In this document: one piece after another, positions 1 through 64,000 of the stretch
Position numbering within the stretch: the stretch's first letter is position 1
How the letters are laid out: each line of letters begins with the position of its first letter
NCBI GenBank assembly: GCA_949290355.1
Contig: CASERN010000011.1
Span: 310,001 to 374,000 of the forward strand
Length of the DNA stretch: 64,000 nt
Direction of reading: 5' to 3'
Source of the DNA: an uncultured bacterium
GTDB lineage: Bacteria > Cyanobacteriota > Vampirovibrionia > Gastranaerophilales > Gastranaerophilaceae
Notes under the pieces: model-generated
The model's input: only the letters and a program-made list of their open reading frames with translations
Databases searched by the model: none
What the model was told of the DNA's origin: nothing
Program-made: the position numbers and the translations under genes

Positions 1-71
1 AACAAAAAAAACATGCTTGAATTATCATGCATGTACAACTATCCCCAAATCTCCTCCCAAGATTATTGTTC

Positions 72-103
72 AAAGTCGCACAAAGATGTGTGGCTTTTTT
101 TTT
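72..103 (+). terminator. Rho-independent terminator of a gene left of the window
   Basis: A 7-bp stem (75-81 with 88-94, two G.U pairs, 6-base loop) is followed directly by a run of T from 95. It points rightward, so it ends a transcript coming from outside the window. Positions 1-71 hold no gene that I can support. Confidence 0.6.
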
Positions 104-126
104 GTTTAATTATTTATCATATTGCC

Positions 127-154
127 TTGACTTATAAAAATAAATCACTACAAT
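127..154 (+). promoter_or_regulatory. Sigma70-type promoter of the 84-residue protein gene
   Basis: TTGACT at 127-132 and TACAAT at 149-154 are separated by 16 bases. The predicted transcript start near 161 gives a short leader of about 25 bases with a purine-rich ribosome binding site (ACGGGGATGTAGG) before the ATG at 187. Confidence 0.6.
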
Positions 155-186
155 ATATATAGTAAGACATTTTACGGGGATGTAGG

Positions 187-441
187 ATGAGATTAGTAGA
201 GAAGTTAAAAGAATTTGAAAACCAGTATATGTTTATAAAATGGGCCACTGGTGGTGAATATGGAAAATTAATCTACGCTGGAGAGGATTTTATTGAATTC
301 AATGTTATAGATGTAGAAACTATGGATTATTCTGAGACTGTACTAATTCAAAGTCCTTTAATTCTTGAAGTCGCTATTGGTGGCGCAGATATTCAACGTA
401 TAATTGCAGAGGTGTCTTCTAAAATATCTATTGAGGACTAA
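187..441 (+). CDS. Small conserved-looking protein of unknown function (84 aa)
   Basis: I do not recognise this protein. It is 84 residues, acidic, without a signal peptide or membrane segment. An N-terminal amphipathic stretch (residues 1-20) is followed by alternating hydrophobic and polar residues that look like a small beta-barrel (GEYGKLIYAGEDFIEFNVID), with a helical tail. The pattern would suit a small Sm/SH3-like fold, but that is only a guess from the strand pattern. A good promoter (127-154) and a ribosome binding site ending 4 bases before the ATG support expression as a single gene. The next gene is convergent. Confidence 0.7.
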   Translation: MRLVEKLKEFENQYMFIKWATGGEYGKLIYAGEDFIEFNVIDVETMDYSETVLIQSPLILEVAIGGADIQRIIAEVSSKISIED

Positions 442-470
442 TAGGTGTTTATTATTTAGTCATATAATGC

Positions 471-1115
471 TTATATATTGAAGCTTTTTCTAGAACCTTC
501 TTCATGGTAGAAGCCGCCTCCACAGATTGTTTCAACAACTTTTAGTACAAACTCTCTTGGAGCATCTACTTGGTTAAGATAAAACTCTCTATTTGGTAAA
601 TGCCGAATTTTCATTATAGAATTTTGTGTAGATTCAGGAGGAATGAAAAGTGATGCAACCTCATTATCAAGTAATTTTACCATTTCTTCATCATGATCAG
701 TTACGTTTTTCATTATTTCATAGTAATTCCCTCGAATAGCCATAATTCTGCTAGAAAAAAGATGTTGTCCGTCTTCTCTGTACAATGCTTGAGGTTGGTA
801 ATTACATCTTGTTGTGAAACTCATTTTGTGCCATAAAATATTAACTATTACGATTGATTTTTGTGGATCTGTATCAACGTAAATATTTTGAGTTGTAACA
901 TTTCTGGATGAAAAAGCTTCTTTTAGTGTGTCAACAACTATTTGTAAATTATCAATCATTCTTGAGAAAATTTCACTTGTATTGATATTTGCATGTTGGT
1001 AATCCAAAAATTGCTTGTACATATGAGTAGACACCAAGCCTATGCGTTCTTGGATTAGAGCAGATTTTCTTGCTGAAGTTTCAGAGTTATCAAAGCTTTC
1101 AAAATTATTTAACAA
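471..1115 (-). CDS. Hypothetical cytoplasmic protein (214 aa)
   Basis: I do not recognise this protein. It has 214 residues, no signal peptide and no membrane segment. The first 75 residues look helical, the middle (about 80-130) looks like mixed alpha/beta, and the tail contains CGGGFYHEEGSRKS. The ATG at 1115 is preceded by an AT-rich stretch with only a weak purine-rich segment. The gene stands alone between a convergent small gene and the biotin operon. Positions 1116-1213 contain no gene. Confidence 0.6.
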   Translation of the reverse strand: MLNNFESFDNSETSARKSALIQERIGLVSTHMYKQFLDYQHANINTSEIFSRMIDNLQIVVDTLKEAFSSRNVTTQNIYVDTDPQKSIVIVNILWHKMSFTTRCNYQPQALYREDGQHLFSSRIMAIRGNYYEIMKNVTDHDEEMVKLLDNEVASLFIPPESTQNSIMKIRHLPNREFYLNQVDAPREFVLKVVETICGGGFYHEEGSRKSFNI

Positions 1116-1213
1116 TGTTTTATATCCTTATACCGACATGAAATAATAAACATGAAATTATGTAAATATTATATGTTTTTTTTTTACAAAATAGAATACT
1201 TAAAAGGAAGTAT

Positions 1214-1957
1214 TTAGTTCATATTTTTTTTACATATTACAATAATAGGAGCATATGTGAGAGAATTTTGCGGGAATTTTTCTTTATACTTTTCGCAGAA
1301 AATTTTCACTTCATTGAATGAAAAATGCTTTGCACTAAGGGAGTTTACTCCTGTGTTTTTCATATGCGCTAAAATTTCAAGCGGATTTGAAAAATTTATT
1401 GTGTGAATAAATTCATCTTTATATAAAATCTTAAAGTTTTTACTGATTTTTTCACTGATTGTGTTTAATGGCATATAATCAAGTGTAAGCCCGGTTATTT
1501 CAGAAATTTCTTTATAATTGCCAGGAGCAAAACTGGAAAAGGCTAAAACGCCTTTTGGCGAAAGCATTGTTTTGCAATGATTTGTAATTTTTTCAATGTC
1601 ATTAAACCATTGAAAAACTGCATTTGAAACAATCAAATCCATTTTTTTTGTCGGATTTATTTTAAGAGCATTTCCACAATAAAATGTTGAATTTGGTATA
1701 ATATTTTGTATTTCTTTTTCAGCTTTTGTAATAATATCATTTGAAAAATAAGATTGAAACTTCAAATTGTTTTTTATTTCTTTTGTTAGTATTCCTGTCC
1801 CACATCCTATTTCAAGAATATTACAAAACTCTGTTTCTATTTGAGAAAGAGCTGTGATTAACTTTTTTGCCATTATTTTTTGAACAATTGCATTCTTTTC
1901 GTATGTATCAAAACTTTTTTCAAATTGTTTTTTTATAAGTTTACTATTTAGTTGCAT
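1214..1957 (-). CDS. bioC: Malonyl-[acyl-carrier protein] O-methyltransferase
   Basis: This SAM-dependent class I methyltransferase (247 aa) methylates malonyl-ACP so that fatty acid synthase can build the pimeloyl chain of biotin. The SAM-binding motif I is LEIGCGTG (48-55) and the later NAVFQWFND stretch (112-120) is typical of BioC. Its start overlaps the end of bioG by 10 bases, so it is the last gene of a bioF-bioG-bioC operon. The pairing with bioF and a BioG-type esterase makes the BioC assignment much firmer than the methyltransferase fold alone would. The remaining biotin genes (bioA, bioD, bioB) are not in the window. Confidence 0.88.
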   Translation of the reverse strand: MQLNSKLIKKQFEKSFDTYEKNAIVQKIMAKKLITALSQIETEFCNILEIGCGTGILTKEIKNNLKFQSYFSNDIITKAEKEIQNIIPNSTFYCGNALKINPTKKMDLIVSNAVFQWFNDIEKITNHCKTMLSPKGVLAFSSFAPGNYKEISEITGLTLDYMPLNTISEKISKNFKILYKDEFIHTINFSNPLEILAHMKNTGVNSLSAKHFSFNEVKIFCEKYKEKFPQNSLTYAPIIVICKKNMN

Positions 1958-2607
1958 ATTATTTGATCCCAGCTGTTATAATTATAGTACGGAAAATGTC
2001 CGCTTTCTATTATTTTTATTGGAATTTTATTTTCCCAGAAGTAAATTTGATTTTTAGTTGGGATAATTTTGTCATTATTGCTAATTATTGCCATATTATA
2101 AAAATCATTATAAATAATTTCAGTATTTTTTATTGTTTCAAAGAGTGATTTCAATTCAGAAACCCTATTATCAATTTCTCTTTTAACAGGTTCATTGATG
2201 TATCTTTTATATTCATTTTCAGTTGTAAAAATATTTTGATAGAATTTTCCTTCCAAACCTATTTTAGCGTGTCTCAAAGTAAGAATAAAAGATTTTTGAG
2301 GGATGCCAAATTTATCATCGACAGGATATAAAGTGCCGTTAATTGCAATCTTTTTAGCAAATTTCGGGAGTTTATTCCGTAATAAAAATGCTGTATATAC
2401 TCCCATTGACCAGCTTATAAGGTAATATTCTTTATAGTTGTTTGGAATATTTAGGTTTTCTATGTTCAGATTATTGTAATCATATAGCATTAATACATCG
2501 TAATTTGAGCTTTCTAAAAATAGAAAAGGATTTTCGTCAAAGCTCCATCCTGAAAAAAATATTATTAACTTATCTTTATTTTGTGCTTTTAGCCAATGTG
2601 ATTGCAT
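1948..2607 (-). CDS. bioG: Pimeloyl-[ACP] methyl ester esterase, BioG type (DUF452)
   Basis: This alpha/beta hydrolase (219 aa from ATG 2607) releases pimeloyl-ACP methyl ester from chain elongation, the gate-keeping step that BioH performs in E. coli. The nucleophile lies in SWSMG (Ser about residue 67). A late Asp (SNNDKIIPT) and His (ESGHFPYYN) complete a triad. The frame is open to a TTG at 2628, but the ATG at 2607 has a proper AGAAGGAA site 8-9 bases upstream, inside the end of bioF, so I prefer it. It overlaps bioF by 32 bases and bioC by 10 bases, which indicates tight translational coupling. Confidence 0.85.
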   Translation of the reverse strand: MQSHWLKAQNKDKLIIFFSGWSFDENPFLFLESSNYDVLMLYDYNNLNIENLNIPNNYKEYYLISWSMGVYTAFLLRNKLPKFAKKIAINGTLYPVDDKFGIPQKSFILTLRHAKIGLEGKFYQNIFTTENEYKRYINEPVKREIDNRVSELKSLFETIKNTEIIYNDFYNMAIISNNDKIIPTKNQIYFWENKIPIKIIESGHFPYYNYNSWDQIICN

Positions 2608-3700
2608 CAAATAATTCCTTCTCTTCAATTTCTGTGGTGAGTGATAATCTTAATCTTGAAGTACCTTCAGGTACGGTAGGAGGACGAATAGGAAGTGTAA
2701 AATATCCGTTTTCATATAAAATATTACAAGTTTCTGTTGTTTCTTTATTTCCTCCAATTATTACAGGAATAATATGACTTTGGCTTCCTGCTTTTTTCCC
2801 TATATTTAACATTTTATTACGTTTTTCTATAGTATGAGGCAATTTGTTTTCAATAATCCATTTTGAAAATGCAATATTTATAGGGGGAAGTGCTGTTGAA
2901 AAAATAAAAGAACGAGCTTTGTTAATTAAATAATCTATTAATATTTTATTTCCGGTTGCAAATGCTCCCATTGAACCTATAGCTTTTCCAAATGTTCCAA
3001 TGATTAAATCTACCTTCTCAGTAAGTCCTAAGACTTCTGTTATTCCAAGCCCATTTTGTCCAAATACCCCGAAAGCATGAGCCTCATCCAAAATTAGAAT
3101 ACAATTATATTTTTCTTTCAGCTCAACTAGTTTTTCAATGTCTGATATATCTCCATCCATTGAAAAAACGCTTTCTGATACGATAATTGCGTTCTCGAAA
3201 TTTTTTCTTTCTCTTAAAAGAAGTCTTTCCAAAGCCTGCATGTTGTTATGAGGGTATCTAAAAAATTTACTTTCCGATAATCGCATACCATCGATTATAC
3301 TTGCGTGGTTTAGTTTATCAGAAAAAATAACATCTTTTTTCCCTGCGATTGAGCTGTTAATTCCAACATTTGCATGATATCCGCTATTAAATATCAAAGC
3401 TTTATCTTTGTTAAATAATTCGCAAATAGTATTTTCTAAATCTTTATATACAGGTAATGTCCCAGTTAATAATCTTGCTGAAGCGCTACCAAATGAGTAT
3501 TTACTCCCAGCATATTCTAAAAATTCTTCTGTAATTTTCTTATTATCGGCAAATCCAAGATAATTGTTCGAGGATAAATTAATTAATTTTTTATCATTTA
3601 TATAAATATATTTTTCATCTTTGAGATTAAAGTCTTTAATATTGCGAAAGTGTGTGTCATTCTTGAGATCTGTTAAAGTCTTTTCATAATTTTCATACAT
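2576..3700 (-). CDS. bioF: 8-amino-7-oxononanoate synthase
   Basis: This PLP enzyme (374 aa, normal length) condenses pimeloyl-ACP with L-alanine to give KAPA, the first ring-building step of biotin synthesis. It has the alpha-oxoamine synthase hallmarks: SNNYLGF (44-50), HASIIDG (132-138), DEAHAFGVFG (205-214) and the PLP-lysine in GTFGKAIGS (Lys239). It is the first gene of bioFGC. No ribosome binding site precedes the ATG. A TATAAA/TATTAT box lies 8-11 bases upstream, so the mRNA leader should be very short. CoA ligase-type relatives (kbl) are less likely given bioG and bioC downstream. Confidence 0.92.
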   Translation of the reverse strand: MYENYEKTLTDLKNDTHFRNIKDFNLKDEKYIYINDKKLINLSSNNYLGFADNKKITEEFLEYAGSKYSFGSASARLLTGTLPVYKDLENTICELFNKDKALIFNSGYHANVGINSSIAGKKDVIFSDKLNHASIIDGMRLSESKFFRYPHNNMQALERLLLRERKNFENAIIVSESVFSMDGDISDIEKLVELKEKYNCILILDEAHAFGVFGQNGLGITEVLGLTEKVDLIIGTFGKAIGSMGAFATGNKILIDYLINKARSFIFSTALPPINIAFSKWIIENKLPHTIEKRNKMLNIGKKAGSQSHIIPVIIGGNKETTETCNILYENGYFTLPIRPPTVPEGTSRLRLSLTTEIEEKELFDAITLAKSTK

Positions 3701-3742
3701 ATACGTAATTTATAATAAAAATTTATAAAAGTCTATTATTCA

Positions 3743-3771
3743 TTGAAAAATTTGAAGAAAAATGCTAAAAT
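3743..3771 (+). promoter_or_regulatory. Promoter giving a leaderless pilin mRNA
   Basis: TTGAAA (3743-3748) and TAAAAT (3766-3771) are spaced by 17 bases. Only 6 bases separate the -10 box from the ATG at 3778, so the start codon itself is the expected +1. Confidence 0.7.
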
Positions 3772-3777
3772 AGTAAT

Positions 3778-4449
3778 ATGAAAGGGACATTGGGGTTTAC
3801 TTTAGCAGAGGTCTTGATTACTTTGGGGATTATAGGCGTAGTTGCTGCGCTTACAATTCCATCAATTAATCAGAAAATTTCTCTGAATAAAAATATTACA
3901 TCCCTAAAAAAAACTTATTCCGTTTTACAACAAGCTACTTTGAAAGTTATAGCAGAACATGAGTCCCCTGAATATTGGACTATTGCGGATAATGATCAAG
4001 ATCTTGTTGATGATATATACAATTATTACAAACCTCATTTCAACATTATGCGTGAATGCCAAAATGCTCCTGGGTGTTGGGGATATCCGACAAAATATTT
4101 AAATGGAAATGTATATTGGTCTAATCATGTTGCAGGTTATTATCAGTATTCTTTTACGCTAGTTGATGGAGTAAATGTTTTGTTGGATATATATGATGCT
4201 GGAAATTCTCGCAGTTTTGGAGCCAATGTTGACTATCCGTGTCCTGTTTTTTGGGTGGATGTTAATGCTGATAAATTGCCAAATCAGATTGGTAAGGATA
4301 TATTTGCTTTTATTATAACTAAAAAAGGTCTTCAACCTGCAGGTATTGATATTGATGATGAAGATGGAGACTGTAATTCGGGTGGTAATGGATGGACTTG
4401 TACTGCAAGAATAATTAGAGATGGTTGGACTATTAAGTATTCAGACTAG
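3778..4449 (+). CDS. Type IV pilin-like / pseudopilin protein
   Basis: This is a 223-aa prepilin-like protein. The class III signal has a short leader ending in Gly, then FTLAEVLITLGIIGVVAAL with Glu at +5 of the mature protein, the residue needed for assembly. The C-terminal domain has paired Cys residues (ECQNAPGCWG, CNSGGNGWTC) and the PNQIGKDIFAF signature seen in the other pilins here. PilD-type peptidase would cleave it at the inner membrane and it would join a pilus or pseudopilus fibre. Its nearest relative in the window is the next gene. No ribosome binding site is present and the promoter predicts a leaderless transcript. Confidence 0.85.
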   Translation: MKGTLGFTLAEVLITLGIIGVVAALTIPSINQKISLNKNITSLKKTYSVLQQATLKVIAEHESPEYWTIADNDQDLVDDIYNYYKPHFNIMRECQNAPGCWGYPTKYLNGNVYWSNHVAGYYQYSFTLVDGVNVLLDIYDAGNSRSFGANVDYPCPVFWVDVNADKLPNQIGKDIFAFIITKKGLQPAGIDIDDEDGDCNSGGNGWTCTARIIRDGWTIKYSD

Positions 4450-4571
4450 GCATGCTTTTGTAAATATTTCTTTATAAAATGTTAATTTTTCTTAAGTAAT
4501 GGGTATATACTTTATATATGTATTGTTACAGGAGCAGTCTTTTATCAGGACGGTAAGAGGCAGGTGATTTT

Positions 4572-5246
4572 ATGGATTGCAAAGATGTATATAAGAAACA
4601 TTCAGGATTAACATTATCGGAAGCATTATTTACTATAGCGATTATTGGCGTTATTGCATCTTTAACATTATTTGGTTTATTTGCGAAATTAAATGACACA
4701 AAAAATATTGCTGCATTAAAAAAATTTTATACTTCAATAAGTCAAGTTACAATGTTTGTAATATTGGATAGGTCATCTCCTCAATATTGGGGTTTAGATG
4801 ATTATTCACAAGACTCATCAGCATTAGCTTTTTCTTATTTCAAACCTTATTTTAAAGTAATAAGAGAATGCTCAAATACTCAAGGGTGCTGGCAATATCC
4901 TACTAAATTTTTGAGTGGCAAGATATATCTTGCAAGGGCTCAGATGTATCAGTATATGTTCACTCTTGTTGATGGAATGAATGTGATTATTAATGTATAT
5001 CCAAGAGATATTGTACGTTCTGAATTTGGAGTAGACGTTGATAAAGATTCGGTTGTTTTTATAATTGATGTGAACGGAAATTCTTATCCAAACCAAATGG
5101 GACGTGATATATTTGCATTTGTTCTTGATGGTGATGAAATTGTCCCAAGTGGATTTGATAACAATTATAACTGTAATAAGGCAGCTTCTGGTTTGACTTG
5201 TGCAGCAAGAGTAATTAACGACGGTTGGAAGATTACTTATTACTAA
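4572..5246 (+). CDS. Type IV pilin-like / pseudopilin protein
   Basis: This 224-aa paralogue of the previous gene has the prepilin signal SGLTLSEALFTIAIIGV (Gly before cleavage, Glu at +5) and the same domain plan: ECSNTQGCWQYPTKF in the middle, PNQMGRDIFAF near residue 180 and a closing Cys pair. Its hydrophobic helix is less canonical (FTIAIIGVIASLTLFG), so it may be a minor pilin. Unlike its neighbour it has an ordinary leader with a purine-rich site (AAGAGGCAGGTGA) before the ATG. A strong terminator follows at 5277. Confidence 0.82.
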   Translation: MDCKDVYKKHSGLTLSEALFTIAIIGVIASLTLFGLFAKLNDTKNIAALKKFYTSISQVTMFVILDRSSPQYWGLDDYSQDSSALAFSYFKPYFKVIRECSNTQGCWQYPTKFLSGKIYLARAQMYQYMFTLVDGMNVIINVYPRDIVRSEFGVDVDKDSVVFIIDVNGNSYPNQMGRDIFAFVLDGDEIVPSGFDNNYNCNKAASGLTCAARVINDGWKITYY

Positions 5247-5276
5247 TAAAAATTTCAGCTCCTTTCATCTTTCATA

Positions 5277-5303
5277 AAAAGACCGGGTTTAACCGGTCTT
5301 TTC
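5277..5303. terminator. Bidirectional terminator between pilin and lysS
   Basis: GACCGG (5281-5286) pairs with CCGGTC (5293-5298) and is flanked by A-run and T-run on the two sides. It can end both the rightward pilin transcript and the leftward lysS transcript. Confidence 0.8.
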
Positions 5304-5336
5304 TTTTTCTATTTAATTTAATTTAATTTTATTTTA

Positions 5337-6869
5337 TTAGTCTTTGTTTCTCATAGTTGGGAAAGCTATGACATCTCTGATTGATGGAGAATTTGTAAGG
5401 AGCATAACAAGTCTGTCTATACCCATCCCCATACCACCTGTAGGAGGCATTCCATGTTCTAGAGCATTAATGAAGTCTTCATCAATTTCCATAGCTTCTT
5501 CATCTCCTGCTGCTTTTGCTTGAGCCTGAGCTTCAAATCTCATTCTCTGATCAATCGGATCTGTTAGTTCAGAGAATGCATTTGCTATTTCCCATCCGTT
5601 AACTCTTGTTTCAAACCTTTCAGTCAATCTGTCATTATCTCTGTGAACTTTTGCAAGAGGTGAAATTTCTCTAGGATAGTCAATAATATGACAAGGCTGA
5701 ATTAATGTAGGTTCAATTTTATCTTCAAATACAGCTTCTACAACCTGACCCCAGTTCATAGAATCGTCAACTTGAACATTTAAGCTTCTAGCTGTTTCAA
5801 TCGCTTGTTTAGCGCTATATATTTCCATAAAATCTATTCCGGTAGCTTCTTTGATAGAACCTAACATTGTTTTTCTATCCCAAGGAGGTGTCAAATCTAT
5901 TTCATTTTCGCCATATTTAATTTTAGTTGTACCTAAAACTTCCTGTGCAACGTAAGCTACCATGTTTTCAGTTAATGTCATCATATCATTATAATCAGCA
6001 TATGCCTGATATAATTCAATCATTGTAAATTCAGGGTTGTGTCTTGTATCAATACCTTCATTTCTGAAACATTTGCCTATTTCATATACTCTTTCAGAAA
6101 TTCCGCCGACAATAAGTCTTTTTAAATATAATTCCAAAGCAATTCTTAAAGTAAGATCCATTTCCAAGGCATTATGATGTGTAAAGAATGGTCTTGCATT
6201 TGCTCCTGATGCGGTTGTTTGTAATATAGGAGTTTCAACTTCCATATAGCCTTGTTTTGCCAAGTATTCGCGTATTTTTTGAATGATAAGGCTTCTTTTT
6301 CTGAAAGTATCTCTGCTTTCTTCATTAACTATCAAATCAACATATCTTTGTCTATATTTTAATTCGACGTCGGTAAGTCCGTGGTAATGAGATAATTCTT
6401 CCATTTTTTCTTTGCTGATTTGTTTATTTGGAAGTGGTAACAATGCTTTTGATAAAAGTTTTAAAGAGGTTGATTTAATGGATAATTCGCCTCTTGGAGT
6501 TCTTCTTATTGTACCGGTAAAACCAACGATATCGCCGATATCAATTAATTTTAAAATTTTCATTAAATCTTCTGGTAAATTTTCTTTGTGAGAGAAAATT
6601 TGAATTTTCCCTGTTGCATCCATCAAATCTATGAACATTCCTGTATTACGAATAGCCATTACACGACCGGCTACTGAGTATTTGTCATTTGTTTCTGCAC
6701 CAGCTTCAAGGTCTTTGTATTTTTCTTGTAAATCTGCAGCATTTGCATCTTTGTCAAAAGAGTAAGGATAAGGATTTACTCCTTTATCTGCTAAATCTGC
6801 CAATTTTTGAATTCTTGTCTGTCTTATTTGTTCTTTTGTAGAACTTGATTCATGTGTTTGTTGTGCCAT
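5337..6869 (-). CDS. lysS: Lysyl-tRNA synthetase, class II
   Basis: LysRS charges tRNA-Lys. The 510-aa length is typical. An OB-fold anticodon-binding domain (about residues 60-180, AGRVMAIRNTGMF) precedes the class II catalytic core. Motif 2 is FRNEGIDTRHNPEF with the lysine-specific FTMIELYQAYADY following, and motif 3 is GMGMGIDRLVMLLT near the C-terminus. The ribosome binding site AAGGAAG sits 6 bases before the ATG. It appears monocistronic, with a terminator at 5277-5303 and a separate terminator separating it from pilT. Confidence 0.97.
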   Translation of the reverse strand: MAQQTHESSSTKEQIRQTRIQKLADLADKGVNPYPYSFDKDANAADLQEKYKDLEAGAETNDKYSVAGRVMAIRNTGMFIDLMDATGKIQIFSHKENLPEDLMKILKLIDIGDIVGFTGTIRRTPRGELSIKSTSLKLLSKALLPLPNKQISKEKMEELSHYHGLTDVELKYRQRYVDLIVNEESRDTFRKRSLIIQKIREYLAKQGYMEVETPILQTTASGANARPFFTHHNALEMDLTLRIALELYLKRLIVGGISERVYEIGKCFRNEGIDTRHNPEFTMIELYQAYADYNDMMTLTENMVAYVAQEVLGTTKIKYGENEIDLTPPWDRKTMLGSIKEATGIDFMEIYSAKQAIETARSLNVQVDDSMNWGQVVEAVFEDKIEPTLIQPCHIIDYPREISPLAKVHRDNDRLTERFETRVNGWEIANAFSELTDPIDQRMRFEAQAQAKAAGDEEAMEIDEDFINALEHGMPPTGGMGMGIDRLVMLLTNSPSIRDVIAFPTMRNKD

Positions 6870-6942
6870 TTTGTACTTCCTTTATATTGTAAAGTTCTTA
6901 TGTAATAATCTTAGCACAAACAAATTTCTTAATACATATAAA

Positions 6943-6970
6943 AACACTCCGTTATTATTAACGGAGTGTT
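6943..6970 (-). terminator. Terminator downstream of pilT
   Basis: A perfect 12-bp stem AACACTCCGTTA/TAACGGAGTGTT with a 4-base loop is followed on the minus strand by a T-rich tail. It closes the 84-aa gene-pilT operon. Confidence 0.75.
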
Positions 6971-6991
6971 GAAAGTAATTATTCCTGAAAA

Positions 6992-8056
6992 TTAGTGCAT
7001 TAATCTTTTTAATTCATCAGGTCTGGAAGATCTTGAAAGAGCATCTTCTATTGTAATTATACCTTGTTTATACAAACTAGCCAATGCCATTTCAAGAGTT
7101 TGCATACCCATACCTTGGTTCATTTGTATTGTAGAATAAATTTGTGCAGCTTTTGATTCTCTAATCAGGTTAGCAATAGCAGGAGTTACCAACATAATTT
7201 CTTGTGCCATTACACGACCTTTTTTAGTTCCATCAGGCTGAACTTTTTGCAAAAGAGTTTGAGCAAAAACAGCAACGAGAGAGTTTGCAAGTTGGACTCT
7301 GATTTGTTGTTGTTGTCCTTCAGGGAACACGTCAATGATACGGTCAATTGTTTGAGCAGCTGAAGAAGTATGAAGTGTCCCAAATACTAAGTGTCCTGTT
7401 TCTGCAGCTGTCAACGCTAATGCAATTGTTTCGTGATCACGCATCTCACCTACCAGAATAATATCAGGGTCTTCACGAAGTGCTGATTTTAATGCATTTG
7501 CGAATGATCTTGTATCCATTCCTAATTCACGTTGGTGTATGATACTTTGTTTTGATGTATGAACAAATTCTATAGGGTCTTCAATAGTTAAAATATGTTC
7601 AGCTCTGTTTGTATTTATGTAGTCAATCATTGCTGCAAGTGTTGTAGATTTACCTGAACCTGTAGGGCCTGTAACAAGAACAAGACCACGAGGTTTATCT
7701 GCGGTTTTTCTTACGACTTCAGGTAAGCCAAGCTTGTCAAATGATGGTACAATAGATGTAATTGTTCTGAATGCAGCTGCATAATTACCTTTGTCTTTAT
7801 AAAAATTAACCCTGAAACGGCTTAGCCCTTCAATCCCATATGAAAAGTCCAATTCCCAAGTTTGTTCTAATGTTCTTCTTTGCTCATTTGATAACATTGG
7901 GAATAATAGTGTTTCAACATCATCTGGACTAAGTGCGGGATAGTCATACCTTGTTAGATTCCCATCAATACGAGCAACAGGAGGAAGACCGCTAGAAATA
8001 TGCAAGTCTGAACCACCATCAGCAACAAGTTTTTCTAATAATTCTTCTATTAACAT
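6992..8056 (-). CDS. pilT: Type IV pilus retraction ATPase PilT
   Basis: PilT is a hexameric cytoplasmic ATPase that depolymerises type IV pili for twitching motility and DNA uptake. The 354-aa length matches the family. Walker A is GPTGSGKST (130-138), the Asp box is LTIEDPIEFVH, Walker B is ILVGEMRDHETI, and the His box is HLVFGTLHTSSAAQTIDRIIDVFP. The PilT-specific motif AIANLIRE is present, which separates it from PilB/PilU. It starts 4 bases after an 84-aa gene. The pilins scattered in this window are its likely substrates. Confidence 0.95.
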   Translation of the reverse strand: MLIEELLEKLVADGGSDLHISSGLPPVARIDGNLTRYDYPALSPDDVETLLFPMLSNEQRRTLEQTWELDFSYGIEGLSRFRVNFYKDKGNYAAAFRTITSIVPSFDKLGLPEVVRKTADKPRGLVLVTGPTGSGKSTTLAAMIDYINTNRAEHILTIEDPIEFVHTSKQSIIHQRELGMDTRSFANALKSALREDPDIILVGEMRDHETIALALTAAETGHLVFGTLHTSSAAQTIDRIIDVFPEGQQQQIRVQLANSLVAVFAQTLLQKVQPDGTKKGRVMAQEIMLVTPAIANLIRESKAAQIYSTIQMNQGMGMQTLEMALASLYKQGIITIEDALSRSSRPDELKRLMH

Positions 8057-8059
8057 TTT

Positions 8060-8314
8060 TTATCCTTCCTGGAAATTCATTAAGTCTTCGTTGTCTTTGA
8101 TTGCCAATTCGATTAATGCATAAGTCATATATGCTCCCAAAGCTACAGCTTTCGGATCTAAATCAGTTTTGTTTGCAGCTTCAATTATTGCAGTATTAAT
8201 TTCAGGATTCTCTTCTTTTATGTAATGAATCATTTTTTTTCGCCAATTGGGCATATCTGCAAAAATTTCGCTGAAAGCCACAGCAGTGTTCTCTTCCGAT
8301 ATTATCGGTAACAT
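8060..8314 (-). CDS. Small protein of unknown function co-transcribed with pilT (84 aa)
   Basis: I do not recognise this 84-aa protein. It is acidic and helical, without signal or membrane segments (LPIISEENTAVAFSEIFADM, then a helix around WRKKMIHYIKEE). The ribosome binding site AAGGAA lies 8 bases before the ATG. It ends 4 bases before pilT, so the two are translationally linked and it may be an accessory or regulator of PilT. That role is inferred from position only. Confidence 0.7.
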   Translation of the reverse strand: MLPIISEENTAVAFSEIFADMPNWRKKMIHYIKEENPEINTAIIEAANKTDLDPKAVALGAYMTYALIELAIKDNEDLMNFQEG

Positions 8315-8405
8315 AATAATTCCTTATATTATTTCAATTGTAAGTTTATTATATAAAAAATTTTCATATTAGTCTATAAATAATTAAGAAATCATATATT
8401 TGGGG

Positions 8406-8411
8406 TATAAT
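8406..8411 (+). promoter_or_regulatory. -10 box of a leaderless recF transcript
   Basis: A consensus TATAAT ends 6 bases before the recF ATG, with a weak TTAAGA at 8384-8389 as -35. There is no ribosome binding site. Confidence 0.7.
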
Positions 8412-8417
8412 TTTTTT

Positions 8418-9521
8418 ATGAGATTGAAAAATTTACAGCTTGTGAATTATCGGAATTGTATTAATTTAACTCTTGATCTTGAATCTAACAAGGTTCTTAT
8501 AATAGGTAAAAATGCTCAAGGGAAAACTAATATTCTTGAAAGTATATATTTTTTGTCAACTCTTAAATCTCCAAGAACTTCAAATAATATTGAACTTATA
8601 AATTTTAATGCAGACAAGGCTGAAATCAATTGTAATATGATTAAAGCTGATACTGATGTAGAGCTTGATTTTTCCTATACTGCAGAAAAAAAAAGAGAAC
8701 TTGCTTTAAATAAAGTCAGGACAACTCCTAAAAATTTTAAGTCTGTCCTAAAAACAGTTCTTTTTTCTACTGCTGATCTTGCTTTGTTGAGAGGTAATCC
8801 TTCTGATAGAAGAGATTGGCTTGATAGAGCAATTTCCCAAATTTATCCTGCATATGATGAAAGACTTTCAAAATATGACAAAATTCGTATTCAGAAAAAT
8901 AATTTATTAAAGGATTACTTAAAAAACGGTAATACAAATGACACGTTACTTGATGTTTATAATGAGCAACTTGTGATTACTGGAAGTAATATTATTTATT
9001 TGCGTAAAAAATTCTTGAAAGAAATCGAGAAAATCGCCAAAGAAAAGCATAGAATAATAAGTGAAACAGAAAATTTAAAAATAGAATATGACTGTTCTTT
9101 TTTGGATGGAGAATTTGAGCTTGAAGAAATAGCAAGAGCGTTTAAAAATTCTCTGGATGAGCGAAAATTTGAAGAAATGCGCAGGGGGCAATCTTGTGTT
9201 GGCCCTCACAGAGATGATATTGTTTTTTATATAAATAATTCAGAAGCTACAAAATTTGCATCACAGGGGCAACAAAGAACTATTGTTTTGGCTTTGAAAT
9301 TGTCTGAATTGGATATAATTACTTCAAAGACAGGTGATGAGCCTGTATTATTGTTAGATGATGTTTTGGCTGAACTTGATGATATAAGACAAAATTATCT
9401 TTTAAAATCAATTAATTCAAATACTCAAACGATTATAACATCTGTAGATACAATTCTTTTTGAGGATGAATTCTTGAAAGATGTAAAAATATATAAAATA
9501 GAAGCCGGAAAAGTTATATAG
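8418..9521 (+). CDS. recF: DNA replication and repair protein RecF
   Basis: RecF is an SMC-like ATPase that loads RecA at ssDNA gaps with RecO and RecR. The protein is 367 aa from ATG 8418. Walker A is GKNAQGKT (30-37), the ABC-type signature is SQGQQRTIV, and Walker B is VLLLDDVLAELDD. An upstream TTG at 8400 is in frame but overlaps the TATAAT box, and the RecF family starts MRLKxLxLxNYRN, so 8418 is the start. It is tail-to-tail with yraN and overlaps it by 8 bases. It is not linked to dnaN or gyrB here. Confidence 0.95.
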   Translation: MRLKNLQLVNYRNCINLTLDLESNKVLIIGKNAQGKTNILESIYFLSTLKSPRTSNNIELINFNADKAEINCNMIKADTDVELDFSYTAEKKRELALNKVRTTPKNFKSVLKTVLFSTADLALLRGNPSDRRDWLDRAISQIYPAYDERLSKYDKIRIQKNNLLKDYLKNGNTNDTLLDVYNEQLVITGSNIIYLRKKFLKEIEKIAKEKHRIISETENLKIEYDCSFLDGEFELEEIARAFKNSLDERKFEEMRRGQSCVGPHRDDIVFYINNSEATKFASQGQQRTIVLALKLSELDIITSKTGDEPVLLLDDVLAELDDIRQNYLLKSINSNTQTIITSVDTILFEDEFLKDVKIYKIEAGKVI

Positions 9522-9861
9522 AGATATTTTTTAAGTGTTCTATTTTTATTTCCGGATTTATTGTAATTCCTATTACATCAATTCTGAAATCCTTGATTTT
9601 ATTCTCAGAAATATATAATTGTACTCCTTTTTTTATGTTTTCATATTTTGTTTTTGTAATTGCTTCAAAAGGAGTTCCAAAATTGTCAGTTTTTCTTGTT
9701 TTTACTTCGACGAAAACAGTTGTTTTTTTGTATTTTGCAATAATATCAATTTCGCATAATTTTGAAAAATGCTTGTTTCTTTCTATAATAGTATATCCGT
9801 TTCTCTCTAGATACCGGCATGCAAGATCTTCTCCGGCATTTCCGAATTTTCGATTGTTCAT
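9514..9861 (-). CDS. yraN: UPF0102 (YraN) family endonuclease-like protein
   Basis: This 115-aa protein matches the UPF0102/YraN family, which has a Holliday-junction-resolvase-like PD-(D/E)xK fold. The family signature is intact: GNAGEDLACRYLERNGYTI at the start, then CEIDIIAKY (Asp of the active site) and VFVEVKTRK (E-x-K). The biological role of the family is not settled. Its ATG overlaps the stop of queF by one base, so the two are coupled. Confidence 0.92.
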   Translation of the reverse strand: MNNRKFGNAGEDLACRYLERNGYTIIERNKHFSKLCEIDIIAKYKKTTVFVEVKTRKTDNFGTPFEAITKTKYENIKKGVQLYISENKIKDFRIDVIGITINPEIKIEHLKNISI

Positions 9862-10757
9862 TATTGTTTTATGCTTCCTCTTGCAAAATTCTTTAAGTCA
9901 ATTAGTTCAATTGCATCAGTAATTGTATTACAATTTGTTCTGATTGGAGATATATCAATTCCGCCTCTGCGAGTATATAATGCGCATACAAATAGTTCAT
10001 CATCTTTTTCTAGTTTGTCATATAATCTTTTGTAAATCATTTCGCAGCATTCTTCATGGAAGTGATATTCAGAACGGAAAGATGTTAGATATTTTACTAA
10101 ACTGTTTTCAATGATGTGTGTTTTAGATTTATAATATATAAATAAATCTCCAAAATCAGGCTGATGAGTTACTCTACAATTTGAACGTAAGGAATCAAAT
10201 AACAAGTGATGAGTGTGAGTTTCGCTGTATTTTTCAAATTTTAATTCTTCTGGAGCTTCCTTAAATTTGTCTATTGATAAAGTCTTCTCATCAACAAAAT
10301 CCATTATGTTTATAAAATTGTTAAATATTTGAACTCGTTTAATATCGTTGTTAAAAAAATTGATGCAGACTTCTGTTTTTAGTTTATTGCTCAAATCTTT
10401 TTCGATAATATTTTTACAAATTTCAAGACATTCCTCTGTAGAGTTCCCAAATCTAGTCATATTAAAAGAATTCAAATATAATTTTAAAGATTTTGATTCA
10501 ACAAGAAATTCACTATTACAGTTATATTTCATTTTCATTAATCTTGTAACTGGAATTCCGTTTTTTGTCATTGAAGAAAATTCATATGCGTGCCAAATAT
10601 CAAAACCTTTGAAAGGCAGGTTATTATTTTCAATTTTGTATTGTTTTCGGTTTTCCGCTCTTGGGATTGCGACTATTAAATTCGGATCATATATTTCACT
10701 GCCTGAAACTTTTTTCCCTAAATGGATTGAAGCTATTTTATCTGTTTGATTTTTCAT
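9861..10757 (-). CDS. queF: NADPH-dependent 7-cyano-7-deazaguanine reductase (type II QueF)
   Basis: QueF reduces preQ0 to preQ1 in queuosine biosynthesis. At 298 aa with two tunnelling-fold halves it is the long, E. coli-like type. The QueF motif ESKSLKLYLNSF lies at residues 87-98. The catalytic Cys is in SNCRVTHQPDFGD (Cys194, Asp201), and substrate residues lie in YHFHEECCE (231-239). An extended -10 box ends 6 bases before the ATG, so the transcript should be leaderless, which leaves no room for a preQ1 riboswitch. Other queuosine genes are not nearby. Confidence 0.93.
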   Translation of the reverse strand: MKNQTDKIASIHLGKKVSGSEIYDPNLIVAIPRAENRKQYKIENNNLPFKGFDIWHAYEFSSMTKNGIPVTRLMKMKYNCNSEFLVESKSLKLYLNSFNMTRFGNSTEECLEICKNIIEKDLSNKLKTEVCINFFNNDIKRVQIFNNFINIMDFVDEKTLSIDKFKEAPEELKFEKYSETHTHHLLFDSLRSNCRVTHQPDFGDLFIYYKSKTHIIENSLVKYLTSFRSEYHFHEECCEMIYKRLYDKLEKDDELFVCALYTRRGGIDISPIRTNCNTITDAIELIDLKNFARGSIKQ

Positions 10758-10763
10758 AGCAAA

Positions 10764-10772
10764 ATTTTAACA
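10764..10772 (-). promoter_or_regulatory. Extended -10 promoter of leaderless queF
   Basis: Read on the minus strand, TGTTAAAAT (TG-n-TAAAAT) ends 6 bases before the queF ATG. There is no ribosome binding site. Confidence 0.65.
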
Positions 10773-10820
10773 TAAAAAAGCTATATATTCTTTATATTTC
10801 CGTTAAAAGTTTATATTAAA

Positions 10821-10847
10821 AAAGACCTCATTAATTATGAGGTCTTT
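10821..10847 (-). terminator. Terminator after the small lipoprotein gene
   Basis: AAAGACCTCAT/ATGAGGTCTTT forms a perfect 11-bp stem with a 5-base loop, followed on the minus strand by T-rich sequence. It overlaps the region just after the stop codon at 10851. Confidence 0.75.
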
Positions 10848-10850
10848 ATT

Positions 10851-11135
10851 TTAATGATATATTGGTTGATTTAGCAGTATTGTCTGTACATCATGTTTTC
10901 GGACTTCTGTATTATACAATATTTCGTCAAACCATTCTTTCTTTTCTGTACAAGTTTTACTGTCTTTTTTACATATATTACGCCAAGTCCTTTTCATCCT
11001 TGTTGTATGTAGGTTGATGGATAATTTTTTTATGTATTCAATTTGTTCATCAACCGGAGCATTTCTACTTATTGCTGAGCAAGAAACAGCTAGGATATTA
11101 AGTAGTAAAATTGTAATAAATATTTTTTTCTTCAT
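10851..11135 (-). CDS. Putative small lipoprotein (94 aa)
   Basis: A Lys-rich start and a hydrophobic stretch end in LAVSC, an acceptable lipobox, so the mature protein would be lipidated at Cys19. The remaining 75 residues are polar and basic with two further Cys (NICKKDSKTC) and no recognisable domain. It lies 10 bases after the symporter gene on the same strand and is probably co-transcribed with it. A link to the transporter is positional only. Confidence 0.65.
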   Translation of the reverse strand: MKKKIFITILLLNILAVSCSAISRNAPVDEQIEYIKKLSINLHTTRMKRTWRNICKKDSKTCTEKKEWFDEILYNTEVRKHDVQTILLNQPIYH

Positions 11136-11145
11136 TATTTTATCC

Positions 11146-12468
11146 TTATGCTATATCTTCATATGCTGCAGGGTTGTTTAATAAATCATAATTGATTTCA
11201 TTTTCATTATCAGCGATAGCTGCTACAACTACAGCGTCAGAAGTTACATTTACAAGTGTTCTCATCATATCAGTGATTCTTTCAATAGTAAACAAGAATG
11301 CAAATCCTGCAACTAGCTGTTCTGGACTTAGTCCCATTCCGTTAAGAATCAGAGCAATTGTTATCAGTCCGGCTCCAGGGATTCCTGCGCAAGTAGAAGA
11401 TGCGATAATTGCTAATACTGCAATTTCAATAATTAAAAATGGAGTGAGTGCAACACCGTATGCTTGAGCTAGGAATATTACCGCAACGGTCTGCAATAAT
11501 GCTGTCCCGTCCATATTTAATGTTGCTCCAAGTGGTAATACAAAACTTGCAATTTTATGTGAAATTCCTCGTTTTTCGCAACAAGCAATCGTTAAAGGTA
11601 ATGTAGCTGATGAACTTGCTGTTCCAAATGCTACCATCATTGCTTCTGCAACAGCTGAATATAGCATTATGATGTTTACTTTTGAGAAGAATTTCAAAAA
11701 TAAAGGATATACCACGCAAAGTTGGAGCATAAAGCCGATGAATAGAACAAGTAAATATTTTGAAATACTTGTAAATATATCAATGCCGAAGCTTGAAACT
11801 GCACTTGCAGTCAGAGCAAATACACCAGGTGCAGCAAAGAACATGATCCAATCTGTAACTTTCATTGTTGCAGCAAATACTGATTCAAAAAATGAAACAA
11901 TTGGTCGGTTTACATCCCCGACTTTAGCAAGTGCTACTGCAAATATTAATACAAATACAATTATCGGAACCATATCTCCTGCAGCAAATGATTGAACTGG
12001 GTTGCTCGGTATGAAGCCTAAAAATATATTTAAAATATTTCCTTGTTGTTGTGCCATAGCTGTTGCTACAGAGGCTTGAACCTCACTTGCGGCATTTTGT
12101 GTGATGTAATGAGCTGCTCCTATTCCCGGTTTAAAGATTAATGCAAGAACTGCTCCTATTGCAACTGCAACTGTCGTGATTATTCCATAATACAGTACCA
12201 TTTTGGTACCAAATTTTCCAAGCTGTTTGTTATCTCCGATACTTGTAATCCCTATTATGATCGCAGAAACAACAAGCGGGATTACAACCATTTGAATTAA
12301 TCTGATAAATACTTGCCCTATAAAGGTTAGTATTGTAGATACAAGTGTAAACTCGTGTCCATGTAAATATATACCAAGTAATATACCTAAAATAATCCCC
12401 GAAAAAATATGCCAGTTTCTCTTAATCCCAAGACCTAAGGCAATAAGGATTTGAACGTGTAATTTCAT
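11146..12468 (-). CDS. gltP: Dicarboxylate/amino acid:cation symporter (DAACS family)
   Basis: This is a 440-aa inner-membrane carrier of the glutamate/aspartate/C4-dicarboxylate family, taking up substrate with H+ or Na+. The re-entrant loop motif ASSSATLPLT, the NMDGTA motif of TM7 and the substrate-binding tail around RITDMMRTLVNVTSDAVV (Asp, Arg, Asn) are all present. Members include GltP, GltT and DctA, and I cannot distinguish them by eye, so the symbol is provisional. The ribosome binding site AAGAGG lies 5 bases before the ATG. The next gene (lipoprotein) is likely in the same operon. Confidence 0.9.
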   Translation of the reverse strand: MKLHVQILIALGLGIKRNWHIFSGIILGILLGIYLHGHEFTLVSTILTFIGQVFIRLIQMVVIPLVVSAIIIGITSIGDNKQLGKFGTKMVLYYGIITTVAVAIGAVLALIFKPGIGAAHYITQNAASEVQASVATAMAQQQGNILNIFLGFIPSNPVQSFAAGDMVPIIVFVLIFAVALAKVGDVNRPIVSFFESVFAATMKVTDWIMFFAAPGVFALTASAVSSFGIDIFTSISKYLLVLFIGFMLQLCVVYPLFLKFFSKVNIIMLYSAVAEAMMVAFGTASSSATLPLTIACCEKRGISHKIASFVLPLGATLNMDGTALLQTVAVIFLAQAYGVALTPFLIIEIAVLAIIASSTCAGIPGAGLITIALILNGMGLSPEQLVAGFAFLFTIERITDMMRTLVNVTSDAVVVAAIADNENEINYDLLNNPAAYEDIA

Positions 12469-12586
12469 AAAAACCTCTTTTCAATATCGTTACCTGTCGA
12501 TTATACAACTTTTTGTTTAAAAATTCAAACATTTTAAATAAAAATCGTAGAATTGAGGGAGAGTAAATAATCCCCTAAATAAAAAA

Positions 12587-12660
12587 TCGGGATGACAAGA
12601 TTTGAACTTGCGGCCCCCGCGACCCGAACACGGTGCGCTACCAGATTGCGCTACATCCCG
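12587..12660 (-). tRNA. tRNA-Pro(CGG)
   Basis: A full cloverleaf on the minus strand: acceptor CGGGATG/CATCCCG, anticodon stem CCGTG/CGCGG around loop TTCGGGT with anticodon CGG, and T arm with TTCAAAT. The discriminator is A and CCA is not encoded. It lies 34 bases downstream of a second tRNA-Pro. Confidence 0.92.
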
Positions 12661-12694
12661 AAATTTATTTTGTAATTTTTGGATTTTTATAAAA

Positions 12695-12768
12695 TCGGAA
12701 CGACAGGATTTGAACCTGCGACCTCTACCACCCCAAGGTAGCACGCTACCAAGCTGCGCCACGTCCCG
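12695..12768 (-). tRNA. tRNA-Pro(GGG)
   Basis: A cloverleaf on the minus strand: acceptor CGGGACG paired with CGTTCCG (one G.U), anticodon stem CTACC/GGTAG around loop TTGGGGT with anticodon GGG, and T arm GTTCAAATC. CCA is not encoded. It is transcribed before tRNA-Pro(CGG). Apparent reading frames through this pair are artefacts of the tRNA sequence. Confidence 0.93.
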
Positions 12769-12900
12769 ATATTAAATTTTTTTTAATAAAAACTGACATA
12801 TTCTATCTTGCAAGTGATGATTAATCGTTTGTAAGGCAGAGTGCCACGTTCCATTTTGTCATTCATTATTATATTACCTAAAGATTTTTTGTAAATAAAA

Positions 12901-12929
12901 TTGCATATTATTGAAAAAAATGTTAGAAT
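12901..12929 (+). promoter_or_regulatory. Promoter of a leaderless TPR-protein mRNA
   Basis: TTGCAT (12901-12906), a 17-base spacer and TAGAAT (12924-12929) preceded by an extended TG. The -10 box ends 7 bases before the ATG at 12937, and no ribosome binding site is seen. Confidence 0.68.
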
Positions 12930-12936
12930 ATATGAT

Positions 12937-14016
12937 ATGGATATGAAAAATTTTAGAAAAAATATATTTTTGAATTCTCAGTATTGCACTTGCTATGAAG
13001 AAAACAATTCTACAATATTAGCTGGTATTTTGAGAAACTGCGGGTATAAATATAGTAATAAATTATCTGATGATAATAAAAATTCGATATCAAAAAAGTA
13101 TAGAAAATACACTGCAATTCTGAATGCTATAATGGCATTGGAAATTGTTTTGTATGTATATTGTGTTATATTTCCATATTATTTGAATTTTATGGAAACG
13201 CCTTATTTTTTATCAGTGTTAATTTTATCAATTATTCCTCTTTTGGGTTTGTATATTACTTATATTGCGGTCAATTACTTTTATGAAAAATGCTTGGTAA
13301 AATATTTAGGAACTTTTGATAAAGTATCTTTTAGACCTACACTGGAAAATTTTAATAATGAAGAATACCTTTATTATAAAAACTCTCCTAAAAAAAGTGT
13401 ATATGTACTTATTGCTTTGATTGCTATTTTTGTGTTGTATATTGCGACACCTTTTTATATCACTAATTTAAATAGGCATAATAATATTAAAAGTGCTTAT
13501 GCATTATCAAATATTTATTTGAAATTTGTTCCTATTTCATCTGAAGTATATGCTCAGAAAGCTTATGCTGAATTCAAGATGAAAAAATATGAACAAGCTG
13601 CTGTTGATTTTGAAAAAGCTAATAAGTATGGTATGTCGGATGTTTATAAGTATGAAATTTTGGGCTGTAAGACTTATTATTTGCCATATAATGATGTATT
13701 AAAAGAATTTGAAAAGGCTATTTCTTTAGAAGACAGCAAGCCTATGAGATATCTTTTGAATTATGAATTGGTTACTTATAAAGTAAAAAATAAAAAAGAT
13801 TATAATCAGGCACTTGTTTTGTATTCTGATATGATAAATAAGTATAAATCAGGTGAATCTGTATTTTTTGCTCCTGAATTAGTATATTATAATAGAGGTG
13901 TTGTAAGAGGGCTTTTAGGAGATGTAAAAGGTGCTGTATTTGATAAAAATATTGCAGAAAATATGTGTAAGCAATGCGGATTTAGCCTTGATACAACTCT
14001 TATAAGAAAACCGTAG
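12937..14016 (+). CDS. Membrane-anchored TPR-repeat protein
   Basis: This is a 359-aa protein. Two membrane helices lie near residues 55-115 (IVLYVYCVIFPYYL and FLSVLILSIIPLLGLYI) and a third near 160 (VYVLIALIAIFVLYIAT). The C-terminal half carries tetratricopeptide-like repeats (AYAEFKMKKYEQAAVDFEKA, then GVVRGLLGDVKGAVFD), which normally mediate protein contacts. It ends with MCKQCGF. I chose ATG 12937 because an in-frame TTG at 12901 is itself the -35 hexamer. No specific function can be assigned. Confidence 0.75.
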   Translation: MDMKNFRKNIFLNSQYCTCYEENNSTILAGILRNCGYKYSNKLSDDNKNSISKKYRKYTAILNAIMALEIVLYVYCVIFPYYLNFMETPYFLSVLILSIIPLLGLYITYIAVNYFYEKCLVKYLGTFDKVSFRPTLENFNNEEYLYYKNSPKKSVYVLIALIAIFVLYIATPFYITNLNRHNNIKSAYALSNIYLKFVPISSEVYAQKAYAEFKMKKYEQAAVDFEKANKYGMSDVYKYEILGCKTYYLPYNDVLKEFEKAISLEDSKPMRYLLNYELVTYKVKNKKDYNQALVLYSDMINKYKSGESVFFAPELVYYNRGVVRGLLGDVKGAVFDKNIAENMCKQCGFSLDTTLIRKP

Positions 14017-14091
14017 TAATATTAACCTGTTATAGTATTGAGTTTTTTATAATTTTAAGGTATCCTTTTTTATAATGAAGAGGGAGAAAAT

Positions 14092-15369
14092 ATGCTTATT
14101 TTAGAAGACTTAAAACAAATTAACGATGTAATCAAAGAGTTAGCGGAATTTGTACAAAATGACGAAAATATAAAACCTGATTTTGAAGAATATTTAAAAA
14201 CTGTTGCTCAGAGCGGTATGAATTTTCAATCTGCTTGTTTTAATTATATTTTTGAGCGTAATTTGGACAGAAAAAGTATTTTAACATTATTTTTGGAGTC
14301 AGACAAAAAAGTCTCATCTTCTACCAAAAAAATTGTAAAATCTCTGATGAAATCAATTTCTTCTATATTTGAGATAAAAAGAGTTTTGCAAAATGGATTT
14401 GAATTAAATAACATAATAAATGAAAAAATTTATAATGTAGTATCTCTTGTTAAAATGACTACATTCAGAGGTATGGGCTCTGGTCAATATGTAGTTGCTC
14501 GTATTTTTAAATTTGAAGATGCATATTACTTGTTGGAAATTTCTGGGGTATTACCTGCAACCCGAAGGGATGATGCTTTAAGATATTCAGTTGCTAAAAT
14601 TATACAAAACCCTGAACTTGTATATATGGATAATCCTGAAAAACAAAAAGAAATAGAAAAAAATGTTAAAGAAATCTATAAAAAATTTGTGGAATTTTTC
14701 GGAACTGACGAAGTTGTAACAACAAACAAATTTGCAGATGATTTAATTGGTGCTTTTAATGATTTTGCAGAAGGCGGTGAAAAAGTTGATATTTCAGAAA
14801 GAATTCAAAAACCGGATGTTTACAAATTTTTTGATGTATCAGAATTTAATAATTCATATGATAATTTCTTAGAAAATTCATTGGGAGGATTTTCTTCTCA
14901 TAAAGAGACTTATGATGTAGGTATAATCTTTGATAAAGAGTTAGGGCTTTATGCTGTTCCATTTTTTGAAACATTTAACAAAATTATTGAAAATCCGGAT
15001 GGTATTGAAAATGCAAAAGGCTGTGTTGACTTTTTCTTAAATAATGATAAATTTTCAGCTAATATTATAAAAAGAGTTGCTGAACGTCATGAAAACTTTA
15101 TGGATGTAATAAATAAAATTCTTGGGACAAATTACACATTGGATGAGCTTTTAGAGAATTATAAATCTAGATATTTAGAAAATAAAATCTTTTCATCCAC
15201 AACTGTACTTTATAAATCGAAAGCTTTTTCAAAAACTCTAGGAATAATTGAAGAAGATATTGAAAAGCCTGAATTGGAAGGTATTGATTTGAGTAAAATA
15301 GGACGAAATGACCCTTGTCCTTGCGGTAGCGGGAAAAAATTTAAGAAATGCTGTGGAGCAAATCTATAA
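14092..15369 (+). CDS. SEC-C zinc-motif protein of unknown function
   Basis: This 425-aa cytoplasmic protein ends in a textbook SEC-C motif, [18 protein letters not shown], which binds one zinc ion and in SecA contacts SecB and ribosomes. The first 400 residues are largely helical and I do not recognise them ([24 protein letters not shown] around 125-150 is the best ordered part). The ribosome binding site GAGGGAG lies 6 bases before the ATG. It converges on maf and overlaps it by 29 bases. Sharing SEC-C with SecA suggests but does not prove a link to translation or export. Confidence 0.75.
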
Positions 15370-15910
15370 GAACTTTCGAGCTCATTCCAATAATATTTTC
15401 AAGATCGCCCGTATAGGATTCAATATATCCTTCGGGCATTTCTTGTATTCCATATGAGCCTGCTTTATCAAATGGTTTGTAATTATCAATATAAAACTTG
15501 ATTTGTTCATCTGTTAAATTTTTAAATGTTACCTGACTTGTAGTAGATTGTTTTTTGAAATTTTTTGTTTCTGAATCCATGACAACAATACTTGTAACAA
15601 CAATGTGAGTTCTTCCAGAAAGTTTTTTCAGCATTTGAAAAGCACCTTTGTACCCGTCTGGTTTCCCAAGAATTTCATTATCCAAAACCACTACAGTGTC
15701 AGCTCCGACAATAACAGATGGTTCTTTAACAAGAGGTATTACGGCTTTCACTTTGTTATAAGCAAGATTTTCTATAAAATCATAAGAAAAAACCGTCGTC
15801 GTATGATCTTCAATATACGGAGACGGTAAGATTTCAAATTTAATATTAGATTTTTCCATTATAGCGGCTCTTCTGGGAGAAGAAGAAGCCAGGATTATTT
15901 TTCCCACCAT
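15341..15910 (-). CDS. maf: Maf family nucleoside triphosphate pyrophosphatase
   Basis: Maf proteins hydrolyse non-canonical or modified NTPs (dTTP/UTP or m7GTP classes) to prevent misincorporation. The 189-aa length is typical. Signatures are [12 protein letters not shown] (phosphate-binding loop), [16 protein letters not shown] (catalytic Asp) and [18 protein letters not shown] near the C-terminus. The GIQ and E-x-P-EGY pattern resembles the YhdE (dTTP/UTP) subfamily. Its 3' end overlaps the SEC-C gene. Confidence 0.93.
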
Positions 15911-15968
15911 TTTGTTCTCACTTTCTCAGATTATTATAACCGAAAAATGAGAGAACTAAAAACTTGCT

Positions 15969-16208
15969 TTATTGATATTGGGAAGTCTTGTTATATCTGG
16001 CATTTCTTGCATTTACAGCATAACAAGCGATATTTAATCGTTGCTTTAAATTCATCATATTACGATACATGCTTGCATAATCATTCATTGCTCCCATCAT
16101 TTTTTCAGGGTCAACCATTGATTCCATGTTATCATGATTGTCAACTTTTTCTTCTGCATATTTTTTAACCAAGAGCTGGTCAATATAATCTTCAGCACCT
16201 ATTGCCAT
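15969..16208 (-). CDS. Small protein of unknown function (79 aa)
   Basis: I do not recognise this 79-aa protein. It is Met- and Asn-rich, helical, without a signal or membrane segment (MMGAMNDYASMYRNMMNLKQ). A near-perfect ribosome binding site, GGGAGGA, 5 bases before the ATG supports translation. It stands alone between maf and a divergent U32 gene. The 212 bases on its other side hold the U32 promoter and AT-rich sequence. Confidence 0.6.
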   Translation of the reverse strand: MAIGAEDYIDQLLVKKYAEEKVDNHDNMESMVDPEKMMGAMNDYASMYRNMMNLKQRLNIACYAVNARNARYNKTSQYQ

Positions 16209-16405
16209 AGATATCCTCCCTAAATGAAATTGTAATCCTATTGATGTGTTTTTTGATGAGAAAGTGTGTTAATTTTTTCCTATATATTCCTTATATATAT
16301 ACTAAGTATTTCTTTCCCAAAAAATTGCCTATTTTTACAAAAACAATTAATATTTGTTTACATACTTTACGATTAATTCAAAAATGTTTCTGATTGTATA
16401 AATTA

Positions 16406-16414
16406 TGGTATAAT
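16406..16414 (+). promoter_or_regulatory. Extended -10 promoter of a leaderless U32-family gene
   Basis: TGGTATAAT (TG-n-TATAAT) ends 6 bases before the ATG at 16421. There is no ribosome binding site. Confidence 0.72.
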
Positions 16415-16420
16415 CGATTT

Positions 16421-18064
16421 ATGGGAAATATAAAAATAGTATCGCCTGTAAAAAAGCCTGAAGATATTGATTTATTTGCTAAAGAGACATCTTGCAGAGA
16501 CTATTATGTTTATTATAAAAAATTTTTGAATAACAATTTTGATTATGTAAATGATTTTGTTAATTCTGCACGTAGAAATAATTGTGCTATATATATAAAT
16601 TTTAAACATGATATAACTGAAGAGAATTTGCCTGAAATAAAAAAGATGTTAAAATTCTTGAAAACAGCAGGTATTGATGGAATTTTTATAAATAGTTTTG
16701 CGATTTTGGAGGCTATAAAAATTTTCAATTTGCCTTTTAAAGTAATAGTGGATTCATATTTTGATATTCACAATTTAGCAGGAATTGATTTTATTAATAA
16801 TTTCCATAAGGTTGATGAAATTATTATTACAGAAGAAATTTATATGAAAAATATCGCAAAAATTAAGCAGTATACAAAATTGCCTTTGGCAATAGATAGT
16901 GATAATCTGCCATATTGTGCAGAAGATATAAAAAAGTTAAAAGCAATAGACAGTGTTGTCATAAAGGGAAAATTTAATTCTTCCGAAGAGATTCTTGAAG
17001 CTATAGAACTTATTCAAAAAATTCTTGATAAACCTAAGCTTTTCAAACATCAAAAATTACCTTTTAAACATGTGAGAAAAAGTGCATATAGTACAAATCA
17101 TTTTTTAGGTGTTGTTGTGAGTGCCGAAGGGCAGGATTTTAAATTCAGCAGAAATATTAAAAATTTTGAGTGGCAAATAGCAAAATCTAGAATAAAAAAG
17201 GACACAGATTATTCTAAAAAAGATAAATATCGTATAAATTTACGTCTTTCAGAGCTTGCGCAATTGCATGAGCTTGAAAAGTATATAAAAAAAACAGGTG
17301 TAAACCCGATTTATTCAATAGAATATGGAGAAATTCTTGCAACTCGCGATCTTGCAACCAGTAGTTTTAATGACATAATTATAAAAGTAAAAAAGTTTTG
17401 TACAAAGTATGGAATAAAATTTCAATTATCTACCCCTAGAATTTTGATAGAGAGAGATTTTGACAGAGTATATGAGTATGTAAAGCAAATTTTGTTGTCA
17501 AATCCTGATCCTGATAGTTTAATTATAAATAATATAGGTTATTTTTGGACAGCTATTAATGATTCTGAAATCAATCATATTCCTATAGAAATTGGACAGG
17601 GAATAAACTTGTTAAACAGTTTATCAATAAAATGCCTAAATAATCTGGCACCTATTGATACGATAGATTTTACATCTTTTTCTGATATTGAAAATACAAT
17701 CAAGACAATAAAAAAGATTAAAAATGATATTCCGAATAAAAAATATACCATAGCAGGGAATATAAGAGTTCCAAGTCTTGGGCTTTGTCCATTGAATAAT
17801 GACAGCGCAATTATTTCAAGGTTGTCATGCAAAGCTCCTTGCCATAAAGGAGGTTACGCATTGCATGATCCTTCATTGGATAAATTATTTCCTTTTACTT
17901 GTGATGGTTTTTGCAGAATGCATATGTTTGAAGATAAAATACTTGAACAGTTTGATAGAACAGAGGAGTTATACAAAGCTGGTGTGAACGAATTTGTTTT
18001 TGATTTCAGTGCATTAAATGCAAAATTTGTTCCATTATTATTGAATAAATTTTTTAGTAAATAA
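16421..18064 (+). CDS. Peptidase U32-family protein (divergent, Fe-S type)
   Basis: This 547-aa protein has an N-terminal TIM-barrel-like U32 half (AIYINFKHDITEENLPEIKK and AGIDGIFINSFA around 60-110). A C-terminal Cys-rich segment (LGLCPLNN, LSCKAPCHKGGY, TCDGFCRMH) is probably a [4Fe-4S] site. Known U32 members hydroxylate tRNA, rRNA or ubiquinone precursors with Fe-S centres rather than act as peptidases. The two-copy layout with a late Cys cluster differs from the TrhP-like gene at 24248, so I do not assign a substrate. The frame opens at 16394, but the promoter fixes the ATG at 16421. Confidence 0.75.
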   Translation: MGNIKIVSPVKKPEDIDLFAKETSCRDYYVYYKKFLNNNFDYVNDFVNSARRNNCAIYINFKHDITEENLPEIKKMLKFLKTAGIDGIFINSFAILEAIKIFNLPFKVIVDSYFDIHNLAGIDFINNFHKVDEIIITEEIYMKNIAKIKQYTKLPLAIDSDNLPYCAEDIKKLKAIDSVVIKGKFNSSEEILEAIELIQKILDKPKLFKHQKLPFKHVRKSAYSTNHFLGVVVSAEGQDFKFSRNIKNFEWQIAKSRIKKDTDYSKKDKYRINLRLSELAQLHELEKYIKKTGVNPIYSIEYGEILATRDLATSSFNDIIIKVKKFCTKYGIKFQLSTPRILIERDFDRVYEYVKQILLSNPDPDSLIINNIGYFWTAINDSEINHIPIEIGQGINLLNSLSIKCLNNLAPIDTIDFTSFSDIENTIKTIKKIKNDIPNKKYTIAGNIRVPSLGLCPLNNDSAIISRLSCKAPCHKGGYALHDPSLDKLFPFTCDGFCRMHMFEDKILEQFDRTEELYKAGVNEFVFDFSALNAKFVPLLLNKFFSK

Positions 18065-18068
18065 AATT

Positions 18069-18115
18069 TAAGCAAAAAAAAAGAACCTGCAATTTGCAGA
18101 TCCTTTTTTTTTTTA
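18069..18115. terminator. Bidirectional terminator between the U32 gene and pilin
   Basis: An imperfect hairpin around CCTGCAA/TTTGCAG is flanked by A9-10 on the left and T10-12 on the right, so it can stop transcripts from both convergent genes. Confidence 0.7.
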
Positions 18116-18130
18116 TTATTGTAATATAGA

Positions 18131-18772
18131 TTATTTACCGTATAATACAGCTCTTGCAGCATCAGTAGATGGTAATACAGTAGAGTCAAAGAACATAACA
18201 GGATAAATATCTGTTGGGTTTGTAACTTTACAATTAGCACCTGTACCAGAATTTGTACCATCACAAACAACAACTTTGTTAGGACCTTTAGTACCGTTTA
18301 CATCAATGAAACCAGAACAAGCTTTTTGAGTTGTGATATTCCAAGCTCCAACACCGCTTACAGATGTATCTTTAGTACATTTTGTAGTTTGACCAACGGT
18401 AGTTGGGAATTGGAACATGATACCATCGTTCATAAATAATGTAGTGTTAGCACCGTTTGTAACACTGTTTGCGGTATTACCAATAGTATAATCAGCAACA
18501 GCAGCTGTTTCAGTTCTAACAACATTCATACGTTGAGACAAGATTTTTGTCATAGTATTAGTAGTATCAATGTCTCCGAAGTCAACTTCATCCAAAGCAA
18601 CGTTTAAAGTAACAGCTTGTGAAATAGCAGATAATGCTTTTTTGAAAGCTGATTTGTACTGTGCACCTTGTGTAGAATTAATCAATGTAGGCATTGTCAT
18701 AGCTGCTACAACACCAATGATACCCAAAGTGATTAACACTTCTGCAAGTGTAAAGCCGAATCTTTTTGTCAT
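18131..18772 (-). CDS. Type IV pilin, paralogue A of a tandem pair
   Basis: This 213-aa prepilin has a short leader MTKRFG^FTLAEVLITLGIIGVV with Glu at +5. It is followed by a long helix and a globular domain with two Cys pairs (TKCTKD...KACSGF, VVCDG...ANCKV) and GPNKVVVC. It is nearly identical to the next gene except for a loop at about residues 90-115. A leader of roughly 135 bases with ribosome binding site AAGAAAGGTG is shared with its twin. Such high conservation of the ends with a variable loop resembles major pilins. The copies can recombine. Confidence 0.88.
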   Translation of the reverse strand: MTKRFGFTLAEVLITLGIIGVVAAMTMPTLINSTQGAQYKSAFKKALSAISQAVTLNVALDEVDFGDIDTTNTMTKILSQRMNVVRTETAAVADYTIGNTANSVTNGANTTLFMNDGIMFQFPTTVGQTTKCTKDTSVSGVGAWNITTQKACSGFIDVNGTKGPNKVVVCDGTNSGTGANCKVTNPTDIYPVMFFDSTVLPSTDAARAVLYGK

Positions 18773-18913
18773 AATCTTTTCACCTTTCTTTTTTGTAAAA
18801 CTTTCTGATTTCTCAAAATGCTCTACGCTTTTATCTCTCCATCCTTAATATATCTCGAATCTCTCAAATTGTGGATACGCATAAAAACTTTCGAAAAATC
18901 TTTTTGTAATCCT

Positions 18914-18942
18914 ATTTTATAGTATTTGTTAAGAAAAGTCAA
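18914..18942 (-). promoter_or_regulatory. Promoter of pilin A
   Basis: On the minus strand TTGACT (18937-18942), a 17-base spacer and TAAAAT (18914-18919). The transcript start near 18907 gives a 5' leader of about 135 bases before the ATG at 18772. No riboswitch fold was recognised in that leader. Confidence 0.65.
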
Positions 18943-19000
18943 GTGTTTTACAAAAATTCTTAATTAAATTTAACTAATTCTAAAGAATTAGAAAATAAAA

Positions 19001-19076
19001 AAACGGCGGGGTGAAACTCCGCCGACAAAAAGATTCGAACTTTTTTTGAACAAACCCTTTTATATTAAAAAGGGTT
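19001..19076 (-). terminator. Two hairpins after pilin B
   Basis: The intergenic stretch 18773-19088 holds two hairpins just downstream of pilin B on the minus strand. One is built on AACCCTTTT/AAAAGGGTT near 19050-19076, and a GC-rich one on CGGCGGGGT/ACTCCGCCG lies at about 19001-19021, followed by a T-rich tail. The second is the likely terminator. The rest of the stretch is the promoter and leader of pilin A. Confidence 0.65.
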
Positions 19077-19088
19077 GTGTAATAATTT

Positions 19089-19757
19089 TTATTTCCCGTA
19101 CAATACAGCTCTAGCAGCATCAGTAGATGGTAATACAGTAGAGTCAAAGAACATAACAGGATAAATATCTGTTGGGTTTGTAACTTTACAATTAGCACCT
19201 GTACCTGTATCAGAATTATCACAAACAACAACTTTGTTAGGACCTTTAGTCCCGTTTACATCAATGAAACCAGAACAAGCTTTTTGAGTGCCAATAGCCC
19301 AAGCAGTAACACCGCTTATAGAAGTATCTTTAGTACATTTTGTATCTTGACCAACGTTAGTTGGGAATTGGAACATAATACCATCATTCATAAATAATGT
19401 AGTGTTATCAGCTCCGTTTTTAACACCATTTATACCTGTATTATCTTCTTCACCAGTGTCGCCTCCGATAGTATAATCATCAACAGCTCCAGTTTCAGTT
19501 CTAACAACATTCATACGTTGAGACAAGATTTTTGTCATAGTATTAGTAGTATCAATGTCTCCGAAGTCAACTTCATCCAAAGCTACATTTAAAGTAACAG
19601 CTTGTGAAATAGCAGACAAAGCTTTTTTGAAAGCTGATTTGTACTGTGCACCTTGTGTAGAATTAATCAAAGTAGGCATAGTCATTGCGGCAACTACCCC
19701 GATGATACCTAAAGTAATCAACACTTCCGCCAATGTGAACGCATTCATTTTTTTCAT
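19089..19757 (-). CDS. Type IV pilin, paralogue B of a tandem pair
   Basis: This 222-aa prepilin has the leader MKKMNA^FTLAEVLITLGIIGVV (Ala instead of Gly at -1, which prepilin peptidases tolerate less well). Outside residues about 90-115 it matches paralogue A almost residue for residue. The loop instead reads GGDTGEEDNTGINGVKNGAD, nine residues longer and more acidic. It has the same Cys pairs and the same C-terminus. It has its own promoter at 19873-19901 and the same ribosome binding site as its twin. It is a candidate major pilin or a donor for gene conversion. Confidence 0.87.
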   Translation of the reverse strand: MKKMNAFTLAEVLITLGIIGVVAAMTMPTLINSTQGAQYKSAFKKALSAISQAVTLNVALDEVDFGDIDTTNTMTKILSQRMNVVRTETGAVDDYTIGGDTGEEDNTGINGVKNGADNTTLFMNDGIMFQFPTNVGQDTKCTKDTSISGVTAWAIGTQKACSGFIDVNGTKGPNKVVVCDNSDTGTGANCKVTNPTDIYPVMFFDSTVLPSTDAARAVLYGK

Positions 19758-19872
19758 AATCTTTTCACCTTTCTTTTTTTAGATTTACTCTCTTATTTGA
19801 TCTACTCTATGTTATTGTTCTTTTAGTTATTGAATAAATCACAGTTACAGCTAAACTAATAGTTATACACTT

Positions 19873-19901
19873 ATTTTAAATTATTTTAAAGTGATTGTCA
19901 A
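19873..19901 (-). promoter_or_regulatory. Promoter of pilin B
   Basis: A near-consensus promoter on the minus strand: TTGACA (19896-19901), 17-base spacer, TAAAAT (19873-19878). It gives a leader of roughly 110 bases before the ATG at 19757. Confidence 0.75.
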
Positions 19902-19941
19902 GGGGTAAGACGTGTTTATTACGTAATTTAAATTAAAAACC

Positions 19942-19954
19942 GTGATACTATCAC
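19942..19954. promoter_or_regulatory. Palindromic operator upstream of an XRE regulator
   Basis: GTGATACTATCAC is a perfect inverted repeat with a 1-base centre, ending 37 bases before the XRE start codon. It sits next to the expected -35 region of the regulator and about 40 bases upstream of the divergent pilin B promoter. That placement suits autorepression and possibly control of the pilin. Confidence 0.5.
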
Positions 19955-19991
19955 TTATTTTTCTTGGAGTATCAGGGTAGAATTATACATT

Positions 19992-20318
19992 ATGGATAAT
20001 AAAAAACTGCTAGGTAAAAGAATAAAAGAAATTCGTAAATATAAAGGGTATACACAGGAAAAATTGTCTGAATTGATCGACATAGAAACATCTTCTTTAT
20101 CAGGGATAGAATCAGGACGTTTTTTCCCATCACTGCATGTACTTGATAAAATGTCTGCGGTTTTAGGGGTAGAATTGGTTGAATTTTTCAAATTTTCTTC
20201 TGTTGATATGCCTGTGGATATTGATAAAGAAATTATTAATATTATTGAAAATCAGGATAAAAATAGTAAACAAATTATATACAAGTTGTTAAATGCTGCG
20301 TTCTCAACTATCGGTTGA
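19992..20318 (+). CDS. XRE-family transcriptional regulator
   Basis: This 108-aa DNA-binding protein has an N-terminal lambda-repressor-like helix-turn-helix (residues 6-62; GYTQEKLSELIDIETSSLSG is the HTH) and a short acidic tail that may dimerise. A TAGAAT box 8 bases before the ATG and the absence of a ribosome binding site suggest a nearly leaderless mRNA. A perfect palindrome lies upstream. Neighbours are the divergent pilin B and downstream malQ, so a role in pilus or glycogen control is possible but unproven. Confidence 0.85.
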   Translation: MDNKKLLGKRIKEIRKYKGYTQEKLSELIDIETSSLSGIESGRFFPSLHVLDKMSAVLGVELVEFFKFSSVDMPVDIDKEIINIIENQDKNSKQIIYKLLNAAFSTIG

Positions 20319-20378
20319 AAAAAAATATACCTCATGATATCATCTGTTTTGTTGATATTATAAGAAGAAGGGGTAAAT

Positions 20379-22268
20379 ATGACTTGTACTTTAGAAATGA
20401 AATCTAATGTTTTAGATGAGAAAGCTAAAAAAACTATACGCAAAGCGTTGAAAGTTTTAGGAAAGAAAAATTTAGCTTTTATTATGCATAACGGAAGTTT
20501 TCCTTCTGCAGCTAATCAAAATACAGGTTTCGGAAGTATTAATACAGATGGCGGAAAAGAATTTATAGAATATGCTTCTGGTTTGTTTGATGCAATTCAG
20601 CTTGGACCTGCGGGCAAAACTAAATCTTGTGATTCTTCTCCTTATACAGGTACAATTTTTTCTGGAAATCCTTTGTTTATTAACTTGAAAGAATTGACTA
20701 CTAAAGAATGGGGAAAAATTCTTTCTGAAAAGACTTATGAAGAAATTGTAAACGAAAATCCTAATAAAAACGTAAATAAGACTGCTTATTCTTATATATA
20801 CAAAAGACAAAATGAAGCTTTGCAGGAGGCTTGGAATAATTTTAAGGCTAATCCTGTAAAAAAATTAGAAAAAGAATTTAAACATTTTAAAAGTGAAAAC
20901 GCTTTTTGGTTAGATAAAGATGCTTTATATGAAGCTTTATCTTTGGAACATGGTAATGATTACTGGCCTTTGTGGAAATCCGAAACTGATAAAAATTTAT
21001 TTAACCCTCAATCAATAGAGCAAAAAATGCAGTTTGGGGAAAGAATTAATGAATTAGAAAAGAAATATGAAGATGAAATTGAATTATATAAATTTATTCA
21101 ATTTATAATAAGCAAACAAAATGAAGAGACAAGAAAATTCGCAGAAAAGCATAATATCAAGATGATTGCTGATAGACAGGTAGCTTTTTCTGATCGTGAT
21201 ACTTGGGCTTATCAATCTTTATTCTTGAAAGGTTGGATGTTAGGCTGTCCTCCTGATTACTTCTCTAAAGATGGTCAAGCATGGGGATTCCCTGTTATGG
21301 ATCCTGATAGAATGTACAAAGCTGACGGGTCTTTGGATGAAGGCGGTTTGTTGTTGAAAAATTTGTATAAAAAAATGTTTAAAGAAAACCCAGGTGGTGT
21401 GAGAATTGACCATATTGTAGGTTTGATTGACCCTTGGGTTTACAAAGCAGGTAAGAAACCGAAAATTGAAGAAGGCGCAGGTAGATTATATTCATCTCCT
21501 GAACATAAAGATCTTTCTAAGTATGCAATTGCAAAATTAGAAGATTTGGATATGGAACTTACTGCTGATAAAGAAAAAAGAGTAAAAACTCTTGATAAAA
21601 AACAAATTAAAGCTTATGGCAGATTGATTGAAAAAATTGTTATTGCTGCTGCAAAAGAAGAAGGATTGGACAAAGATGCAATTGTTTGCGAGGATTTAGG
21701 AACTTTGACAAATCCTGTAGCTGCTGTAATGAAAGAATATGGGCTTCAAGGGATGAAATTAACTCAATTTGTTGAAGCTGATAAGCCTGAGGATCCATAC
21801 AGATGCTGCAATATATGCAAAAAATGCTGGGCTATGGTAGGTACTCATGATAATGAACCTATTAAAATGTGGGCAGATCAAAATATTCATACTCATGGCG
21901 GGTATCTTCATGCTAAGAACCTTGTGGATGATTTGTTCAGCGAGGCTGAAAATAAAGATGATATTATTGTCAGACTGACTAATGATGCAGAATTTCTTGC
22001 TCAAACAAAACTTGTTGAATTATTTGCTTCTCAGGCAGAAAATATACAAATTTTCTTTACTGATTACTTTAATGTATATGATGTATATAACAGACCGGGT
22101 ACATCAGGTGATGAAAATTGGAGTTTAAGATTGCCTGACAATTATAAAGAATTGCATGCAATTTCCCTTGCAAATATTTTAAAATTGGCTATTATTGCAA
22201 GAGGTCATGAATTTGCTGAAAAAAATCACAAAGTAATTGAAAAATTAGAAGAAATTATTAATTCTTAA
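20379..22268 (+). CDS. malQ: 4-alpha-glucanotransferase (GH77, amylomaltase)
   Basis: MalQ transfers alpha-1,4-glucan segments between maltodextrins in the cytoplasm. GH77 landmarks are ADRQVAFSDRDTWA, GCPPDYFSKDGQAWGFP, VRIDHIVGL (nucleophile Asp), VCEDLGTLT (acid/base Glu) and VGTHDNEP (transition-state Asp). At 629 aa it is longer than typical bacterial MalQ because of extra helical sequence at about 125-235. The ribosome binding site AGAAGGGG lies 6 bases before the ATG. It probably works on glycogen- or starch-derived dextrins along with the secreted GH13 enzyme at 40555. Confidence 0.92.
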   Translation: MTCTLEMKSNVLDEKAKKTIRKALKVLGKKNLAFIMHNGSFPSAANQNTGFGSINTDGGKEFIEYASGLFDAIQLGPAGKTKSCDSSPYTGTIFSGNPLFINLKELTTKEWGKILSEKTYEEIVNENPNKNVNKTAYSYIYKRQNEALQEAWNNFKANPVKKLEKEFKHFKSENAFWLDKDALYEALSLEHGNDYWPLWKSETDKNLFNPQSIEQKMQFGERINELEKKYEDEIELYKFIQFIISKQNEETRKFAEKHNIKMIADRQVAFSDRDTWAYQSLFLKGWMLGCPPDYFSKDGQAWGFPVMDPDRMYKADGSLDEGGLLLKNLYKKMFKENPGGVRIDHIVGLIDPWVYKAGKKPKIEEGAGRLYSSPEHKDLSKYAIAKLEDLDMELTADKEKRVKTLDKKQIKAYGRLIEKIVIAAAKEEGLDKDAIVCEDLGTLTNPVAAVMKEYGLQGMKLTQFVEADKPEDPYRCCNICKKCWAMVGTHDNEPIKMWADQNIHTHGGYLHAKNLVDDLFSEAENKDDIIVRLTNDAEFLAQTKLVELFASQAENIQIFFTDYFNVYDVYNRPGTSGDENWSLRLPDNYKELHAISLANILKLAIIARGHEFAEKNHKVIEKLEEIINS

Positions 22269-22305
22269 ATCATTTGTATATCGTAAAAATTTAACGGTGG
22301 TATTA

Positions 22306-23163
22306 ATGAAAAAACTATTAATAACTTTATGTTTATTAGCTAATACGGGTTTAATGCTCTCGGCATTACCCGTGTTGGCTTATGAACCTCCTACACTTGC
22401 AAAACTTGAGTACAATCAAGGCATAGATTTTTATAAGGTCGGACAATATGATAGAGCTATGGCTTCTTTTAGGCATGCTATAGAAATAGACCCGAATTAT
22501 ATTGATGCTTATTATAATTTAGGTTCTATTCTTGAATATTTGAAGCAGGATGAAGCAGCTTTAGCTGTTTTTAAACAAATAATTGTTAGAAGACCTGATG
22601 ACTATGAGTCTGTATACAAAGCAGCAAATTTGAGCAGCAGGCTTGGACAAAATGATAAAGCAAAAACGTATTTATCATTGATTCCTCCTGAAAGTAATGT
22701 ATACTCAGATGCGCAAGCTCTTGCAAATTCGCTTAATACAGATATGCAGACAATCAAAATGCAAGAAAAACAAGCACAAACGTCTTCTGTTCCCAAAATA
22801 GATCCAACAAATGGTATGTATAATAATATTATGAGTCCGACAGGTATTACGACTGATAACAACGGGAATTTGTATGTCGCTTGTTTTGCAGATAACATGA
22901 TTTATAAAATTACTCCGGAAGGTAATCGTATTGTTTTTGTTAAAAATGAAAAAATTAATGGCCCAATTGCGATGGTAAGTGATGCAAGCGGTAATATTTT
23001 TGTTTCAAATTACAATGCAAATAATGTGATTAAAATAACTCCGACAGGTACCATATCTGTTTTGGTTTCTAATATTCAAAAACCTTATGGTATTCATATT
23101 AGAGACGGATTATTATTTGTATCTTCTCAGGGTGCAAATTCAGTATTGAGATATAAGTTATAA
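22306..23163 (+). CDS. Secreted TPR and NHL-repeat protein
   Basis: This is a 285-aa protein. A Sec signal peptide (KKLLITLCLLANTG...LPVLAYE) is followed by TPR repeats (residues about 35-115, for example GIDFYKVGQYDRAMASFRHA) and then an NHL-like beta-propeller segment (PTGITTDNNGNLYVACFADN and similar repeats, about 175-285). These domains usually mediate protein or ligand binding outside the membrane. Only three or four propeller blades are visible, so it may be a partial propeller or oligomerise. ATG 22306 is chosen because the upstream GTG overlaps the ribosome binding site CGGTGG. Confidence 0.78.
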   Translation: MKKLLITLCLLANTGLMLSALPVLAYEPPTLAKLEYNQGIDFYKVGQYDRAMASFRHAIEIDPNYIDAYYNLGSILEYLKQDEAALAVFKQIIVRRPDDYESVYKAANLSSRLGQNDKAKTYLSLIPPESNVYSDAQALANSLNTDMQTIKMQEKQAQTSSVPKIDPTNGMYNNIMSPTGITTDNNGNLYVACFADNMIYKITPEGNRIVFVKNEKINGPIAMVSDASGNIFVSNYNANNVIKITPTGTISVLVSNIQKPYGIHIRDGLLFVSSQGANSVLRYKL

Positions 23164-23164
23164 A

Positions 23165-23989
23165 TTATTCTTTTACTCCGCCTTGAAGAATGTCTGATAT
23201 AAAGTATTTTTTGCCTAATAAAAATACTCCGATTACCGGGATTGTACATATTACAGAACATGCTAAAAGTTCACCCCACTGAGTTATTTCTCTAAAACTT
23301 CCTTTGTATATTGCAAGACCTACTGGCAATGTCCGCATACTTTCGCTATTTGTTACAATTAATGGCCACATGAAACTGTTCCAAGTTGTAACAAAAGTGA
23401 ATATCGCAAGTGTTGCAACAATTGGCATTGCAAGGGGTAAAGCAATTTTAAAGAAAGTTTGAAATAAATTACAACCGTCAATCTTTGCCGATTCTTCTAG
23501 ATCTTTTGGCAGACCTTTAAAATATTGGCGCATTAAAAATATTCCGAATCCTCCAAATAATGAAGGTAGTATTAATGCTTGGTATGTGTCAATAAGATGC
23601 ATTTGACGCATCAAAAAGAACAAAGGTATTATGTTTACCTGAGGAGGAATCAGCATGGTAATTAAAATTATAAGGAATAGAATGTTTTTATATTTAAAAT
23701 TCATTCTAGCAAATGCATATCCCGCTAATGCTGAAAAAATTACCTGACCGAATGTACTTACTGATGCTACAATTAAGCTGTTAAAAAAATATGTGCTTAG
23801 AGGTATTTCTTTGAAAACGTTTTTATAATTGTCTAAAGTTAGATTAGGATGAAAAACTCTGCCGGCATGAGAAAAAATCTCATTATTGTCTACAAAGGAT
23901 AAATTTACCATTGCAAAAAACGGATAAAGCATACTTATTGCAATTAATATAAGTGTTAAATAACCTAAAAATATCCTAAGTTTTTTCAT
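23165..23989 (-). CDS. Carbohydrate ABC transporter permease, MalG type
   Basis: This 274-aa inner-membrane protein has about six helices and the permease EAA loop EESAKIDGCNLFQTFFKIALP, where it contacts the ATPase. It belongs to the CUT1 sugar-uptake group (MalG/UgpE-like). No partner permease, binding protein or ATPase is nearby. It starts 7 bases after a 44-aa membrane protein gene. A TATAAT 6 bases before the ATG overlaps the end of that small gene and may be coincidental. Confidence 0.9.
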   Translation of the reverse strand: MKKLRIFLGYLTLILIAISMLYPFFAMVNLSFVDNNEIFSHAGRVFHPNLTLDNYKNVFKEIPLSTYFFNSLIVASVSTFGQVIFSALAGYAFARMNFKYKNILFLIILITMLIPPQVNIIPLFFLMRQMHLIDTYQALILPSLFGGFGIFLMRQYFKGLPKDLEESAKIDGCNLFQTFFKIALPLAMPIVATLAIFTFVTTWNSFMWPLIVTNSESMRTLPVGLAIYKGSFREITQWGELLACSVICTIPVIGVFLLGKKYFISDILQGGVKE

Positions 23990-23996
23990 AGCTATA

Positions 23997-24131
23997 TTAT
24001 ATTACAAAATATAATAAGGCGAACATAATACATAGGGATAGCGAACTTAAAACAAACCAAGTATGCATTACCGGATGTTGATAATCCCAAATTTCTTTTA
24101 ATGTTGTAGCTGCATTTTCAATTGTTTGCAT
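23997..24131 (-). CDS. 44-residue single-pass membrane protein
   Basis: A short frame that standard cut-offs miss. A GGAG ribosome binding site lies 10 bases before the ATG at 24131. The product has a polar start (MQTIENAATTLKEIWDYQHP) and one hydrophobic helix (residues 25-44). It ends 7 bases before the ABC permease gene, so it is probably translated from the same message. It may be a small partner or regulator of the permease, but that is inferred from position only. Confidence 0.6.
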   Translation of the reverse strand: MQTIENAATTLKEIWDYQHPVMHTWFVLSSLSLCIMFALLYFVI

Positions 24132-24212
24132 AATCTTTTATCTCCATAAACATATAAAATCTTTTATATTTATATCTTATTCATTAATCATTTTAGGTCA
24201 TCACCTAATCGG

Positions 24213-24241
24213 TTGATTATTTCTAATCTTTAGGATAATAT
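24213..24241 (+). promoter_or_regulatory. Promoter of the leaderless TrhP-like gene
   Basis: TTGATT (24213-24218), a 17-base spacer and TAATAT (24236-24241), ending 6 bases before the ATG. An overlapping GATAAT ends 8 bases before it. No ribosome binding site is seen. Confidence 0.6.
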
Positions 24242-24247
24242 ACAGTT

Positions 24248-25489
24248 ATGCGAGATGTAGAACTTTTGATGCCTGCGGGCAATTTAGAAAAATTGGAATA
24301 TGCAGTAAGATATGGGGCAGATGCCGTATATCTTGGTGTAGTAGATTTTAGTCTTAGAGCTATGAGAAAGGGACAGCTTATTACTATGGATAATTTGAAA
24401 CAGGCTGTTGATTTAGCTCATTCTCTTGGAGCAAAAGCTTATGTAACTATAAATATATTTGCTTTTAATAATGATATAAGACAGTTAGAGGCTTGTATTG
24501 ACAAGTTTAAGGATGCTAGACCTGATGCTTTTATTATAAGTGATTATGGAATATTTAATTTGATAAGGAAAAATATTCCTGATGTACCTATTCATGTCAG
24601 CACTCAGACAAATACATTAAATTATGAAAGTGTTAAGTTCTGGAGAGATTTGGGTGCTTCAAGAGTAATTCTTGCAAGGGAGCTTCCTATTGCTGATATT
24701 GCTGAAATTAGAAAACAGGTTCCTGATATTGAATTGGAAAGTTTTATTCATGGCGCTCAATGTGTATCTTTTTCTGGCAGATGTCTTTTGAGTGATTATT
24801 TTTCAAAAGGTGAACGTAAAGCGAACCATGGTAATTGCTCTCAACCTTGCAGATGGAGCTATAAACTTGTAGAAGAAACTCGTCCTGGTCAGTATCTTGA
24901 GATAAATCAAGATGACAGAGGCTCTCATATTTTAAGCCCTAAGGATTTGTGTTTGGTAAAACAATTACCTCAGTTGATAGATGCAGGTATTGATTCTTTA
25001 AAAGTTGAAGGACGAACAAAAAGTTTGTATTATGTTTCAGCTGTTGCAAAAGCATATCGTCAGGCTATTGATGAAGTTTTAAAAGATCCATCCGCAGATT
25101 TAGAAAAATATTTTATAGAACTGCAGAAAGTTGGAAATCGTGGATATACTACAGGTTTCGCTCTTGGAGATAATAACGGAGAGAGTTACAGCTATGATAT
25201 ATCTAAAGGTTTAGCAGGAGCAGATTTCCTTTGTGAATTCAAAGGGGATAGAAAAGATGATTTTTTCTTAGTAAAAATAAAAAATAAAATGTTATTGAAT
25301 GACGAAGTAGAAATTATTACTCCTGATGAGCAGTTTACAGCAACTGTAGATGGAATTATAAATGAAGATGGAGAAAATCTGGAGTTAGGGAATACAAATG
25401 ATGATGTATTTGTAAAATTTTCTCAGAACCCGATTAATTATAAATATGCTTTAGTTCGTACTATTGGAGTAAAAAAACATGTTTCTTAG
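24248..25489 (+). CDS. trhP: U32 family tRNA hydroxylase (TrhP-like)
   Basis: This 413-aa protein matches the U32 group that makes 5-hydroxyuridine at tRNA position 34 using prephenate as oxygen source. The barrel start LLMPAGNLEKLEYAVRYGAD, HVSTQTNT and the Fe-S region FIHGAQCVSFSGRCLLSDY...GNCSQPCRW (four Cys) are typical. DSLKVEGRTKS follows. The U32 C-terminal small domain is present. The last 11 bases overlap a YqeG-like HAD gene, indicating an operon. The family name 'peptidase U32' is historical. Confidence 0.88.
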   Translation: MRDVELLMPAGNLEKLEYAVRYGADAVYLGVVDFSLRAMRKGQLITMDNLKQAVDLAHSLGAKAYVTINIFAFNNDIRQLEACIDKFKDARPDAFIISDYGIFNLIRKNIPDVPIHVSTQTNTLNYESVKFWRDLGASRVILARELPIADIAEIRKQVPDIELESFIHGAQCVSFSGRCLLSDYFSKGERKANHGNCSQPCRWSYKLVEETRPGQYLEINQDDRGSHILSPKDLCLVKQLPQLIDAGIDSLKVEGRTKSLYYVSAVAKAYRQAIDEVLKDPSADLEKYFIELQKVGNRGYTTGFALGDNNGESYSYDISKGLAGADFLCEFKGDRKDDFFLVKIKNKMLLNDEVEIITPDEQFTATVDGIINEDGENLELGNTNDDVFVKFSQNPINYKYALVRTIGVKKHVS

Positions 25490-25958
25490 GCCAGATTATA
25501 ATTTAAAGAATATATACGAAATTGATCTTGAAGGTTTAAAAGAACAAGGTATAAATGCACTTTTGTTTGACCTTGATAGTACTTTGATGGGCTCAAAGAC
25601 AGGATGTTATACTGAAAAAACTTTAGAATGGTTAAATAAAGTTAAACGAGATTTTTTTATCGGCGTTGTTTCTAACAATAACAATCCTGATTATATTGCA
25701 AAAGTTACTGCTTGTTCCGATTTTCCTATTGTTTTTAAGGCACACAAACCTGATGTAAAAGTTGCAAAACGTTTTATGAAAGAATATTCATTATCTCCTG
25801 AGACAACTTGTTTTGTTGGAGATAGGCCTTTGACAGATGTTTTGTGCGGGAAAAATTTAGGGTGTAAAACAATTTTGGTAGATTCAATTACCGCTGATAT
25901 TGAAAAGCCTATAGTCCGTTTTGCAAGATGGCTTGAAAGATGTAGCGTAAAAAATTAA
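25479..25958 (+). CDS. YqeG-family HAD phosphatase
   Basis: This 159-aa HAD-superfamily IIIA phosphatase has the nucleophile motif FDLDSTLMG, motif II VVSNNN, motif III Lys in KAHKPD and the metal-binding GDRPLTDV. The YqeG family in Firmicutes and Cyanobacteria is linked to phosphatidylglycerophosphate dephosphorylation in some lineages, but the substrate here is not shown. It overlaps trhP by 11 bases and is thus co-translated. Confidence 0.88.
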   Translation: MFLRPDYNLKNIYEIDLEGLKEQGINALLFDLDSTLMGSKTGCYTEKTLEWLNKVKRDFFIGVVSNNNNPDYIAKVTACSDFPIVFKAHKPDVKVAKRFMKEYSLSPETTCFVGDRPLTDVLCGKNLGCKTILVDSITADIEKPIVRFARWLERCSVKN

Positions 25959-26070
25959 TTATATAAATAATTTCATAATGCTAATTAATATATCGGGGAA
26001 TTATTAAATCTTATATTTTTAAATATAAGTAATTAAGTATGTAATTTTTCTGAATCATAAAGGGAGCGTT

Positions 26071-27402
26071 ATGAAAATATCAGTTATTTCAAATAATAAT
26101 ATATATACTTTTTCGGGACAAAATAATAATAATATTAAAAGACAAGAGGATTTGTTTACTCCTTTCCATGTGCTTGTTGGAGCAGCTTTTGGAGCTGTAT
26201 GCATTAGTAAGTTATTACCTGCAAAAAAAAATTTGTCCAACTATGTCAAATCTATAGCTCATGAGATGTCTAAATGTAATTCAATTAATATAAATCCATA
26301 TTCACTTTCTTGTTTGATTTCTAAAAGTGAGTTTTTACGAACTGTTTCTAAGTTTTCACCAAAAAACTATTTACATGATGTACAGAATATTAAAAATTTT
26401 GGATTTAACGCAGATTTGTTTTTAAAAACAGATGTTTCAAATAGTATAAGTATAAAAAATTTTTTGGAACAAATATCACAATATTCAAAAAATTTGTATA
26501 AAAGGACTGGTAACAATTTTCTATTTTCTATTGTAAATAAAGATTCTGTCTCTTCAATAAAAGAAGCTTTAATGATTGTATCTAAAAATCCAAATAAATT
26601 TAAGCATACAAGGTTTATTCCTGCTGTAGAATTAAGTTTTGTACATCCATCAATTGAAGATGGAAAATGTATTAATTCAAGCATTACAGCTTATGGGATT
26701 AATCCGTATAAGCTTGATAAATATTTTGAAAAACTTCAGGGAAAAAGGAGTTTGGCTCTTGAAAAAATGTTGAATGATGTTAATCAAAAATTTTCATTTA
26801 TAAAACTTAACAAAACTGAATTCCTCCGTTATTATAACGAAAATCGAACTTTTTTATCTACGGACTTATATTCATTGTTTGATAGTTATGCTAATGCTAA
26901 ATTAGCTTTATTTACCCAAGCAAAAAGGCTTAAGGAGGATTTTTCAAGTTATTATGAAAAGATAATGATTTCTGATGAATATAAAAATAAGAATATTAGG
27001 TACTTGAAAAATAAAAATGTTTTAGATAAAGATATAGATGAAACATTAGTTATTTCAGATGTCAGGAAGAAATATGAACCGCATTTGGTAAATAATAAAA
27101 TTGTTTCAAATTCAGAAAGCTCTTTTGAGGATATAATTGAATTATTAAAAGATGACAATGATGTAGTTTGTGCAATAACAAATCCATATACAAAATCTCA
27201 ATCATTGTTATTCCTCAAAGATATTTTAAAAATATCTGAAGAAAAAACTAATAGTTTAATTCAACTTTCTCAAAAATATATAGCAAATTCTGATAAATTT
27301 GATACAAACAGGGTTAATGAAACAGACAATATATTAAGGTCGTTAATAAATATTGGTGGTACAAATAGAATATTTACTAATTATATCGAGGTAACCAAAT
27401 GA
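26071..27402 (+). CDS. Unknown protein with Asn-rich N-terminal tag (443 aa)
   Basis: I do not recognise the 443-aa product. Its first 20 residues carry the recurrent tag (MKISVISNNNIYTFSGQ, core Phe14). A hydrophobic, Gly-rich stretch around residues 34-50 (HVLVGAAFGAVCISKLLP) could span a membrane. The rest is helical and Lys/Asn-rich. It resembles nothing I can name. The ribosome binding site is AAGGGAG and its stop overlaps the start of the next gene by 4 bases (ATGA), so the two form an operon of paired unknowns. Confidence 0.72.
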   Translation: MKISVISNNNIYTFSGQNNNNIKRQEDLFTPFHVLVGAAFGAVCISKLLPAKKNLSNYVKSIAHEMSKCNSININPYSLSCLISKSEFLRTVSKFSPKNYLHDVQNIKNFGFNADLFLKTDVSNSISIKNFLEQISQYSKNLYKRTGNNFLFSIVNKDSVSSIKEALMIVSKNPNKFKHTRFIPAVELSFVHPSIEDGKCINSSITAYGINPYKLDKYFEKLQGKRSLALEKMLNDVNQKFSFIKLNKTEFLRYYNENRTFLSTDLYSLFDSYANAKLALFTQAKRLKEDFSSYYEKIMISDEYKNKNIRYLKNKNVLDKDIDETLVISDVRKKYEPHLVNNKIVSNSESSFEDIIELLKDDNDVVCAITNPYTKSQSLLFLKDILKISEEKTNSLIQLSQKYIANSDKFDTNRVNETDNILRSLINIGGTNRIFTNYIEVTK

Positions 27403-28538
27403 AAGTAGCAGGAGTTAGTTTTAATAGTCCAAACAGAAATGTTAGTTTTAATGCGCATGCATGCAGAATGCCTATGTATAAGGAGTTGTACAATACATCT
27501 ATAATGGGTGTTGAGTATAATTACTTAAGTAGATCAAGACATTACGAGTGCTTAGATGATGATAAATTTCCTTATAATAAAGTGGTTAGAGCTTTTAATT
27601 ACTCGTTTGTAGATAGAATTCCTCAAAATCTGAAACAACCTTTTATAGATTTGTATGAAAGAATTACAGGTTTTCCTCGATTAACTCCTATTAACAATAA
27701 AATAAAAAATGAATTTGTTCGAATTGTTCAATCTTATAATAATAGGATCGAGAATATTGTTGCAGCAGGATATGATCCGGTATGCCCTCTTGGATTGAGA
27801 AATGAATTACCAGGAGGACCTTTGGATAGAGCATTTGTTGTTATAAAAAGTCCAAAAGGTATTGACGCTAAAACAGAGGCAGAAAATTTAGTACAAATGA
27901 AAGCTGAATTATGGGAAGATACAGACCAGAGGATTTTAAGTTACAATCACAAATATAAATTCCCTGAAGTATTTACGGAAAATCAGTTGTATAAAAATTT
28001 AGATATTCTTGATGATTTGACAAAAAAATCTGATTTGAATAAACAAATTGTATATTATCGTGCTAAAAGGGATTATGAAACCAATCCTATTTTGGCCGGA
28101 GAATTTAATGTAAAACTAGCTAAATTCAATGATGAAAGTCAAATTTCAAAAGAGGATGCTAAGAATTTTGCCTATTTTATAGAATCAGTAAGAGATGGTA
28201 AAGTCGTTTTCCCATTTTCTGATTATAATCCCGGATTAAAAGCTATAAGGGAAAGAATTAAAGCTTCTCCTTTTGCTCAAATGTCAAATGTTACTCAAAT
28301 GACTGCATTTTCTAATTTATATAAAGAAAATTTATTCCATTTTGGACCTAGATATGATAGTAGAGTAGATTTACAAAGTGATTATTGTAATTGGGATCTT
28401 GAAGAAAAGTTCGATTTTCTTAAGGATTTAATGAAATATGTAAGCGATGAACAGAGTTCTAAATACCAACAATATTTTAAACCTGATGATGATCGTGGAG
28501 AATTATACGCTGAATTAAACAGGCAGCTTTTGAAATAA
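27399..28538 (+). CDS. Unknown protein with N-terminal tag (379 aa)
   Basis: The 379-aa product starts MKVAGVSFNSPNRNVSFNAH, with the tag core at Phe17. No signal peptide, membrane helix or enzyme motif is visible. The middle (PVCPLGLRNELPGGPLDRAF) is the most structured-looking part and may be worth a fold search. It overlaps the previous gene by 4 bases (ribosome binding site GAGG inside it) and converges on the ArsP_2 permease with a 24-base overlap. Confidence 0.72.
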   Translation: MKVAGVSFNSPNRNVSFNAHACRMPMYKELYNTSIMGVEYNYLSRSRHYECLDDDKFPYNKVVRAFNYSFVDRIPQNLKQPFIDLYERITGFPRLTPINNKIKNEFVRIVQSYNNRIENIVAAGYDPVCPLGLRNELPGGPLDRAFVVIKSPKGIDAKTEAENLVQMKAELWEDTDQRILSYNHKYKFPEVFTENQLYKNLDILDDLTKKSDLNKQIVYYRAKRDYETNPILAGEFNVKLAKFNDESQISKEDAKNFAYFIESVRDGKVVFPFSDYNPGLKAIRERIKASPFAQMSNVTQMTAFSNLYKENLFHFGPRYDSRVDLQSDYCNWDLEEKFDFLKDLMKYVSDEQSSKYQQYFKPDDDRGELYAELNRQLLK

Positions 28539-29480
28539 TTGAATAAACATTCCAGTAGCAATGCTTATAGTAATAAGTATTGCTACAATTTTTAAAGAAT
28601 CTTTAATATTCTCATTGTGTCTGAATAATATAAGTATTCCAAGTCCTGCATTTGATAACAATCCTGAGATTGCAGCTCCGAAACTTATTGATCCTTTTAT
28701 TAAAAGCATTGTAATTGCTATAGAAACTGCGCAGTTAGGTATCAATCCTACAAATGCAGTCATTACAGGCTCTAAGAATTTTACTTTACCCAGAATAATA
28801 TGTAATATTGAATGCTGTGAATAAACGAATATTAAGAAATTTAGAATTATAGTTATAAACAAAATGAATATAAAAATGTTAAAGGTATGTTTTACAGGAT
28901 GGTATATCAATTCTCTTTTTCTTCTATTTGAAACACTGTGCTTGCAGCATCCTTCATGTTCATTTTCAATATTCTCTTTTTCCTCTACAATAGGAATATA
29001 TTTGTTATCTTTAAGAATATAGTCAATTAAATATCCTGCACATATGCCGATTATTAGTTTTACTCCAATTATAGGCAGAATATAATATGTTTTTGTAGGT
29101 TCTGCAAGTAAAATAGGGATAGCTTCATCAGAAGTTGCAAGGTATATAGCTATTAATGTACCTTTTGTAATAAATTTTCTTATATATAGTGTGCTTGCAA
29201 TCACAGAAAAACCGCATTGAGGTATAATAGATGCCAGACTCCCAATTAGGACCGCAGTTTTTTCAGATTTTTTCAAAAAATCATTGATTTTTTCAGCATA
29301 AAAATATTCAATTAATTCAATTATGAAAAATACTAAAAAAAGTAACGGTAATATATGAAAACTGTCAATGATAGCATCTGCAAGCCAATCAGGCATGTTA
29401 AAATTGCTTATAAAATTATCAAAACCTGAAAATATATTTTCATTTAAAGAATTTAATTTGTTTAAAAAATTTATCAACAT
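28515..29480 (-). CDS. ArsP_2-type putative metal exporter (Mn/As family permease)
   Basis: This 321-aa inner-membrane protein is an internal duplication: each half carries the same Pro-x-Cys pore motif (SIIPQCGFSVIAST and GLIPNCAVSIAIT) among about eight helices. That is the pattern of the ArsP_2 / putative manganese transporter family. A central loop holds EGCCKHS, a possible metal ligand. It is 26 bases from a TolC-family gene with a His-rich tail, which hints at joint metal efflux. The frame opens at a TTG (29498), but ATG 29480 is the likely start, with TATTAT 9 bases upstream. Confidence 0.8.
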   Translation of the reverse strand: MLINFLNKLNSLNENIFSGFDNFISNFNMPDWLADAIIDSFHILPLLFLVFFIIELIEYFYAEKINDFLKKSEKTAVLIGSLASIIPQCGFSVIASTLYIRKFITKGTLIAIYLATSDEAIPILLAEPTKTYYILPIIGVKLIIGICAGYLIDYILKDNKYIPIVEEKENIENEHEGCCKHSVSNRRKRELIYHPVKHTFNIFIFILFITIILNFLIFVYSQHSILHIILGKVKFLEPVMTAFVGLIPNCAVSIAITMLLIKGSISFGAAISGLLSNAGLGILILFRHNENIKDSLKIVAILITISIATGMFIQLFQKLPV

Positions 29481-29506
29481 ATTTTTATAATAATACAAAC
29501 AAGTTT

Positions 29507-31003
29507 TTATAAGTCTTGTTTACCCTTTCCTTTTTTGTTTTTATGAGTTTCATTTTCATCACAACCAAGAACTTTGTTTAAGTGGTCAACAAGTTCTGCG
29601 AAGTGATATTGCATAGCATGTTCAGATTTATGGTGAATATCTACTATGTGGTAATGCATAGCCATTTCAACTTGAATCAATGCCATATTGTAGTAATATA
29701 GGCTGTCGATATATTCACTTACAGCCATAATATAGTCTTTCCGCGCATTTTGTAGCGCTACATAATCCAATTCATTTGTTTTATATTTGCTTTCCACAAT
29801 TTTTAAATTATTAAGAGCTTGTGTGGCTTCAATTTTTGATGTCGGGATTTGTTTTTCACATTTTTCCACATTATTGAAGGCTCGTTTTACCTCAAAATAT
29901 AGGTCTTTTTTGAATAATAATATTTCGTTATTTGCAATATTTACTTGAGCATCAGCTCCCTTTATACTGTGTCTTAATTCCATAAGATTAACAGTGGAAT
30001 TCAAATTTACTCCGACCTGAAAGCTGTTGTTTGTGGTTTGCGTAGAATTATTGAATCCATATCCTGCATTTGCTGTCAAGTCGGGGAAATATGCTCTTTT
30101 TATGTATAAAAGAGATTGTTCCATTGCTTTTTTTGTAGAAATTAGAACATTCAAATCAGGGCTGTTGTCATATGCTATTTGTACTGCATTTTCTAGTGGA
30201 AATGAAAATTTTTGAGGGATAAATTCTTCTATATTAACTTCATTATTGTTGTATGAAAAGTCGTTATTGTACGAAAATGTTTTTGTACTTTTTATTTTAT
30301 AGTTTGGTTGGTTTTCAAGGTACATGGAATTATTGAGATCAACTTTTGCATTATTATAATTATTTGTAGCTTCGATTAATTTAACTTTTGCTTCACTAAG
30401 ATTCAATTCTGCGGTAGTTAAATCTGGCTTTTTTTTAGCAATTTTAACGAAATTTTCATTTATTTTTACATTATCTTGAGCTATTTGCAAGTATGCTTTA
30501 GCTTTTAAGAGGTTATAGTATTTTGCTTTAACATCAAAAAGAGTAGAACATAAACTATCCATAAATTCGTATTCTGCACCTATTTTATAGAATTCTTCCA
30601 TTTTAATGTAAGCAGTTGTTTTCCCAAAATTCCAAATTAATTTATTGACAGTAACCCCAACTGTCGGAAGTTCTCTATAATGAGAATTATAGTATATGTT
30701 GTCTGAGTTGTTTTCATTATAAAAACCTGCTCCAGCATTAATTACCGGAAAATATTGAGCTTTAGCAATCCCAAGATTACTTTTTGCAATATCTAAGTTG
30801 TATTTTTGTCTTCTTATTTTAGGACTGTTTTTAAAAGCTGTTGCAACGCAGTCTAAAACAGACAATGAAACCCCGTCTGTAATTTCAATAGGGTTAAATA
30901 ATTCATCGTCATCAACTTCTTCTATTGCAAATGTATTTGAAATTCCTGTCAGTAAAACAATTAAAATTAATAATACTTGGCAGACTCTTTTTTTGATGCC
31001 CAT
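29507..31003 (-). CDS. TolC-family outer-membrane efflux protein with His-rich tail
   Basis: This 498-aa protein has a Sec signal (VLLILIVLLTGISNTFA), then two repeated coiled-coil/strand halves typical of the outer-membrane efflux protein family (LDIAKSNLGIAKAQYFPVI and AYFPDLTANAGYGF). The C-terminal 60 residues are unusual and His-rich (MHYHIVDIHHKSEH, MQYHF) with a Lys-rich end. It proves an outer membrane. It heads a pair with the ArsP_2 exporter. A TATAAT box ends 6 bases before the ATG, so the mRNA is probably leaderless. Confidence 0.88.
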   Translation of the reverse strand: MGIKKRVCQVLLILIVLLTGISNTFAIEEVDDDELFNPIEITDGVSLSVLDCVATAFKNSPKIRRQKYNLDIAKSNLGIAKAQYFPVINAGAGFYNENNSDNIYYNSHYRELPTVGVTVNKLIWNFGKTTAYIKMEEFYKIGAEYEFMDSLCSTLFDVKAKYYNLLKAKAYLQIAQDNVKINENFVKIAKKKPDLTTAELNLSEAKVKLIEATNNYNNAKVDLNNSMYLENQPNYKIKSTKTFSYNNDFSYNNNEVNIEEFIPQKFSFPLENAVQIAYDNSPDLNVLISTKKAMEQSLLYIKRAYFPDLTANAGYGFNNSTQTTNNSFQVGVNLNSTVNLMELRHSIKGADAQVNIANNEILLFKKDLYFEVKRAFNNVEKCEKQIPTSKIEATQALNNLKIVESKYKTNELDYVALQNARKDYIMAVSEYIDSLYYYNMALIQVEMAMHYHIVDIHHKSEHAMQYHFAELVDHLNKVLGCDENETHKNKKGKGKQDL

Positions 31004-31009
31004 AATTTA

Positions 31010-31015
31010 ATTATA
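31010..31015 (-). promoter_or_regulatory. -10 box of leaderless tolC-like gene
   Basis: Consensus TATAAT on the minus strand ends 6 bases before the ATG at 31003. No clear -35 hexamer at 17 bases and no ribosome binding site are seen. Confidence 0.6.
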
Positions 31016-31046
31016 CAACATGTGTCAAGTACTTGTTTTTTAACTA

Positions 31047-31072
31047 AAAGACAAGGTTAAAACCTTGTCTTT
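31047..31072 (-). terminator. Terminator of tRNA-Lys
   Basis: AAAGACAAGGTT/AACCTTGTCTTT is a perfect 12-bp stem with a 2-base loop, 15 bases after the tRNA end on the minus strand, followed by a T-rich stretch. Confidence 0.75.
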
Positions 31073-31087
31073 AAAATTTATTTAAAA

Positions 31088-31163
<76 letters not shown>

Positions 31164-31202
31164 AAAGTATTACATGAATTATTATACTGCATGATTTTAA
31201 AT

Positions 31203-31231
31203 TTGCAATAAATTCTTTATTAGAGTATAAT
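31203..31231 (+). promoter_or_regulatory. Promoter of the sugar nucleotidyltransferase gene
   Basis: TTGCAA (31203-31208), a 17-base spacer and consensus TATAAT (31226-31231). The box ends 9 bases before the ATG, leaving a leader of 0-3 bases. Confidence 0.75.
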
Positions 31232-31240
31232 AGCATCATT

Positions 31241-32266
31241 ATGAGTAAGAGTATAAAAGCAATGATTATGTCTGCAGGGGTAGGATCAAGATTGGAACCT
31301 TTGACTTTGTCAGTTCCCAAACCACTTGTGCCAATTGCTAATAAACCTATTATGGACATATTGTTTGAAAAACTTGTCTCTATCGGCGTAACTGATGTTA
31401 TATGTAATACATATTACTTAGCTGATAAAATTATTGATAGATATAAAAATAATGATATAGGAATAAATTTTAATTTTATAAAAGAAGACGCATTGTCTGG
31501 TACTGCCGGTGGAGTGAAAAAATGTCAATATTTTTTTGATAAAGATACCTGTTTTCTTGTTCTGTCTGCAGATGGTTTGTCTGATGTCGATTTACAAAAG
31601 GCTATAAATTATCATAAAAATACAGATGCTATTGCAACAATAGGAATAAAAAAGATTGCAATGGAAGATGTCCCTCATTTTGGAGTAGTTGTTACTGATT
31701 CAGAAGGATATGTTACTGAATTTCAGGAAAAACCAAAAATTGAAGAGGCAAGAAGTAATTATATAAATACAGGAATTTATATTTTTGATTATAAAATTTT
31801 TGATTATATTCCAGAGAATACTTTTTATGATTTTGCAAAAAATGTTTTTCCAAAATTGGTTGAGAAAAGAATGATAAATACATTTGTAGTTGAAGAATAT
31901 TGGAGTGATATCGGAACAATTGAAAAATATATAGAGTCTAATACAGATGTTTTTTCTAATAAATGTAATGTGGAGCATGCTCCTATAGTAACTTCAGATT
32001 TTGGGGGATATATTGCGGATCTATCATGTAGTATTTCTGATACTGCAAAATTTATTGGGAAATCAGTTATAGGTGAAAATTCTAAAATTGGTAAAAATGC
32101 AATTATAGAGAATTCTATTATATGGGATAATGTTGTTATAGAAGATGGTGTACATATAAGTAATTGCGTAATAGCATCAAATTGTGTGATAAAAATGAAT
32201 TTAGTTTCTCAGATAGTTGGTGCAAATGAATTAATAACTGACAAATCATTTAAAGTTAGGGCTTGA
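31241..32266 (+). CDS. Sugar-1-phosphate nucleotidyltransferase with left-handed beta-helix tail
   Basis: The 341-aa enzyme has the NTP-binding signature MSAGVGSRLEPLTLSVPKPLVP in two contiguous parts, catalytic Asp and substrate motifs (GTAGGVKK, SADGLSD, EFQEKPK, YINTGIYIF) and a C-terminal hexapeptide-repeat region (GENSKIGKNAIIENSIIWDN). This is the plan of mannose-1-phosphate guanylyltransferase and related GDP/dTDP-sugar synthases. The exact sugar is uncertain. It likely feeds surface polysaccharide or glycan synthesis, along with galE and the GT2 gene in the window. Confidence 0.85.
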   Translation: MSKSIKAMIMSAGVGSRLEPLTLSVPKPLVPIANKPIMDILFEKLVSIGVTDVICNTYYLADKIIDRYKNNDIGINFNFIKEDALSGTAGGVKKCQYFFDKDTCFLVLSADGLSDVDLQKAINYHKNTDAIATIGIKKIAMEDVPHFGVVVTDSEGYVTEFQEKPKIEEARSNYINTGIYIFDYKIFDYIPENTFYDFAKNVFPKLVEKRMINTFVVEEYWSDIGTIEKYIESNTDVFSNKCNVEHAPIVTSDFGGYIADLSCSISDTAKFIGKSVIGENSKIGKNAIIENSIIWDNVVIEDGVHISNCVIASNCVIKMNLVSQIVGANELITDKSFKVRA

Positions 32267-32319
32267 TTTTTTATGTTTTTAATGATAAATTTAACATAGT
32301 CTGAAAATTGAATATATTT

Positions 32320-32390
<71 letters not shown>

Positions 32391-32391
<1 letters not shown>

Positions 32392-32428
32392 AATAAAAAG
32401 ACCCTTATAAATAAGGGTCTTTTTATTT
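32391..32428. terminator. Terminator of tRNA-Met
   Basis: A long perfect stem of 17 bp (32391-32407 with 32412-32428) contains GACCCTTA/TAAGGGTC and ends in T-rich sequence. It could work in both directions. Confidence 0.8.
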
Positions 32429-32571
32429 GGTGCAATATTTGTGTTTATTGTAATTTAACAGATATTTTATTAGAGTGAATAAAAATATTATTCGGTATTT
32501 GAGGCTTTGTGTTTGGATTTCGATAGTTAAATAATTTGTTAGTTGTGAAATAAAATTTATTTTTAATTATT

Positions 32572-33183
32572 TTGAATGATTATCTATCAAAAAAAATTTT
32601 TAGTGTATTTAATAACAATATAATGCCAAATTCAATAAGTTTTGGGGCAAGACTTGTAAAATCAACACAAGTACAAAAATTAAGCCCTAAAAATAAATCC
32701 TATATTCCCAAAAATGTAGCTGTGGTTGAAATAGATCCTTATAATTCAAGTGATATTTCAGCACTTTCTGATGCAGCGAGAAGCTGGGTTTATGAAAAAT
32801 ATGCTTCAAATATTGTATATACTGCAAATAGTCTTTTCAGTAAGGATTTAGATGAAAAATATCATAAAGTTTTAGCAGTAACAGAACTGCTCGAAAATCT
32901 AAAATTTTTGGATAGCAAAAAAATACTTGGGATGGCTGATATAAAAATTAAAGATCCAAAATCTATTGAACTAAATTATATACAAGTTGATCCTGAGATT
33001 TCATATTACATTGGGAACCAATCTTCATATAAAAAAATAGGAACTAAAATTTTAGATGTTTTGAAATCTATGTATGACAGAATAGAATTAACTGTAGCGA
33101 AAGGTAGTGTAAAAAATTTTTATTTGAAAAATGGTTTTAAATGTTTAGATAAAGGTAAATATGTTTGGCAAAAAATATTATAA
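32572..33183 (+). CDS. GNAT-like protein with N-terminal SFGA tag
   Basis: This protein is up to 203 aa. The C-terminal half looks like a GNAT acetyltransferase: IGTKILDVLKSMYDRIELTV is the acetyl-CoA loop and helix, and GSVKNFYLKNGFKCLDKG is motif B. The N-terminus carries the recurrent tag MPNSISFGARLVK. The frame opens with TTG at 32572 (tag Phe at 24), but ATG 32623 (tag Phe at 7) would give a start like its relatives. Neither has a clear ribosome binding site. Substrate unknown. Confidence 0.65.
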   Translation: MNDYLSKKIFSVFNNNIMPNSISFGARLVKSTQVQKLSPKNKSYIPKNVAVVEIDPYNSSDISALSDAARSWVYEKYASNIVYTANSLFSKDLDEKYHKVLAVTELLENLKFLDSKKILGMADIKIKDPKSIELNYIQVDPEISYYIGNQSSYKKIGTKILDVLKSMYDRIELTVAKGSVKNFYLKNGFKCLDKGKYVWQKIL

Positions 33184-33290
33184 GAGTTTTTATTAATCTT
33201 GATTATAATTTATGATATTATAATCCTAAATAGTTCTATAATATGGCAAAAATGTTTCTTTAGATTTTTTACTCAAAAAATGGAGAATTT

Positions 33291-33608
33291 ATGAAAATAC
33301 AGAATAACACTACAAATAGAAATAATATACACTTTGAAAAGTTTTACAAGGTAAAAGTCCCAAATACACAACTTGCGAAATTAAAAGATGTCCATACGAA
33401 AACTGATAAGGATATTCTTATATTGAGTAGTAAAAAAAAGAAAAAAGGGAAGTCGGTTTTGTATTTTTTGACAGGTAAAGATTATGATACTTTTCTTAAT
33501 TTAATGAGAAAAATTCATTTTTATATGTTAAGAACGAATCTGGAAGATTATATGCCTAATAAACCGCAAAAAGTGTCATTGGATAAAGCTATGAAATTAT
33601 TTGATTGA
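33291..33608 (+). CDS. Small unknown protein with N-terminal tag (105 aa)
   Basis: I do not recognise this 105-aa basic protein. It starts MKIQNNTTNRNNIHFEKFYK, the Asn-rich tag with core Phe15, then a short alpha/beta-looking region (DILILSSKKKKKGKSVLYFL). The ribosome binding site GGAG lies 6 bases before the ATG. It is single and convergent with the next gene. Confidence 0.65.
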   Translation: MKIQNNTTNRNNIHFEKFYKVKVPNTQLAKLKDVHTKTDKDILILSSKKKKKGKSVLYFLTGKDYDTFLNLMRKIHFYMLRTNLEDYMPNKPQKVSLDKAMKLFD

Positions 33609-33626
33609 TAAATATAAAATACTTAA

Positions 33627-34409
33627 TTATTGCCAGAATAACCAACCGATAGCTAAACCTGCAGCTGCGGCAATACCACCGCCTTTTAGTGCTTTATTCC
33701 ATTTGAATGATTTGTATGCCTTTTTTAATACTTCAGGAGTATCTTTTTTGAATCTTTTAGCTGTGCTATCCCAATTTTTTTCTATTTTTTGAATGTTTTC
33801 AGATTTGATATTTTTAATTTGTTCTTTTTTTGTGTTAATTCGTTCTTGGAAAACATTAAGTATATTTTCTTTTGACCCATATCTTGAAGCTAATTTCTTT
33901 GCCATTACTGTGATTTCTTCTTTTGAACCTTTAAGGCCGAATGCTTTTGAGTTTTCAACAAATAATTTTTCTAAGTCTTTTAATTTTGTATCTTTTGGTA
34001 ATGCTTCAATTTTTGTTTTAATCCAATCTAATCTTTTTAATAGATTAAAATTATAGTCTAATGAATATTTTGAATCGATTGCTTTTTCAGGTAGTTGTGT
34101 AAGCTTTGTTTTATTACTTGTTACTTCTTTTATAAATTTTAAATTTTCTTTATCAAAACTTCTGATAAAATCATCACTTACTTTTCCATTTTTGATAGGA
34201 TTTGTGCCCAAAAAGAATATGCTTGTTCCAACGCTAGTTCCAGCTAAAGTGCCTAAAGTTAATCCGGCATTTAATCTGTATCCCGGTTTTGGAATATCAT
34301 TTATTTCTTGTTCTGAGTTATTTGAATAATATTTTTGTCCAATTTGTTGTGGAAAATATTGTTGTGCTAAAAAATCATTACCATATGAATTTGAAATTTC
34401 CCCTGACAT
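33627..34409 (-). CDS. Unknown protein with two Gly-rich hydrophobic segments (260 aa)
   Basis: I do not recognise it. A polar, Gln/Asn-rich head is followed by a Gly-rich hydrophobic stretch (about residues 48-67, LTLGTLAGTSVGTSIFFLG), a helical, Lys-rich middle with coiled-coil character (about 80-235), and a C-terminal Gly/Ala-rich segment (GGGIAAAAGLAIGWLFW). The layout suggests a membrane-associated protein with glycine-zipper helices. The sequence just upstream of the ATG contains tandem hexamer-like repeats of GGTTAA type. Confidence 0.6.
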   Translation of the reverse strand: MSGEISNSYGNDFLAQQYFPQQIGQKYYSNNSEQEINDIPKPGYRLNAGLTLGTLAGTSVGTSIFFLGTNPIKNGKVSDDFIRSFDKENLKFIKEVTSNKTKLTQLPEKAIDSKYSLDYNFNLLKRLDWIKTKIEALPKDTKLKDLEKLFVENSKAFGLKGSKEEITVMAKKLASRYGSKENILNVFQERINTKKEQIKNIKSENIQKIEKNWDSTAKRFKKDTPEVLKKAYKSFKWNKALKGGGIAAAAGLAIGWLFWQ

Positions 34410-34520
34410 AACCTTTACCCTTAACCTTAACCTTTAATAACAATTAATTTAATCTTGTATATATAAACAATTTTTGTCAGGGGAAATTGCTAAATTAAAA
34501 AATTAAGACTTAATATTTCG

Positions 34521-35795
34521 TTACAAAGATAAAGAATTAAACAATTTATCAAATTCCGGGAAAGATATGTCCACCCATTCAAAGCTGTTAATCGCGATAG
34601 GTTTTTCGCAAATTAATCCTGCTACATATAAGCTCATTGCAAGTCTATGATCATGATATGTTTCGACTTCTGCATCACCTTTGAGTTTTGTTTTGCCATT
34701 GATAATAAATCCGTCATGAGTTTCTTCAATATCAGCTCCGATTTTTTTGAGCTCTGTTACGACTGCTTTAATTCTGTCAGATTCTTTATTTCTTAAATCT
34801 TGAGCATCTTTTATTATTGTAGTGCCTTTTGCTTGAGTTGCAAGAACTGCTATTACAGGAAGTTCATCTATTAGCCTTGGAATTATTTCTCCTTCAATAG
34901 TACAGGCATTGAGATTTGAATAAGAAATTTGGATATCTCCGACATCTTCGCCTGAAATATTTCTTTTATCAAGAATTTCTATTTTTCCACCCATTTTTTC
35001 TACAACTTCAAGAATACCTGTTCTTGTTGGGTTTAGCCCTACATTTTTTAATATAATTTTGGAATTTGGAACAATTAAACCTGCAACTATGAAATATGCT
35101 GCAGATGATATGTCTCCGCAGATTTCAATAGTTTTTGGTTCAAGCTCTGATTTTTCTATTGTAACTGTTGTATTGTTAACAGATATGTTTGCTCCCATGT
35201 ATTTAAGCATTATTTCTGTATGATTTCTTGATACATAAGGTTCTGTAAATGATGTTTGGCCGTCGATATTCATACCTGCTAATAATATACAGGATTTCAC
35301 CTGAGCAGAAGCAAGTTTTGAAACATAGTTAATAGGTTTTAATTCTTGCCCAAAAATCTTTAACGGAGCTTTGAATTCATTTGATTCTATTTTAGCTCCC
35401 ATAAGTGATAATGGTTCGATAACTCTTTTCATCGGGCGTTTTGAAAGACTTTCATCTCCGATTAATATAGAATTAAAATTCTGTCCTGCAAGAATACCTG
35501 ACATAAGTCGCATTGTTGTGCCTGAGTTCCCGCAATCAAGTGGAAGTCGCGGGGCTGATAATATGCTTTTTGATTTTACAATTAATTCATTATTTATAAA
35601 TTCTGCATTAATCCCTAACGCTTTACAAACATTAAGAGATGAATGTGGGTCTTGCCCGTTTGAAAAATTTTTAATTACCGATTTACCCTTTGCAAGTGAG
35701 GTAAACATAATTGCTCTATGGGAAATTGATTTATCAGAAGGAATATTTACAATCCCTTTTAGCCCTTTTTTTACTTTGTTTACAATTTTTTGCAT
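34521..35795 (-). CDS. aroA: 3-phosphoshikimate 1-carboxyvinyltransferase (EPSP synthase)
   Basis: AroA joins PEP to shikimate-3-phosphate in aromatic amino acid synthesis. The 424-aa protein has NIPSDKSISHRAIM (phosphate-binding), LDCGNSGTTMRLMSG (PEP site), SLSKRPMKR and, near the end, RDLRNKESDRIKAV and TYHDHRLAM. It appears monocistronic. An extended -10 box ends 6 bases before the ATG, so the message is likely leaderless. Confidence 0.95.
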   Translation of the reverse strand: MQKIVNKVKKGLKGIVNIPSDKSISHRAIMFTSLAKGKSVIKNFSNGQDPHSSLNVCKALGINAEFINNELIVKSKSILSAPRLPLDCGNSGTTMRLMSGILAGQNFNSILIGDESLSKRPMKRVIEPLSLMGAKIESNEFKAPLKIFGQELKPINYVSKLASAQVKSCILLAGMNIDGQTSFTEPYVSRNHTEIMLKYMGANISVNNTTVTIEKSELEPKTIEICGDISSAAYFIVAGLIVPNSKIILKNVGLNPTRTGILEVVEKMGGKIEILDKRNISGEDVGDIQISYSNLNACTIEGEIIPRLIDELPVIAVLATQAKGTTIIKDAQDLRNKESDRIKAVVTELKKIGADIEETHDGFIINGKTKLKGDAEVETYHDHRLAMSLYVAGLICEKPIAINSFEWVDISFPEFDKLFNSLSL

Positions 35796-35801
35796 AAAAA
35801 T

Positions 35802-35810
35802 ATCTTAGCA
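35802..35810 (-). promoter_or_regulatory. Extended -10 promoter of leaderless aroA
   Basis: On the minus strand TGCTAAGAT (TG-n-TAAGAT) ends 6 bases before the aroA ATG. There is no ribosome binding site. Confidence 0.6.
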
Positions 35811-35860
35811 TAAAAGAAATGTTTGTGATAATATAAACTTACTTAATTTTATAAACCTAA

Positions 35861-35947
35861 AGAGGGGTGTCCGAGCGGTTTAAGGTGCAATCTTGGAAAG
35901 GTTGTGTGGGAGCAATTCCACCGTGGGTTCGAATCCCATCCCCTCTG
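35861..35947 (+). tRNA. tRNA-Ser(GGA)
   Basis: A class II tRNA with long variable arm: acceptor AGAGGGG/CCCCTCT, anticodon stem CAATC/GGTTG around TTGGAAA with anticodon GGA, T arm GGTTCGAATCC, discriminator G as in serine tRNAs. CCA is not encoded. Confidence 0.95.
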
Positions 35948-35975
35948 ATTTTTTAATTTTTGAAATGGGGTATTT

Positions 35976-36383
35976 ATGAAAGTAGCATCAAATAATTTAT
36001 CTTTAGCTTTTAGAGGTTGGGAGGCAAATGATTTGCTAAGTGGTCAACTTGATAATGAAAATGAGTTGAAAGCTCTTGCGGATGCAGCAAAAGTTGATAT
36101 TAAATCCTCTAAATGCTCGGATAGTAAATATTTGCCAAATCATGATATGTATTTAACAACATCTACAAAAAAGATTGATGGACTTTATTATTTTGCAACA
36201 GATTGTTATATAACTAAAAAAGATACTCCTAAAAATATAGTGTCTAAAAAATTGTTCAAATCAGCTGAAAAATCTATTGGAAAATTATATGGAATACTTG
36301 CAAAAAATAATGTTATTAACTTCAAAGAAACTCCAAAATCTCATAATATATTTAAAAGACTTCTAAAATTCTTTAAAAAATAG
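35976..36383 (+). CDS. Small unknown protein with N-terminal tag (135 aa)
   Basis: I do not recognise this 135-aa protein. It starts MKVASNNLSLAFRGW, the recurrent tag with core Phe12, followed by a soluble domain (DGLYYFATDCYITKK) and a basic helical tail. The ribosome binding site GGGG lies before the ATG. It sits directly downstream of tRNA-Ser. Confidence 0.65.
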   Translation: MKVASNNLSLAFRGWEANDLLSGQLDNENELKALADAAKVDIKSSKCSDSKYLPNHDMYLTTSTKKIDGLYYFATDCYITKKDTPKNIVSKKLFKSAEKSIGKLYGILAKNNVINFKETPKSHNIFKRLLKFFKK

Positions 36384-36458
36384 ACTATTATTTGGAAAGT
36401 TAAAAGGTTCAATTTTACATAATTTTGGATTTTTTGTTTTAAATAAGGAAATTATTAA

Positions 36459-36900
36459 ATGAGTACGCAGGCTTTGACAATTGAACAAAATAAAAAAATT
36501 CCTGTTTGGCTTGTTGCTGTTACAATCCTTTTCCCTACAGCTTTTGCAATGTTAGCAACATCTGAAACAAACGTTGCTATCCCTCATATTGCAGGTTATT
36601 TCGGTGCAACTCTTGATGAAGCTAACTGGGTTATCACAAGTGCATCAAACTTATCTTGTAGGTAATTTAGCTTTGACAAACCCTGTATATTATCATAGAT
36701 TATCTTTGATGACTCATAAATTTATGAGCAGCTTGCCTGAATATGCTGCAATGCATAAAGCTGGGGCTATGTATTACAAACAATTGATTGTGCAAGCTAA
36801 AATATTTGCTTATTCTGATGTCTTTGCATTGTTTGCGCTTGTATCATTTTTCATGATTCCTTTAGGATTTTTGTTGAAAGTAAATTTGAAAAAATCTTAA
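36459..36900 (+). pseudogene. Collapsed EmrB-type (DHA2) drug efflux transporter
   Basis: The first 60 residues (LVAVTILFPTAFAMLATSET, then GATLDEANWVITSA) are the N-terminus of a 14-helix DHA2 major-facilitator exporter. From about 36652 a shifted frame gives its far C-terminus (LVGNLALTNPVYYHRLSLMT, then FFMIPLGFLL). Roughly 350-400 central residues are missing and the remaining halves are out of frame, so the exporter cannot function. The ribosome binding site AAGGA is still intact. The rightward frame from 36574 that appears to join the parts is a by-product of the frame change. Confidence 0.88.
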
Positions 36901-36907
36901 AATTCAG

Positions 36908-36913
36908 TATAAT
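36908..36913 (+). promoter_or_regulatory. -10 box of a leaderless GNAT gene
   Basis: Consensus TATAAT ends 6 bases before a GTG start codon. It lies immediately after the pseudogene stop. No ribosome binding site is present. Confidence 0.65.
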
Positions 36914-36919
36914 TGTTTT

Positions 36920-37453
36920 GTGGAAAAATGTTTTGCAGAGTCTAAAAGGTTGATATTTAGAAAAATGTCAGAAGCGGATTTTTCTGATATTGCTGAAATG
37001 CTTAAAAATCCTAATGTTATGTATGCATGGGAATATGTCTTTGATGATATTGATGTTTTGCAGTGGATAAAAAAGAATAGGGAATATTATAAAAAATATG
37101 GATTAGGCTATTTTTTAGCTGTGGATAAGCAAAGTGGAAAAGTTGTAGGGCAAATTGCATTGATGCCTGATGTTATAGATGGTAGAGAATATTATGAAGT
37201 AGGGTATATTCTAAAAGAAAAGTTTTGGCATAATGGTTATGCACTTGAGGGTGCAAAAGCTATGATTGAATATGCTCTTAATAAGCTAAAATTGGATAAT
37301 GTAATATTTGAAATTCGTCCTGAAAATTTTACATCAAGAAAAGTTGCAGAAAAATGCGGAGCAGTTGTTACCGGTGAATTTGTAAAAAATGTTCGCGGGA
37401 AAAATATGAAACATCTAATTTATTTATTGAATTTGGATAATTTTATTTTGTAA
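36920..37453 (+). CDS. RimJ/RimL-type GNAT N-acetyltransferase
   Basis: The 177-aa protein is a GNAT of the RimJ/RimL (Acetyltransf_3) type: TKRLIFR-like start (SKRLIFRKMSEADF), LAVDKQSGKVVGQIAL, then EVGYILKEKFWHNGYALEGA (acetyl-CoA loop) and ENFTSRKVAEKCGA. It acetylates an amine, possibly ribosomal protein N-termini or a small molecule. The substrate is unknown. The start is GTG, supported by the position of the -10 box. It overlaps the next (convergent) gene by 11 bases. Confidence 0.87.
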   Translation: MEKCFAESKRLIFRKMSEADFSDIAEMLKNPNVMYAWEYVFDDIDVLQWIKKNREYYKKYGLGYFLAVDKQSGKVVGQIALMPDVIDGREYYEVGYILKEKFWHNGYALEGAKAMIEYALNKLKLDNVIFEIRPENFTSRKVAEKCGAVVTGEFVKNVRGKNMKHLIYLLNLDNFIL

Positions 37454-37838
37454 TAACTACATTTTTATACATATTGTTATGTGGTGCATTATTGCTTAGT
37501 TTTATGATTTTTTCAAATGCAAATTTTAGAGGATTACATTTTTTGTCCGATTTAATAGTTACAACTTTTACTTGTTCAAGATCATCTTGGTATTTTGCAA
37601 TCAGAACATTTTTTTTAGGTACAAATCTTGTAAAAATAATTCTTGGTTTGCCGTTTTCTTCAAAAATATCAACTTTTAAGCGTGTTTTAAGGTATGCAGA
37701 GTCAATATTTTTTCTTGCAGCATTAAGTTTGTCGAATTTCCCATGTTCGACAGAATATTGTACAAGTTGTTGCAGGGAATCACTGTATAAAAATTTTGCT
37801 TGAAAAGCTGTTTGATTTTGGTAATTTTGAATTTTCAT
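37443..37838 (-). CDS. Small unknown protein with N-terminal tag (131 aa)
   Basis: I do not recognise this 131-aa protein. The ATG at 37838 gives MKIQNYQNQTAFQAKFLYSD, the recurrent tag with core Phe12. An in-frame TTG at 37856 would add six residues but has no support. A TTTAAT lies 6 bases before the ATG, so the mRNA may be leaderless. The rest is soluble, with a strand-like region (KPRIIFTRFVPKKNVLIAKY). Confidence 0.65.
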   Translation of the reverse strand: MKIQNYQNQTAFQAKFLYSDSLQQLVQYSVEHGKFDKLNAARKNIDSAYLKTRLKVDIFEENGKPRIIFTRFVPKKNVLIAKYQDDLEQVKVVTIKSDKKCNPLKFAFEKIIKLSNNAPHNNMYKNVVITK

Positions 37839-37881
37839 ATTCAAATTAAAATTCAAACAATAATTTTTTTGCGATTAAATT

Positions 37882-38868
37882 TTAGTTAAATCCGTTTGGA
37901 TGATTTTTATGCCAATTCCAAGCAGTTGAAATTATTTCTTCCAAAGAATTATGTTCAGGCTTCCATCCTAGAATTTCTTTTGCTTTTTCACTTGATGCAA
38001 TGAGTTGTGCCGGATCACCTGCTCTGCGTGGTGTGATTTTTGCAGGGATAGGATGTGATGTTACTTTTCTTGCTGTATCTATTACTTCTTTTACTGTAAA
38101 GCCTATACCGTTCCCTAAATTAAATATATTACTTTCATTGCCTGCTTGTAAATATTTAACTGCAAGGATATGAGCTTGGGCCAAATCTGTTACATGAATA
38201 TAATCTCTTACGCAAGTTCCGTCTTTTGTATCATAGTCATCGCCAAATATTGAAATGTATTCACGTTTGCCGTTTGGGACTTGTAAAATTAATGGGATAA
38301 GATGAGATTCCGGGTTATGGTCTTCTCCTATTTGTCCTGAAATATGAGCACCGCAAGCATTAAAATATCTCAGTGATACATAGCGAAGTCCATGAGCTTT
38401 GCCAACCCATTTAAACATTTTCTCCATTGACAATTTTGTTTCGCCATATGTGTTTGTAGGTTCTGTTCTGTCTGTTTCTAAAATAGGGATTTTTTCAGGT
38501 TCACCATATGTTGCAGCGGTTGAAGAAAATACTATTTTATCAATGCCGTTTGCAACCATTGAATCTAAAAGAATTTTTGTCCCGCATAAATTGTTATCGT
38601 AATATTTTAGAGGCTTTTCCATACTTTCGCCAACAAGTGAGCAGGCTGCAAAATGGATTACTGCATCAATTTTTTCTTTTTTAAATACATCATCTAAAAA
38701 TTCTCTATCTCTTATGTCGCCTTTATAAAATCTTGCTTTAGGATGGATAGCTTCTTTGTGTCCTGTTTGAAGATTATCTATTATTACAACATCTTCTCCA
38801 TTATCGATTAGTTCATATACAGTATGTGATCCGATATAACCTGCACCGCCTAAAACTAAAATTGTCAT
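37882..38868 (-). CDS. galE: UDP-glucose 4-epimerase
   Basis: GalE interconverts UDP-glucose and UDP-galactose. The 328-aa SDR enzyme has GGAGYIGSHT (NAD binding), HFAACSLVGES, the catalytic SSTAATYGE and Tyr-Lys pair in YGETKLSME, and NLGNGIGFTVKEV. The ribosome binding site AAGGAGA is 9 bases before the ATG. It is divergent from an acyltransferase gene, and both are likely to serve surface carbohydrate. Confidence 0.95.
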   Translation of the reverse strand: MTILVLGGAGYIGSHTVYELIDNGEDVVIIDNLQTGHKEAIHPKARFYKGDIRDREFLDDVFKKEKIDAVIHFAACSLVGESMEKPLKYYDNNLCGTKILLDSMVANGIDKIVFSSTAATYGEPEKIPILETDRTEPTNTYGETKLSMEKMFKWVGKAHGLRYVSLRYFNACGAHISGQIGEDHNPESHLIPLILQVPNGKREYISIFGDDYDTKDGTCVRDYIHVTDLAQAHILAVKYLQAGNESNIFNLGNGIGFTVKEVIDTARKVTSHPIPAKITPRRAGDPAQLIASSEKAKEILGWKPEHNSLEEIISTAWNWHKNHPNGFN

Positions 38869-38917
38869 ATTAATATCTCCTTATAATCTTCTTATTATAT
38901 ACCACATTTTTACTTTA

Positions 38918-38926
38918 TGTTATCAT
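38918..38926 (+). promoter_or_regulatory. Extended -10 promoter of the leaderless acyltransferase
   Basis: TGTTATCAT (TG-n-TATCAT) ends 7 bases before the ATG at 38934. No ribosome binding site is seen. The divergent galE has a normal leader with a ribosome binding site. Confidence 0.6.
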
Positions 38927-38933
38927 TTGTTGT

Positions 38934-40013
38934 ATGGATAAAATGTTTTCAGATGAAATTAACATATTAAAAGCTCTTGCCATTTTACTTGTTGTATCAG
39001 GGCATTTGGAATTTTCTTTATTAGGAATTTTTCCACCCTATTCTTTTCAGTTGGCTTTATTTTTCTTTATATCAGGTTGTCTGTTTAAAGATAAATATTT
39101 GACGGATGTTGCAACATTTGTTCAAAGAAGGATTAAAAGTCTTTTGGTGCCTTATTTTTGGTACAACTTATTTTATATGGAGGTAACCATTCTTATTGCA
39201 AAACTTACAGGAAAATTTTGGGGAATGCCTTTGAGTTTCAAGAACTTTTTTATTACTCCGTTTTTAAACGGACATCAATTTGATCTGTCTTGTCCTTTAT
39301 GGTTTGTAACTCAGTTGTTTATGACAATGATTACTTTTTTATTTTTATTCAGAGCTTTAAATGCAGTAACAAAAAATAAATTTATACACTTGGGATTTTT
39401 TGCGATTTTAGGGGTCCTTGCGATACCTTTTGACAAGTTATTTGCGGTAACTCCTTTAATGTTAATTGTAATTAGAACGATGTTTTCAATGTTTTTTGTA
39501 TATTTGGGATATTTTTATACTCATTATATAAAAGATAATTATAATATTTTTACCCCAAAGTGGTTTGGAGCTGTATTTGTATTGCAGTCTATACTTTGGA
39601 TGTTTAACAGAGATTATGACCCTGAACATGGTATTGGTTTAAGTTATGTACTTGTTTGGTCGCGATTTGATGACCAGTTATTTGTCCCGATTTTGACAGC
39701 TTTGACAGGGATTTGGGCATCTTTGTTTACTGTAAAAATTCTTTATCCTTATGTTAAGGATATAAAATTTGTTCAAGATATGGGAAATGTTACTTATCAT
39801 ATAATGGCAAATCATTTGCTTGTTATGTACATAATTACTGCAATTTTTATGTGGCTGCATGGTATCCCGATTTCAGAACGTGCCAATCACGATATTTATT
39901 GGATATATAATCCTGTGCAGACAACTTACTTATATTTTGTCGTAACTATGTTTATTTCAACCTATGTGGGTGTAGGATTAAAGAAATTACATAAGGTCAT
40001 GTTAAAAAAATAA
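38934..40013 (+). CDS. Membrane acyltransferase, OafA/fucose-4-O-acetylase-like
   Basis: This 359-aa protein has about ten hydrophobic segments and the AT-3 family start: LKALAILLVVSGHLEF (catalytic His in SGH), then LFFFISGCLFK and RIKSLLVPYFWYN. Such enzymes O-acetylate polysaccharides, lipopolysaccharide or peptidoglycan sugars on the outer face of the inner membrane. The acceptor is unknown. Its position opposite galE fits cell-surface glycan modification. Confidence 0.83.
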   Translation: MDKMFSDEINILKALAILLVVSGHLEFSLLGIFPPYSFQLALFFFISGCLFKDKYLTDVATFVQRRIKSLLVPYFWYNLFYMEVTILIAKLTGKFWGMPLSFKNFFITPFLNGHQFDLSCPLWFVTQLFMTMITFLFLFRALNAVTKNKFIHLGFFAILGVLAIPFDKLFAVTPLMLIVIRTMFSMFFVYLGYFYTHYIKDNYNIFTPKWFGAVFVLQSILWMFNRDYDPEHGIGLSYVLVWSRFDDQLFVPILTALTGIWASLFTVKILYPYVKDIKFVQDMGNVTYHIMANHLLVMYIITAIFMWLHGIPISERANHDIYWIYNPVQTTYLYFVVTMFISTYVGVGLKKLHKVMLKK

Positions 40014-40015
40014 TT

Positions 40016-40243
40016 TCAAAGTTTGATAATTTCATCTCCAAGTTCTAGTATTTGTTTATGTAAATTTTTAAGTTTTGAATTTATTTCTTTATATTCTTTA
40101 ATATATTTATTTCCAATGTCATTTGCTTTAATCATTGTATAATTGCTAAATTCAAACATATTTGTAAATGAGCCCATAAAGTCAAAGTAGTTTGCTTTCA
40201 GGTTATTAACTTATTCTTTTAAAATTTCCAAACAAGTTTCCAT
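40016..40243 (-). pseudogene. Small helical (phasin-like) gene with an in-frame stop
   Basis: On the minus strand a ribosome binding site AAGAAGGA precedes ATG 40243. The frame reads METCLEILKE, TAA (40211-40213), then VNNLKANYFDFMGSF and on to a natural TGA at 40016, about 75 codons in all. The product looks helical and coiled-coil-like, resembling phasin-type small proteins. A single base change (for example from CAA) would remove the stop. It could also be two peptides, the second from ATG 40177. No other gene lies in 40014-40310. Confidence 0.5.
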
Positions 40244-40310
40244 AAATCCTTCTTTTACACGTGCCAATAGGCGGTCGACTATAGTCCCATAATTGCATAC
40301 ATTATTTAAT

Positions 40311-40526
40311 ATGTCAAGTGATGTAAAAGAAAAGTTTGCAAAGAAATTGGTCTCAATCCGCAAAGAAAGAGGCCTTTCTCAAGAAGAATTAGCTCTAATG
40401 TGTGGAGTTGATAGAACTTATGTCGGTAGAATTGAGAGAATGGAAAGAACTCCAAGTCTTGTTGTCTTACAAAAATTTGCCGATGGTTTAGGTATATCTC
40501 TTATAGAGTTGTTGAAATTTGATTAA
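40311..40526 (+). CDS. Small XRE-family regulator (71 aa)
   Basis: This 71-aa protein is little more than a lambda-repressor-like helix-turn-helix: LVSIRKERGLSQEELALMCG, then VDRTYVGRIERMERTPSL and a Leu-rich last helix. Such minimal proteins include controller proteins of restriction-modification systems, but no such system is near. ATG 40311 is preferred over TTG 40293. TACATT lies 7 bases upstream, so it may be leaderless. Confidence 0.82.
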   Translation: MSSDVKEKFAKKLVSIRKERGLSQEELALMCGVDRTYVGRIERMERTPSLVVLQKFADGLGISLIELLKFD

Positions 40527-40554
40527 TAGATATATGGCGGATTAAACGGCACGT

Positions 40555-42612
40555 TTACATTTTTAGCCACATAGCATCGTATGCGTTCAATCTTACTGTT
40601 AATTCTTTATTTTCAACTCTTGCTCGAACCATTTTATCTGTTAGGAGATTTTTCAGGTAGATGTCTTTTTCTTTTTTACCGAAATTGTCATCAGTGAATA
40701 TTACAGTTGCTTTAATTTTTTTATCGGACAAATTATTTATAATAACAACTCTATCATTGTTTGTAGCTCTTACGTAAGCAAATACTTCAGGTGATTTTGT
40801 CTTAAGTTCTATAAAAGAACCTCTTGTAATTACAGGATATTGTTTTCGTACTTTTATTAATTGTTTTACTCTTTCGTATACTCGATTGTTATATGTACCT
40901 TTGTGATTTACTGCATCTTCAAAAGTCTTTTGAGTAATTGGGCCTCTGTTTATATCTCTGCTGTCAAAATAGCTAAGCATTTTGACTTTGTTTTTAACAT
41001 CTTTATCTTTTTTTTGTTTGGCTTCACGCATTTTTGCACTTTTATTTGCATTTGCAAAATTGTTTTGGATTCCTATTTCATCTCCATAGTAAATAATTGG
41101 AATTCCAGGCAGCGACATAAGTATTGAAAAAGCCATACCTATTCTATCAGGATTGTTATCAAGGAAATTTGCCATTCTTCCACTTATTCCAAATCCTTTC
41201 CTAAATGCAGCACCTTTAGGAGCAAGATCTTCAAATAGTAGTTCTCTTGTTTTTTCGTTTACCATTTCAAGAGTAAGTTCATCATGAACTCTTAGAAAAA
41301 TCGCCCAAGAAGCAGATTCAGGAATTTGCGGGGTCTGCTTGTATGCTTTCCAAAAGTAACTGTTGTCAGCTGTTACTAAGGATGCCCAAATAGCAGGCAT
41401 GTAAGGGAAATGATATGCAATCTGAACCTCATCAGTTCTAGTCAATTCTTTTTCTTGCCCATTAATATTTTCTTTAATTTTTCTTTCAGTTCCAAAATAT
41501 GGGAGTATTTTATTTGGCATTTGACAGGCTTCTGCTTGGATTACTGATCTTGGTGCAACAGCTTGTATAAATGCGCTTAATATTTTTATAATTCTGTGAG
41601 TTTCTTCTAAGTTTTCAGCATTTGTTCCGTCTTCTTTTATAAGATATGGAATTGCATCCATTCTGAAAATGTCAATTCCTTGATTAGCCCAAAAAGCTAT
41701 CGTTTCAAGGTTATAATAAAGTACTTCAGGATTTTTCCAATTTATATCCAATTGAAAAGGGTAAAATGTGTGGTAAAAATAGTAATCTTTTTTATTTATT
41801 GTAACTTTGCGATAATTATTTTCGGTTATTTCAGGAAAAATTATTCTACGTTTTGATGTTTTTCCGTTAGGTTCTTTATATTCAGCTACCCAGCCTAATT
41901 TTGGGTCTTTATAACGTGTATATTCAGGCATTTGTTCTCTTACTACAAAATAATCCAGTTTTGAAGTATCGCCTTTTAGAGCTTGCTGAAACCATTCATG
42001 TTGATCTGAAAAGTGGTTTAGAACTAAATCAGCTTTTATTTTAAGTCCTTTAGATCTTGCTGCAGATAAGAATTTTTGGAATTCAAACATTCCTCCTAAG
42101 TCTTGTCTTATACCTCTCGGATTTTTTATGTCAAAACCTGCATCTTCCATTGGAGAATCAACAAATGGTAAAATATAAATAGTTGTAACCCCAAGATTTT
42201 TTAAATAATCAAGCATTTGGATATCATCTTTGAATGTATTATTTTTATCGGGATTTTTTACTCCAAAGTGATTTGCATAAAACATATAAATAACTTCATC
42301 TTTGTACCAATCAGAGGGTCTGTTTTTGTCTTCTTCAATAAGATTTGAAGGACGACTTTCTTTTGCGGATTTAGCTATTTTAAGTATATTAGCATAAATT
42401 TGTTCTGTATTTTCTGCTCCATATACTTTTGCAACAGATGTTTTTATTTCTTTTTCTAATTTAATTGGGATAATTGCTTCATTTGATTCTGCTTTGACAT
42501 TATTAGCAGTTTTTGATGGAAGAATATCCACAGCAAATGCAGTAGTGCTGCTGTTAAATATGAATAAGAGTGTGAGTATAGCTGCTATTATTCTTCTTCT
42601 TTTTTCTCTCAT
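40555..42612 (-). CDS. Secreted GH13 alpha-glucan enzyme, trehalose-synthase-like
   Basis: This 685-aa protein has a Sec signal (AAILTLLFIFNSSTTAFAVD) and a GH13 TIM barrel. Family regions are DLVLNHFS (region I), DIFRMDAIPYL (nucleophile Asp, region II), IQAEACQ (acid/base Glu) and FLRVHDEL (region IV). The stretch AIPYLIKEDGTNAENLEETH is close to trehalose synthase and amylosucrase types (GH13_16-like). Export is unusual for TreS, so an extracellular glucan hydrolase or transglucosylase is likely. It could supply dextrins for MalQ. Confidence 0.85.
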   Translation of the reverse strand: MREKRRRIIAAILTLLFIFNSSTTAFAVDILPSKTANNVKAESNEAIIPIKLEKEIKTSVAKVYGAENTEQIYANILKIAKSAKESRPSNLIEEDKNRPSDWYKDEVIYMFYANHFGVKNPDKNNTFKDDIQMLDYLKNLGVTTIYILPFVDSPMEDAGFDIKNPRGIRQDLGGMFEFQKFLSAARSKGLKIKADLVLNHFSDQHEWFQQALKGDTSKLDYFVVREQMPEYTRYKDPKLGWVAEYKEPNGKTSKRRIIFPEITENNYRKVTINKKDYYFYHTFYPFQLDINWKNPEVLYYNLETIAFWANQGIDIFRMDAIPYLIKEDGTNAENLEETHRIIKILSAFIQAVAPRSVIQAEACQMPNKILPYFGTERKIKENINGQEKELTRTDEVQIAYHFPYMPAIWASLVTADNSYFWKAYKQTPQIPESASWAIFLRVHDELTLEMVNEKTRELLFEDLAPKGAAFRKGFGISGRMANFLDNNPDRIGMAFSILMSLPGIPIIYYGDEIGIQNNFANANKSAKMREAKQKKDKDVKNKVKMLSYFDSRDINRGPITQKTFEDAVNHKGTYNNRVYERVKQLIKVRKQYPVITRGSFIELKTKSPEVFAYVRATNNDRVVIINNLSDKKIKATVIFTDDNFGKKEKDIYLKNLLTDKMVRARVENKELTVRLNAYDAMWLKM

Positions 42613-42718
42613 CTTTTAATACGCCTCTCTGACTGATTTATTATTTTATCATTATTTGAATATAATGCAATTAACATATTAGGTAATGTTATTTTTCTCT
42701 AATTCTGTTAAAAAATAA

Positions 42719-43183
42719 CTATGAACATTTTGATTGAGATATGTAATTACTTATTATTTCAGCTGCATCCTTTACAAATTCTTCGCATGGACGAGATTTG
42801 TAATATTGTGCAGTTCTTTTTTCTGGGATAGGTGAATCCTTTTTGTGGTCTAGACCTAAAAGTTCTCTGCAAATTATGGATTTATGTTTTTGCTCAAACA
42901 AGTTTGCAAGATATTGTATTCTAGTATAGTGCTCAGCTTTTATTTCATCATTATTAGGGGAGGTATAACCATATTTTATTCCTGCTATCATGAACATTGA
43001 ACTTACAGCTCCGCATACTTCTCTTAAACGACCCATGCCGCCTCCGAAAGATGATGATAATTTGAGTGCTGACTCAAAGTCCATACCTAAGTCTTCAGCA
43101 AATGCACAAAATACCGATTGAGCACAATTATATCCCTGCCTAAAAAGCTCTTGGGCTTTTTTTGAATAATCTTTATCATTCAT
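42719..43183 (-). CDS. C_GCAxxG_C_C family redox-type protein
   Basis: The 154-aa protein carries the family pattern YNCAQSVFCAFAEDLG (Cys20, Cys26) and GGGMGRLREVCGAVSS (Cys57), plus a late CREL and CEEF. The conserved Cys suggest metal or redox-cofactor binding. The family function is not established. It is divergent from the MCE gene across 71 bases. TACAAT (43190-43195) ends 6 bases before the ATG, so the mRNA should be leaderless. Confidence 0.85.
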   Translation of the reverse strand: MNDKDYSKKAQELFRQGYNCAQSVFCAFAEDLGMDFESALKLSSSFGGGMGRLREVCGAVSSMFMIAGIKYGYTSPNNDEIKAEHYTRIQYLANLFEQKHKSIICRELLGLDHKKDSPIPEKRTAQYYKSRPCEEFVKDAAEIISNYISQSKCS

Positions 43184-43189
43184 ATAAAT

Positions 43190-43247
43190 ATTGTACTATA
43201 AAATTAATCTGTTTGGTAATGTATTTTAATTTAACCTAAAATAGAAT
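43190..43247. promoter_or_regulatory. Divergent leaderless promoters
   Basis: On the minus strand TACAAT (43190-43195) lies 6 bases before the C_GCAxxG gene. On the plus strand TAGAAT (43242-43247) lies 7 bases before the MCE gene ATG. Neither start has a ribosome binding site. The 71-base gap leaves room for little else. Confidence 0.6.
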
Positions 43248-43254
43248 TTCTAAT

Positions 43255-44139
43255 ATGAACAATTTTTATAAAAATATAATATTACTTTTAGTTCTTTTGA
43301 CAATAGGTGTTGCTTATTATAATTATAGATCAAATACCTATGTAACTGCAGAATTTAACAATTTACGTCCTTTTCATGATAGAGCCCCAATTTATTATAA
43401 CGGATTTAAGATTGGTCGAGTGGTAAAAGTAAGACCAAATAAGACATATACATCCACTATTGTTACGATGGAACTGCATCTTCATGATTTGAAATTGCCG
43501 ATAAATATTTCTGCGAATTTGAAAAAAGAACGGAATGTTTGGAATAGAAAGTTTGATTATATTGATATTATATATCCGGATTCTCCATCTATTTATTATA
43601 TAAAGAACGGGGATAGAATTTCCGGAAAAACTACAGTTGAATTTGAATCTTATTTAGCTAATATGGATTCTGAATCTTTAGATGCAATGAAAAGTGATGC
43701 TGCTGAAACTATCAAAAATCTTAATATCACAATTCAAACTTTAGGAGAATTATTTGCAACATTGAATACTATGGCGGTTGATGTTAGTCCTAATGTCGTT
43801 AAAGTGTCTGCAGATATGAGTAAAAGCGCTGCAAATATTGTTAAGGTATCTGAAAATGTAAGTGATATGTCTGGGAATTTTGATGGTGCTTTATCAAAAC
43901 AGACTATTGAATCTACTGCTCAAAATGCCGAAGCTATAACAAATAATGTTAAAAATATGACTGCTGAAGTTAATAAAGCTATGCCTCAAATTGGGTGTAC
44001 TATTGAAGAAATGAATAAAATTCTGTGTAATATAAATCAGATGACTAGAGGTTTAAATTGCACAATGCAAAAGCCTTTTGGCGGTTTAAGATTGCTTTTT
44101 GGCAGTCCTGTCGGGAAATGCAAATGCGGTTGTAAATAA
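43255..44139 (+). CDS. MlaD/MCE-domain lipid-transport protein
   Basis: This 294-aa protein has an N-terminal membrane anchor (IILLLVLLTIGVAYYNY) and an MCE domain (about residues 30-125: VTAEFNNLRPFHDRAPIYYN, GRVVKVRP). It also has a long helical region that may form the hydrophobic tunnel, and a Cys-rich tail (GKCKCGCK). MCE proteins ferry phospholipid between the two membranes of diderms, usually with an MlaE/MlaF ABC transporter, which is not found here. The tail could bind metal or form disulfides. Confidence 0.85.
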   Translation: MNNFYKNIILLLVLLTIGVAYYNYRSNTYVTAEFNNLRPFHDRAPIYYNGFKIGRVVKVRPNKTYTSTIVTMELHLHDLKLPINISANLKKERNVWNRKFDYIDIIYPDSPSIYYIKNGDRISGKTTVEFESYLANMDSESLDAMKSDAAETIKNLNITIQTLGELFATLNTMAVDVSPNVVKVSADMSKSAANIVKVSENVSDMSGNFDGALSKQTIESTAQNAEAITNNVKNMTAEVNKAMPQIGCTIEEMNKILCNINQMTRGLNCTMQKPFGGLRLLFGSPVGKCKCGCK

Positions 44140-44237
44140 TTTAAAATTTACATCCGCTATATATTCCACAATCGGGTAATGTATTTTTTTATTCATTAGC
44201 TTAGTATGTATAAAGTAATTGGAAAAAAGAGGAATGT

Positions 44238-45542
44238 ATGTTCGTCAAAAGAACAATTAAAGATTTAATATATTGTGTATTTCTATCGTTTTTTATTGCA
44301 TTATGCTTTTGTTGTGTATTGCATTTTCAAAGTTCATTAAAATTATTTTTGATAATTTTTACCGGCTGTTTTATTAATACATATTTTTCTTTTTTAATTT
44401 TTAAGACACGTCTTATAGAGGAAAGTGCTGAAAGAGAAGATAAACTTAAACAGCAAATTGAATACGGCGCAAATCATTTATCTACAATTATAAATAATTT
44501 ACCCTTGATAGCTTATGTCATTGATAAAGATTACAAATTTATGACAGGTAATATTGAAGCTTTAAATTTTTTCGGTGTAGTAAAAGGATTAAATTTTAAG
44601 AAATTAACAGGGGATATTTTTGAGGAGGATACTATGGAATTGATAAGAGAAGAAAATGAGTTTATAGTGCAGAACAAAAAACCTTTTGTAACTGATAAGT
44701 TAATTAAGTTGAAAAATGGGACACAAAATTGGTATAAAATCAGGAAAGTTCCTATTTTTGATAAACATGATAATGTATCGGGCTTTGTTATTTTTGGAAG
44801 AGATATTGAAATTGAAAAAGCTGCTCAAAAACAAAGAGAAACTTATATTTCAACATTAAGCCATGATTTAAAAATCCCTACTCTGGCACAGATAAGAGCG
44901 TTAGAGCTTTTAGAAGCTGAAACTATGGGGCCAGTTAATAAGGAGCAACACGAAATTATAAAAGCAACTCTGGATTCTTGTCGTTTTATGTATGAAATGT
45001 TGTCTACGATATTATCAACTTATAAATATGAGAATAAGGATATTTCTTTAAGTTATGAAAAAATTCAAGTCCTAAAGTTGATTGATGAATGTTTTGATAA
45101 GTCTTTTAAATTGATGGATAACAAAAATATACATGCAAAAGTTATTGCAAAAGAAAAATTCTTTACGTTATATGCAGACAAAAAAGAAATGAAAAAAGCA
45201 TTTGAAAATTTAATTAGTCATTGTGTATCAAGTGCTTATGAAAATACGGAAATAGTTGTTGAAATAAAAAAAGTAAACGATTGCAAAAATATATATTTAT
45301 CAATAGGCTTTGAAAGTCCTTACTTATCTTCTGATGCGTTAGAGATATTATTTAAGAAATATACGACTTCAGCAGAAAAATTTGATAAGGTTGGCAGCGG
45401 ACTAAGTTTGTACCTAGCAAAACAAATTATTGATGCACATCATGGTAATATTCATGTTGAAAGCAAAGAATCAAATTATAATACATATATTATTGAATTA
45501 CCGTGTATTAATGAATGTAAACTTTCAGCCATGAAATGTTAA
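44238..45542 (+). CDS. PAS-containing sensor histidine kinase with degenerate ATPase domain
   Basis: The 434-aa protein has two N-terminal membrane helices (about 10-56), a PAS domain (about 80-195, INNLPLIAYVIDKDYKF), a HisKA helix with His209 in TLSHDLKIP and an HATPase_c domain. In the ATPase, the N-box reads ENLISHCVSSA instead of N-x-x-x-N, and the usual DxGxG of the G1 box is missing (YLSIGFESPYLSSDAL). The G2 box GSGLSLYLAKQI is kept. Autokinase activity is therefore doubtful. No response regulator is adjacent. The ribosome binding site is AAGAGGAA. Confidence 0.85.
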   Translation: MFVKRTIKDLIYCVFLSFFIALCFCCVLHFQSSLKLFLIIFTGCFINTYFSFLIFKTRLIEESAEREDKLKQQIEYGANHLSTIINNLPLIAYVIDKDYKFMTGNIEALNFFGVVKGLNFKKLTGDIFEEDTMELIREENEFIVQNKKPFVTDKLIKLKNGTQNWYKIRKVPIFDKHDNVSGFVIFGRDIEIEKAAQKQRETYISTLSHDLKIPTLAQIRALELLEAETMGPVNKEQHEIIKATLDSCRFMYEMLSTILSTYKYENKDISLSYEKIQVLKLIDECFDKSFKLMDNKNIHAKVIAKEKFFTLYADKKEMKKAFENLISHCVSSAYENTEIVVEIKKVNDCKNIYLSIGFESPYLSSDALEILFKKYTTSAEKFDKVGSGLSLYLAKQIIDAHHGNIHVESKESNYNTYIIELPCINECKLSAMKC

Positions 45543-45561
45543 TTTATACTATTATTAAAAT

Positions 45562-46005
45562 ATGAAGAAAATAATTTTATTAATAATTACATTATTTATA
45601 TCAACAACTGCTGTGTTTGCTCTTCAGGATACTAAAGTTAAAAAAGATGCATACAATCAAATGATTGACAGTCATAAAAGACAGCATGAAATTTGTTCTG
45701 CAGTCGCAGATAATTTTAGATATGATCATCAATTTGCGGGTTATATAAGAAGTAAATGCATATTTTACGAATCAGATAGGCAAAGGTTGCTAAATTCTGT
45801 ATTTGTTATTTCAAGTAACAATAACACGGCCTATAAAAATCAATATCCTGTATTGATGTCTGAATTTGCAATAAAGATGAATAATAATGAAATTGAAGCT
45901 TACAAGTTAATTGTGAATGAATATTGTAAATACAATAGTTATAAATTTGCCAAAAAAGATCCTCAAGCCTGTTCTCAGGAGAGGATCGAAAGTTTATTTA
46001 ATTAA
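45562..46005 (+). CDS. Small secreted protein with four Cys (147 aa)
   Basis: A Sec signal (IILLIITLFISTTAVFAL) is followed by about 125 polar residues with Cys in HEICSAV, SKCIFY, NEYCKY and PQACSQ, which could form two disulfides in the periplasm. I recognise no family. TATACT lies 11 bases before the ATG and no ribosome binding site is seen. It starts 20 bases after the kinase and may read through from it. Confidence 0.68.
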   Translation: MKKIILLIITLFISTTAVFALQDTKVKKDAYNQMIDSHKRQHEICSAVADNFRYDHQFAGYIRSKCIFYESDRQRLLNSVFVISSNNNTAYKNQYPVLMSEFAIKMNNNEIEAYKLIVNEYCKYNSYKFAKKDPQACSQERIESLFN

Positions 46006-46020
46006 AAAACAAGAATATTT

Positions 46021-47373
46021 TTACACAATTCCTTGTGCTTTCATAGCTTTTGCTAATTTAGAAAATGCTGCAATATTTGCTCCGGCAACATAGTTGTTTC
46101 CTAAATTATATTTTTCAGCTGCTAATTTGCATTCATTGAATATGTTTACCATAATATTGTCAAGCTTTTTGTCAACTTCATCAAAACTGAAATAATATCT
46201 CATACTGTTTTGACTCATTTCAATTGCTGAAGTTGCTACACCTCCAGCGTTTGCAGCTTTTGCAGGAGCTACAAGGACATTGTTTTTAAGGAAATATTCT
46301 GTAGCATCTTTTTCGCAAGGCATATTAGCTCCTTCACCTATTGCTAGAACTCCATTTTCTACAAGTTTTTTTGCAGAATTAAGTGTTACTTCATTTTGAG
46401 TGGCACAAGGTAATGCAATGTCTGTTTTTATTTCCCAGATTGGGGAATCTTCATTTTCTCTTTCATAATATTTAGCTTCAGGGTGAGTTTTTAAATATTC
46501 GAATAATCTACCCCTTTCAACTTCTTTGATTTGTTTTATAAGCTCAATATCAATTCCGTTTTCATCATGTATGCAACCTTTAGAATCACTCATTGCAATA
46601 ACTTTAGCTCCTGATTCAATTGCTTTTTGGCAAGCATAAATAGCAACATTGCCTGCTCCTGAAATCGTTACTCTTTTGCCTTGTAATGATTGATTATTAT
46701 TCGCTTTTAACATCTCCCGCATAAAATAAATAAGACCGAATCCAGTAGCTTCTTTTCTAGCAAGAGAGCCGCCATAAGAAAGCCCTTTACCAGTTAGAAC
46801 TCCGCCTTCGTATGTATCTTTAATTCTTTTATATTGACCGAAAAGATAACCTATTTCTCTTTCTCCTACACCTATATCACCAGCAGGAACATCAATATCT
46901 TGCCCTATATGTCTTTGTAACTCAGTCATAAAACTTTGGCAAAATCTCATAATTTCATTATCAGATTTCCCCTTAGGGTCAAAATCACTGCCACCTTTAC
47001 CTCCTCCTATTGGAAGACCGGTTAATGCGTTTTTAAAAATTTGTTCAAACCCTAAAAATTTTATAATACTTTGATTTACACTAGGATGAAATCTTAACCC
47101 GCCTTTGTATGGACCAATAAGGCTGCTGAATTGGACTCTATATCCTCTATGTACAATTACTTGCCCTTCATCATTCACATATGGAACTCTAAAGGAGATT
47201 AATCTCTCAGGTTCAACCATTCTTTCCAATAGAGCAATTTTTTCATATTCTGAATGTTTATCAATTACTGGAGCTAAGGTATTTAATACTTCTTCAACTG
47301 CTTGAATGAATTCTTTTTCATTTTGGTTTTTAATTTTTACTTCTTCTAAAACTTTTTCTGCGTATTTATTCAT
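46021..47373 (-). CDS. gdhA: NADP-type glutamate dehydrogenase
   Basis: GdhA aminates 2-oxoglutarate, a main route of ammonia assimilation. From ATG 47373 it is 450 aa, the normal hexameric type. GLPIGGGKGGSDFDPKGKS (catalytic Lys region), GYRVQFSSLIGPYKGGLRFH and the NAD(P) site ISGAGNVAIYACQKA are present. Longer starts at 47409 and 47385 are in frame, but the site GGGGGAAT lies just before ATG 47373. Confidence 0.93.
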   Translation of the reverse strand: MNKYAEKVLEEVKIKNQNEKEFIQAVEEVLNTLAPVIDKHSEYEKIALLERMVEPERLISFRVPYVNDEGQVIVHRGYRVQFSSLIGPYKGGLRFHPSVNQSIIKFLGFEQIFKNALTGLPIGGGKGGSDFDPKGKSDNEIMRFCQSFMTELQRHIGQDIDVPAGDIGVGEREIGYLFGQYKRIKDTYEGGVLTGKGLSYGGSLARKEATGFGLIYFMREMLKANNNQSLQGKRVTISGAGNVAIYACQKAIESGAKVIAMSDSKGCIHDENGIDIELIKQIKEVERGRLFEYLKTHPEAKYYERENEDSPIWEIKTDIALPCATQNEVTLNSAKKLVENGVLAIGEGANMPCEKDATEYFLKNNVLVAPAKAANAGGVATSAIEMSQNSMRYYFSFDEVDKKLDNIMVNIFNECKLAAEKYNLGNNYVAGANIAAFSKLAKAMKAQGIV

Positions 47374-47485
47374 ATATTCCCCCATTTTTGTTGGGAATAA
47401 TTGTAACATATTATTTATATATATGCAATTGATTTTTTTTTACAAGTAGTTTATAATAGAGAATATTTATTTTAGGAGTGTTTAT

Positions 47486-48205
47486 ATGTTTGAAAAATTA
47501 GAAAAATTACAGTTGGTGTTTTTAGCATTAATATTGGCATTCGGCCTTATTTTTGCGGTTAGAGTTGGGGTAACAGCTTTATCAAATGACAAAATTTCCG
47601 TAACAGGTTCTGCTTATCAAATTGTAAAATCAGATTCCGCCCGTTTGGAAATAGAAATTACAGCAAGAAAAACTAACAAACAATTGGCTTATAATACTGT
47701 CAAAGCTCAATTGCCTGTTGTATTAAGTTATTTAAAGGCTAAAGGTATAGATGATATTGATGTAAAAGCATCTAATGGATATTATACTTTTAAATATTCA
47801 CCAAATGGTAATATGACTAATGAAATCGCATATTATAATTTAAGTCAGCAAGTTATAATAAAGTCAAATGATGTCCAAAAGATAAAAGATATTTCAGTTG
47901 ATATCCAAAACTTGATTGACAAAGGTATAGATATGAATGTGATGCGACCAGAATATTTTTATTCAGGTTTGGCTGATTTAAAAATAAAGCTTTTGCAAGA
48001 AGCTTCAACTGATGCAAAAGAAAGAGCAACAGCTATGTTAAAAGCAACACATAATAAGCCTGGTAGAATTCAATCTGTACAAATGGGAGTTTTTCAAATT
48101 ACGCCTGTTGATTCAAATAATGTTTCAGATATGGGAATCAATGATACAACTTCTGTTGATAAGAAAGTTACTGCTGTTGCAAATGTAGTTTTCAGAATAA
48201 AATAA
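47486..48205 (+). CDS. SIMPL-domain (DUF541) periplasmic protein
   Basis: The 239-aa protein has an N-terminal membrane helix (VFLALILALGLIFAV-like) and a SIMPL domain starting ISVTGSAYQIVKSDSARLEI, with the repeated strand-helix pattern of the family. SIMPL proteins are periplasmic and linked to stress or signalling, without a defined activity. The ribosome binding site is TAGGAGTG. A small secreted protein follows 11 bases later. Confidence 0.83.
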   Translation: MFEKLEKLQLVFLALILAFGLIFAVRVGVTALSNDKISVTGSAYQIVKSDSARLEIEITARKTNKQLAYNTVKAQLPVVLSYLKAKGIDDIDVKASNGYYTFKYSPNGNMTNEIAYYNLSQQVIIKSNDVQKIKDISVDIQNLIDKGIDMNVMRPEYFYSGLADLKIKLLQEASTDAKERATAMLKATHNKPGRIQSVQMGVFQITPVDSNNVSDMGINDTTSVDKKVTAVANVVFRIK

Positions 48206-48216
48206 AGAGAGTAATT

Positions 48217-48504
48217 ATGAAAAAATATATTTTGTTATTAATATTATTTTCATTTGTAACTCCTGTATTTGCGGTTTTGCCTCCTGATGCTTCAATTATT
48301 CAGGTGCATGATATGCAAATGATTAATCAGCAGAGATTTCGTATAGAGGAAATAAATGATTATAATGATGTGCAAACTGAAAAAGAGCGATATCAGAAAA
48401 AAACTGTTCCAAATCGTGAGCCTGTTATAACCAAATTTTTTAATAAGAAAAAATTTGTGGAAGATAATGGCGAAATAAAAATTGAAAGTGATTCTGATAA
48501 TTAG
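48217..48504 (+). CDS. Small secreted protein (95 aa)
   Basis: A Sec signal (YILLLILFSFVTPVFAV) is followed by about 75 charged residues without Cys or recognised domain. It follows the SIMPL gene by 11 bases with ribosome binding site AGAGAG, so it is in the same operon and may be its partner in the periplasm. Confidence 0.68.
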   Translation: MKKYILLLILFSFVTPVFAVLPPDASIIQVHDMQMINQQRFRIEEINDYNDVQTEKERYQKKTVPNREPVITKFFNKKKFVEDNGEIKIESDSDN

Positions 48505-48506
48505 GA

Positions 48507-49127
48507 TTAATTACTAATACCTCCACGATATCCGCACCAGCTGTATATCGCTGGTAAAAGTTTGTCTAAATGCAATTTCTCAATTAAAGGAACTTTTGCT
48601 AAAACAAGAACTCCTAAAGCATCATCAATATTTGCTATTGAATCTTTAATATTCAGTTTTCTATCTGGAACTTTATCAAGAGGATCATTAATTTTGTTTG
48701 CCAGTTTGGCGGCAATGTGCATACCTCCAATTAATCCAATTGCAGTGCCAGCAATCCTGTACGTAAGATTTTTACTTATTTTATACAGGCCAAATGTTAG
48801 TAAAGGTGGTATGGATGCGTTTAAAAATTGAAAGACGCTTTCATTAACTTTTTGTTTTCTATATTCTTTTTTATCTGCAATAACTCCACCTATGAGACCG
48901 CCTATAATACTTCCGGCACTTACTGTAATCATTTCTTTTAGTTTATATTTTATTTTAAAAGGGTTAACATTTTGTTTTTTTGCAAAATACATCATAGGAA
49001 TTAAAGTTCCTGCGATGGCGCCTGTTGCGGTTTTAATCTTTACAGATTTATCTTGGTTTTCTAATCTGTGATATCTGTAAGGTTTTATATCATATTCTAT
49101 TTTTTGTCCTTTTATAGATGTAATCAT
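48507..49127 (-). CDS. Unknown membrane protein with glycine-zipper helices (206 aa)
   Basis: I do not recognise it. After a polar head (to about residue 35) come hydrophobic, Gly-rich segments near 35-50, 68-86 (TVSAGSIIGGLIGGVIADKK) and 108-140 (GTAIGLIGGMHIAAKLA), and a soluble tail. Glycine-zipper patterns of this kind favour tight helix packing. The start ATG 49127 has only a weak purine-rich site. Confidence 0.62.
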   Translation of the reverse strand: MITSIKGQKIEYDIKPYRYHRLENQDKSVKIKTATGAIAGTLIPMMYFAKKQNVNPFKIKYKLKEMITVSAGSIIGGLIGGVIADKKEYRKQKVNESVFQFLNASIPPLLTFGLYKISKNLTYRIAGTAIGLIGGMHIAAKLANKINDPLDKVPDRKLNIKDSIANIDDALGVLVLAKVPLIEKLHLDKLLPAIYSWCGYRGGISN

Positions 49128-49153
49128 GATTGTTCTTTTTTTATTTAATAGTT

Positions 49154-50014
49154 TTAATGTCCGTAAATAATAATTGTTGCTGAACCTATAAGAATTATTA
49201 AGGATCCGATAAGTTTTTTCATTAGATTCTTTTCTTTAAATAGTTTGTATCCGAAAATTACATTAATTATAATCGAAATTTGGAAAAGAGAAAGAGCATA
49301 ACCTACATTCATATATTTGAAAACATATGCAGTAGAAAATGTCATTGCTCCAAAACATATTGAAGTGAGTATATATGTTGGTATATTTTCTTTTTTTATT
49401 TTTTTTAAACCTTTTTCTGAAAATATTTTCATTATAGTAAATGAAAATAAACAGCCAAATAAGCTGGAAACAATAAAAGATGTAGTTATTGATGAAAGAA
49501 TTATTACTTTTTTTATAAAAACAGCTTCTATTGCAGAAAATATAAGAGCAAAAAGTCTGTATCTGATATCTTTTCGGAATAAAATTTTTGGATTTGCAGT
49601 ATCAAAAATAAAATATGATCCGAAAATGATAAGGCACATTCCTATTATTCCATATATGTTTGGAAATTCTTTTAGAATTATTACTCCAAATATTAGTCCT
49701 ATAACTGCTTTATATGCATTTATTGGAGCTAAAACTGACAATTCTCCTTTTTTGAGTGCCAAAATCATAAAACAATTGCAAATCGCTCCAAATATTCCTC
49801 CAAGCAACGCAGTTTGCCAGAACAAAATATCGTAATGTTCTTCTTTAATAAAGATTAGTAGAGGAATAGAAAATGTTGCTAATATAAAATAGTTTATAAA
49901 ATTTGCGCAGATTGCATCCTCTCCTTTGATTGTAAGTTTTTTTTGAAAAACATTACTTAAAGAGTTACTAAAAATTCTTATTAATAAAGCAACAGATGTT
50001 AGTATAATTTGCAT
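49154..50014 (-). CDS. EamA/DMT-superfamily transporter
   Basis: The 286-aa inner-membrane protein has about ten helices in two EamA-like repeats (GAICNCFMILALKKGELSVL, then AMTFSTAYVFKYMNVGYALS). Such carriers usually export or import amino acids, nucleotide sugars or metabolites. The substrate is unknown. It ends 26 bases upstream of the glycine-zipper gene on the same strand and could be co-transcribed with it. Confidence 0.85.
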   Translation of the reverse strand: MQIILTSVALLIRIFSNSLSNVFQKKLTIKGEDAICANFINYFILATFSIPLLIFIKEEHYDILFWQTALLGGIFGAICNCFMILALKKGELSVLAPINAYKAVIGLIFGVIILKEFPNIYGIIGMCLIIFGSYFIFDTANPKILFRKDIRYRLFALIFSAIEAVFIKKVIILSSITTSFIVSSLFGCLFSFTIMKIFSEKGLKKIKKENIPTYILTSICFGAMTFSTAYVFKYMNVGYALSLFQISIIINVIFGYKLFKEKNLMKKLIGSLIILIGSATIIIYGH

Positions 50015-50324
50015 AGGCTTTAAATAATGAGCACTTATTTCCTAAAATATATATAAAATAAAATAAGAAAAACTAGAATATTAATGTAAAGAATTGTAAA
50101 AAGTACAATAAATCCGAAAAATTGTAAAAATGTATTGAATTATTTTCTAAAAATAAATATTATAAACAAAATTTATAAAAATAAGTAAACAAAATAAAAA
50201 AAGAATATAAAAAACTACTACAAATGTAGTAAATTGCCCAAAAGATTGATTTTTTGAACTTAAATCGGACTATTGACGAAATTAAAAATATAGTGTAACT
50301 TCGAAAAAACAAGGGGGTGTGTTT
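50015..50324 (+). promoter_or_regulatory. AT-rich intergenic region with AAA ATPase promoter
   Basis: The 310 bases between EamA and the AAA gene are very AT-rich and hold no gene that I can see. A TTGACG lies near 50273 with a weak TAACTT 17 bases on, and AAGGGGG lies before the ATG at 50325. A small perfect hairpin (ACTACA/TGTAGT) lies near 50218-50231. Confidence 0.45.
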
Positions 50325-51824
50325 ATGAGAATTTTACCTATACAAAAAAATTATTGTACGAATTACACTAGTCAAGTTAATCAAAAAAAGAAAAGTCAAA
50401 ATGCAGCATCAAATATAATTAATGCTAATTTTGCTGCTTATCCGCAGAAAAATATTTCATTTGGCGGTTTAATTTCTCCTGTTGAATTATTAGTAAAAAA
50501 AATCCCGTTAGATGAAAAATTGGCATCATTATTAGAAATTGCACTTCCTGGAGATGTTGTATTTTCTGCTAAAAACTTAAAAGCTGCACAAAAGGCTTTA
50601 AAAGAATCAGTTGATCTTTTTAATAATGTATTAAAAAGATTCTTTTTTATTCCTGATGATAATTTAGATGGTGCTGTTGCTTTTGTTCGAGGCCTAAATA
50701 ACGATTTAGAAGTAGTGAATCTAAATAACTTTGAAATGCAAATAGTAAATGGAGAAAAAAGTTTACCATTAAAACCAAAAGATGGCACTTATATAGAAAA
50801 TGGTACTGTTTTATCTATAAAAGATACTCAAATTCCTATAAAATATAAATCAGATGCAAATTTAAGTTTTCAAAGATGTTTGTTCTCAAGTTGTTATGAT
50901 ATGTCTGATTTTGTAAAACAAGGAATAAAAAATCAAAATGCAAAGTCTATAAAAGCTTTATCAAAAGATATTGATAAAAAAGGAAAGCAGATTTCTTTTG
51001 CGGATATTGGCGGACAAGATGCTGTAATTAATAATTTAAAAAAAGGTATTTTATATCCGGTGAAGTATCCAGAAGCTTTTGAAAATACAGTTGTCAACCA
51101 TGGTTTTATTATGTATGGACCTCCAGGGACAGGTAAAACATTGATAGCTCAAGCTTTGGCGAATGAAACTAGTGCTCAATTTATTAAATTAAACGGACTT
51201 GAAATGGAATCAAAATGGGTAGGAGAATCTGAAGCTAATTGGCGAAAATTATTTCATTTTGCAAAGGAATATCAACCAAGCATTATATTCATTGATGAGT
51301 TTGATGCTGTAGCTAAAAAAAGAGGTGGAATTGATGCATTTGGGGATAAAGTTGTAAATCAATTACTTACATTAATGAGTGATATTGAAAAAGATGGCGA
51401 TGATGTATTTGTAATTACGGCAACAAATAAGTTAAATATGCTTGATGATGCAATTACTCGTTCAGGAAGATTTGGGAAACATCTTGAAGTAAAAGCTCCT
51501 GACAATATAGATGCTGTATCTAGTATATTGAATATTCATACTAGAAATAAAAAAGTTGATCCAAATTTAGATGTGCAAAAAATTTCTCAAGCTCTGCTTG
51601 ATAAAAAAGCAACCGGTGCAGATATTGCTTTTGTTGTAAATAGTGCAAATGAAAATGCTTTTGAAAGATTGGGTATTTATGAAAAAATGGAAAATGGTAC
51701 ATTTGGAAAAGCAGATATGGATGCTCTTATGATAGTTGAGGATGACTTTTTAAAAGCAATTGAAAATTTTGGCTCTGGGAATAAAGGTGTTCAAAACAGA
51801 AATCCGATTGGCTATACAAAATAA
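50325..51824 (+). CDS. AAA ATPase (Cdc48/FtsH-like core) with N-terminal SFGG tag
   Basis: This 499-aa protein has a single AAA module. Walker A is GPPGTGKT (265-272), Walker B is IIFIDEFDA (320-328), sensor 1 is ITATNK and the Arg finger region is TRSGRFGKHLE. The AAA core resembles Cdc48/proteasomal ATPases more than FtsH, since no Zn-protease domain follows. The N-terminal 200 residues are unique, and the first 50 carry the recurrent tag (QKNISFGGL, Phe46). It may remodel proteins at a lineage-specific assembly. GTG 50319 is in frame, but ATG 50325 follows the ribosome binding site. Confidence 0.85.
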   Translation: MRILPIQKNYCTNYTSQVNQKKKSQNAASNIINANFAAYPQKNISFGGLISPVELLVKKIPLDEKLASLLEIALPGDVVFSAKNLKAAQKALKESVDLFNNVLKRFFFIPDDNLDGAVAFVRGLNNDLEVVNLNNFEMQIVNGEKSLPLKPKDGTYIENGTVLSIKDTQIPIKYKSDANLSFQRCLFSSCYDMSDFVKQGIKNQNAKSIKALSKDIDKKGKQISFADIGGQDAVINNLKKGILYPVKYPEAFENTVVNHGFIMYGPPGTGKTLIAQALANETSAQFIKLNGLEMESKWVGESEANWRKLFHFAKEYQPSIIFIDEFDAVAKKRGGIDAFGDKVVNQLLTLMSDIEKDGDDVFVITATNKLNMLDDAITRSGRFGKHLEVKAPDNIDAVSSILNIHTRNKKVDPNLDVQKISQALLDKKATGADIAFVVNSANENAFERLGIYEKMENGTFGKADMDALMIVEDDFLKAIENFGSGNKGVQNRNPIGYTK

Positions 51825-51853
51825 TAAACTCTTATATGAACAAACCTTCCTTG

Positions 51854-51878
51854 AAAAGTGAGATAATATCTCACTTTT
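51854..51878. terminator. Bidirectional terminator
   Basis: AAAAGTGAGAT/ATCTCACTTTT forms an 11-bp stem with 3-base loop and runs of T/A on both sides, between the convergent AAA and phosphoesterase genes. Confidence 0.82.
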
Positions 51879-51880
51879 TT

Positions 51881-53575
51881 TTACAAAATTCTTTGTTCTT
51901 TTACTTTTTCTGTAATTTTGAGCTGGTAATTCACATCTTCAGAAGACAAATAACTTCTTAATAATTGGTCGTATGTTTTATTTAAAGAAACAAATCTATC
52001 TCTAATTTTTGGAGCCCATTCTATATCATTTTTTACAAGATATTTTTTCCCAATTGCAATTTTGTAATCTTTATTAAGATTTATTGGTTCAAATTCATTT
52101 GTTTTTTCATTTCGTACTTTTATTGCAGAATCTAGTTTTTTATTAGATTTCCCTGATAGAATTTCTCCTATCAATGTTCTGTTTATTTGGATATCTGACC
52201 ATTGTATTATTGTATTTCTTTGAGGTGCTTTAAGGTTTCCTTTAACATTTTCAACTATAAGTCCGACAAGTTCGTTTCCTTTTACTTTGCCTATATGAAC
52301 ATCTGACAAATCTTCACTTACGCCGTCAAAAATTTTCATTATATCAAGATTATTAGATTTATTTTTTAAACCGCCTCTTATAATAGAGGATTGTAATCCG
52401 AGTATAATATCAGGGTCATCACAAATTTTTCTTACACTTTTATTCACTGCACTTGTCAAAAAATTAGCTAAATAACTGTTTTGATATCTGATAATATCTC
52501 CATAATCCAATTCAATAGGCATCCCTGAAATATCATGTAATGTAATCATTGGCTGCATATCTTCTACAAAACTTTGGTTTAATAATTTTTGTATCGGATT
52601 TTTATCAAGATTGTCTTTAACTGTTGTTTTACTGAAAAAAGTATTCATGTTGATATTTTTTAAGTTCCCGTCATCTCCAAAATAAAGGTTAAGGGATTTA
52701 AATATTTCATTATCTTTTCCTAAAGAATTAATATTTGTTTTTCCAGTGAGCATTGTTGAATTTTTATGGTCGTGTCCGTTTAATACAACATTTACTTGTG
52801 GAACTTTGTCTACAATCATTTTAGAAATTGAATTTCCTGTATGAGATAGCAGTACTACAGCTCCTTTAGGATTTTCTTTTTTGAATTTATCAACTTCTTT
52901 TTTTACAGCTAGGATTGTTTTGCTTAATTTTTCAGGAGTTAAGTCAGAATCTTTCAAATTACAATCATCAAAAAATTCCATTTTCTTTAATAAACCAGGA
53001 TTGTAGAATTTCATACTTGGGATTGTAACTCCTAAAAATAGGATTTTATGTTCTAATTCAGGGTCTTTATCATCTGGAATGTTATATACAAATGATTTTA
53101 CTACATTTTTGTTATTCTTTAATTCTCTAATTCCAGCAGATTTTTCTTCATCTACATTGGTTATAAGGGTTTTCATTTTTGTATTTCTCATAACTTTGTA
53201 CATGAATTTATCGCCGCCATCTAAATCGTGATTGCCCATAGCAAATACTGCATCAAAGTTCTCGCTATTTCCGCTTAAGTCTTTAACGTAGCTTATAATT
53301 TTATTTAAAAATCTATGTTGTATATCTCCGTTTGTTAAATTAGGTTGAGTCATAAACCCTTTTTTCGATGGATTTATAAACCAATCTCCAACTACAGCTA
53401 AGATATTTTTTGTACTTTTTTCTTCTGCTTTAATAAAGATATCCTTACAATTGTCTTTTATGGTTTCTGCTAAAAGCGGAAGTGTATGAACGTTACCATG
53501 GTTATCAGACATTGCAACGATATTAAGTCTTGCGGCCTCAAAAGAGGGATTGTTATTCCCGATATATGAAATCAT
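51881..53575 (-). CDS. 5'-nucleotidase-like metallophosphoesterase without Sec signal
   Basis: This 564-aa protein has a calcineurin-like catalytic half (SDNHGN 23-28, VGDWFI, GNHDLDG 114-120, LLSHTG, NGHDHKN) followed by a 5'-nucleotidase C-terminal-like region (SSIIRGG, DYKIAIGKKYL). UshA-type homologues carry Sec signals. Here the N-terminus is instead MISYIGNNNPSFEAARL, the recurrent tag with core Phe12. The substrate may be a nucleotide or another phosphoester. The ribosome binding site AAGGAGC precedes the ATG. It follows the next gene by 9 bases in the same operon. Confidence 0.82.
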   Translation of the reverse strand: MISYIGNNNPSFEAARLNIVAMSDNHGNVHTLPLLAETIKDNCKDIFIKAEEKSTKNILAVVGDWFINPSKKGFMTQPNLTNGDIQHRFLNKIISYVKDLSGNSENFDAVFAMGNHDLDGGDKFMYKVMRNTKMKTLITNVDEEKSAGIRELKNNKNVVKSFVYNIPDDKDPELEHKILFLGVTIPSMKFYNPGLLKKMEFFDDCNLKDSDLTPEKLSKTILAVKKEVDKFKKENPKGAVVLLSHTGNSISKMIVDKVPQVNVVLNGHDHKNSTMLTGKTNINSLGKDNEIFKSLNLYFGDDGNLKNINMNTFFSKTTVKDNLDKNPIQKLLNQSFVEDMQPMITLHDISGMPIELDYGDIIRYQNSYLANFLTSAVNKSVRKICDDPDIILGLQSSIIRGGLKNKSNNLDIMKIFDGVSEDLSDVHIGKVKGNELVGLIVENVKGNLKAPQRNTIIQWSDIQINRTLIGEILSGKSNKKLDSAIKVRNEKTNEFEPINLNKDYKIAIGKKYLVKNDIEWAPKIRDRFVSLNKTYDQLLRSYLSSEDVNYQLKITEKVKEQRIL

Positions 53576-53584
53576 TTATGCTCC

Positions 53585-54037
53585 TTATTGTTTGTTTTTA
53601 AGATATTTGGCAGCAAAAAGCTTTTTAAACCATCCTGCCTTTGGGGTAACTGTATCCATATTTATTCTGTTATGAGCAATAAGATATTGTCTTAATTCTG
53701 CAGTTTTAGGATAGAGTTTTACATATTTGTATACAAATTCTTTTACATATGGTAGAACATCTTCAGTAAAATTATGTTCTCTCATATTTTTTAGAGTATT
53801 ACTAGTTTGTTTAGATATTTTTATAAAATTATCCCCTTCTCTCATTGCCTCAATATTAAACTGTGTAGTGATTTTTTGGGCTTGGTCATGTAAAATAGCA
53901 TAGGCAATTGATGGAGAATTTTTACCTTCTTTATAAAAATCTATCATTGCATTATTTATTCTAGAGTCGTTGAATCTTGCATATCTGCAAGCATCTGCTG
54001 CAGCCTGCTTTAATAAATTAAAATTCACATTTCCCAT
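53585..54037 (-). CDS. Unknown soluble protein (150 aa)
   Basis: I do not recognise it. From ATG 54037 (MGNVNFNLLKQAAADA) it is 150 aa, helical and basic, ending KAGWFKKLFAAKYLKN. The frame is open up to 54136, but that adds a hydrophobic stretch without support. NVNFN may be a minimal form of the tag seen elsewhere. It is upstream of and co-transcribed with the phosphoesterase. Confidence 0.6.
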   Translation of the reverse strand: MGNVNFNLLKQAAADACRYARFNDSRINNAMIDFYKEGKNSPSIAYAILHDQAQKITTQFNIEAMREGDNFIKISKQTSNTLKNMREHNFTEDVLPYVKEFVYKYVKLYPKTAELRQYLIAHNRINMDTVTPKAGWFKKLFAAKYLKNKQ

Positions 54038-54242
54038 ATTTGTAATTACTTTTATTCCTTTATTATATCTTTTTGATAAGTATATAAAACCTATAAAAAT
54101 TTTTTTTGCTAGTAAAATAAAAACTATGTTTGTCAAATATATTTATGGCTTTAAACTTTTTGTATTTAAATAATATTTTATATTTGTATTATAATTATTA
54201 GGTTAATTGTGATGATTATGTTCAAAAGTGAGAATTTTGATT

Positions 54243-55109
54243 ATGAATGATAATATCAAAATAAGTATAATAATAACCAGTTATAATTATGAAAATTACA
54301 TATCTGAGACAATAGATAGTGTTATTTCTCAATCTTATGATAATTGGGAGATTGTAATTGTTGATGATGGCTCAAAAGATAATTCTGTTAATTTGATTAG
54401 AGAATATTGTAATAAAGATGATAGAATAAAACTTTTTCAACATCCAAATAATGAGAATAGAGGAATTATTGAAAGTATTAAACTAGGAATTTCTAAAGCA
54501 AGCAGTGAATGGATTGTTTTTTTAGAATCAGATGATTCTATCAACTCTGAATATCTAGATACAAAGGTAAAATTAATCAATAAATATCCGAACATAAAAT
54601 TATTTTTCAATGATGTAAATTGTTTTGGGGATTCTGAAAAAATAAAAAGTTATGAAAAATATTTTAAATTACAAAAAAAAGTTTTGTCAAAAAGAAAAAA
54701 TCCTGATAATTTTTTAGATGACTTAATTAAGAAAAATATTATTCCGACTTTTTCTGTTGTAATGGTAAGAAAAGACATAATTGAAAATGCTGACTTTGAT
54801 TCTCCGGTAAGATCCTTGTTTGATTATTATTTATGGATTCAAATTGCGATGAGAGAAGATTTTTATTATGTTGATAAAAAATTAACAAATTGGCGAATAC
54901 ATCCAACTAGTTATATAAATAAAAATATAAATATTAAATCCAGATTGAATTTGAGATTAAGAATTATTCAGTTGTTATGGAAAAATAAAATATTAAAATT
55001 CAGATATTTTCCTCTATATTTATCAGTGTTTAAGAAATTAATAATAAGTGTAAATTTTAAAAGAAAGCAATTAATTCTATTTGGTAAATATTTTGATTTT
55101 ACTAATTAA
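54243..55109 (+). CDS. Family 2 glycosyltransferase
   Basis: The 288-aa enzyme has the GT-A start ISIIITSYNYENYISETIDS, the nucleotide-binding IVIVDDGSKDNSV and a DxD-like ESDDS. Late basic, aromatic residues suit acceptor binding. Such enzymes add a sugar to lipid-linked or surface glycans. The donor is unknown. GTG 54228 is in frame, but ATG 54243 begins where the family usually does. A TATAAT lies at 54190-54195, giving a leader of about 40 bases. Confidence 0.83.
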   Translation: MNDNIKISIIITSYNYENYISETIDSVISQSYDNWEIVIVDDGSKDNSVNLIREYCNKDDRIKLFQHPNNENRGIIESIKLGISKASSEWIVFLESDDSINSEYLDTKVKLINKYPNIKLFFNDVNCFGDSEKIKSYEKYFKLQKKVLSKRKNPDNFLDDLIKKNIIPTFSVVMVRKDIIENADFDSPVRSLFDYYLWIQIAMREDFYYVDKKLTNWRIHPTSYINKNINIKSRLNLRLRIIQLLWKNKILKFRYFPLYLSVFKKLIISVNFKRKQLILFGKYFDFTN

Positions 55110-55197
55110 GAAATTTTATTTTTATATCTATCATTCTTATTTGCCAAATTTACAAAGATAGCAAAATTATTTTTTTTCAGTTTTCTATTACAATGCA

Positions 55198-55830
55198 ATT
55201 AAAATTGAAAGGCAGTTTTTTATTAAAACTATTAATAATAATTCTGTTTATAATCAACCAAATTTTGGGAGCCTAAAGTCAATAAAAACAGGAGGTAAAT
55301 TTAACATAGAAACCTATCCAGAAAAAGTGATAGATGTGATGAAAGCTTTTAGAGAATCGGATGCAATTAAAAAGTTTTGTGAAAAATACGATGTAGATGC
55401 AGGTTTTTATGCATTTGATCGATCTTCAAACGATTTTTTGGCAGATACAAGAGCTTTTGCAACAATGTCCTTAAAAACAAAGTATATTAATCCTGATGGT
55501 AAAGAAACATATCCTGATATCGTTTATACAGAATATCCTTACAGAAAAGATAATGTTTCTTCGAAAACTGCATTTAGCGAGTTGACTAAAAAAATAAAAG
55601 AACTAAAATTTGAGGACTTAGAATATAGATTGTTAGCACAAGTAAAAGTATTAAAAGAAAAAAATCAAAGCAGGAATTATAAAGAAGAATACAATGAAAT
55701 AATGAATAGCTTATTGCCTAAAGATTCTATATCTCCTCAAAAAGCTGATACAATAACTCCTGATACAAATAAAAATAAGTTTAAAAAATTAATAGCAGGT
55801 GTGAAAAATTTCTTTAAAGGTGAATTATAA
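55198..55830 (+). CDS. Tagged unknown protein with apparent ATT start (210 aa)
   Basis: The frame is open well upstream of its first standard start (GTG 55327). Reading from ATT 55198 gives [M]KIERQFFIKTINNNSVYNQ followed by PNFGSLKS, the same N-terminal tag (core Phe23) as the ATG-started neighbours, then the soluble domain GKFNIETYPEKVIDVMKAFR. TATTAC lies 6 bases before the ATT. Either ATT starts translation, as for infC in E. coli, or an ATG was mutated and the gene is damaged. The C-terminus is helical and basic (NKFKKLIAGVKNFFK). Function unknown. Confidence 0.55.
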   Translation: MKIERQFFIKTINNNSVYNQPNFGSLKSIKTGGKFNIETYPEKVIDVMKAFRESDAIKKFCEKYDVDAGFYAFDRSSNDFLADTRAFATMSLKTKYINPDGKETYPDIVYTEYPYRKDNVSSKTAFSELTKKIKELKFEDLEYRLLAQVKVLKEKNQSRNYKEEYNEIMNSLLPKDSISPQKADTITPDTNKNKFKKLIAGVKNFFKGEL

Positions 55831-56207
55831 AAATAGTGGATATTAATTATGCTATTTTTGTAAAATTCCCTTAATATAATTTTAAAATACAGCTCTATTG
55901 GTTGTACAAGAACAACCAGTTCAGGAATATTTGACAACCAGTTCGGGAATTTTGGGATAGGTAAAGTTAAAAAGTTAAATTAATGTTATAAGTTTTTAAA
56001 TTAACAAAATAACAAAATTTTTTTTACAGTTTTTATATTTTCATACACCAGAAAAGAGGAAAAATTAATAAATGAGAATAGATATAAAATAATATTTAAA
56101 CTTTCTATAAAAATAACTCGAAAGTTTAGAATACAATAAATCTTCCGAGTATATTCTATTTTTTTTATAATAAAAATATTCTATTAAATAGTTTTATTTA
56201 GAAGTAA
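55831..56207. other. Gene-free 377-base region with repeat and hairpin
   Basis: No gene is seen. It contains a tandem repeat at 55912-55955 and a hairpin at about 56117-56150 (ACTCGAAAGTTT/AATCTTCCGAGT, two mismatches), followed after a second small pairing by a T-run to 56165. The hairpin could be a rightward terminator. Confidence 0.5.
55912..55955. repeat. Two-copy tandem repeat (period 22)
   Basis: ACAACCAGTTCAGGAAT at 55912 recurs at 55934 as ACAACCAGTTCGGGAAT, two copies 22 bases apart, preceded by a small hairpin GGTTGT/ACAACC. A third related copy, CCAGTTCAGGAAT, lies at 57342, and an inverted CCTGAACTG lies near 57257. Confidence 0.6.
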
Positions 56208-56582
56208 TTAACAAAGTTCAGCATCATCCATTGCAAATTGCTCTAACGAGCCTGTTTTTGCTTGAATACAGATATATATAGTATCTGTATCTGTTTCCAT
56301 TGTTCTTTTAACTTGCGGTAAAACTTTAATGCAACTACCTTCTTTAAAGTTTATGGTTGTGTCATCAAGAACCATTCTTCCTTCGCCTTTTACAAAAATA
56401 TAGATTTCTTCATTTTGTTTGTGTTTATGACTGAACGGCAGTTTTGTATTTTTCTTCATTGTGTTTAGCGAAATTTCACATGAAGTTAAATTTAATGCAT
56501 CATGCAAAAATGCTTTTCCATTTTGATAGCTGGTTTCTAGGTTTTCCAGTTTTCCAAGTTCTGTTTTTGTGTAATTTGTCAT
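56208..56582 (-). CDS. Cupin-fold protein under MarR control
   Basis: The 124-aa protein is a single cupin domain. Motif 1 is HKHKQNEEIYIFVKGEGRM (His52, His54, Glu58/59). In motif 2 (GSCIKVLPQVKRTMETD) the usual metal His is replaced by Lys/Arg, so a metal centre may be incomplete or the protein may be a binder rather than an enzyme. The ribosome binding site AAGGAGG is perfect. It lies 47 bases after marR, and an operator half-overlaps its 5' leader. It is presumably the gene controlled by MarR. Confidence 0.82.
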   Translation of the reverse strand: MTNYTKTELGKLENLETSYQNGKAFLHDALNLTSCEISLNTMKKNTKLPFSHKHKQNEEIYIFVKGEGRMVLDDTTINFKEGSCIKVLPQVKRTMETDTDTIYICIQAKTGSLEQFAMDDAELC

Positions 56583-56596
56583 AAGTCCTCCTTTTT

Positions 56597-56612
56597 TGTT
56601 TGATGTCTAACT
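56597..56612. promoter_or_regulatory. Second MarR operator, before the cupin gene
   Basis: TGTTTGATGTCTAACT matches the operator at 57057-57072 in 14 of 16 positions. It lies 15 bases before the cupin start codon, between marR and the cupin gene. Confidence 0.6.
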
Positions 56613-56628
56613 ATTACTATAAAAATTT

Positions 56629-57045
56629 TTATACGTTTTTTAACATTTTTTCTAACAAATAATCTAATTGTTTTGCTTCATCTTCAGTAAAATTTTTATA
56701 CAGCATTGTATTTAAGTCATTTGAGATAATTTCAAATATCGGTTTAAATTCAAGGCCCTTTTCGGATAGACTAATATAAGTGATTCTATTATCATCTGAA
56801 GCTTTTTCTCTTTTTACAAGCCCATTTTTTTCAAGTTTGTCTATCAACACTGTAACTGTAGCTTTTGTTCTACCTATTTTTTCAGCTATATTTTTCATTG
56901 TTATTTTTTTATACTTATACAGGACAACGAGAATATCACCATGCGAAGGTGCTAAATTCCCATAGTTGTATTCTTTTAATTTGGATATTATGAATGCATT
57001 TCCTGCTTCTGAAATTTTTGATGTTAATGAAAGAGCTTTTAACAT
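56629..57045 (-). CDS. MarR-family transcriptional regulator
   Basis: This 138-aa dimeric winged-helix repressor has the typical MarR wing KTVTVLIDKLEKNGLVKRE-like sequence (TVLIDKLEKNGLVKREKASDD) and ITMKNIAEKIGRTKATV recognition helix. MarR proteins sense small phenolics, oxidants or antibiotics. A perfect palindrome overlaps its own promoter, so it is autorepressed. The same site precedes the cupin gene. A consensus -10 box 6 bases before the ATG means the mRNA is leaderless. Confidence 0.88.
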   Translation of the reverse strand: MLKALSLTSKISEAGNAFIISKLKEYNYGNLAPSHGDILVVLYKYKKITMKNIAEKIGRTKATVTVLIDKLEKNGLVKREKASDDNRITYISLSEKGLEFKPIFEIISNDLNTMLYKNFTEDEAKQLDYLLEKMLKNV

Positions 57046-57051
57046 AATAAT

Positions 57052-57080
57052 ATTATAGTTAGATGTCTAACTAATGTCAA
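57052..57080 (-). promoter_or_regulatory. Consensus leaderless promoter of marR
   Basis: On the minus strand TTGACA (57075-57080), 17-base spacer, TATAAT (57052-57057), then 6 bases to the ATG at 57045. Both hexamers are perfect. It is the cleanest leaderless promoter in the window. Confidence 0.85.
57057..57072. promoter_or_regulatory. MarR operator overlapping its promoter
   Basis: AGTTAGATGTCTAACT is a perfect 7-bp inverted repeat with a 2-base centre. It fills the -10/-35 spacer of the marR promoter. Together with the near copy at 56597-56612 it defines the repressor's site. Confidence 0.75.
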
Positions 57081-57512
57081 TATGTTTTTTTGTATGATTT
57101 ATTTAAAAATTTTATAGGATTCCGACTTTATTTGATAAAACTTCCAACTTATATAATTTAAATTTTATTAAATTTCATTAAATTTTGTTTAATTTTTATA
57201 TAAAAAGCTCTTCTTAAATTTCAACAAATTTTCAACAATGTCCTGTCCCAAAAATCCTGAACTGTGTCTAAATTCCCGCCATTTAAGGTTTTGAGACACT
57301 GCCCTGTTTTAGACATTGACGGACAGTAATCGGACTTTTTTGCCAGTTCAGGAATTTCATTTTTAGCGATTTCCGACTAAAAAAATCAAGATATATTTGA
57401 AACACACCCCTATTAGTTCAAAAAAATCAAATTCCTGCAATGTCTGTTCAAATGTATTAATCTTAACGTGAAACTATAGCAATAGTGGGGAAAAGTTAAA
57501 AATATGTAAAAC
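57081..57512. other. Gene-free region between marR and the tRNA-fMet remnant
   Basis: No gene is seen. It is AT-rich to 57240 and then has a more GC-balanced stretch (57241-57440) with the CAGTTCAGG-type repeat in both orientations (near 57255 and 57342) and repeated GACA-type words. It may be decayed mobile DNA. Confidence 0.4.
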
Positions 57513-57551
57513 AAAAAAATAATAGCAAAAGTTAAACCCCTTGCTATTATT
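57513..57551 (-). terminator. Terminator of the original tRNA-fMet
   Basis: On the minus strand AATAATAGCAA/TTGCTATTATT (11 bp) is followed by seven T, 10 bases after the CCA end of the tRNA remnant. It is the natural terminator of the tRNA gene, left on the chromosome side. Confidence 0.75.
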
Positions 57552-57561
57552 GTCTTTTAAA

Positions 57562-57606
57562 TGGTTGCGGGAGCTGGATTTGAACCAACGACCTTCGGGT
57601 TATGAG
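57562..57606 (-). other. 3' fragment of tRNA-fMet (left attachment site)
   Basis: From the anticodon loop (CTCATAA) to the encoded CCA this matches an initiator tRNA: CCCGAAGG, GGTTCAAATCC, CTCCCGCAACCA. The 5' half is missing; upstream of 57606 the sequence is unrelated. This is the classic mark of an integrase using a tRNA gene, with the intact tRNA expected at the far right end of the element, outside the window. Confidence 0.82.
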
Positions 57607-57656
57607 GAGTCCTTCGGGTTGCCCAACCCGTAACGGTTTTTCACGATTTACCACGA
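57592..57656. other. Putative attL core and arm sites
   Basis: CCTTCGGGTT occurs at 57592 and 57611. The second copy starts a perfect inverted repeat CGGGTTG-CC-CAACCCG (57615-57630), the shape of a tyrosine-recombinase core. Direct repeats of CACGATTT follow (about 57642 and 57652), as expected for integrase arm-binding sites. Confidence 0.55.
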
Positions 57657-57789
57657 TTTGGCACTAATTTTTATGAGAATTTACTTTGCTTAACTAAGTT
57701 GATTATAATTTGTTAAACTCATGCGTAGTGGAATGTGTTGTAAGTTATGTAAAAAGTTTTTTAATGATGGCTTTTAATTTTCTTAATTA

Positions 57790-57798
57790 TGCTAGAAT
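57790..57798 (+). promoter_or_regulatory. Extended -10 promoter of the hamA-like gene
   Basis: TGCTAGAAT (TG-n-TAGAAT) ends 7 bases before ATG 57806, with no ribosome binding site. It is the same leaderless layout as chromosomal genes, so the element is adapted to this host. Confidence 0.62.
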
Positions 57799-57805
57799 AA
57801 ATGTA

Positions 57806-58519
57806 ATGTATAAGATAAAGTCCTTAAAGAAATTAGAAAAAGCTGATTGTGATATTATAAAAACAGACTGTACTGTTTATAGCATATATGTTCAAGTTAC
57901 AGATATTAATAAAATTGCAAAAGAAATATCTAGTGTTATACAAGATACTTGTTGGATTAATAATTTGTTAGATGAAGATGATATTGATTCATATCTTACA
58001 AGAGCAGAACAAACAATTAAATATATAGTGGAAGACATTTTAAATAAAGTAGAGAATGATGTATCTTCTGATTTTGGAGAATATTTAATATCTAATGTTT
58101 CACAGATGACACTTGTAGATCGTCTAAATCATGAAAGAATTCCGTTAGCAGAGTTATGGAAAGAACAAAAAAGTGGAAATCCTGGCTTTGATTTTCATTC
58201 CTTCAGTCCAAATGATTTTTTAGTATATGGAGAAGCAAAGTACAACGCAAAAAACAATCCATATTCAGTAGCGATAGGTCAAATAAATCATTTTTTAGAA
58301 ATTCAAAAAGATATACAAGAGTATGCAGATTTAAAACGAATATTCTCAAAAGTTTCTTCTCGGCATAAGAAAAATAGTAATAAAGCATTTGTGGCATCTT
58401 TTTCATTAAATGCAAAGGATAATGAAGATATCTTGAGAAAGGCTCTAGAATGTGAAGAATTACAGAATTTAATGAAATATCCAGAACTGTATATAATTGG
58501 GGTAGAAGTATGCCAATAA
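57806..58519 (+). CDS. HamA-like nuclease (DUF1837-type) of a Hachiman-like system
   Basis: This 237-aa protein has the features of a PD-(D/E)xK nuclease: Glu92 in DFGEYL, Asp129 in GNPGFDFHS, and E-x-K at 143-145 in YGEAKYN. The spacing and the GEAK signature match HamA (DUF1837) of Hachiman antiphage systems. The downstream helicase overlaps it by 10 bases. The frame opens at 57710 (TTG), but the promoter and the domain both point to ATG 57806. HamA degrades DNA when HamB detects damage. That role is known for the family and inferred here. Confidence 0.62.
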   Translation: MYKIKSLKKLEKADCDIIKTDCTVYSIYVQVTDINKIAKEISSVIQDTCWINNLLDEDDIDSYLTRAEQTIKYIVEDILNKVENDVSSDFGEYLISNVSQMTLVDRLNHERIPLAELWKEQKSGNPGFDFHSFSPNDFLVYGEAKYNAKNNPYSVAIGQINHFLEIQKDIQEYADLKRIFSKVSSRHKKNSNKAFVASFSLNAKDNEDILRKALECEELQNLMKYPELYIIGVEVCQ

Positions 58520-60864
58520 GAAAAATAATTAAAAATGAAAATGAAGCAAGAAATTATTTATTGGAAATTATAGATGATATACATAAAAATGGTCCAACTA
58601 ATGCTATAAATTTAGAAATGCTTGCTTATATAAAGCACTTTTATCCAGAGACTTTTAAGGAAAAGGAAAATTTGCTATTATTAGAAATGGGATTGTTTTA
58701 TAAACCTTCTAATATTACTTCATTTAAAGAAAAAATATATTCTATATTTTCGGAAATAATAAAAAATAAAACAAATCAGTCTTATACTCCAGTTCAATAT
58801 AATATGGTGTCTAAAATTAAAAATAACAAAATTTTCTCATTCTCAGCTCCAACTAGCTCTGGAAAGTCTTTTTTATTTATGCAGCTAATAAAATCTTGCC
58901 AAGGAGATATAGTGATTGTTGTTCCCTCTAGGGCATTAATTGCTGAATATACTCATAAAGTATTAAATATAGTAAAAGATAACAATGAAATTTTAGTATT
59001 ACAATTTATTGAAAATGTGAATAAATTGCATACAAAAAGACGTATTTTTATTGTTACTCCTGAACGAGGAAAAGAATTATTTGCATATAATAATTCTTTT
59101 GATATTGAGATGTTTTTATTTGATGAAGCACAAATCTCAGAAGAGCCTGTTAGAGGAATGAAGTTTGATACTTTTGTTCAAAGGGCTGAAAAGCTATTTC
59201 CAAATGCCAAAAAAGTATTTGCACATCCGTTTATTAATAATCCAGAAGCCCAATTATATCGTAATAAATTAGCAAGAAATAGTTTACAATCAAAAGTCTA
59301 TAATCAATATTCTGTAGGCAAGATTTATATGAGTTATATCGCAAAATTGAACACTTTTTTTTATGCTCCACCACTAGGCATGCGACGGACAGTATTACAT
59401 AGAGCAACTACTTTTGATCCTATTTCACATATTTTAAATAATAATGGTGCTATATTAATATATACCTCAAAAAGCGGAATATATTCTCATCAATATCTAA
59501 ATAAATACAAGAAATATGTTGATATGTGTCCTAAATTAGAGAATGAGGAAGCAATTAAATTAATTGATTCTTTAAAAGAATATATTGGTTCAAACAATAA
59601 AGAAAAACTCTCAAAATTAATTGAAATGATGGCGCGAGGAATTGTCATTCATCATGGTTCAATCCCCTTAAAGGGAAGACTTCTTATTGAAGAATTTGTT
59701 AATAAAGGCTATGCCAAAATTTGTTTTTCAACTTCAACACTTTTACAAGGAATAAATATGCCCTTTGATGCCGTTTGGATAGATTATTATCATTTTGGCA
59801 ATAGTGATAAAGATATATTAGCTCTAAAAAATTTAGTTGGAAGAGCTGGTAGAAGTAATTCTTTAAATGAATTTAATTATGGATTTGTAATAATAAATGA
59901 TAGTAGTAGACGTAGTTTTTTTAAACGTATTCGTCAAAATGTTTTTATATCAGAAAAATCATTATTGGAAACAACTAATATAAATAATGTCGAAGAAGAT
60001 TTGCAAGATATTGTAGAAGCTGTTATGAATAATACTTTTGATGATGAACTTCAAATTACTAAAACTCAAAAGGAACGTTTAGAGAAACAAGACATAATTC
60101 CTCATATAGAATATGTTCTGACAAACTTAATTAAGGATAATAATGAAGCAATAACAGCAGAAGAATATTATGATATCAATAAGATAGAGCGTCAAAAATT
60201 AAAAGATTCTTTTAAAGCTATATTTTGTCAACATTTAAGACGAAATCATTTAGAAACAAATGAAGAACGTATCTTAAGCGCAAGTATACCTATATTATTG
60301 TGGCGTATTCAAGGGCGTTCTTTTAAACAAATAGTAGCAAATAGATTTTTATATGTTACTAGATATAAGGAAAGAAATGTATTAAAAAAGCAATTAGACA
60401 ACAACGAAATTACAATAGAACAATTTAAGACAAAATTGGATGCTTTAGAGTTAATAAAAACCCCACAGGCTCAGCCTATACCAAACAAATTGGTAGGATA
60501 TTTCCCACTATTTGGGTATAAAGCGAGATTAAATGATTTTGATTATGATTTATTAGTTTACGATACATATGATTATATGGATAAAGTTATATCATTGTCA
60601 TTGTGTAATCCAATTGCGGCTGCTTTTAAAATTTATTATGAACATACTAAAAATGAAAAAGCCTTTGCTTTATCAAATTACATACGTTATGGTACGAATG
60701 ATAACAAAGAAATTTTGCTGTTAAAATATGGTTTTAATTTTGAAGACATTGAGTGGCTCAAAGACTATATTGTAAAAATTGATGAAAACGAAATTATTTT
60801 TAATGAAAAAATTTCAGAACTAGACCACGAAAGATATGAAATAATACAAAGGTATATTTATTAG
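58510..60864 (+). CDS. HamB-like superfamily 2 helicase of a Hachiman-like system
   Basis: This 784-aa protein has SF2 helicase motifs: Walker A APTSSGKS (113-120), Ia VPSRALIAEY, II DEAQ (205-208), then HHGSIPL (381-387), motif V STSTLLQGINMPF (407-419) and motif VI NLVGRAGRS. The Ski2-like layout with a C-terminal unique domain matches HamB. It overlaps the nuclease gene by 10 bases and has site GGGGTAG before its ATG, so the pair is made together. Other nuclease-helicase defence pairs are possible. The name needs a profile search. Confidence 0.66.
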   Translation: MPIRKIIKNENEARNYLLEIIDDIHKNGPTNAINLEMLAYIKHFYPETFKEKENLLLLEMGLFYKPSNITSFKEKIYSIFSEIIKNKTNQSYTPVQYNMVSKIKNNKIFSFSAPTSSGKSFLFMQLIKSCQGDIVIVVPSRALIAEYTHKVLNIVKDNNEILVLQFIENVNKLHTKRRIFIVTPERGKELFAYNNSFDIEMFLFDEAQISEEPVRGMKFDTFVQRAEKLFPNAKKVFAHPFINNPEAQLYRNKLARNSLQSKVYNQYSVGKIYMSYIAKLNTFFYAPPLGMRRTVLHRATTFDPISHILNNNGAILIYTSKSGIYSHQYLNKYKKYVDMCPKLENEEAIKLIDSLKEYIGSNNKEKLSKLIEMMARGIVIHHGSIPLKGRLLIEEFVNKGYAKICFSTSTLLQGINMPFDAVWIDYYHFGNSDKDILALKNLVGRAGRSNSLNEFNYGFVIINDSSRRSFFKRIRQNVFISEKSLLETTNINNVEEDLQDIVEAVMNNTFDDELQITKTQKERLEKQDIIPHIEYVLTNLIKDNNEAITAEEYYDINKIERQKLKDSFKAIFCQHLRRNHLETNEERILSASIPILLWRIQGRSFKQIVANRFLYVTRYKERNVLKKQLDNNEITIEQFKTKLDALELIKTPQAQPIPNKLVGYFPLFGYKARLNDFDYDLLVYDTYDYMDKVISLSLCNPIAAAFKIYYEHTKNEKAFALSNYIRYGTNDNKEILLLKYGFNFEDIEWLKDYIVKIDENEIIFNEKISELDHERYEIIQRYIY

Positions 60865-62057
60865 TTTTTCAAATAGACATCCTCCATTTTCTCCAACTCC
60901 TGTTCTGCAAAGTCGGGAATTACATGCCCGTAAATGTCCATAGTGATTTGAATACTTGCGTGTCCGAGTAGTCTTGATACTACCATTGGTAGAATTCCAC
61001 TTTCTAAAGCTCTTGTTGCAAATGTATGTCGCATTGCATGAACATTCCTGTGTGGAATACCTAATTTCCTTTGAATTCTACTAAAAGCATCTAAAAAAGT
61101 TCCTGTATCTGTAAAATATCCGTCCTGACGTGGAAATACAAGGTTGAGTTTACTGTAATAGTCCTGTCCTAATTTCTTTTTGGTAATCTCCTGTTGTATT
61201 TTATATTGAGCTAACTCATTCATTATTGCTGGCAAAATACTAACAACACGATTAGAAGTTTTAGTTTTAGTATTATATACAAAACCTAAAATTGTTTTTG
61301 TGTCAGTATTTTTACTAAAATTTTTATTCCTTTGCACCTGTTTATTTATTCTTACGGTATTTCTATCAAAATTTACACAATCCCAAGTCAAACCAAGTAA
61401 TTCTCCAGCTCTAAGTCCAGTGAAAAAGTCAAATTTAATAGCCATACCATAATAATGTTTAGAACATTCTTCCATAATTCGTTCTTGTTCTTCTCTAGTA
61501 AAGACCTCTATTTCTTTTTTACCTTCGCGTATTAATTTTACTGTTGATAATGGATTTCTAATAATTTCTCCTCTTTTTAGTGCAAAATTAAGGCAACTAC
61601 TCATAACTAGATGTATATTTTCAACAGTTTTTTTTGATAAACCTCCTTTCCCTGTTAATTTTCCATAGCGGTAGAGATAATTATAAAAAGTTTGAATATC
61701 ATCTCCTGTTAAATTTGCTAATGGAATATTCCCTAGATGTGGTATTATATGTCTACGAATAATCATCTCATAACTTTGACTTGTTGATTCTCTTAATCCA
61801 TAGATTGCAGTTCCATAAAACCATTTTTCAAAATACTCTCCAACCTTAATACTCTTTGAACTTATATCAATCCCTGCATGATGTTTTTCCATTAAATCTT
61901 TTAAGAGTAGTCTTGCTTCTTTTTCGGTTTTTGCCCTGCAAGATTTAAATACTCTGTTACCTTTAACATCATAACCTATTTGAAATTTCGCAATCCATTT
62001 TCCGCTTCGCGATTCTTTAAATACGCTACCTTCACCATTACTTCTTCTTTTTGCCAT
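60861..62057 (-). CDS. int: Tyrosine site-specific integrase
   Basis: The 398-aa protein has an N-terminal arm-binding domain (GSVFKESRSGKWIAKFQIGY), a SAM-like core-binding domain (about 70-170) and a catalytic domain with Arg216 (GLRAGELLGL), His340/Arg343 (HAMRHTFATR), His366 (LGHAS) and Tyr376 (DIYGH). It is the Tn916/phage type common in low-GC bacteria. It presumably inserted the element at tRNA-fMet. Its start overlaps the stop of the serine recombinase by one base. Confidence 0.93.
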   Translation of the reverse strand: MAKRRSNGEGSVFKESRSGKWIAKFQIGYDVKGNRVFKSCRAKTEKEARLLLKDLMEKHHAGIDISSKSIKVGEYFEKWFYGTAIYGLRESTSQSYEMIIRRHIIPHLGNIPLANLTGDDIQTFYNYLYRYGKLTGKGGLSKKTVENIHLVMSSCLNFALKRGEIIRNPLSTVKLIREGKKEIEVFTREEQERIMEECSKHYYGMAIKFDFFTGLRAGELLGLTWDCVNFDRNTVRINKQVQRNKNFSKNTDTKTILGFVYNTKTKTSNRVVSILPAIMNELAQYKIQQEITKKKLGQDYYSKLNLVFPRQDGYFTDTGTFLDAFSRIQRKLGIPHRNVHAMRHTFATRALESGILPMVVSRLLGHASIQITMDIYGHVIPDFAEQELEKMEDVYLKN

Positions 62058-62638
62058 TACGCAATTCCCTTTCTTTCCTCTTTTACAAAATTGTAGAACG
62101 TATTAGTTTTTAGTTTTAATAATTCACACGCCTTTTTTGCAGTAATTTTGCGCCAAGACCAATCGTTATAAATCTCTTGCCAGTTATCAGGTTTTTTAAT
62201 TTTCTTTCGACCTTTGTATTTACCTTCTTTTTTCGCAACGGCTATTCCATCCTTTTGGCGTTCTAAAAGATTTGCTCGTTCAAATTCATAAATTGCACCA
62301 AGCATTGTAACCATTAGCTTACCTGCAGGCATGCTTGTATCTAATTTTTCTTTTATGCTTATAAGTTTTACTTTTTTATTTTCTAGAATATCTATGATAT
62401 TGAGTAAGTCTTTGGTACTTCTAGCGAGCCTTGAAAAATCTTTGACATAAACAGTATCGCCCTCTCTAACATAATCCAGCATATTTTGAAGTTCGGGGCG
62501 ATTTGTATCTTTAGCACTTCGTTTTTCTGTAAAAACTTTGGCAAATTCTAAATCTTTCATTGCTTCCATTTGACTTTCATAATTTTGTTCTTCTGTACTT
62601 ACTCTTATGTAAGCAAAGTTAAATCCTTTCGTAGTCAT
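62057..62638 (-). CDS. Serine recombinase (resolvase/invertase family)
   Basis: The 193-aa protein has the catalytic Ser14 in YIRVSTEEQN, Arg70/Arg73 in KDFSRLARST, the long E-helix region (GKLMVTMLGAIYEFERANLLERQ) and a C-terminal helix-turn-helix (ITAKKACELLKLKTNTFYNF). It could resolve multimers or invert a segment within the element. The ribosome binding site AAAGGAG is present. It is coupled to the integrase. Confidence 0.92.
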   Translation of the reverse strand: MTTKGFNFAYIRVSTEEQNYESQMEAMKDLEFAKVFTEKRSAKDTNRPELQNMLDYVREGDTVYVKDFSRLARSTKDLLNIIDILENKKVKLISIKEKLDTSMPAGKLMVTMLGAIYEFERANLLERQKDGIAVAKKEGKYKGRKKIKKPDNWQEIYNDWSWRKITAKKACELLKLKTNTFYNFVKEERKGIA

Positions 62639-63184
62639 CGTTTTATCTCCTTTTATTGTGATTTTTGCATTATTGGATATTGATGTTTGATTGTAAAGAC
62701 TTCCGCAAATATTTATTGGTAAATTAAAAAATCAACCCTAAACAAATATATTTCAAACGGTTTCAAAATGTTGTTTTAGACCATAACCTATTTAAAGACA
62801 TTTCTTAATCAATTTCTGTAAAGTTGATGATTTTTATACACGCATTTTCTGAATAAATTTTGAGAGTTTGTAATTTTATATGGAATAATACCTCTCGGCG
62901 GTTGAACATTTCATCATTAGCTTATTAACCACTTATGCTGAATTGTGCAAATTAGTTTATATCGCCAATGAAACTAATATGATTTTTAGGTAAATTAGTT
63001 GAAATTTACTTATTAAGTGCCGTTATTATTGAGCTATAGAGGGATTTTCTATGAGCAGATTTCAAATACAAATTTTATTATTTTTATTATCAACTAATAA
63101 CAATATCGGGTAATCTATTCTTACTCATATGCTTTTACTCTATCCATTAATAATTACACATGTATTTTTACATTTGCTTTAAAT
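62639..63184. other. Gene-free 546 bases, candidate origin region
   Basis: No gene is seen. It is AT-rich with several inverted repeats (ATTAGTTT/AAACTAAT near 62955-62990; GTAAATT/AAATTTAC near 62991-63010). It lies next to an HUH-protein gene and could hold the origin where that protein nicks. This is inference. Confidence 0.35.
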
Positions 63185-63754
63185 TTAATCCGCAGGTAGC
63201 CTAAAGCGACTATCATGTCTGTTATTATTGTGAAAATAAAGACCTTCTTTTTGCTTGGTTAAAACTTTACGCATTTTCTTTAAATCAAAATCAATTGTAT
63301 TGGTATAATCGTCTACAAATCTGAATGTTGCAGATTGCCTAACCGCATATTGTAAGAAATATATTGGGTTTTGAGTAGTTATATCATAAGCTCGTGATGC
63401 TTCTGCACCATATTTTTTAGTTATGCTTTCAACAATTTTGTTCGATATTCTTTTTTCTTGACCTGTATAAACAATTATGATGTGCAAGTGTGGCATTACT
63501 GTTTCTGGCGGTTCAAAAAGTTTAAGTTTAGAAACAGGTTTTCTGATAGGGCGTCCTTTTCTGCCATTATGAAACATTACATATTCGCCAAATCTTAAAC
63601 TTAAATTGCTTACACAAAATATGCAGGCAAAAGGCAGGTTTACTCTTTTGGCAAATCTATCCATAACCATTTTTAAACGATTTGCTTCTTTTTCTGCCTC
63701 TTTCATTGTCTTAAATTTAATTGAGTGTTCTATATTTATAAATTTAATATCCAT
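63185..63754 (-). CDS. HUH-type replication or mobilisation protein
   Basis: This 189-aa protein contains VMPHLHIIIVY, the His-hydrophobic-His metal motif (His89, His91) of HUH endonucleases, followed at about 40 residues by IYFLQYAVRQ with candidate nicking Tyr (132 or 136). That suits a rolling-circle Rep or small relaxase. At 189 aa it is short and has no helicase domain. A basic region (GRKGRPIRKPVSK) could bind DNA. It overlaps the next gene by 19 bases. Confidence 0.65.
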   Translation of the reverse strand: MDIKFINIEHSIKFKTMKEAEKEANRLKMVMDRFAKRVNLPFACIFCVSNLSLRFGEYVMFHNGRKGRPIRKPVSKLKLFEPPETVMPHLHIIIVYTGQEKRISNKIVESITKKYGAEASRAYDITTQNPIYFLQYAVRQSATFRFVDDYTNTIDFDLKKMRKVLTKQKEGLYFHNNNRHDSRFRLPAD

Positions 63755-63993
63755 TCTTTAATCTCCTTTATTTGTCTGGTAGTTAATCTTAATTTTTTGC
63801 TATTAGCGATAGCCCATTTTTTGTAATCGCTGTAAATTATATATTTTCTTCCGAGATTATCTTCTTTTAATAAGCTGTTAAAAGTTTTATCTTTATCTAG
63901 CCATTCCTTTATTTTTACAACGGAATAAATAAGTAAATGATTGGCAAGTGCGTAAATAACTTGATGATAGCCAATATGACTTTTATCTGACAC
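63736..63993 (-). CDS. Small protein at the window edge (85 aa, may be partial)
   Basis: A soluble, Lys-rich protein that I do not recognise. Its frame runs to a GTG at 63993 and has no stop before the window ends, so it may start further right. It is upstream of and overlaps the HUH gene by 19 bases. It could be a small DNA-binding partner (the tail LTTRQIKEIKEW looks helical). Confidence 0.5.
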   Translation of the reverse strand: MSDKSHIGYHQVIYALANHLLIYSVVKIKEWLDKDKTFNSLLKEDNLGRKYIIYSDYKKWAIANSKKLRLTTRQIKEIKEWILNL

Positions 63994-64000
63994 TTCTGCT

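Follow-up and report, generated by a model that had tools for sequence, protein, structure and literature searches.

An orphan-family gene of a Gastranaerophilales bacterium with ATT at, or one codon before, the start position of its relatives

The locus and its reading frame

The stretch of DNA analyzed here (the window) comprised 64,000 nucleotides (G000:C11:310001-374000; host genome 1.85 Mb) with a G+C content of 29.6%. A mechanical ORF call had placed a gene at GTG 55327. The frame of this GTG was open from 55162 to a stop at 55828-55830, and no in-frame ATG, GTG or TTG was present between 55162 and 55327. The original prediction had extended the gene 43 codons upstream to ATT 55198, and the sequence confirmed that this triplet is in frame. 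However, four in-frame ATT triplets precede the N-terminal tag of the protein (55198, 55204, 55222 and 55231) and ATT makes up 4.7% of all triplets, so an upstream ATT alone is no signal. Comparison with relatives led to a re-reading of the gene from 55222, giving a protein that begins (M)KTINNNSVYNQPNFGSL... and is 202 aa long, with the tag peptide NNNSVYNQPNFGSLK. The features of the locus were as follows.

55157..55221, + strand: leader, homologous to the one common in the family (AATAGCAAAA ... TTTACAGTTTTTATATTTTCATACAACACAACATAGGAGATATTAATAA)
55198..55200, + strand: ATT of the original prediction, judged from DNA alignments to be leader
55209..55212, + strand: AAGG, 9 bases upstream of ATT 55222, where the family has its AGGAGA Shine-Dalgarno site
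55222..55224, + strand: ATT in the family start column of DNA alignments A2 and A5, either a mutated start or a rare AUU start
55222..55830, + strand: re-read coding sequence, (M)KTINNNSVYNQPNFGSLKSI..., 202 aa plus stop, based on profile and BLAST relatives with ATG or GTG here and on the AlphaFold model
55258..55275, + strand: tag PNFGSL
55327..55329, + strand: GTG at which the mechanical ORF call begins, corresponding to codon 36 in the re-read gene
55903..56100, + strand: left-end cassette block, with end repeats, a family leader with a good Shine-Dalgarno site, and ATG 56072
56208-56582, - strand: cupin-like gene between the cassette ends, just under the Pfam cut-off
56629-57045, - strand: MarR gene between the cassette ends
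57137..57451, + strand: right-end cassette block, with an inverted end repeat at 57246-57264

The leader 55157-55221 contains TATTAC, ATG 55193 and ATT 55198. Within 55050-56250 a promoter scan gave 12 sites, compared with 8.6 (sd 2.5) in shuffled sequences, which is no evidence for a promoter, and the same region held no terminator-like site. The Rfam scan returned tRNAs only.

Relatives and the position of the start

A clear homologue of the re-read protein was found in two of the 33 genomes of the genus, the window's own and G031. Weak matches (E 0.001-0.1) in other genomes of the genus were not counted as family, and those read from one genus scan came from a 320-350-aa protein starting MKAVVFDEG. 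A profile made from the two proteins gave matches at E 0.01 in 68 of the 383 genomes of the taxonomic family, distributed over 17 of 41 genera. The window protein was 33% identical to that of G031 (single BLASTP comparison, 193 columns, E 5e-21) and 40-41% identical to the members in G106, G128 and G138. A contig scan with the protein and a viral-contig scan with alignment A3 returned no relative closer than about 40% identity, and when the family was searched again using subfamily alignment A7 (382 genomes, largely the same draw), the nearest members were once more G106, G128 and G138. These comparisons place the window gene, as a divergent member, in an orphan family (G031 type, M[RK]I[DE]NN...NFG.LKSI). 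The gene shows the family similarity and the tag; at its start, neither an ATG or GTG nor a good Shine-Dalgarno site was found. The protein is still a homologue despite the ATT (or AAA) in the start column and AAGGCAG in place of AGGAGA.

The starts of the relatives were then counted. Among 33 distinct relatives, 31 genes started with ATG and two with GTG (G106 and G128), all of them just before the tag, and none started at the equivalent of 55327. This count comprised distinct members of at least 130 aa whose frames were readable from ATG or GTG; members below 130 aa, duplicates and frames with neither codon (the window gene among them) were left out, so an ATT start in a relative could not have appeared in it. 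A DNA alignment of 19 leaders (A5) showed 17 ATG (one of these rows being the window's own second leader copy), one GTG and the window's ATT 55222 in the start column, and a three-row DNA alignment (A2) likewise set the column at ATT 55222. When the window protein was compared with those of G031 and G106 without gaps, the column fell one codon later, on AAA 55225-55227. Comparison with the relatives places the start of the gene at 55222 to within one codon. The check suggested for ATT 55198, a look for ATG in orthologues, showed ATG or GTG in the relatives, but in a column eight codons further downstream, on ATT 55222 (or on the next codon, 55225). The more general claim, that the gene begins with an ATT or a mutated start codon, agreed with ATT 55222 standing against the ATG or GTG of the relatives.

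Initiation at ATT 55198 itself, on a leaderless transcript and with MKIERQFF added before the re-read start, is very improbable, and as a start this triplet is very probably wrong. The frame is open up to 55162, and TATTAC (55186-55191) does lie six bases before ATT 55198, as the original prediction stated. However, this stretch aligned to the leader in the members with the common leader, and in G031 the frame is closed by two in-frame TAA directly before the ATG, which itself stands directly before RIDNNYTQRQPNFGRLKSI and behind AGGAGATATTAATAA; the two TAA leave no N-terminal extension in G031. Four in-frame ATT precede the tag, of which ATT 55198 is only one, and the predicted 16S-tail pairing upstream of ATT 55198 was just -1.0 kcal/mol. 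Of the proposed extension, PNFGSL was retained, as the relatives start just before the tag, but the KIERQ part was assigned to the leader.

The leaderless layout did not hold either. Where relatives have the common leader, the part corresponding to 55193-55221 is leader with a Shine-Dalgarno site, and this, together with the TAA pair of G031, indicates that the layout is not leaderless. As support for a leaderless start, TATTAC failed, since it was found at -16 to -2 in one of 427 sampled ORFs (read from the first ATG). A Shine-Dalgarno core four-mer was present in 223 of the 427 ORFs, compared with 28 in a control window further up. TATAAT occurred close to the start in 35 of the 427, compared with 14-21 in windows further up, and this excess may mean that some leaderless genes exist. 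ATG 55193 was rejected as a start as well; it opens another frame of 27 codons, as the original prediction had noted. Of the relatives, G253 alone also has ATGCAAT in its leader, 25 bases before its ATG; in A5 this lies two columns away from that of the window and is a hint only.

Translation from GTG 55327, the first standard start codon in the frame, would yield a 167-aa protein without the tag. We regard this as hardly credible: none of the 33 relatives started there, the conserved tag and the LKSI segment lie upstream, and the predicted 16S-tail pairing before this GTG was -0.2 kcal/mol. In the AlphaFold model of the window protein, the first confident strand comprised residues 18-25 and the first helix residues 33-45 (counted from 55222); a start at GTG 55327 would lose this strand and cut this helix. 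That GTG 55327 is not the start, as originally predicted, was thus borne out by the comparison of orthologues.

Start codon and state of the gene body

The predicted pairing of AAGGCAG before 55222 with the 16S tail was -4.4 kcal/mol. The corresponding values were -7.3 kcal/mol for G031 and for infC, -6.0 kcal/mol for G253 and for the 56-kb copy in the window, and -9.7 kcal/mol for G106. The body of the gene was intact, with no stop in 202 codons. Counting columns conserved in 85% or more of the other members, the window protein kept 16 of 18, missing only M1 and I3, while the GTG members missed three of 20; at the 75% level the window protein missed nine of 36 columns and the GTG members 11 of 37. 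In the tree, the window protein grouped with G106 and G128 (94/84), where the tool warned that long branches meet; its end branch was 0.85, compared with 0.96 for the stem of the GTG pair. A stop would arise from about 5.7% of single substitutions, corresponding to 0.35 stops per 1% divergence in a simple count without indels. At this rate, the intact body makes a loss older than about 9% neutral divergence unlikely, and a younger loss is possible. An intact body on a branch that shows no acceleration is as compatible with continued use as with recent loss. Broken copies of the family were found in other genomes, with a stop at codon 9 in G130:C1 and with the gene in pieces in G101 and G064.

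We consider it probable, the position included, that the start at 55222-55227 is mutated and that the gene is translated weakly or not at all. The ancestral start codon, ATG or a GTG as in two relatives, would have been replaced at 55222-55227, so that ATT 55222 would now stand in the start position behind a weakened Shine-Dalgarno site. Either ribosomes would initiate weakly at AUU 55222, with MKTINNNSVYNQPNFGSL... as the product, or the gene would have been silenced too recently for its body to decay. Both the loss of the start by mutation and the residual AUU translation are what we infer from the comparison. Several points stand against a mutated start. The nearest relatives are only about 40% identical, and the joining with the GTG members in the tree falls under the long-branch warning. 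If the gapless protein comparison is followed, the start column lies on AAA 55225, and ATT 55222 is then a mere neighbor in a sequence where ATT accounts for 4.7% of triplets. In addition, the host probably uses a non-ATG start elsewhere, in infC, and AUU 55222 may therefore be a selected start.

The AUU start of E. coli infC is a non-AUG start that acts as a brake on expression. E. coli infC is a core gene, whereas the window gene is an orphan, clear in two of 33 genomes of the genus. Unlike the AUU of E. coli, the genus's own infC seems to use ATA. Of 30 infC loci of the genus (L117 on the minus strand, and L118-L146), 29 were readable (all but L119). GGAGA, a spacing of 7 bases and an in-frame ATA were present in all 29 readable loci, and infC of the genus, on this pattern, likely starts with ATA. 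An ATG also stood just before NER in 27 of the 29 loci (L123 had ATT there and L118 ATA), and L118 had an ATG upstream of the ATA; owing to these ATG codons, the ATA start, though inferred, falls short of proof.

Starts at AUU and AUA are rare but already known. In S. aureus, infC and ccpN are reported to start with AUA and cvfC1 with AUU, behind extended Shine-Dalgarno motifs, with infC and cvfC1 in poor medium at roughly one-tenth of what AUG gives (PMC13009471). A functional AUU start is described for Y. pestis rcsD-Hpt (PMC10191623). In Borrelia burgdorferi, an AUU start is attributed to PncA (BBE22), with a database entry that was too short, on the basis of genetics and biochemistry (PMC13398362). 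PncA resembles the window gene in having been annotated from a later start, with an N-terminal part needed for the fold lying upstream behind AUU; it differs in that AUU use is reported as demonstrated, whereas for the window gene only the position is supported. Y. pestis rcsD-Hpt and S. aureus cvfC1, infC and ccpN resemble the window gene in that a rare AUU or AUA is reached via a ribosome-binding site; the S. aureus sites differ in their extended motifs, whereas the site of the window gene is weaker than those of its relatives.

These AUU starts, as reported for Borrelia PncA, Yersinia RcsD-Hpt and S. aureus cvfC1 (PMC13398362, PMC10191623, PMC13009471), make the use of AUU at 55222 possible, and AUU 55222 could be a genuine, selected start of low efficiency that throttles the protein, as AUU and AUA do elsewhere in bacteria. 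The intact gene body, the probable non-ATG start in the genus (infC ATA, 29 of 29 readable loci) and the two relatives with GTG in place of ATG favor this reading. However, the ATT is common to no relative, and the site is weak compared with the extended motifs described in the S. aureus paper and with the GGAGA of infC in the genus; this weakness argues against a selected, regulated AUU start, although a strong site is not indispensable and the weak one makes such a start less likely without disproving it. We hold such a start to be unlikely, and a mutated start remains our preferred reading.

A sequencing or assembly error, with a true base that gives ATG 55222, was also considered. ATT and ATG are one base apart. 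The contig is 1.03 Mb long and the genome 99.96% complete with 0 contamination; these figures suggest a good assembly but are no test of the base in question. We judge an error quite improbable.

Tag, fold and cassettes of the family

In the window protein the F of NFGSLKSI is residue 15 counted from 55222, and in close members it is residue 14-15. In alignment A4 (29 rows, comprising 28 of the 33 start-counted relatives and the window gene), F15 was invariant and N14 nearly so. The original prediction had placed the PNFGSL tag on other proteins. Within the window this was not upheld: in its six frames PNFGSL occurred elsewhere once, at 41894, where it lies opposite ORF 40555-42612 on the other strand and is followed immediately by a stop, so that, as far as the sequence tells, this copy is not on a credible protein. 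The close form PNFG[RSKM]LKSI occurred in family members from other genomes; 18 of 24 loci with this form were recorded as Candidatus Gastranaerophilales and the other six as uncultured bacterium. Other window proteins (ISFGGL, ISFGAR, YTFSGQ) had only a loose [NST]F.[GA]-like pattern in common.

A loose N-terminal tag, M.[IV] ... [NST]F.[GASN], was observed at window positions 26071, 32623 and 50319 and in the sampled stretches L013-L032. The pattern [NST]F.[GASN] was present in residues 5-50 of 20 of 71 proteins starting M.[IV], compared with 40 of 356 others (Fisher P 0.00056); this pattern was picked after looking at the data, so the enrichment is a lead only. [NST]FG and [NST]F.G alone showed no enrichment near starts. 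In G128 (L083, 252-5990), neighboring small ORFs had the N-termini NISFQA, LSFGAKL, PSFSSKL, QNFGALKSI, LRFGAKL or PNFGKLKSI, and the small ORFs of L083 with F.G-type tags adjoined an infC-like ORF.

AlphaFold gave a mean pLDDT of 82.0 for the window protein and 83.7 for G031; both were built from almost the same alignment and do not count as independent. Structural alignment of the window model with VIA-align returned mostly HPF/RaiA in the top rows, with a best Z of 7.6 and an rmsd of 4.4 over 107 residues (5mmj_y; residues 12-139), and the G031 model gave Z 7.1 with an rmsd of 4.4 over 100 residues. The HPF/RaiA ribosome hibernation factors thus resemble the window protein in predicted fold only, at Z up to 7.6, and a Z below 8 may reflect merely a common arrangement. 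They differ in that none of 29 family members gave a Pfam match to them at E 0.1. No HPF/RaiA sequence match was obtained for the 29 members in Pfam, NCBIfam or PDB sequences, although HMMER filters may miss remote kin. Matches to known families were scattered and weak, in one or two of the 29 members, the best being Pfam E 0.00043 (DUF3284, one member), NCBIfam 0.0022 and PHROG 0.0088, and PDB sequences gave no match at E 1. Foldseek at E 0.001 found nothing in PDB, nor, with the G031 model, among viral models. A ribosome- or RNA-binding role for the family would be a guess from these models.

The window gene adjoins the left cassette end from just outside. The left-end block 55903-56100 was 82-83% identical to blocks that precede family genes in L093, L096, L109 and L114, and its ATG 56072 opened only MRIDIK-stop (56072-56092). 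The right-end block 57137-57451 matched the DNA that follows the related gene at 85% identity in G128 and at 81% in G106. In the window's genome, CAGTTCNGGAATTTTGGGA (at most one mismatch) occurred once in the forward and once in the reverse orientation, at window 55939 and 57246, while the control gave none. A leader and gene block of 727-772 bases was more than 99% identical between L109 and each of L093, L096, L098 and L107; the flanks agreed only over short repeats or at roughly 80%, and the left end of the block carried repeats of type CAGTTCAGGAATTTTGGGA. Residues 1-75 of the family protein were identical across five genera (G220, G316, G146, G150 and G094), which suggests transfer. The orphan family appears to travel within cassettes bounded by repeats.

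Left-end and right-end blocks were seen around family genes in the window (55903-57451) and in L083, L096, L109 and L114. In L115, a contig of 6,752 bases, both ends stop inside copies of the family tag region, in opposite orientation, and this suggests a multi-copy 5' region in that genome.

Much more speculatively, and with little confidence, the locus can be read as a split cassette member, in which an intact body with a dead start (55222-55830) lies beside an intact leader and ATG that lack a body (56072), placed at a cassette's left end. A putative exchange of leaders and bodies would switch copies on or off, with the tag as a putative sorting or export signal. If this were true, small proteins with a common N-terminal F.G-type tag would be spread by such arrays in Gastranaerophilales.

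Literature on AUU and other non-AUG starts and on Gastranaerophilales gave, among the matches listed, no description of the family or the tag, and one may exist elsewhere. The gene had been called too short from sequence alone; its start has been corrected, and the N-terminal tag proves to be part of the protein. Rules based on start codons readily overlook rare AUU and AUA starts, and the probable genus-wide ATA start of infC is the cleaner case. The orphan family in its repeat-bounded cassettes is more interesting than the start codon: nearly identical in several genera and with a common tag, it suggests that Gastranaerophilales have a whole group of small proteins with such tags.

Follow-up and report, generated by a model that had tools for sequence, protein, structure and literature searches.

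In the window (the whole 64,000-nucleotide stretch of DNA that we analyzed), two genes on the same strand lie between an attachment site and an integrase (Table 1). A preliminary description had read them as a Hachiman-like antiphage pair, hamA and hamB, with reading frames of 237 and 784 amino acids that overlap by 10 bases, and the coordinates agree with this. The overlap suggests translational coupling. A promoter scan 5' of hamA gave matches no better than chance.

Table 1. Features of the hamAB locus and of the part of the integrative element that lies within the window.
Feature	Coordinates	Strand	Description
Left attachment core	57562..57606	.	45 bp, identical to the 3' end of tRNA-Met
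att-proximal segment	57607..57743	.	CACGATTT-type repeats; alignment of five elements; 81-91% identity
hamA-like gene	57806..58519	+	237-aa ORF from ATG; PD-(D/E)xK nuclease (predicted); E92, D129, E143, K145; G142-E-A-K
hamA/hamB overlap	58510..58519	+	10 bp, from ORF coordinates
hamB-like gene	58510..60864	+	784 aa; Ski2-like SF2 helicase; APTSSGKS motif I, DEAQ box, NLVGRAGR motif VI; N-terminal helical bundle
Tyrosine recombinase/integrase	60861..62057	-	398 aa; Pfam Phage_integrase 6e-25
Serine recombinase (resolvase/invertase family)	62057..62638	-	193 aa; Pfam Resolvase 2e-42; PHROG DNA invertase
Element backbone protein	63185..63754	-	189 aa; HLHIIIVY (HUH-like) motif by eye
Element backbone ORF	63736..64000	-	133 aa; interrupted by window end, runs on to 64137

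The pair had also been placed on an integrative element, and this is borne out by the 45-bp repeat, the recombinase, and an empty site. An intact tRNA-Met with the second copy of the repeat lies just past the end of the window (67005-67081 in window coordinates), and in a relative (G016), the left flank, the tRNA-Met, and the right flank are contiguous. From the repeat and the empty site, the element is about 9.44 kb, from 57562 to about 67050, so it is larger than was visible at first and ends about 3 kb past the window. (We rejected another candidate for the empty site, in G057, as its left flank stops short of the tRNA.) The integrase gene is convergent with hamB, and their stop codons overlap. 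Beyond 64137, the element encodes an excisionase-like HTH protein, a PDZ-like protein, and an HTH regulator, up to the tRNA-Met. The att-proximal segment is conserved between elements with differing cargo, and its CACGATTT-type repeats are probable arm-binding sites for the integrase. The 189-aa backbone protein has no match in Pfam, NCBIfam, or PHROG. Its HLHIIIVY motif resembles those of HUH replication or relaxase enzymes, so it is possibly a replication or mobilization protein and may reveal how the element is mobilized. Immediately to the left of the element is a short intergenic sequence (about 57380-57452) that recurs many times, with identities of up to 100%, in genomes of the genus.

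For the 237-aa protein, the four residues that were proposed to form a PD-(D/E)xK site (Glu92, Asp129, Glu143, and Lys145) are present at those positions and are invariant in all 76 aligned relatives. W50, S96, P113, N125, F128, G142, and F163 are also unchanged in these 76 HamA partners, and Q159 is kept in 73 of them. In particular, every one of the 76 has the D-GExK motif (D129 and G142-E143-x-K145), which is required for the nuclease activity of HamA (PMC12799240; PMC12278908).

Whether this protein is a HamA was harder to establish from profiles. It has no match in Pfam, PADLOC, NCBIfam, or PHROGs, and this includes no usable match to PF08878 (DUF1837) or to PADLOC's HamA. Among its 76 relatives, PF08878 weakly matches two (best 0.0017) and one PADLOC HamA1 model weakly matches six (best 5e-5). 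A search of PDB sequences with the protein or with its alignment gave cytochrome c noise as the top matches. (We also discarded a match in G275, with E = 5e-4, which was to a glycosyltransferase-like ORF.) We took the lack of a PF08878 match to reflect what the models can detect and not the mechanism; comparisons of folds and of profiles to profiles are more sensitive tests of homology to HamA.

We used the alignment of the 76 partners to build an AlphaFold2 model of the 237-aa protein (pLDDT 93.8, pTM 0.91). When we compared this model to the PDB with Foldseek, the only matches with E < 0.001 were 8vxy_A (E = 6.2e-5) and 8vx9_A (E = 2.2e-4), both with a probability of 1.00, and both are HamA from the Hachiman system of E. 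coli. The TM-score to the solved HamA is only 0.48-0.49. The preliminary description had named a fold outside HamA as the result that would count against it; instead, the solved HamA is the sole fold match at this threshold. When we aligned the compact alignment to a broad HamA alignment with hhalign, the probability was 80% and the score was 44.8, with the GE, D, and GEAK in register, while 60 column-shuffled controls had scores of at most 23.1 and probabilities of at most 2.3%. Small subsets of HamA gave no signal (probabilities of 1-23%). Because only the broad alignment gave a profile signal, the assignment to HamA is carried by the fold match. Given that Foldseek found only HamA at E < 0.001, that hhalign scored above the shuffled controls, and that one PADLOC HamA1 model weakly matches 6 of the 76 relatives, we accept the 237-aa protein as a homolog of HamA.

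The helicase is easier to classify. PADLOC's HamB1 matches it at 7.4e-56 (188 bits), all of the best matches are to HamB, and the next match to anything else is far weaker. NCBIfam's Hel308 gives just 57 bits, as against a cut-off of 1200. The host genome also encodes a housekeeping Hel308-like helicase, and the two proteins sort in opposite ways: the HamB profile gives 180 bits for the 784-aa protein and 90 for the housekeeping helicase, while the Hel308 profile gives 42 and 197 bits, respectively. Profiles of HamB recognize the second gene of the pair, but the HamA models in Pfam (PF08878) and PADLOC do not see the first, so the reading could not have been confirmed by an HMM search alone.

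We also built a tree of 52 helicases, including nine Hel308-like proteins and 15 helicases that are encoded, in the same lineage, at loci with a PF08878 match. The compact type forms one clan (support 100/100). Of those 15 helicases, 13 group with this clan (99/95), and the nine Hel308-like proteins stand apart. The compact clan is set apart by a branch of 2.05 changes per site. (The other two of the 15, L158 and L159, have long branches, and their placement is unsure.) The predicted structure of the 784-aa protein (AlphaFold2, pLDDT 90.4) is most similar to HamB in the PDB (8vxa, 3.4e-17), with Hel308 and Pol theta nearly as strong, so the family cannot be read from the fold alone. Ahead of RecA1, the model has five helices (residues 2-8, 10-27, 32-44, 46-59, and 72-88). 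An N-terminal helical bundle is the part of HamB that docks HamA, and it is absent from other Ski2 helicases (PMC12278908). The five modeled helices would match the HamA-docking bundle of HamBs, as expected. Past residue 550, the model is almost wholly helical, and no OB-like C-terminal barrel is apparent. We know of no indication that this domain of HamB is universal in Hachiman systems. The profiles and the tree place the 784-aa protein in the HamB family and not with Hel308; a repair helicase was the other outcome that the preliminary description had raised.

To see how widespread the pair is, we scanned 84,980 genomes with the helicase alignment, which found 103 relatives, and we kept 80 loci. 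These span about ten phyla and at least 80 species, with hosts from the Gastranaerophilales, Bacteroidota, Bacillota, Pseudomonadota, Campylobacterota, Elusimicrobiota, Verrucomicrobiota (Akkermansia), Chlorobiota, Balneolota, and Bdellovibrionota, among others. The preliminary description placed the pair in a poorly studied lineage, which is right for the host (Gastranaerophilales), but members of many phyla have this subtype. At all 80 loci, an ORF with GE(A/S)K lies upstream of the helicase, so the pairing is not due to chance. In nearly all of the relatives, the two genes overlap by 1-35 nt, most commonly by 4 or 7. Across 51 pairs, distances between HamAs and between HamBs are correlated (r = 0.91; none of 2000 permutations was as high, and the permuted maximum was 0.17), which, as the permutation ignores relatedness, shows that HamA and HamB are inherited together rather than that they are in contact. 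By these comparisons, compact hamAB behaves as an obligate pair whose two genes have diverged together.

Intact compact systems were found in 5 of the 292 genomes in our sample of the phylum, and PF08878 matches in 19. When we searched plasmids for the 237-aa HamA with tblastn and scanned viral contigs, we found no match. Searching with the helicase instead (tblastn) identified relatives in phages, and these have HamAB-like pairs. Two such pairs are on phage records (Anaerosphaera phage PV036460 and MT835668; L206 1701-5280 and L207 992-5115), where they are annotated just as hypothetical proteins or are not annotated. In another relative (L162, G200:C116), the compact HamB is broken into fragments, with a stop codon, so this copy has decayed. 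Four genera of the family have near-identical compact hamAB together with type I restriction-modification genes (hsdM/hsdR) and a small integrase (L009, L010, L011, and L012), which suggests recent horizontal transfer. Among the flanks of compact relatives that we sampled (without counting), we saw type I restriction-modification, SIR2, and TmtA genes.

Related elements carry other genes in place of hamAB. A sister element (L179, in G049) is 96.3% identical over 60889-67085 and 86% identical over 57555-57743, and it has LmuA-, MC3-, and LmuB-like genes instead. Another element (L161, in G134), whose integrase and att segment are 94% and 91% identical to those in the window, has a different Hachiman system in the opposite orientation; PF08878 matches its HamA at 20 bits, which is below the cut-off. 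Comparing these two elements to the window shows that what has been exchanged, about 57744-60866, corresponds precisely to hamAB. In six more distant elements, whose integrases are 70-73% identical, the same place holds yet other cargo: a KAP NTPase; a CBASS cyclase and NucC; PDC-M22; PD-Lambda-4; beta+cll; or a pair of unnamed genes. Across these elements (L161, L179, and L208-L213), the defense cassette lies between att and the integrase, in either orientation. In L211 (3445-5142, in G164), the slot holds two genes, of 249 and 315 amino acids, with no match in Pfam or PADLOC at E ≤ 0.001. By their position in the slot, they are candidates for new defense genes. In other species of the genus, unrelated elements with other integrases occupy the tRNA-Met site; one (L177) encodes a restriction enzyme, AbiH, and TIR, and another (L178) encodes a type III restriction-modification system. 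The tRNA-Met locus (67005-67081) is an integration hotspot.

We consider it highly probable that the pair is a compact and divergent Hachiman system, carried as cargo by a tRNA-Met integrative element of about 9.4 kb, and that HamB gates HamA and so aborts infection. The original reading as Hachiman is supported by the match to the HamA fold, by the HamB profiles and tree, by the invariant D-GExK, by the N-terminal bundle of HamB, by the pairing at 80 of 80 loci with correlated distances, and by the defense cargo that fills the slot in related elements; the role of compact hamAB in antiphage defense is what we infer by homology. Counting against this reading are the missing profile matches of HamA, its low TM-score to the solved HamA, and a short HamB that has a smaller N-terminal region, a DEAQ box, and no apparent OB-like barrel. 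In E. coli, HamB surveys DNA, and a free single-stranded end leads to ATP hydrolysis and to the clearing of cellular DNA by HamA (PMC12278908). Given the conserved catalytic sites and the helical bundle, this scheme is likely for the compact pair as well. HamB would keep HamA inactive while it surveys intact DNA. If HamB engaged a free or single-stranded end, from phage replication or DNA damage, then its ATP-driven movement would activate HamA, whose D-GExK site would degrade both phage and host DNA, and the infection would be aborted. The formation of a complex, the sensing of DNA damage, the activation of the nuclease, and abortive infection are all presumed from homology to the HamAB of E. 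coli (PMC12278908). The shorter HamB, the lack of an apparent OB-like barrel, and DEAQ in place of DEGH could alter this scheme.

It is improbable, in our view, that this nuclease and helicase serve to counter plasmids or other mobile elements, or to let one element compete with another, instead of countering phages. The pair does ride on an integrative element whose slot contents are swapped, and sensing damage or replication intermediates need not be specific to phages. However, the homologous system has shown broad antiphage activity, and the other cargo of the slot is mostly of antiphage types (CBASS, Lamassu-like, and PD-Lambda). We think it very unlikely that the 784-aa protein is a DNA-repair or replication helicase (of the Hel308/Hjm type) which, along with an accessory structure-specific nuclease, serves the element's own replication or repair. 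Besides the structural similarity to Hel308 and Pol theta, there is a match at 1.4e-58 to a PHROG named "Holliday junction branch migration helicase." We set this name aside because the phage helicases that we found with tblastn resemble those of HamAB-type pairs. The profiles and the tree set the protein apart from Hel308-like helicases, and the host genome already has one of these; sister elements have the same backbone without hamAB; and the HamA fold is specific. A decayed Hachiman remnant, as in the one relative with a broken copy, is hard to credit at this locus, where both ORFs are intact and every catalytic and helicase motif is retained.

To our knowledge, no activity is known for any member of the compact clade. 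More tentatively than for the Hachiman assignment itself, we suggest that this clade may be a separate type of Hachiman that standard tools overlook in many phyla. Its sensing or regulation would then be distinct, with a DEAQ box, a smaller bundle for docking HamA, and no OB-like domain. If so, a bundle of about 90 residues and a helicase core would suffice to gate the nuclease in a minimal Hachiman. Either way, a minimal HamB could reveal which parts are truly needed to gate HamA. In the literature that we searched, which did not extend to the DefenseFinder models or to subscription papers, we found no description of a compact branch. Hachiman is a known kind of system, and the pair belongs to a compact and diverged branch of it that is not recognized by the standard protein models we tested. 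As this branch is invisible to Pfam's HamA and to most of PADLOC's HamA models, counts of Hachiman systems are probably too low. More broadly, elements that swap the contents of a slot can guide us to undescribed defense genes in this uncultured gut lineage.

Among the known systems that are close to the pair is Hachiman type I (HamA with DUF1837/PF08878, and HamB; E. coli ECOR31; PDB 8VX9, 8VXA, and 8VXY). The two share the gene order, the two-gene operon, the HamA fold, the D-GExK site, and a Ski2-like HamB with an N-terminal helical bundle. They differ in that the compact HamA is unseen by the PF08878 and PADLOC models; compact HamB has 784 amino acids instead of 1174 in E. coli (about 390 fewer), with a smaller N-terminal region; its box is DEAQ instead of DEGH; and the OB-like C-terminal barrel of E. 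coli HamB is not apparent in the model. Type II (HamABC) shares the HamAB core, and PADLOC distinguishes it from type I by HamC (PMC8565338). We found no match to HamC (DUF3223) among the neighbors that we scanned, and in the window, the att site and the integrase lie directly on either side of hamAB.

AbpAB is likewise a nuclease with an SF2 helicase, and AbpA bears a HamA domain. AbpA has 538 amino acids, with an N-terminal Cap4 nuclease domain that is required for defense (PMC10732053), whereas the protein in the window is a lone HamA of 237 amino acids with its own catalytic site and, in Pfam, no match to Cap4. The protease-HamA fusions (HamMAB) share the HamAB chassis, but D-GExK has been lost from these, which rely on a separate pro-nuclease (PMC12799240), while HamA in the window keeps D-GExK and has no fused protease. 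Finally, the element resembles other tRNA-associated integrative elements with swappable defense cargo, which also have a tyrosine integrase, an att site at the 3' end of a tRNA, and defense genes next to the integrase. It differs from them in its Gastranaerophilales backbone, in its cargo lying between att and the integrase, and in its separate serine recombinase.
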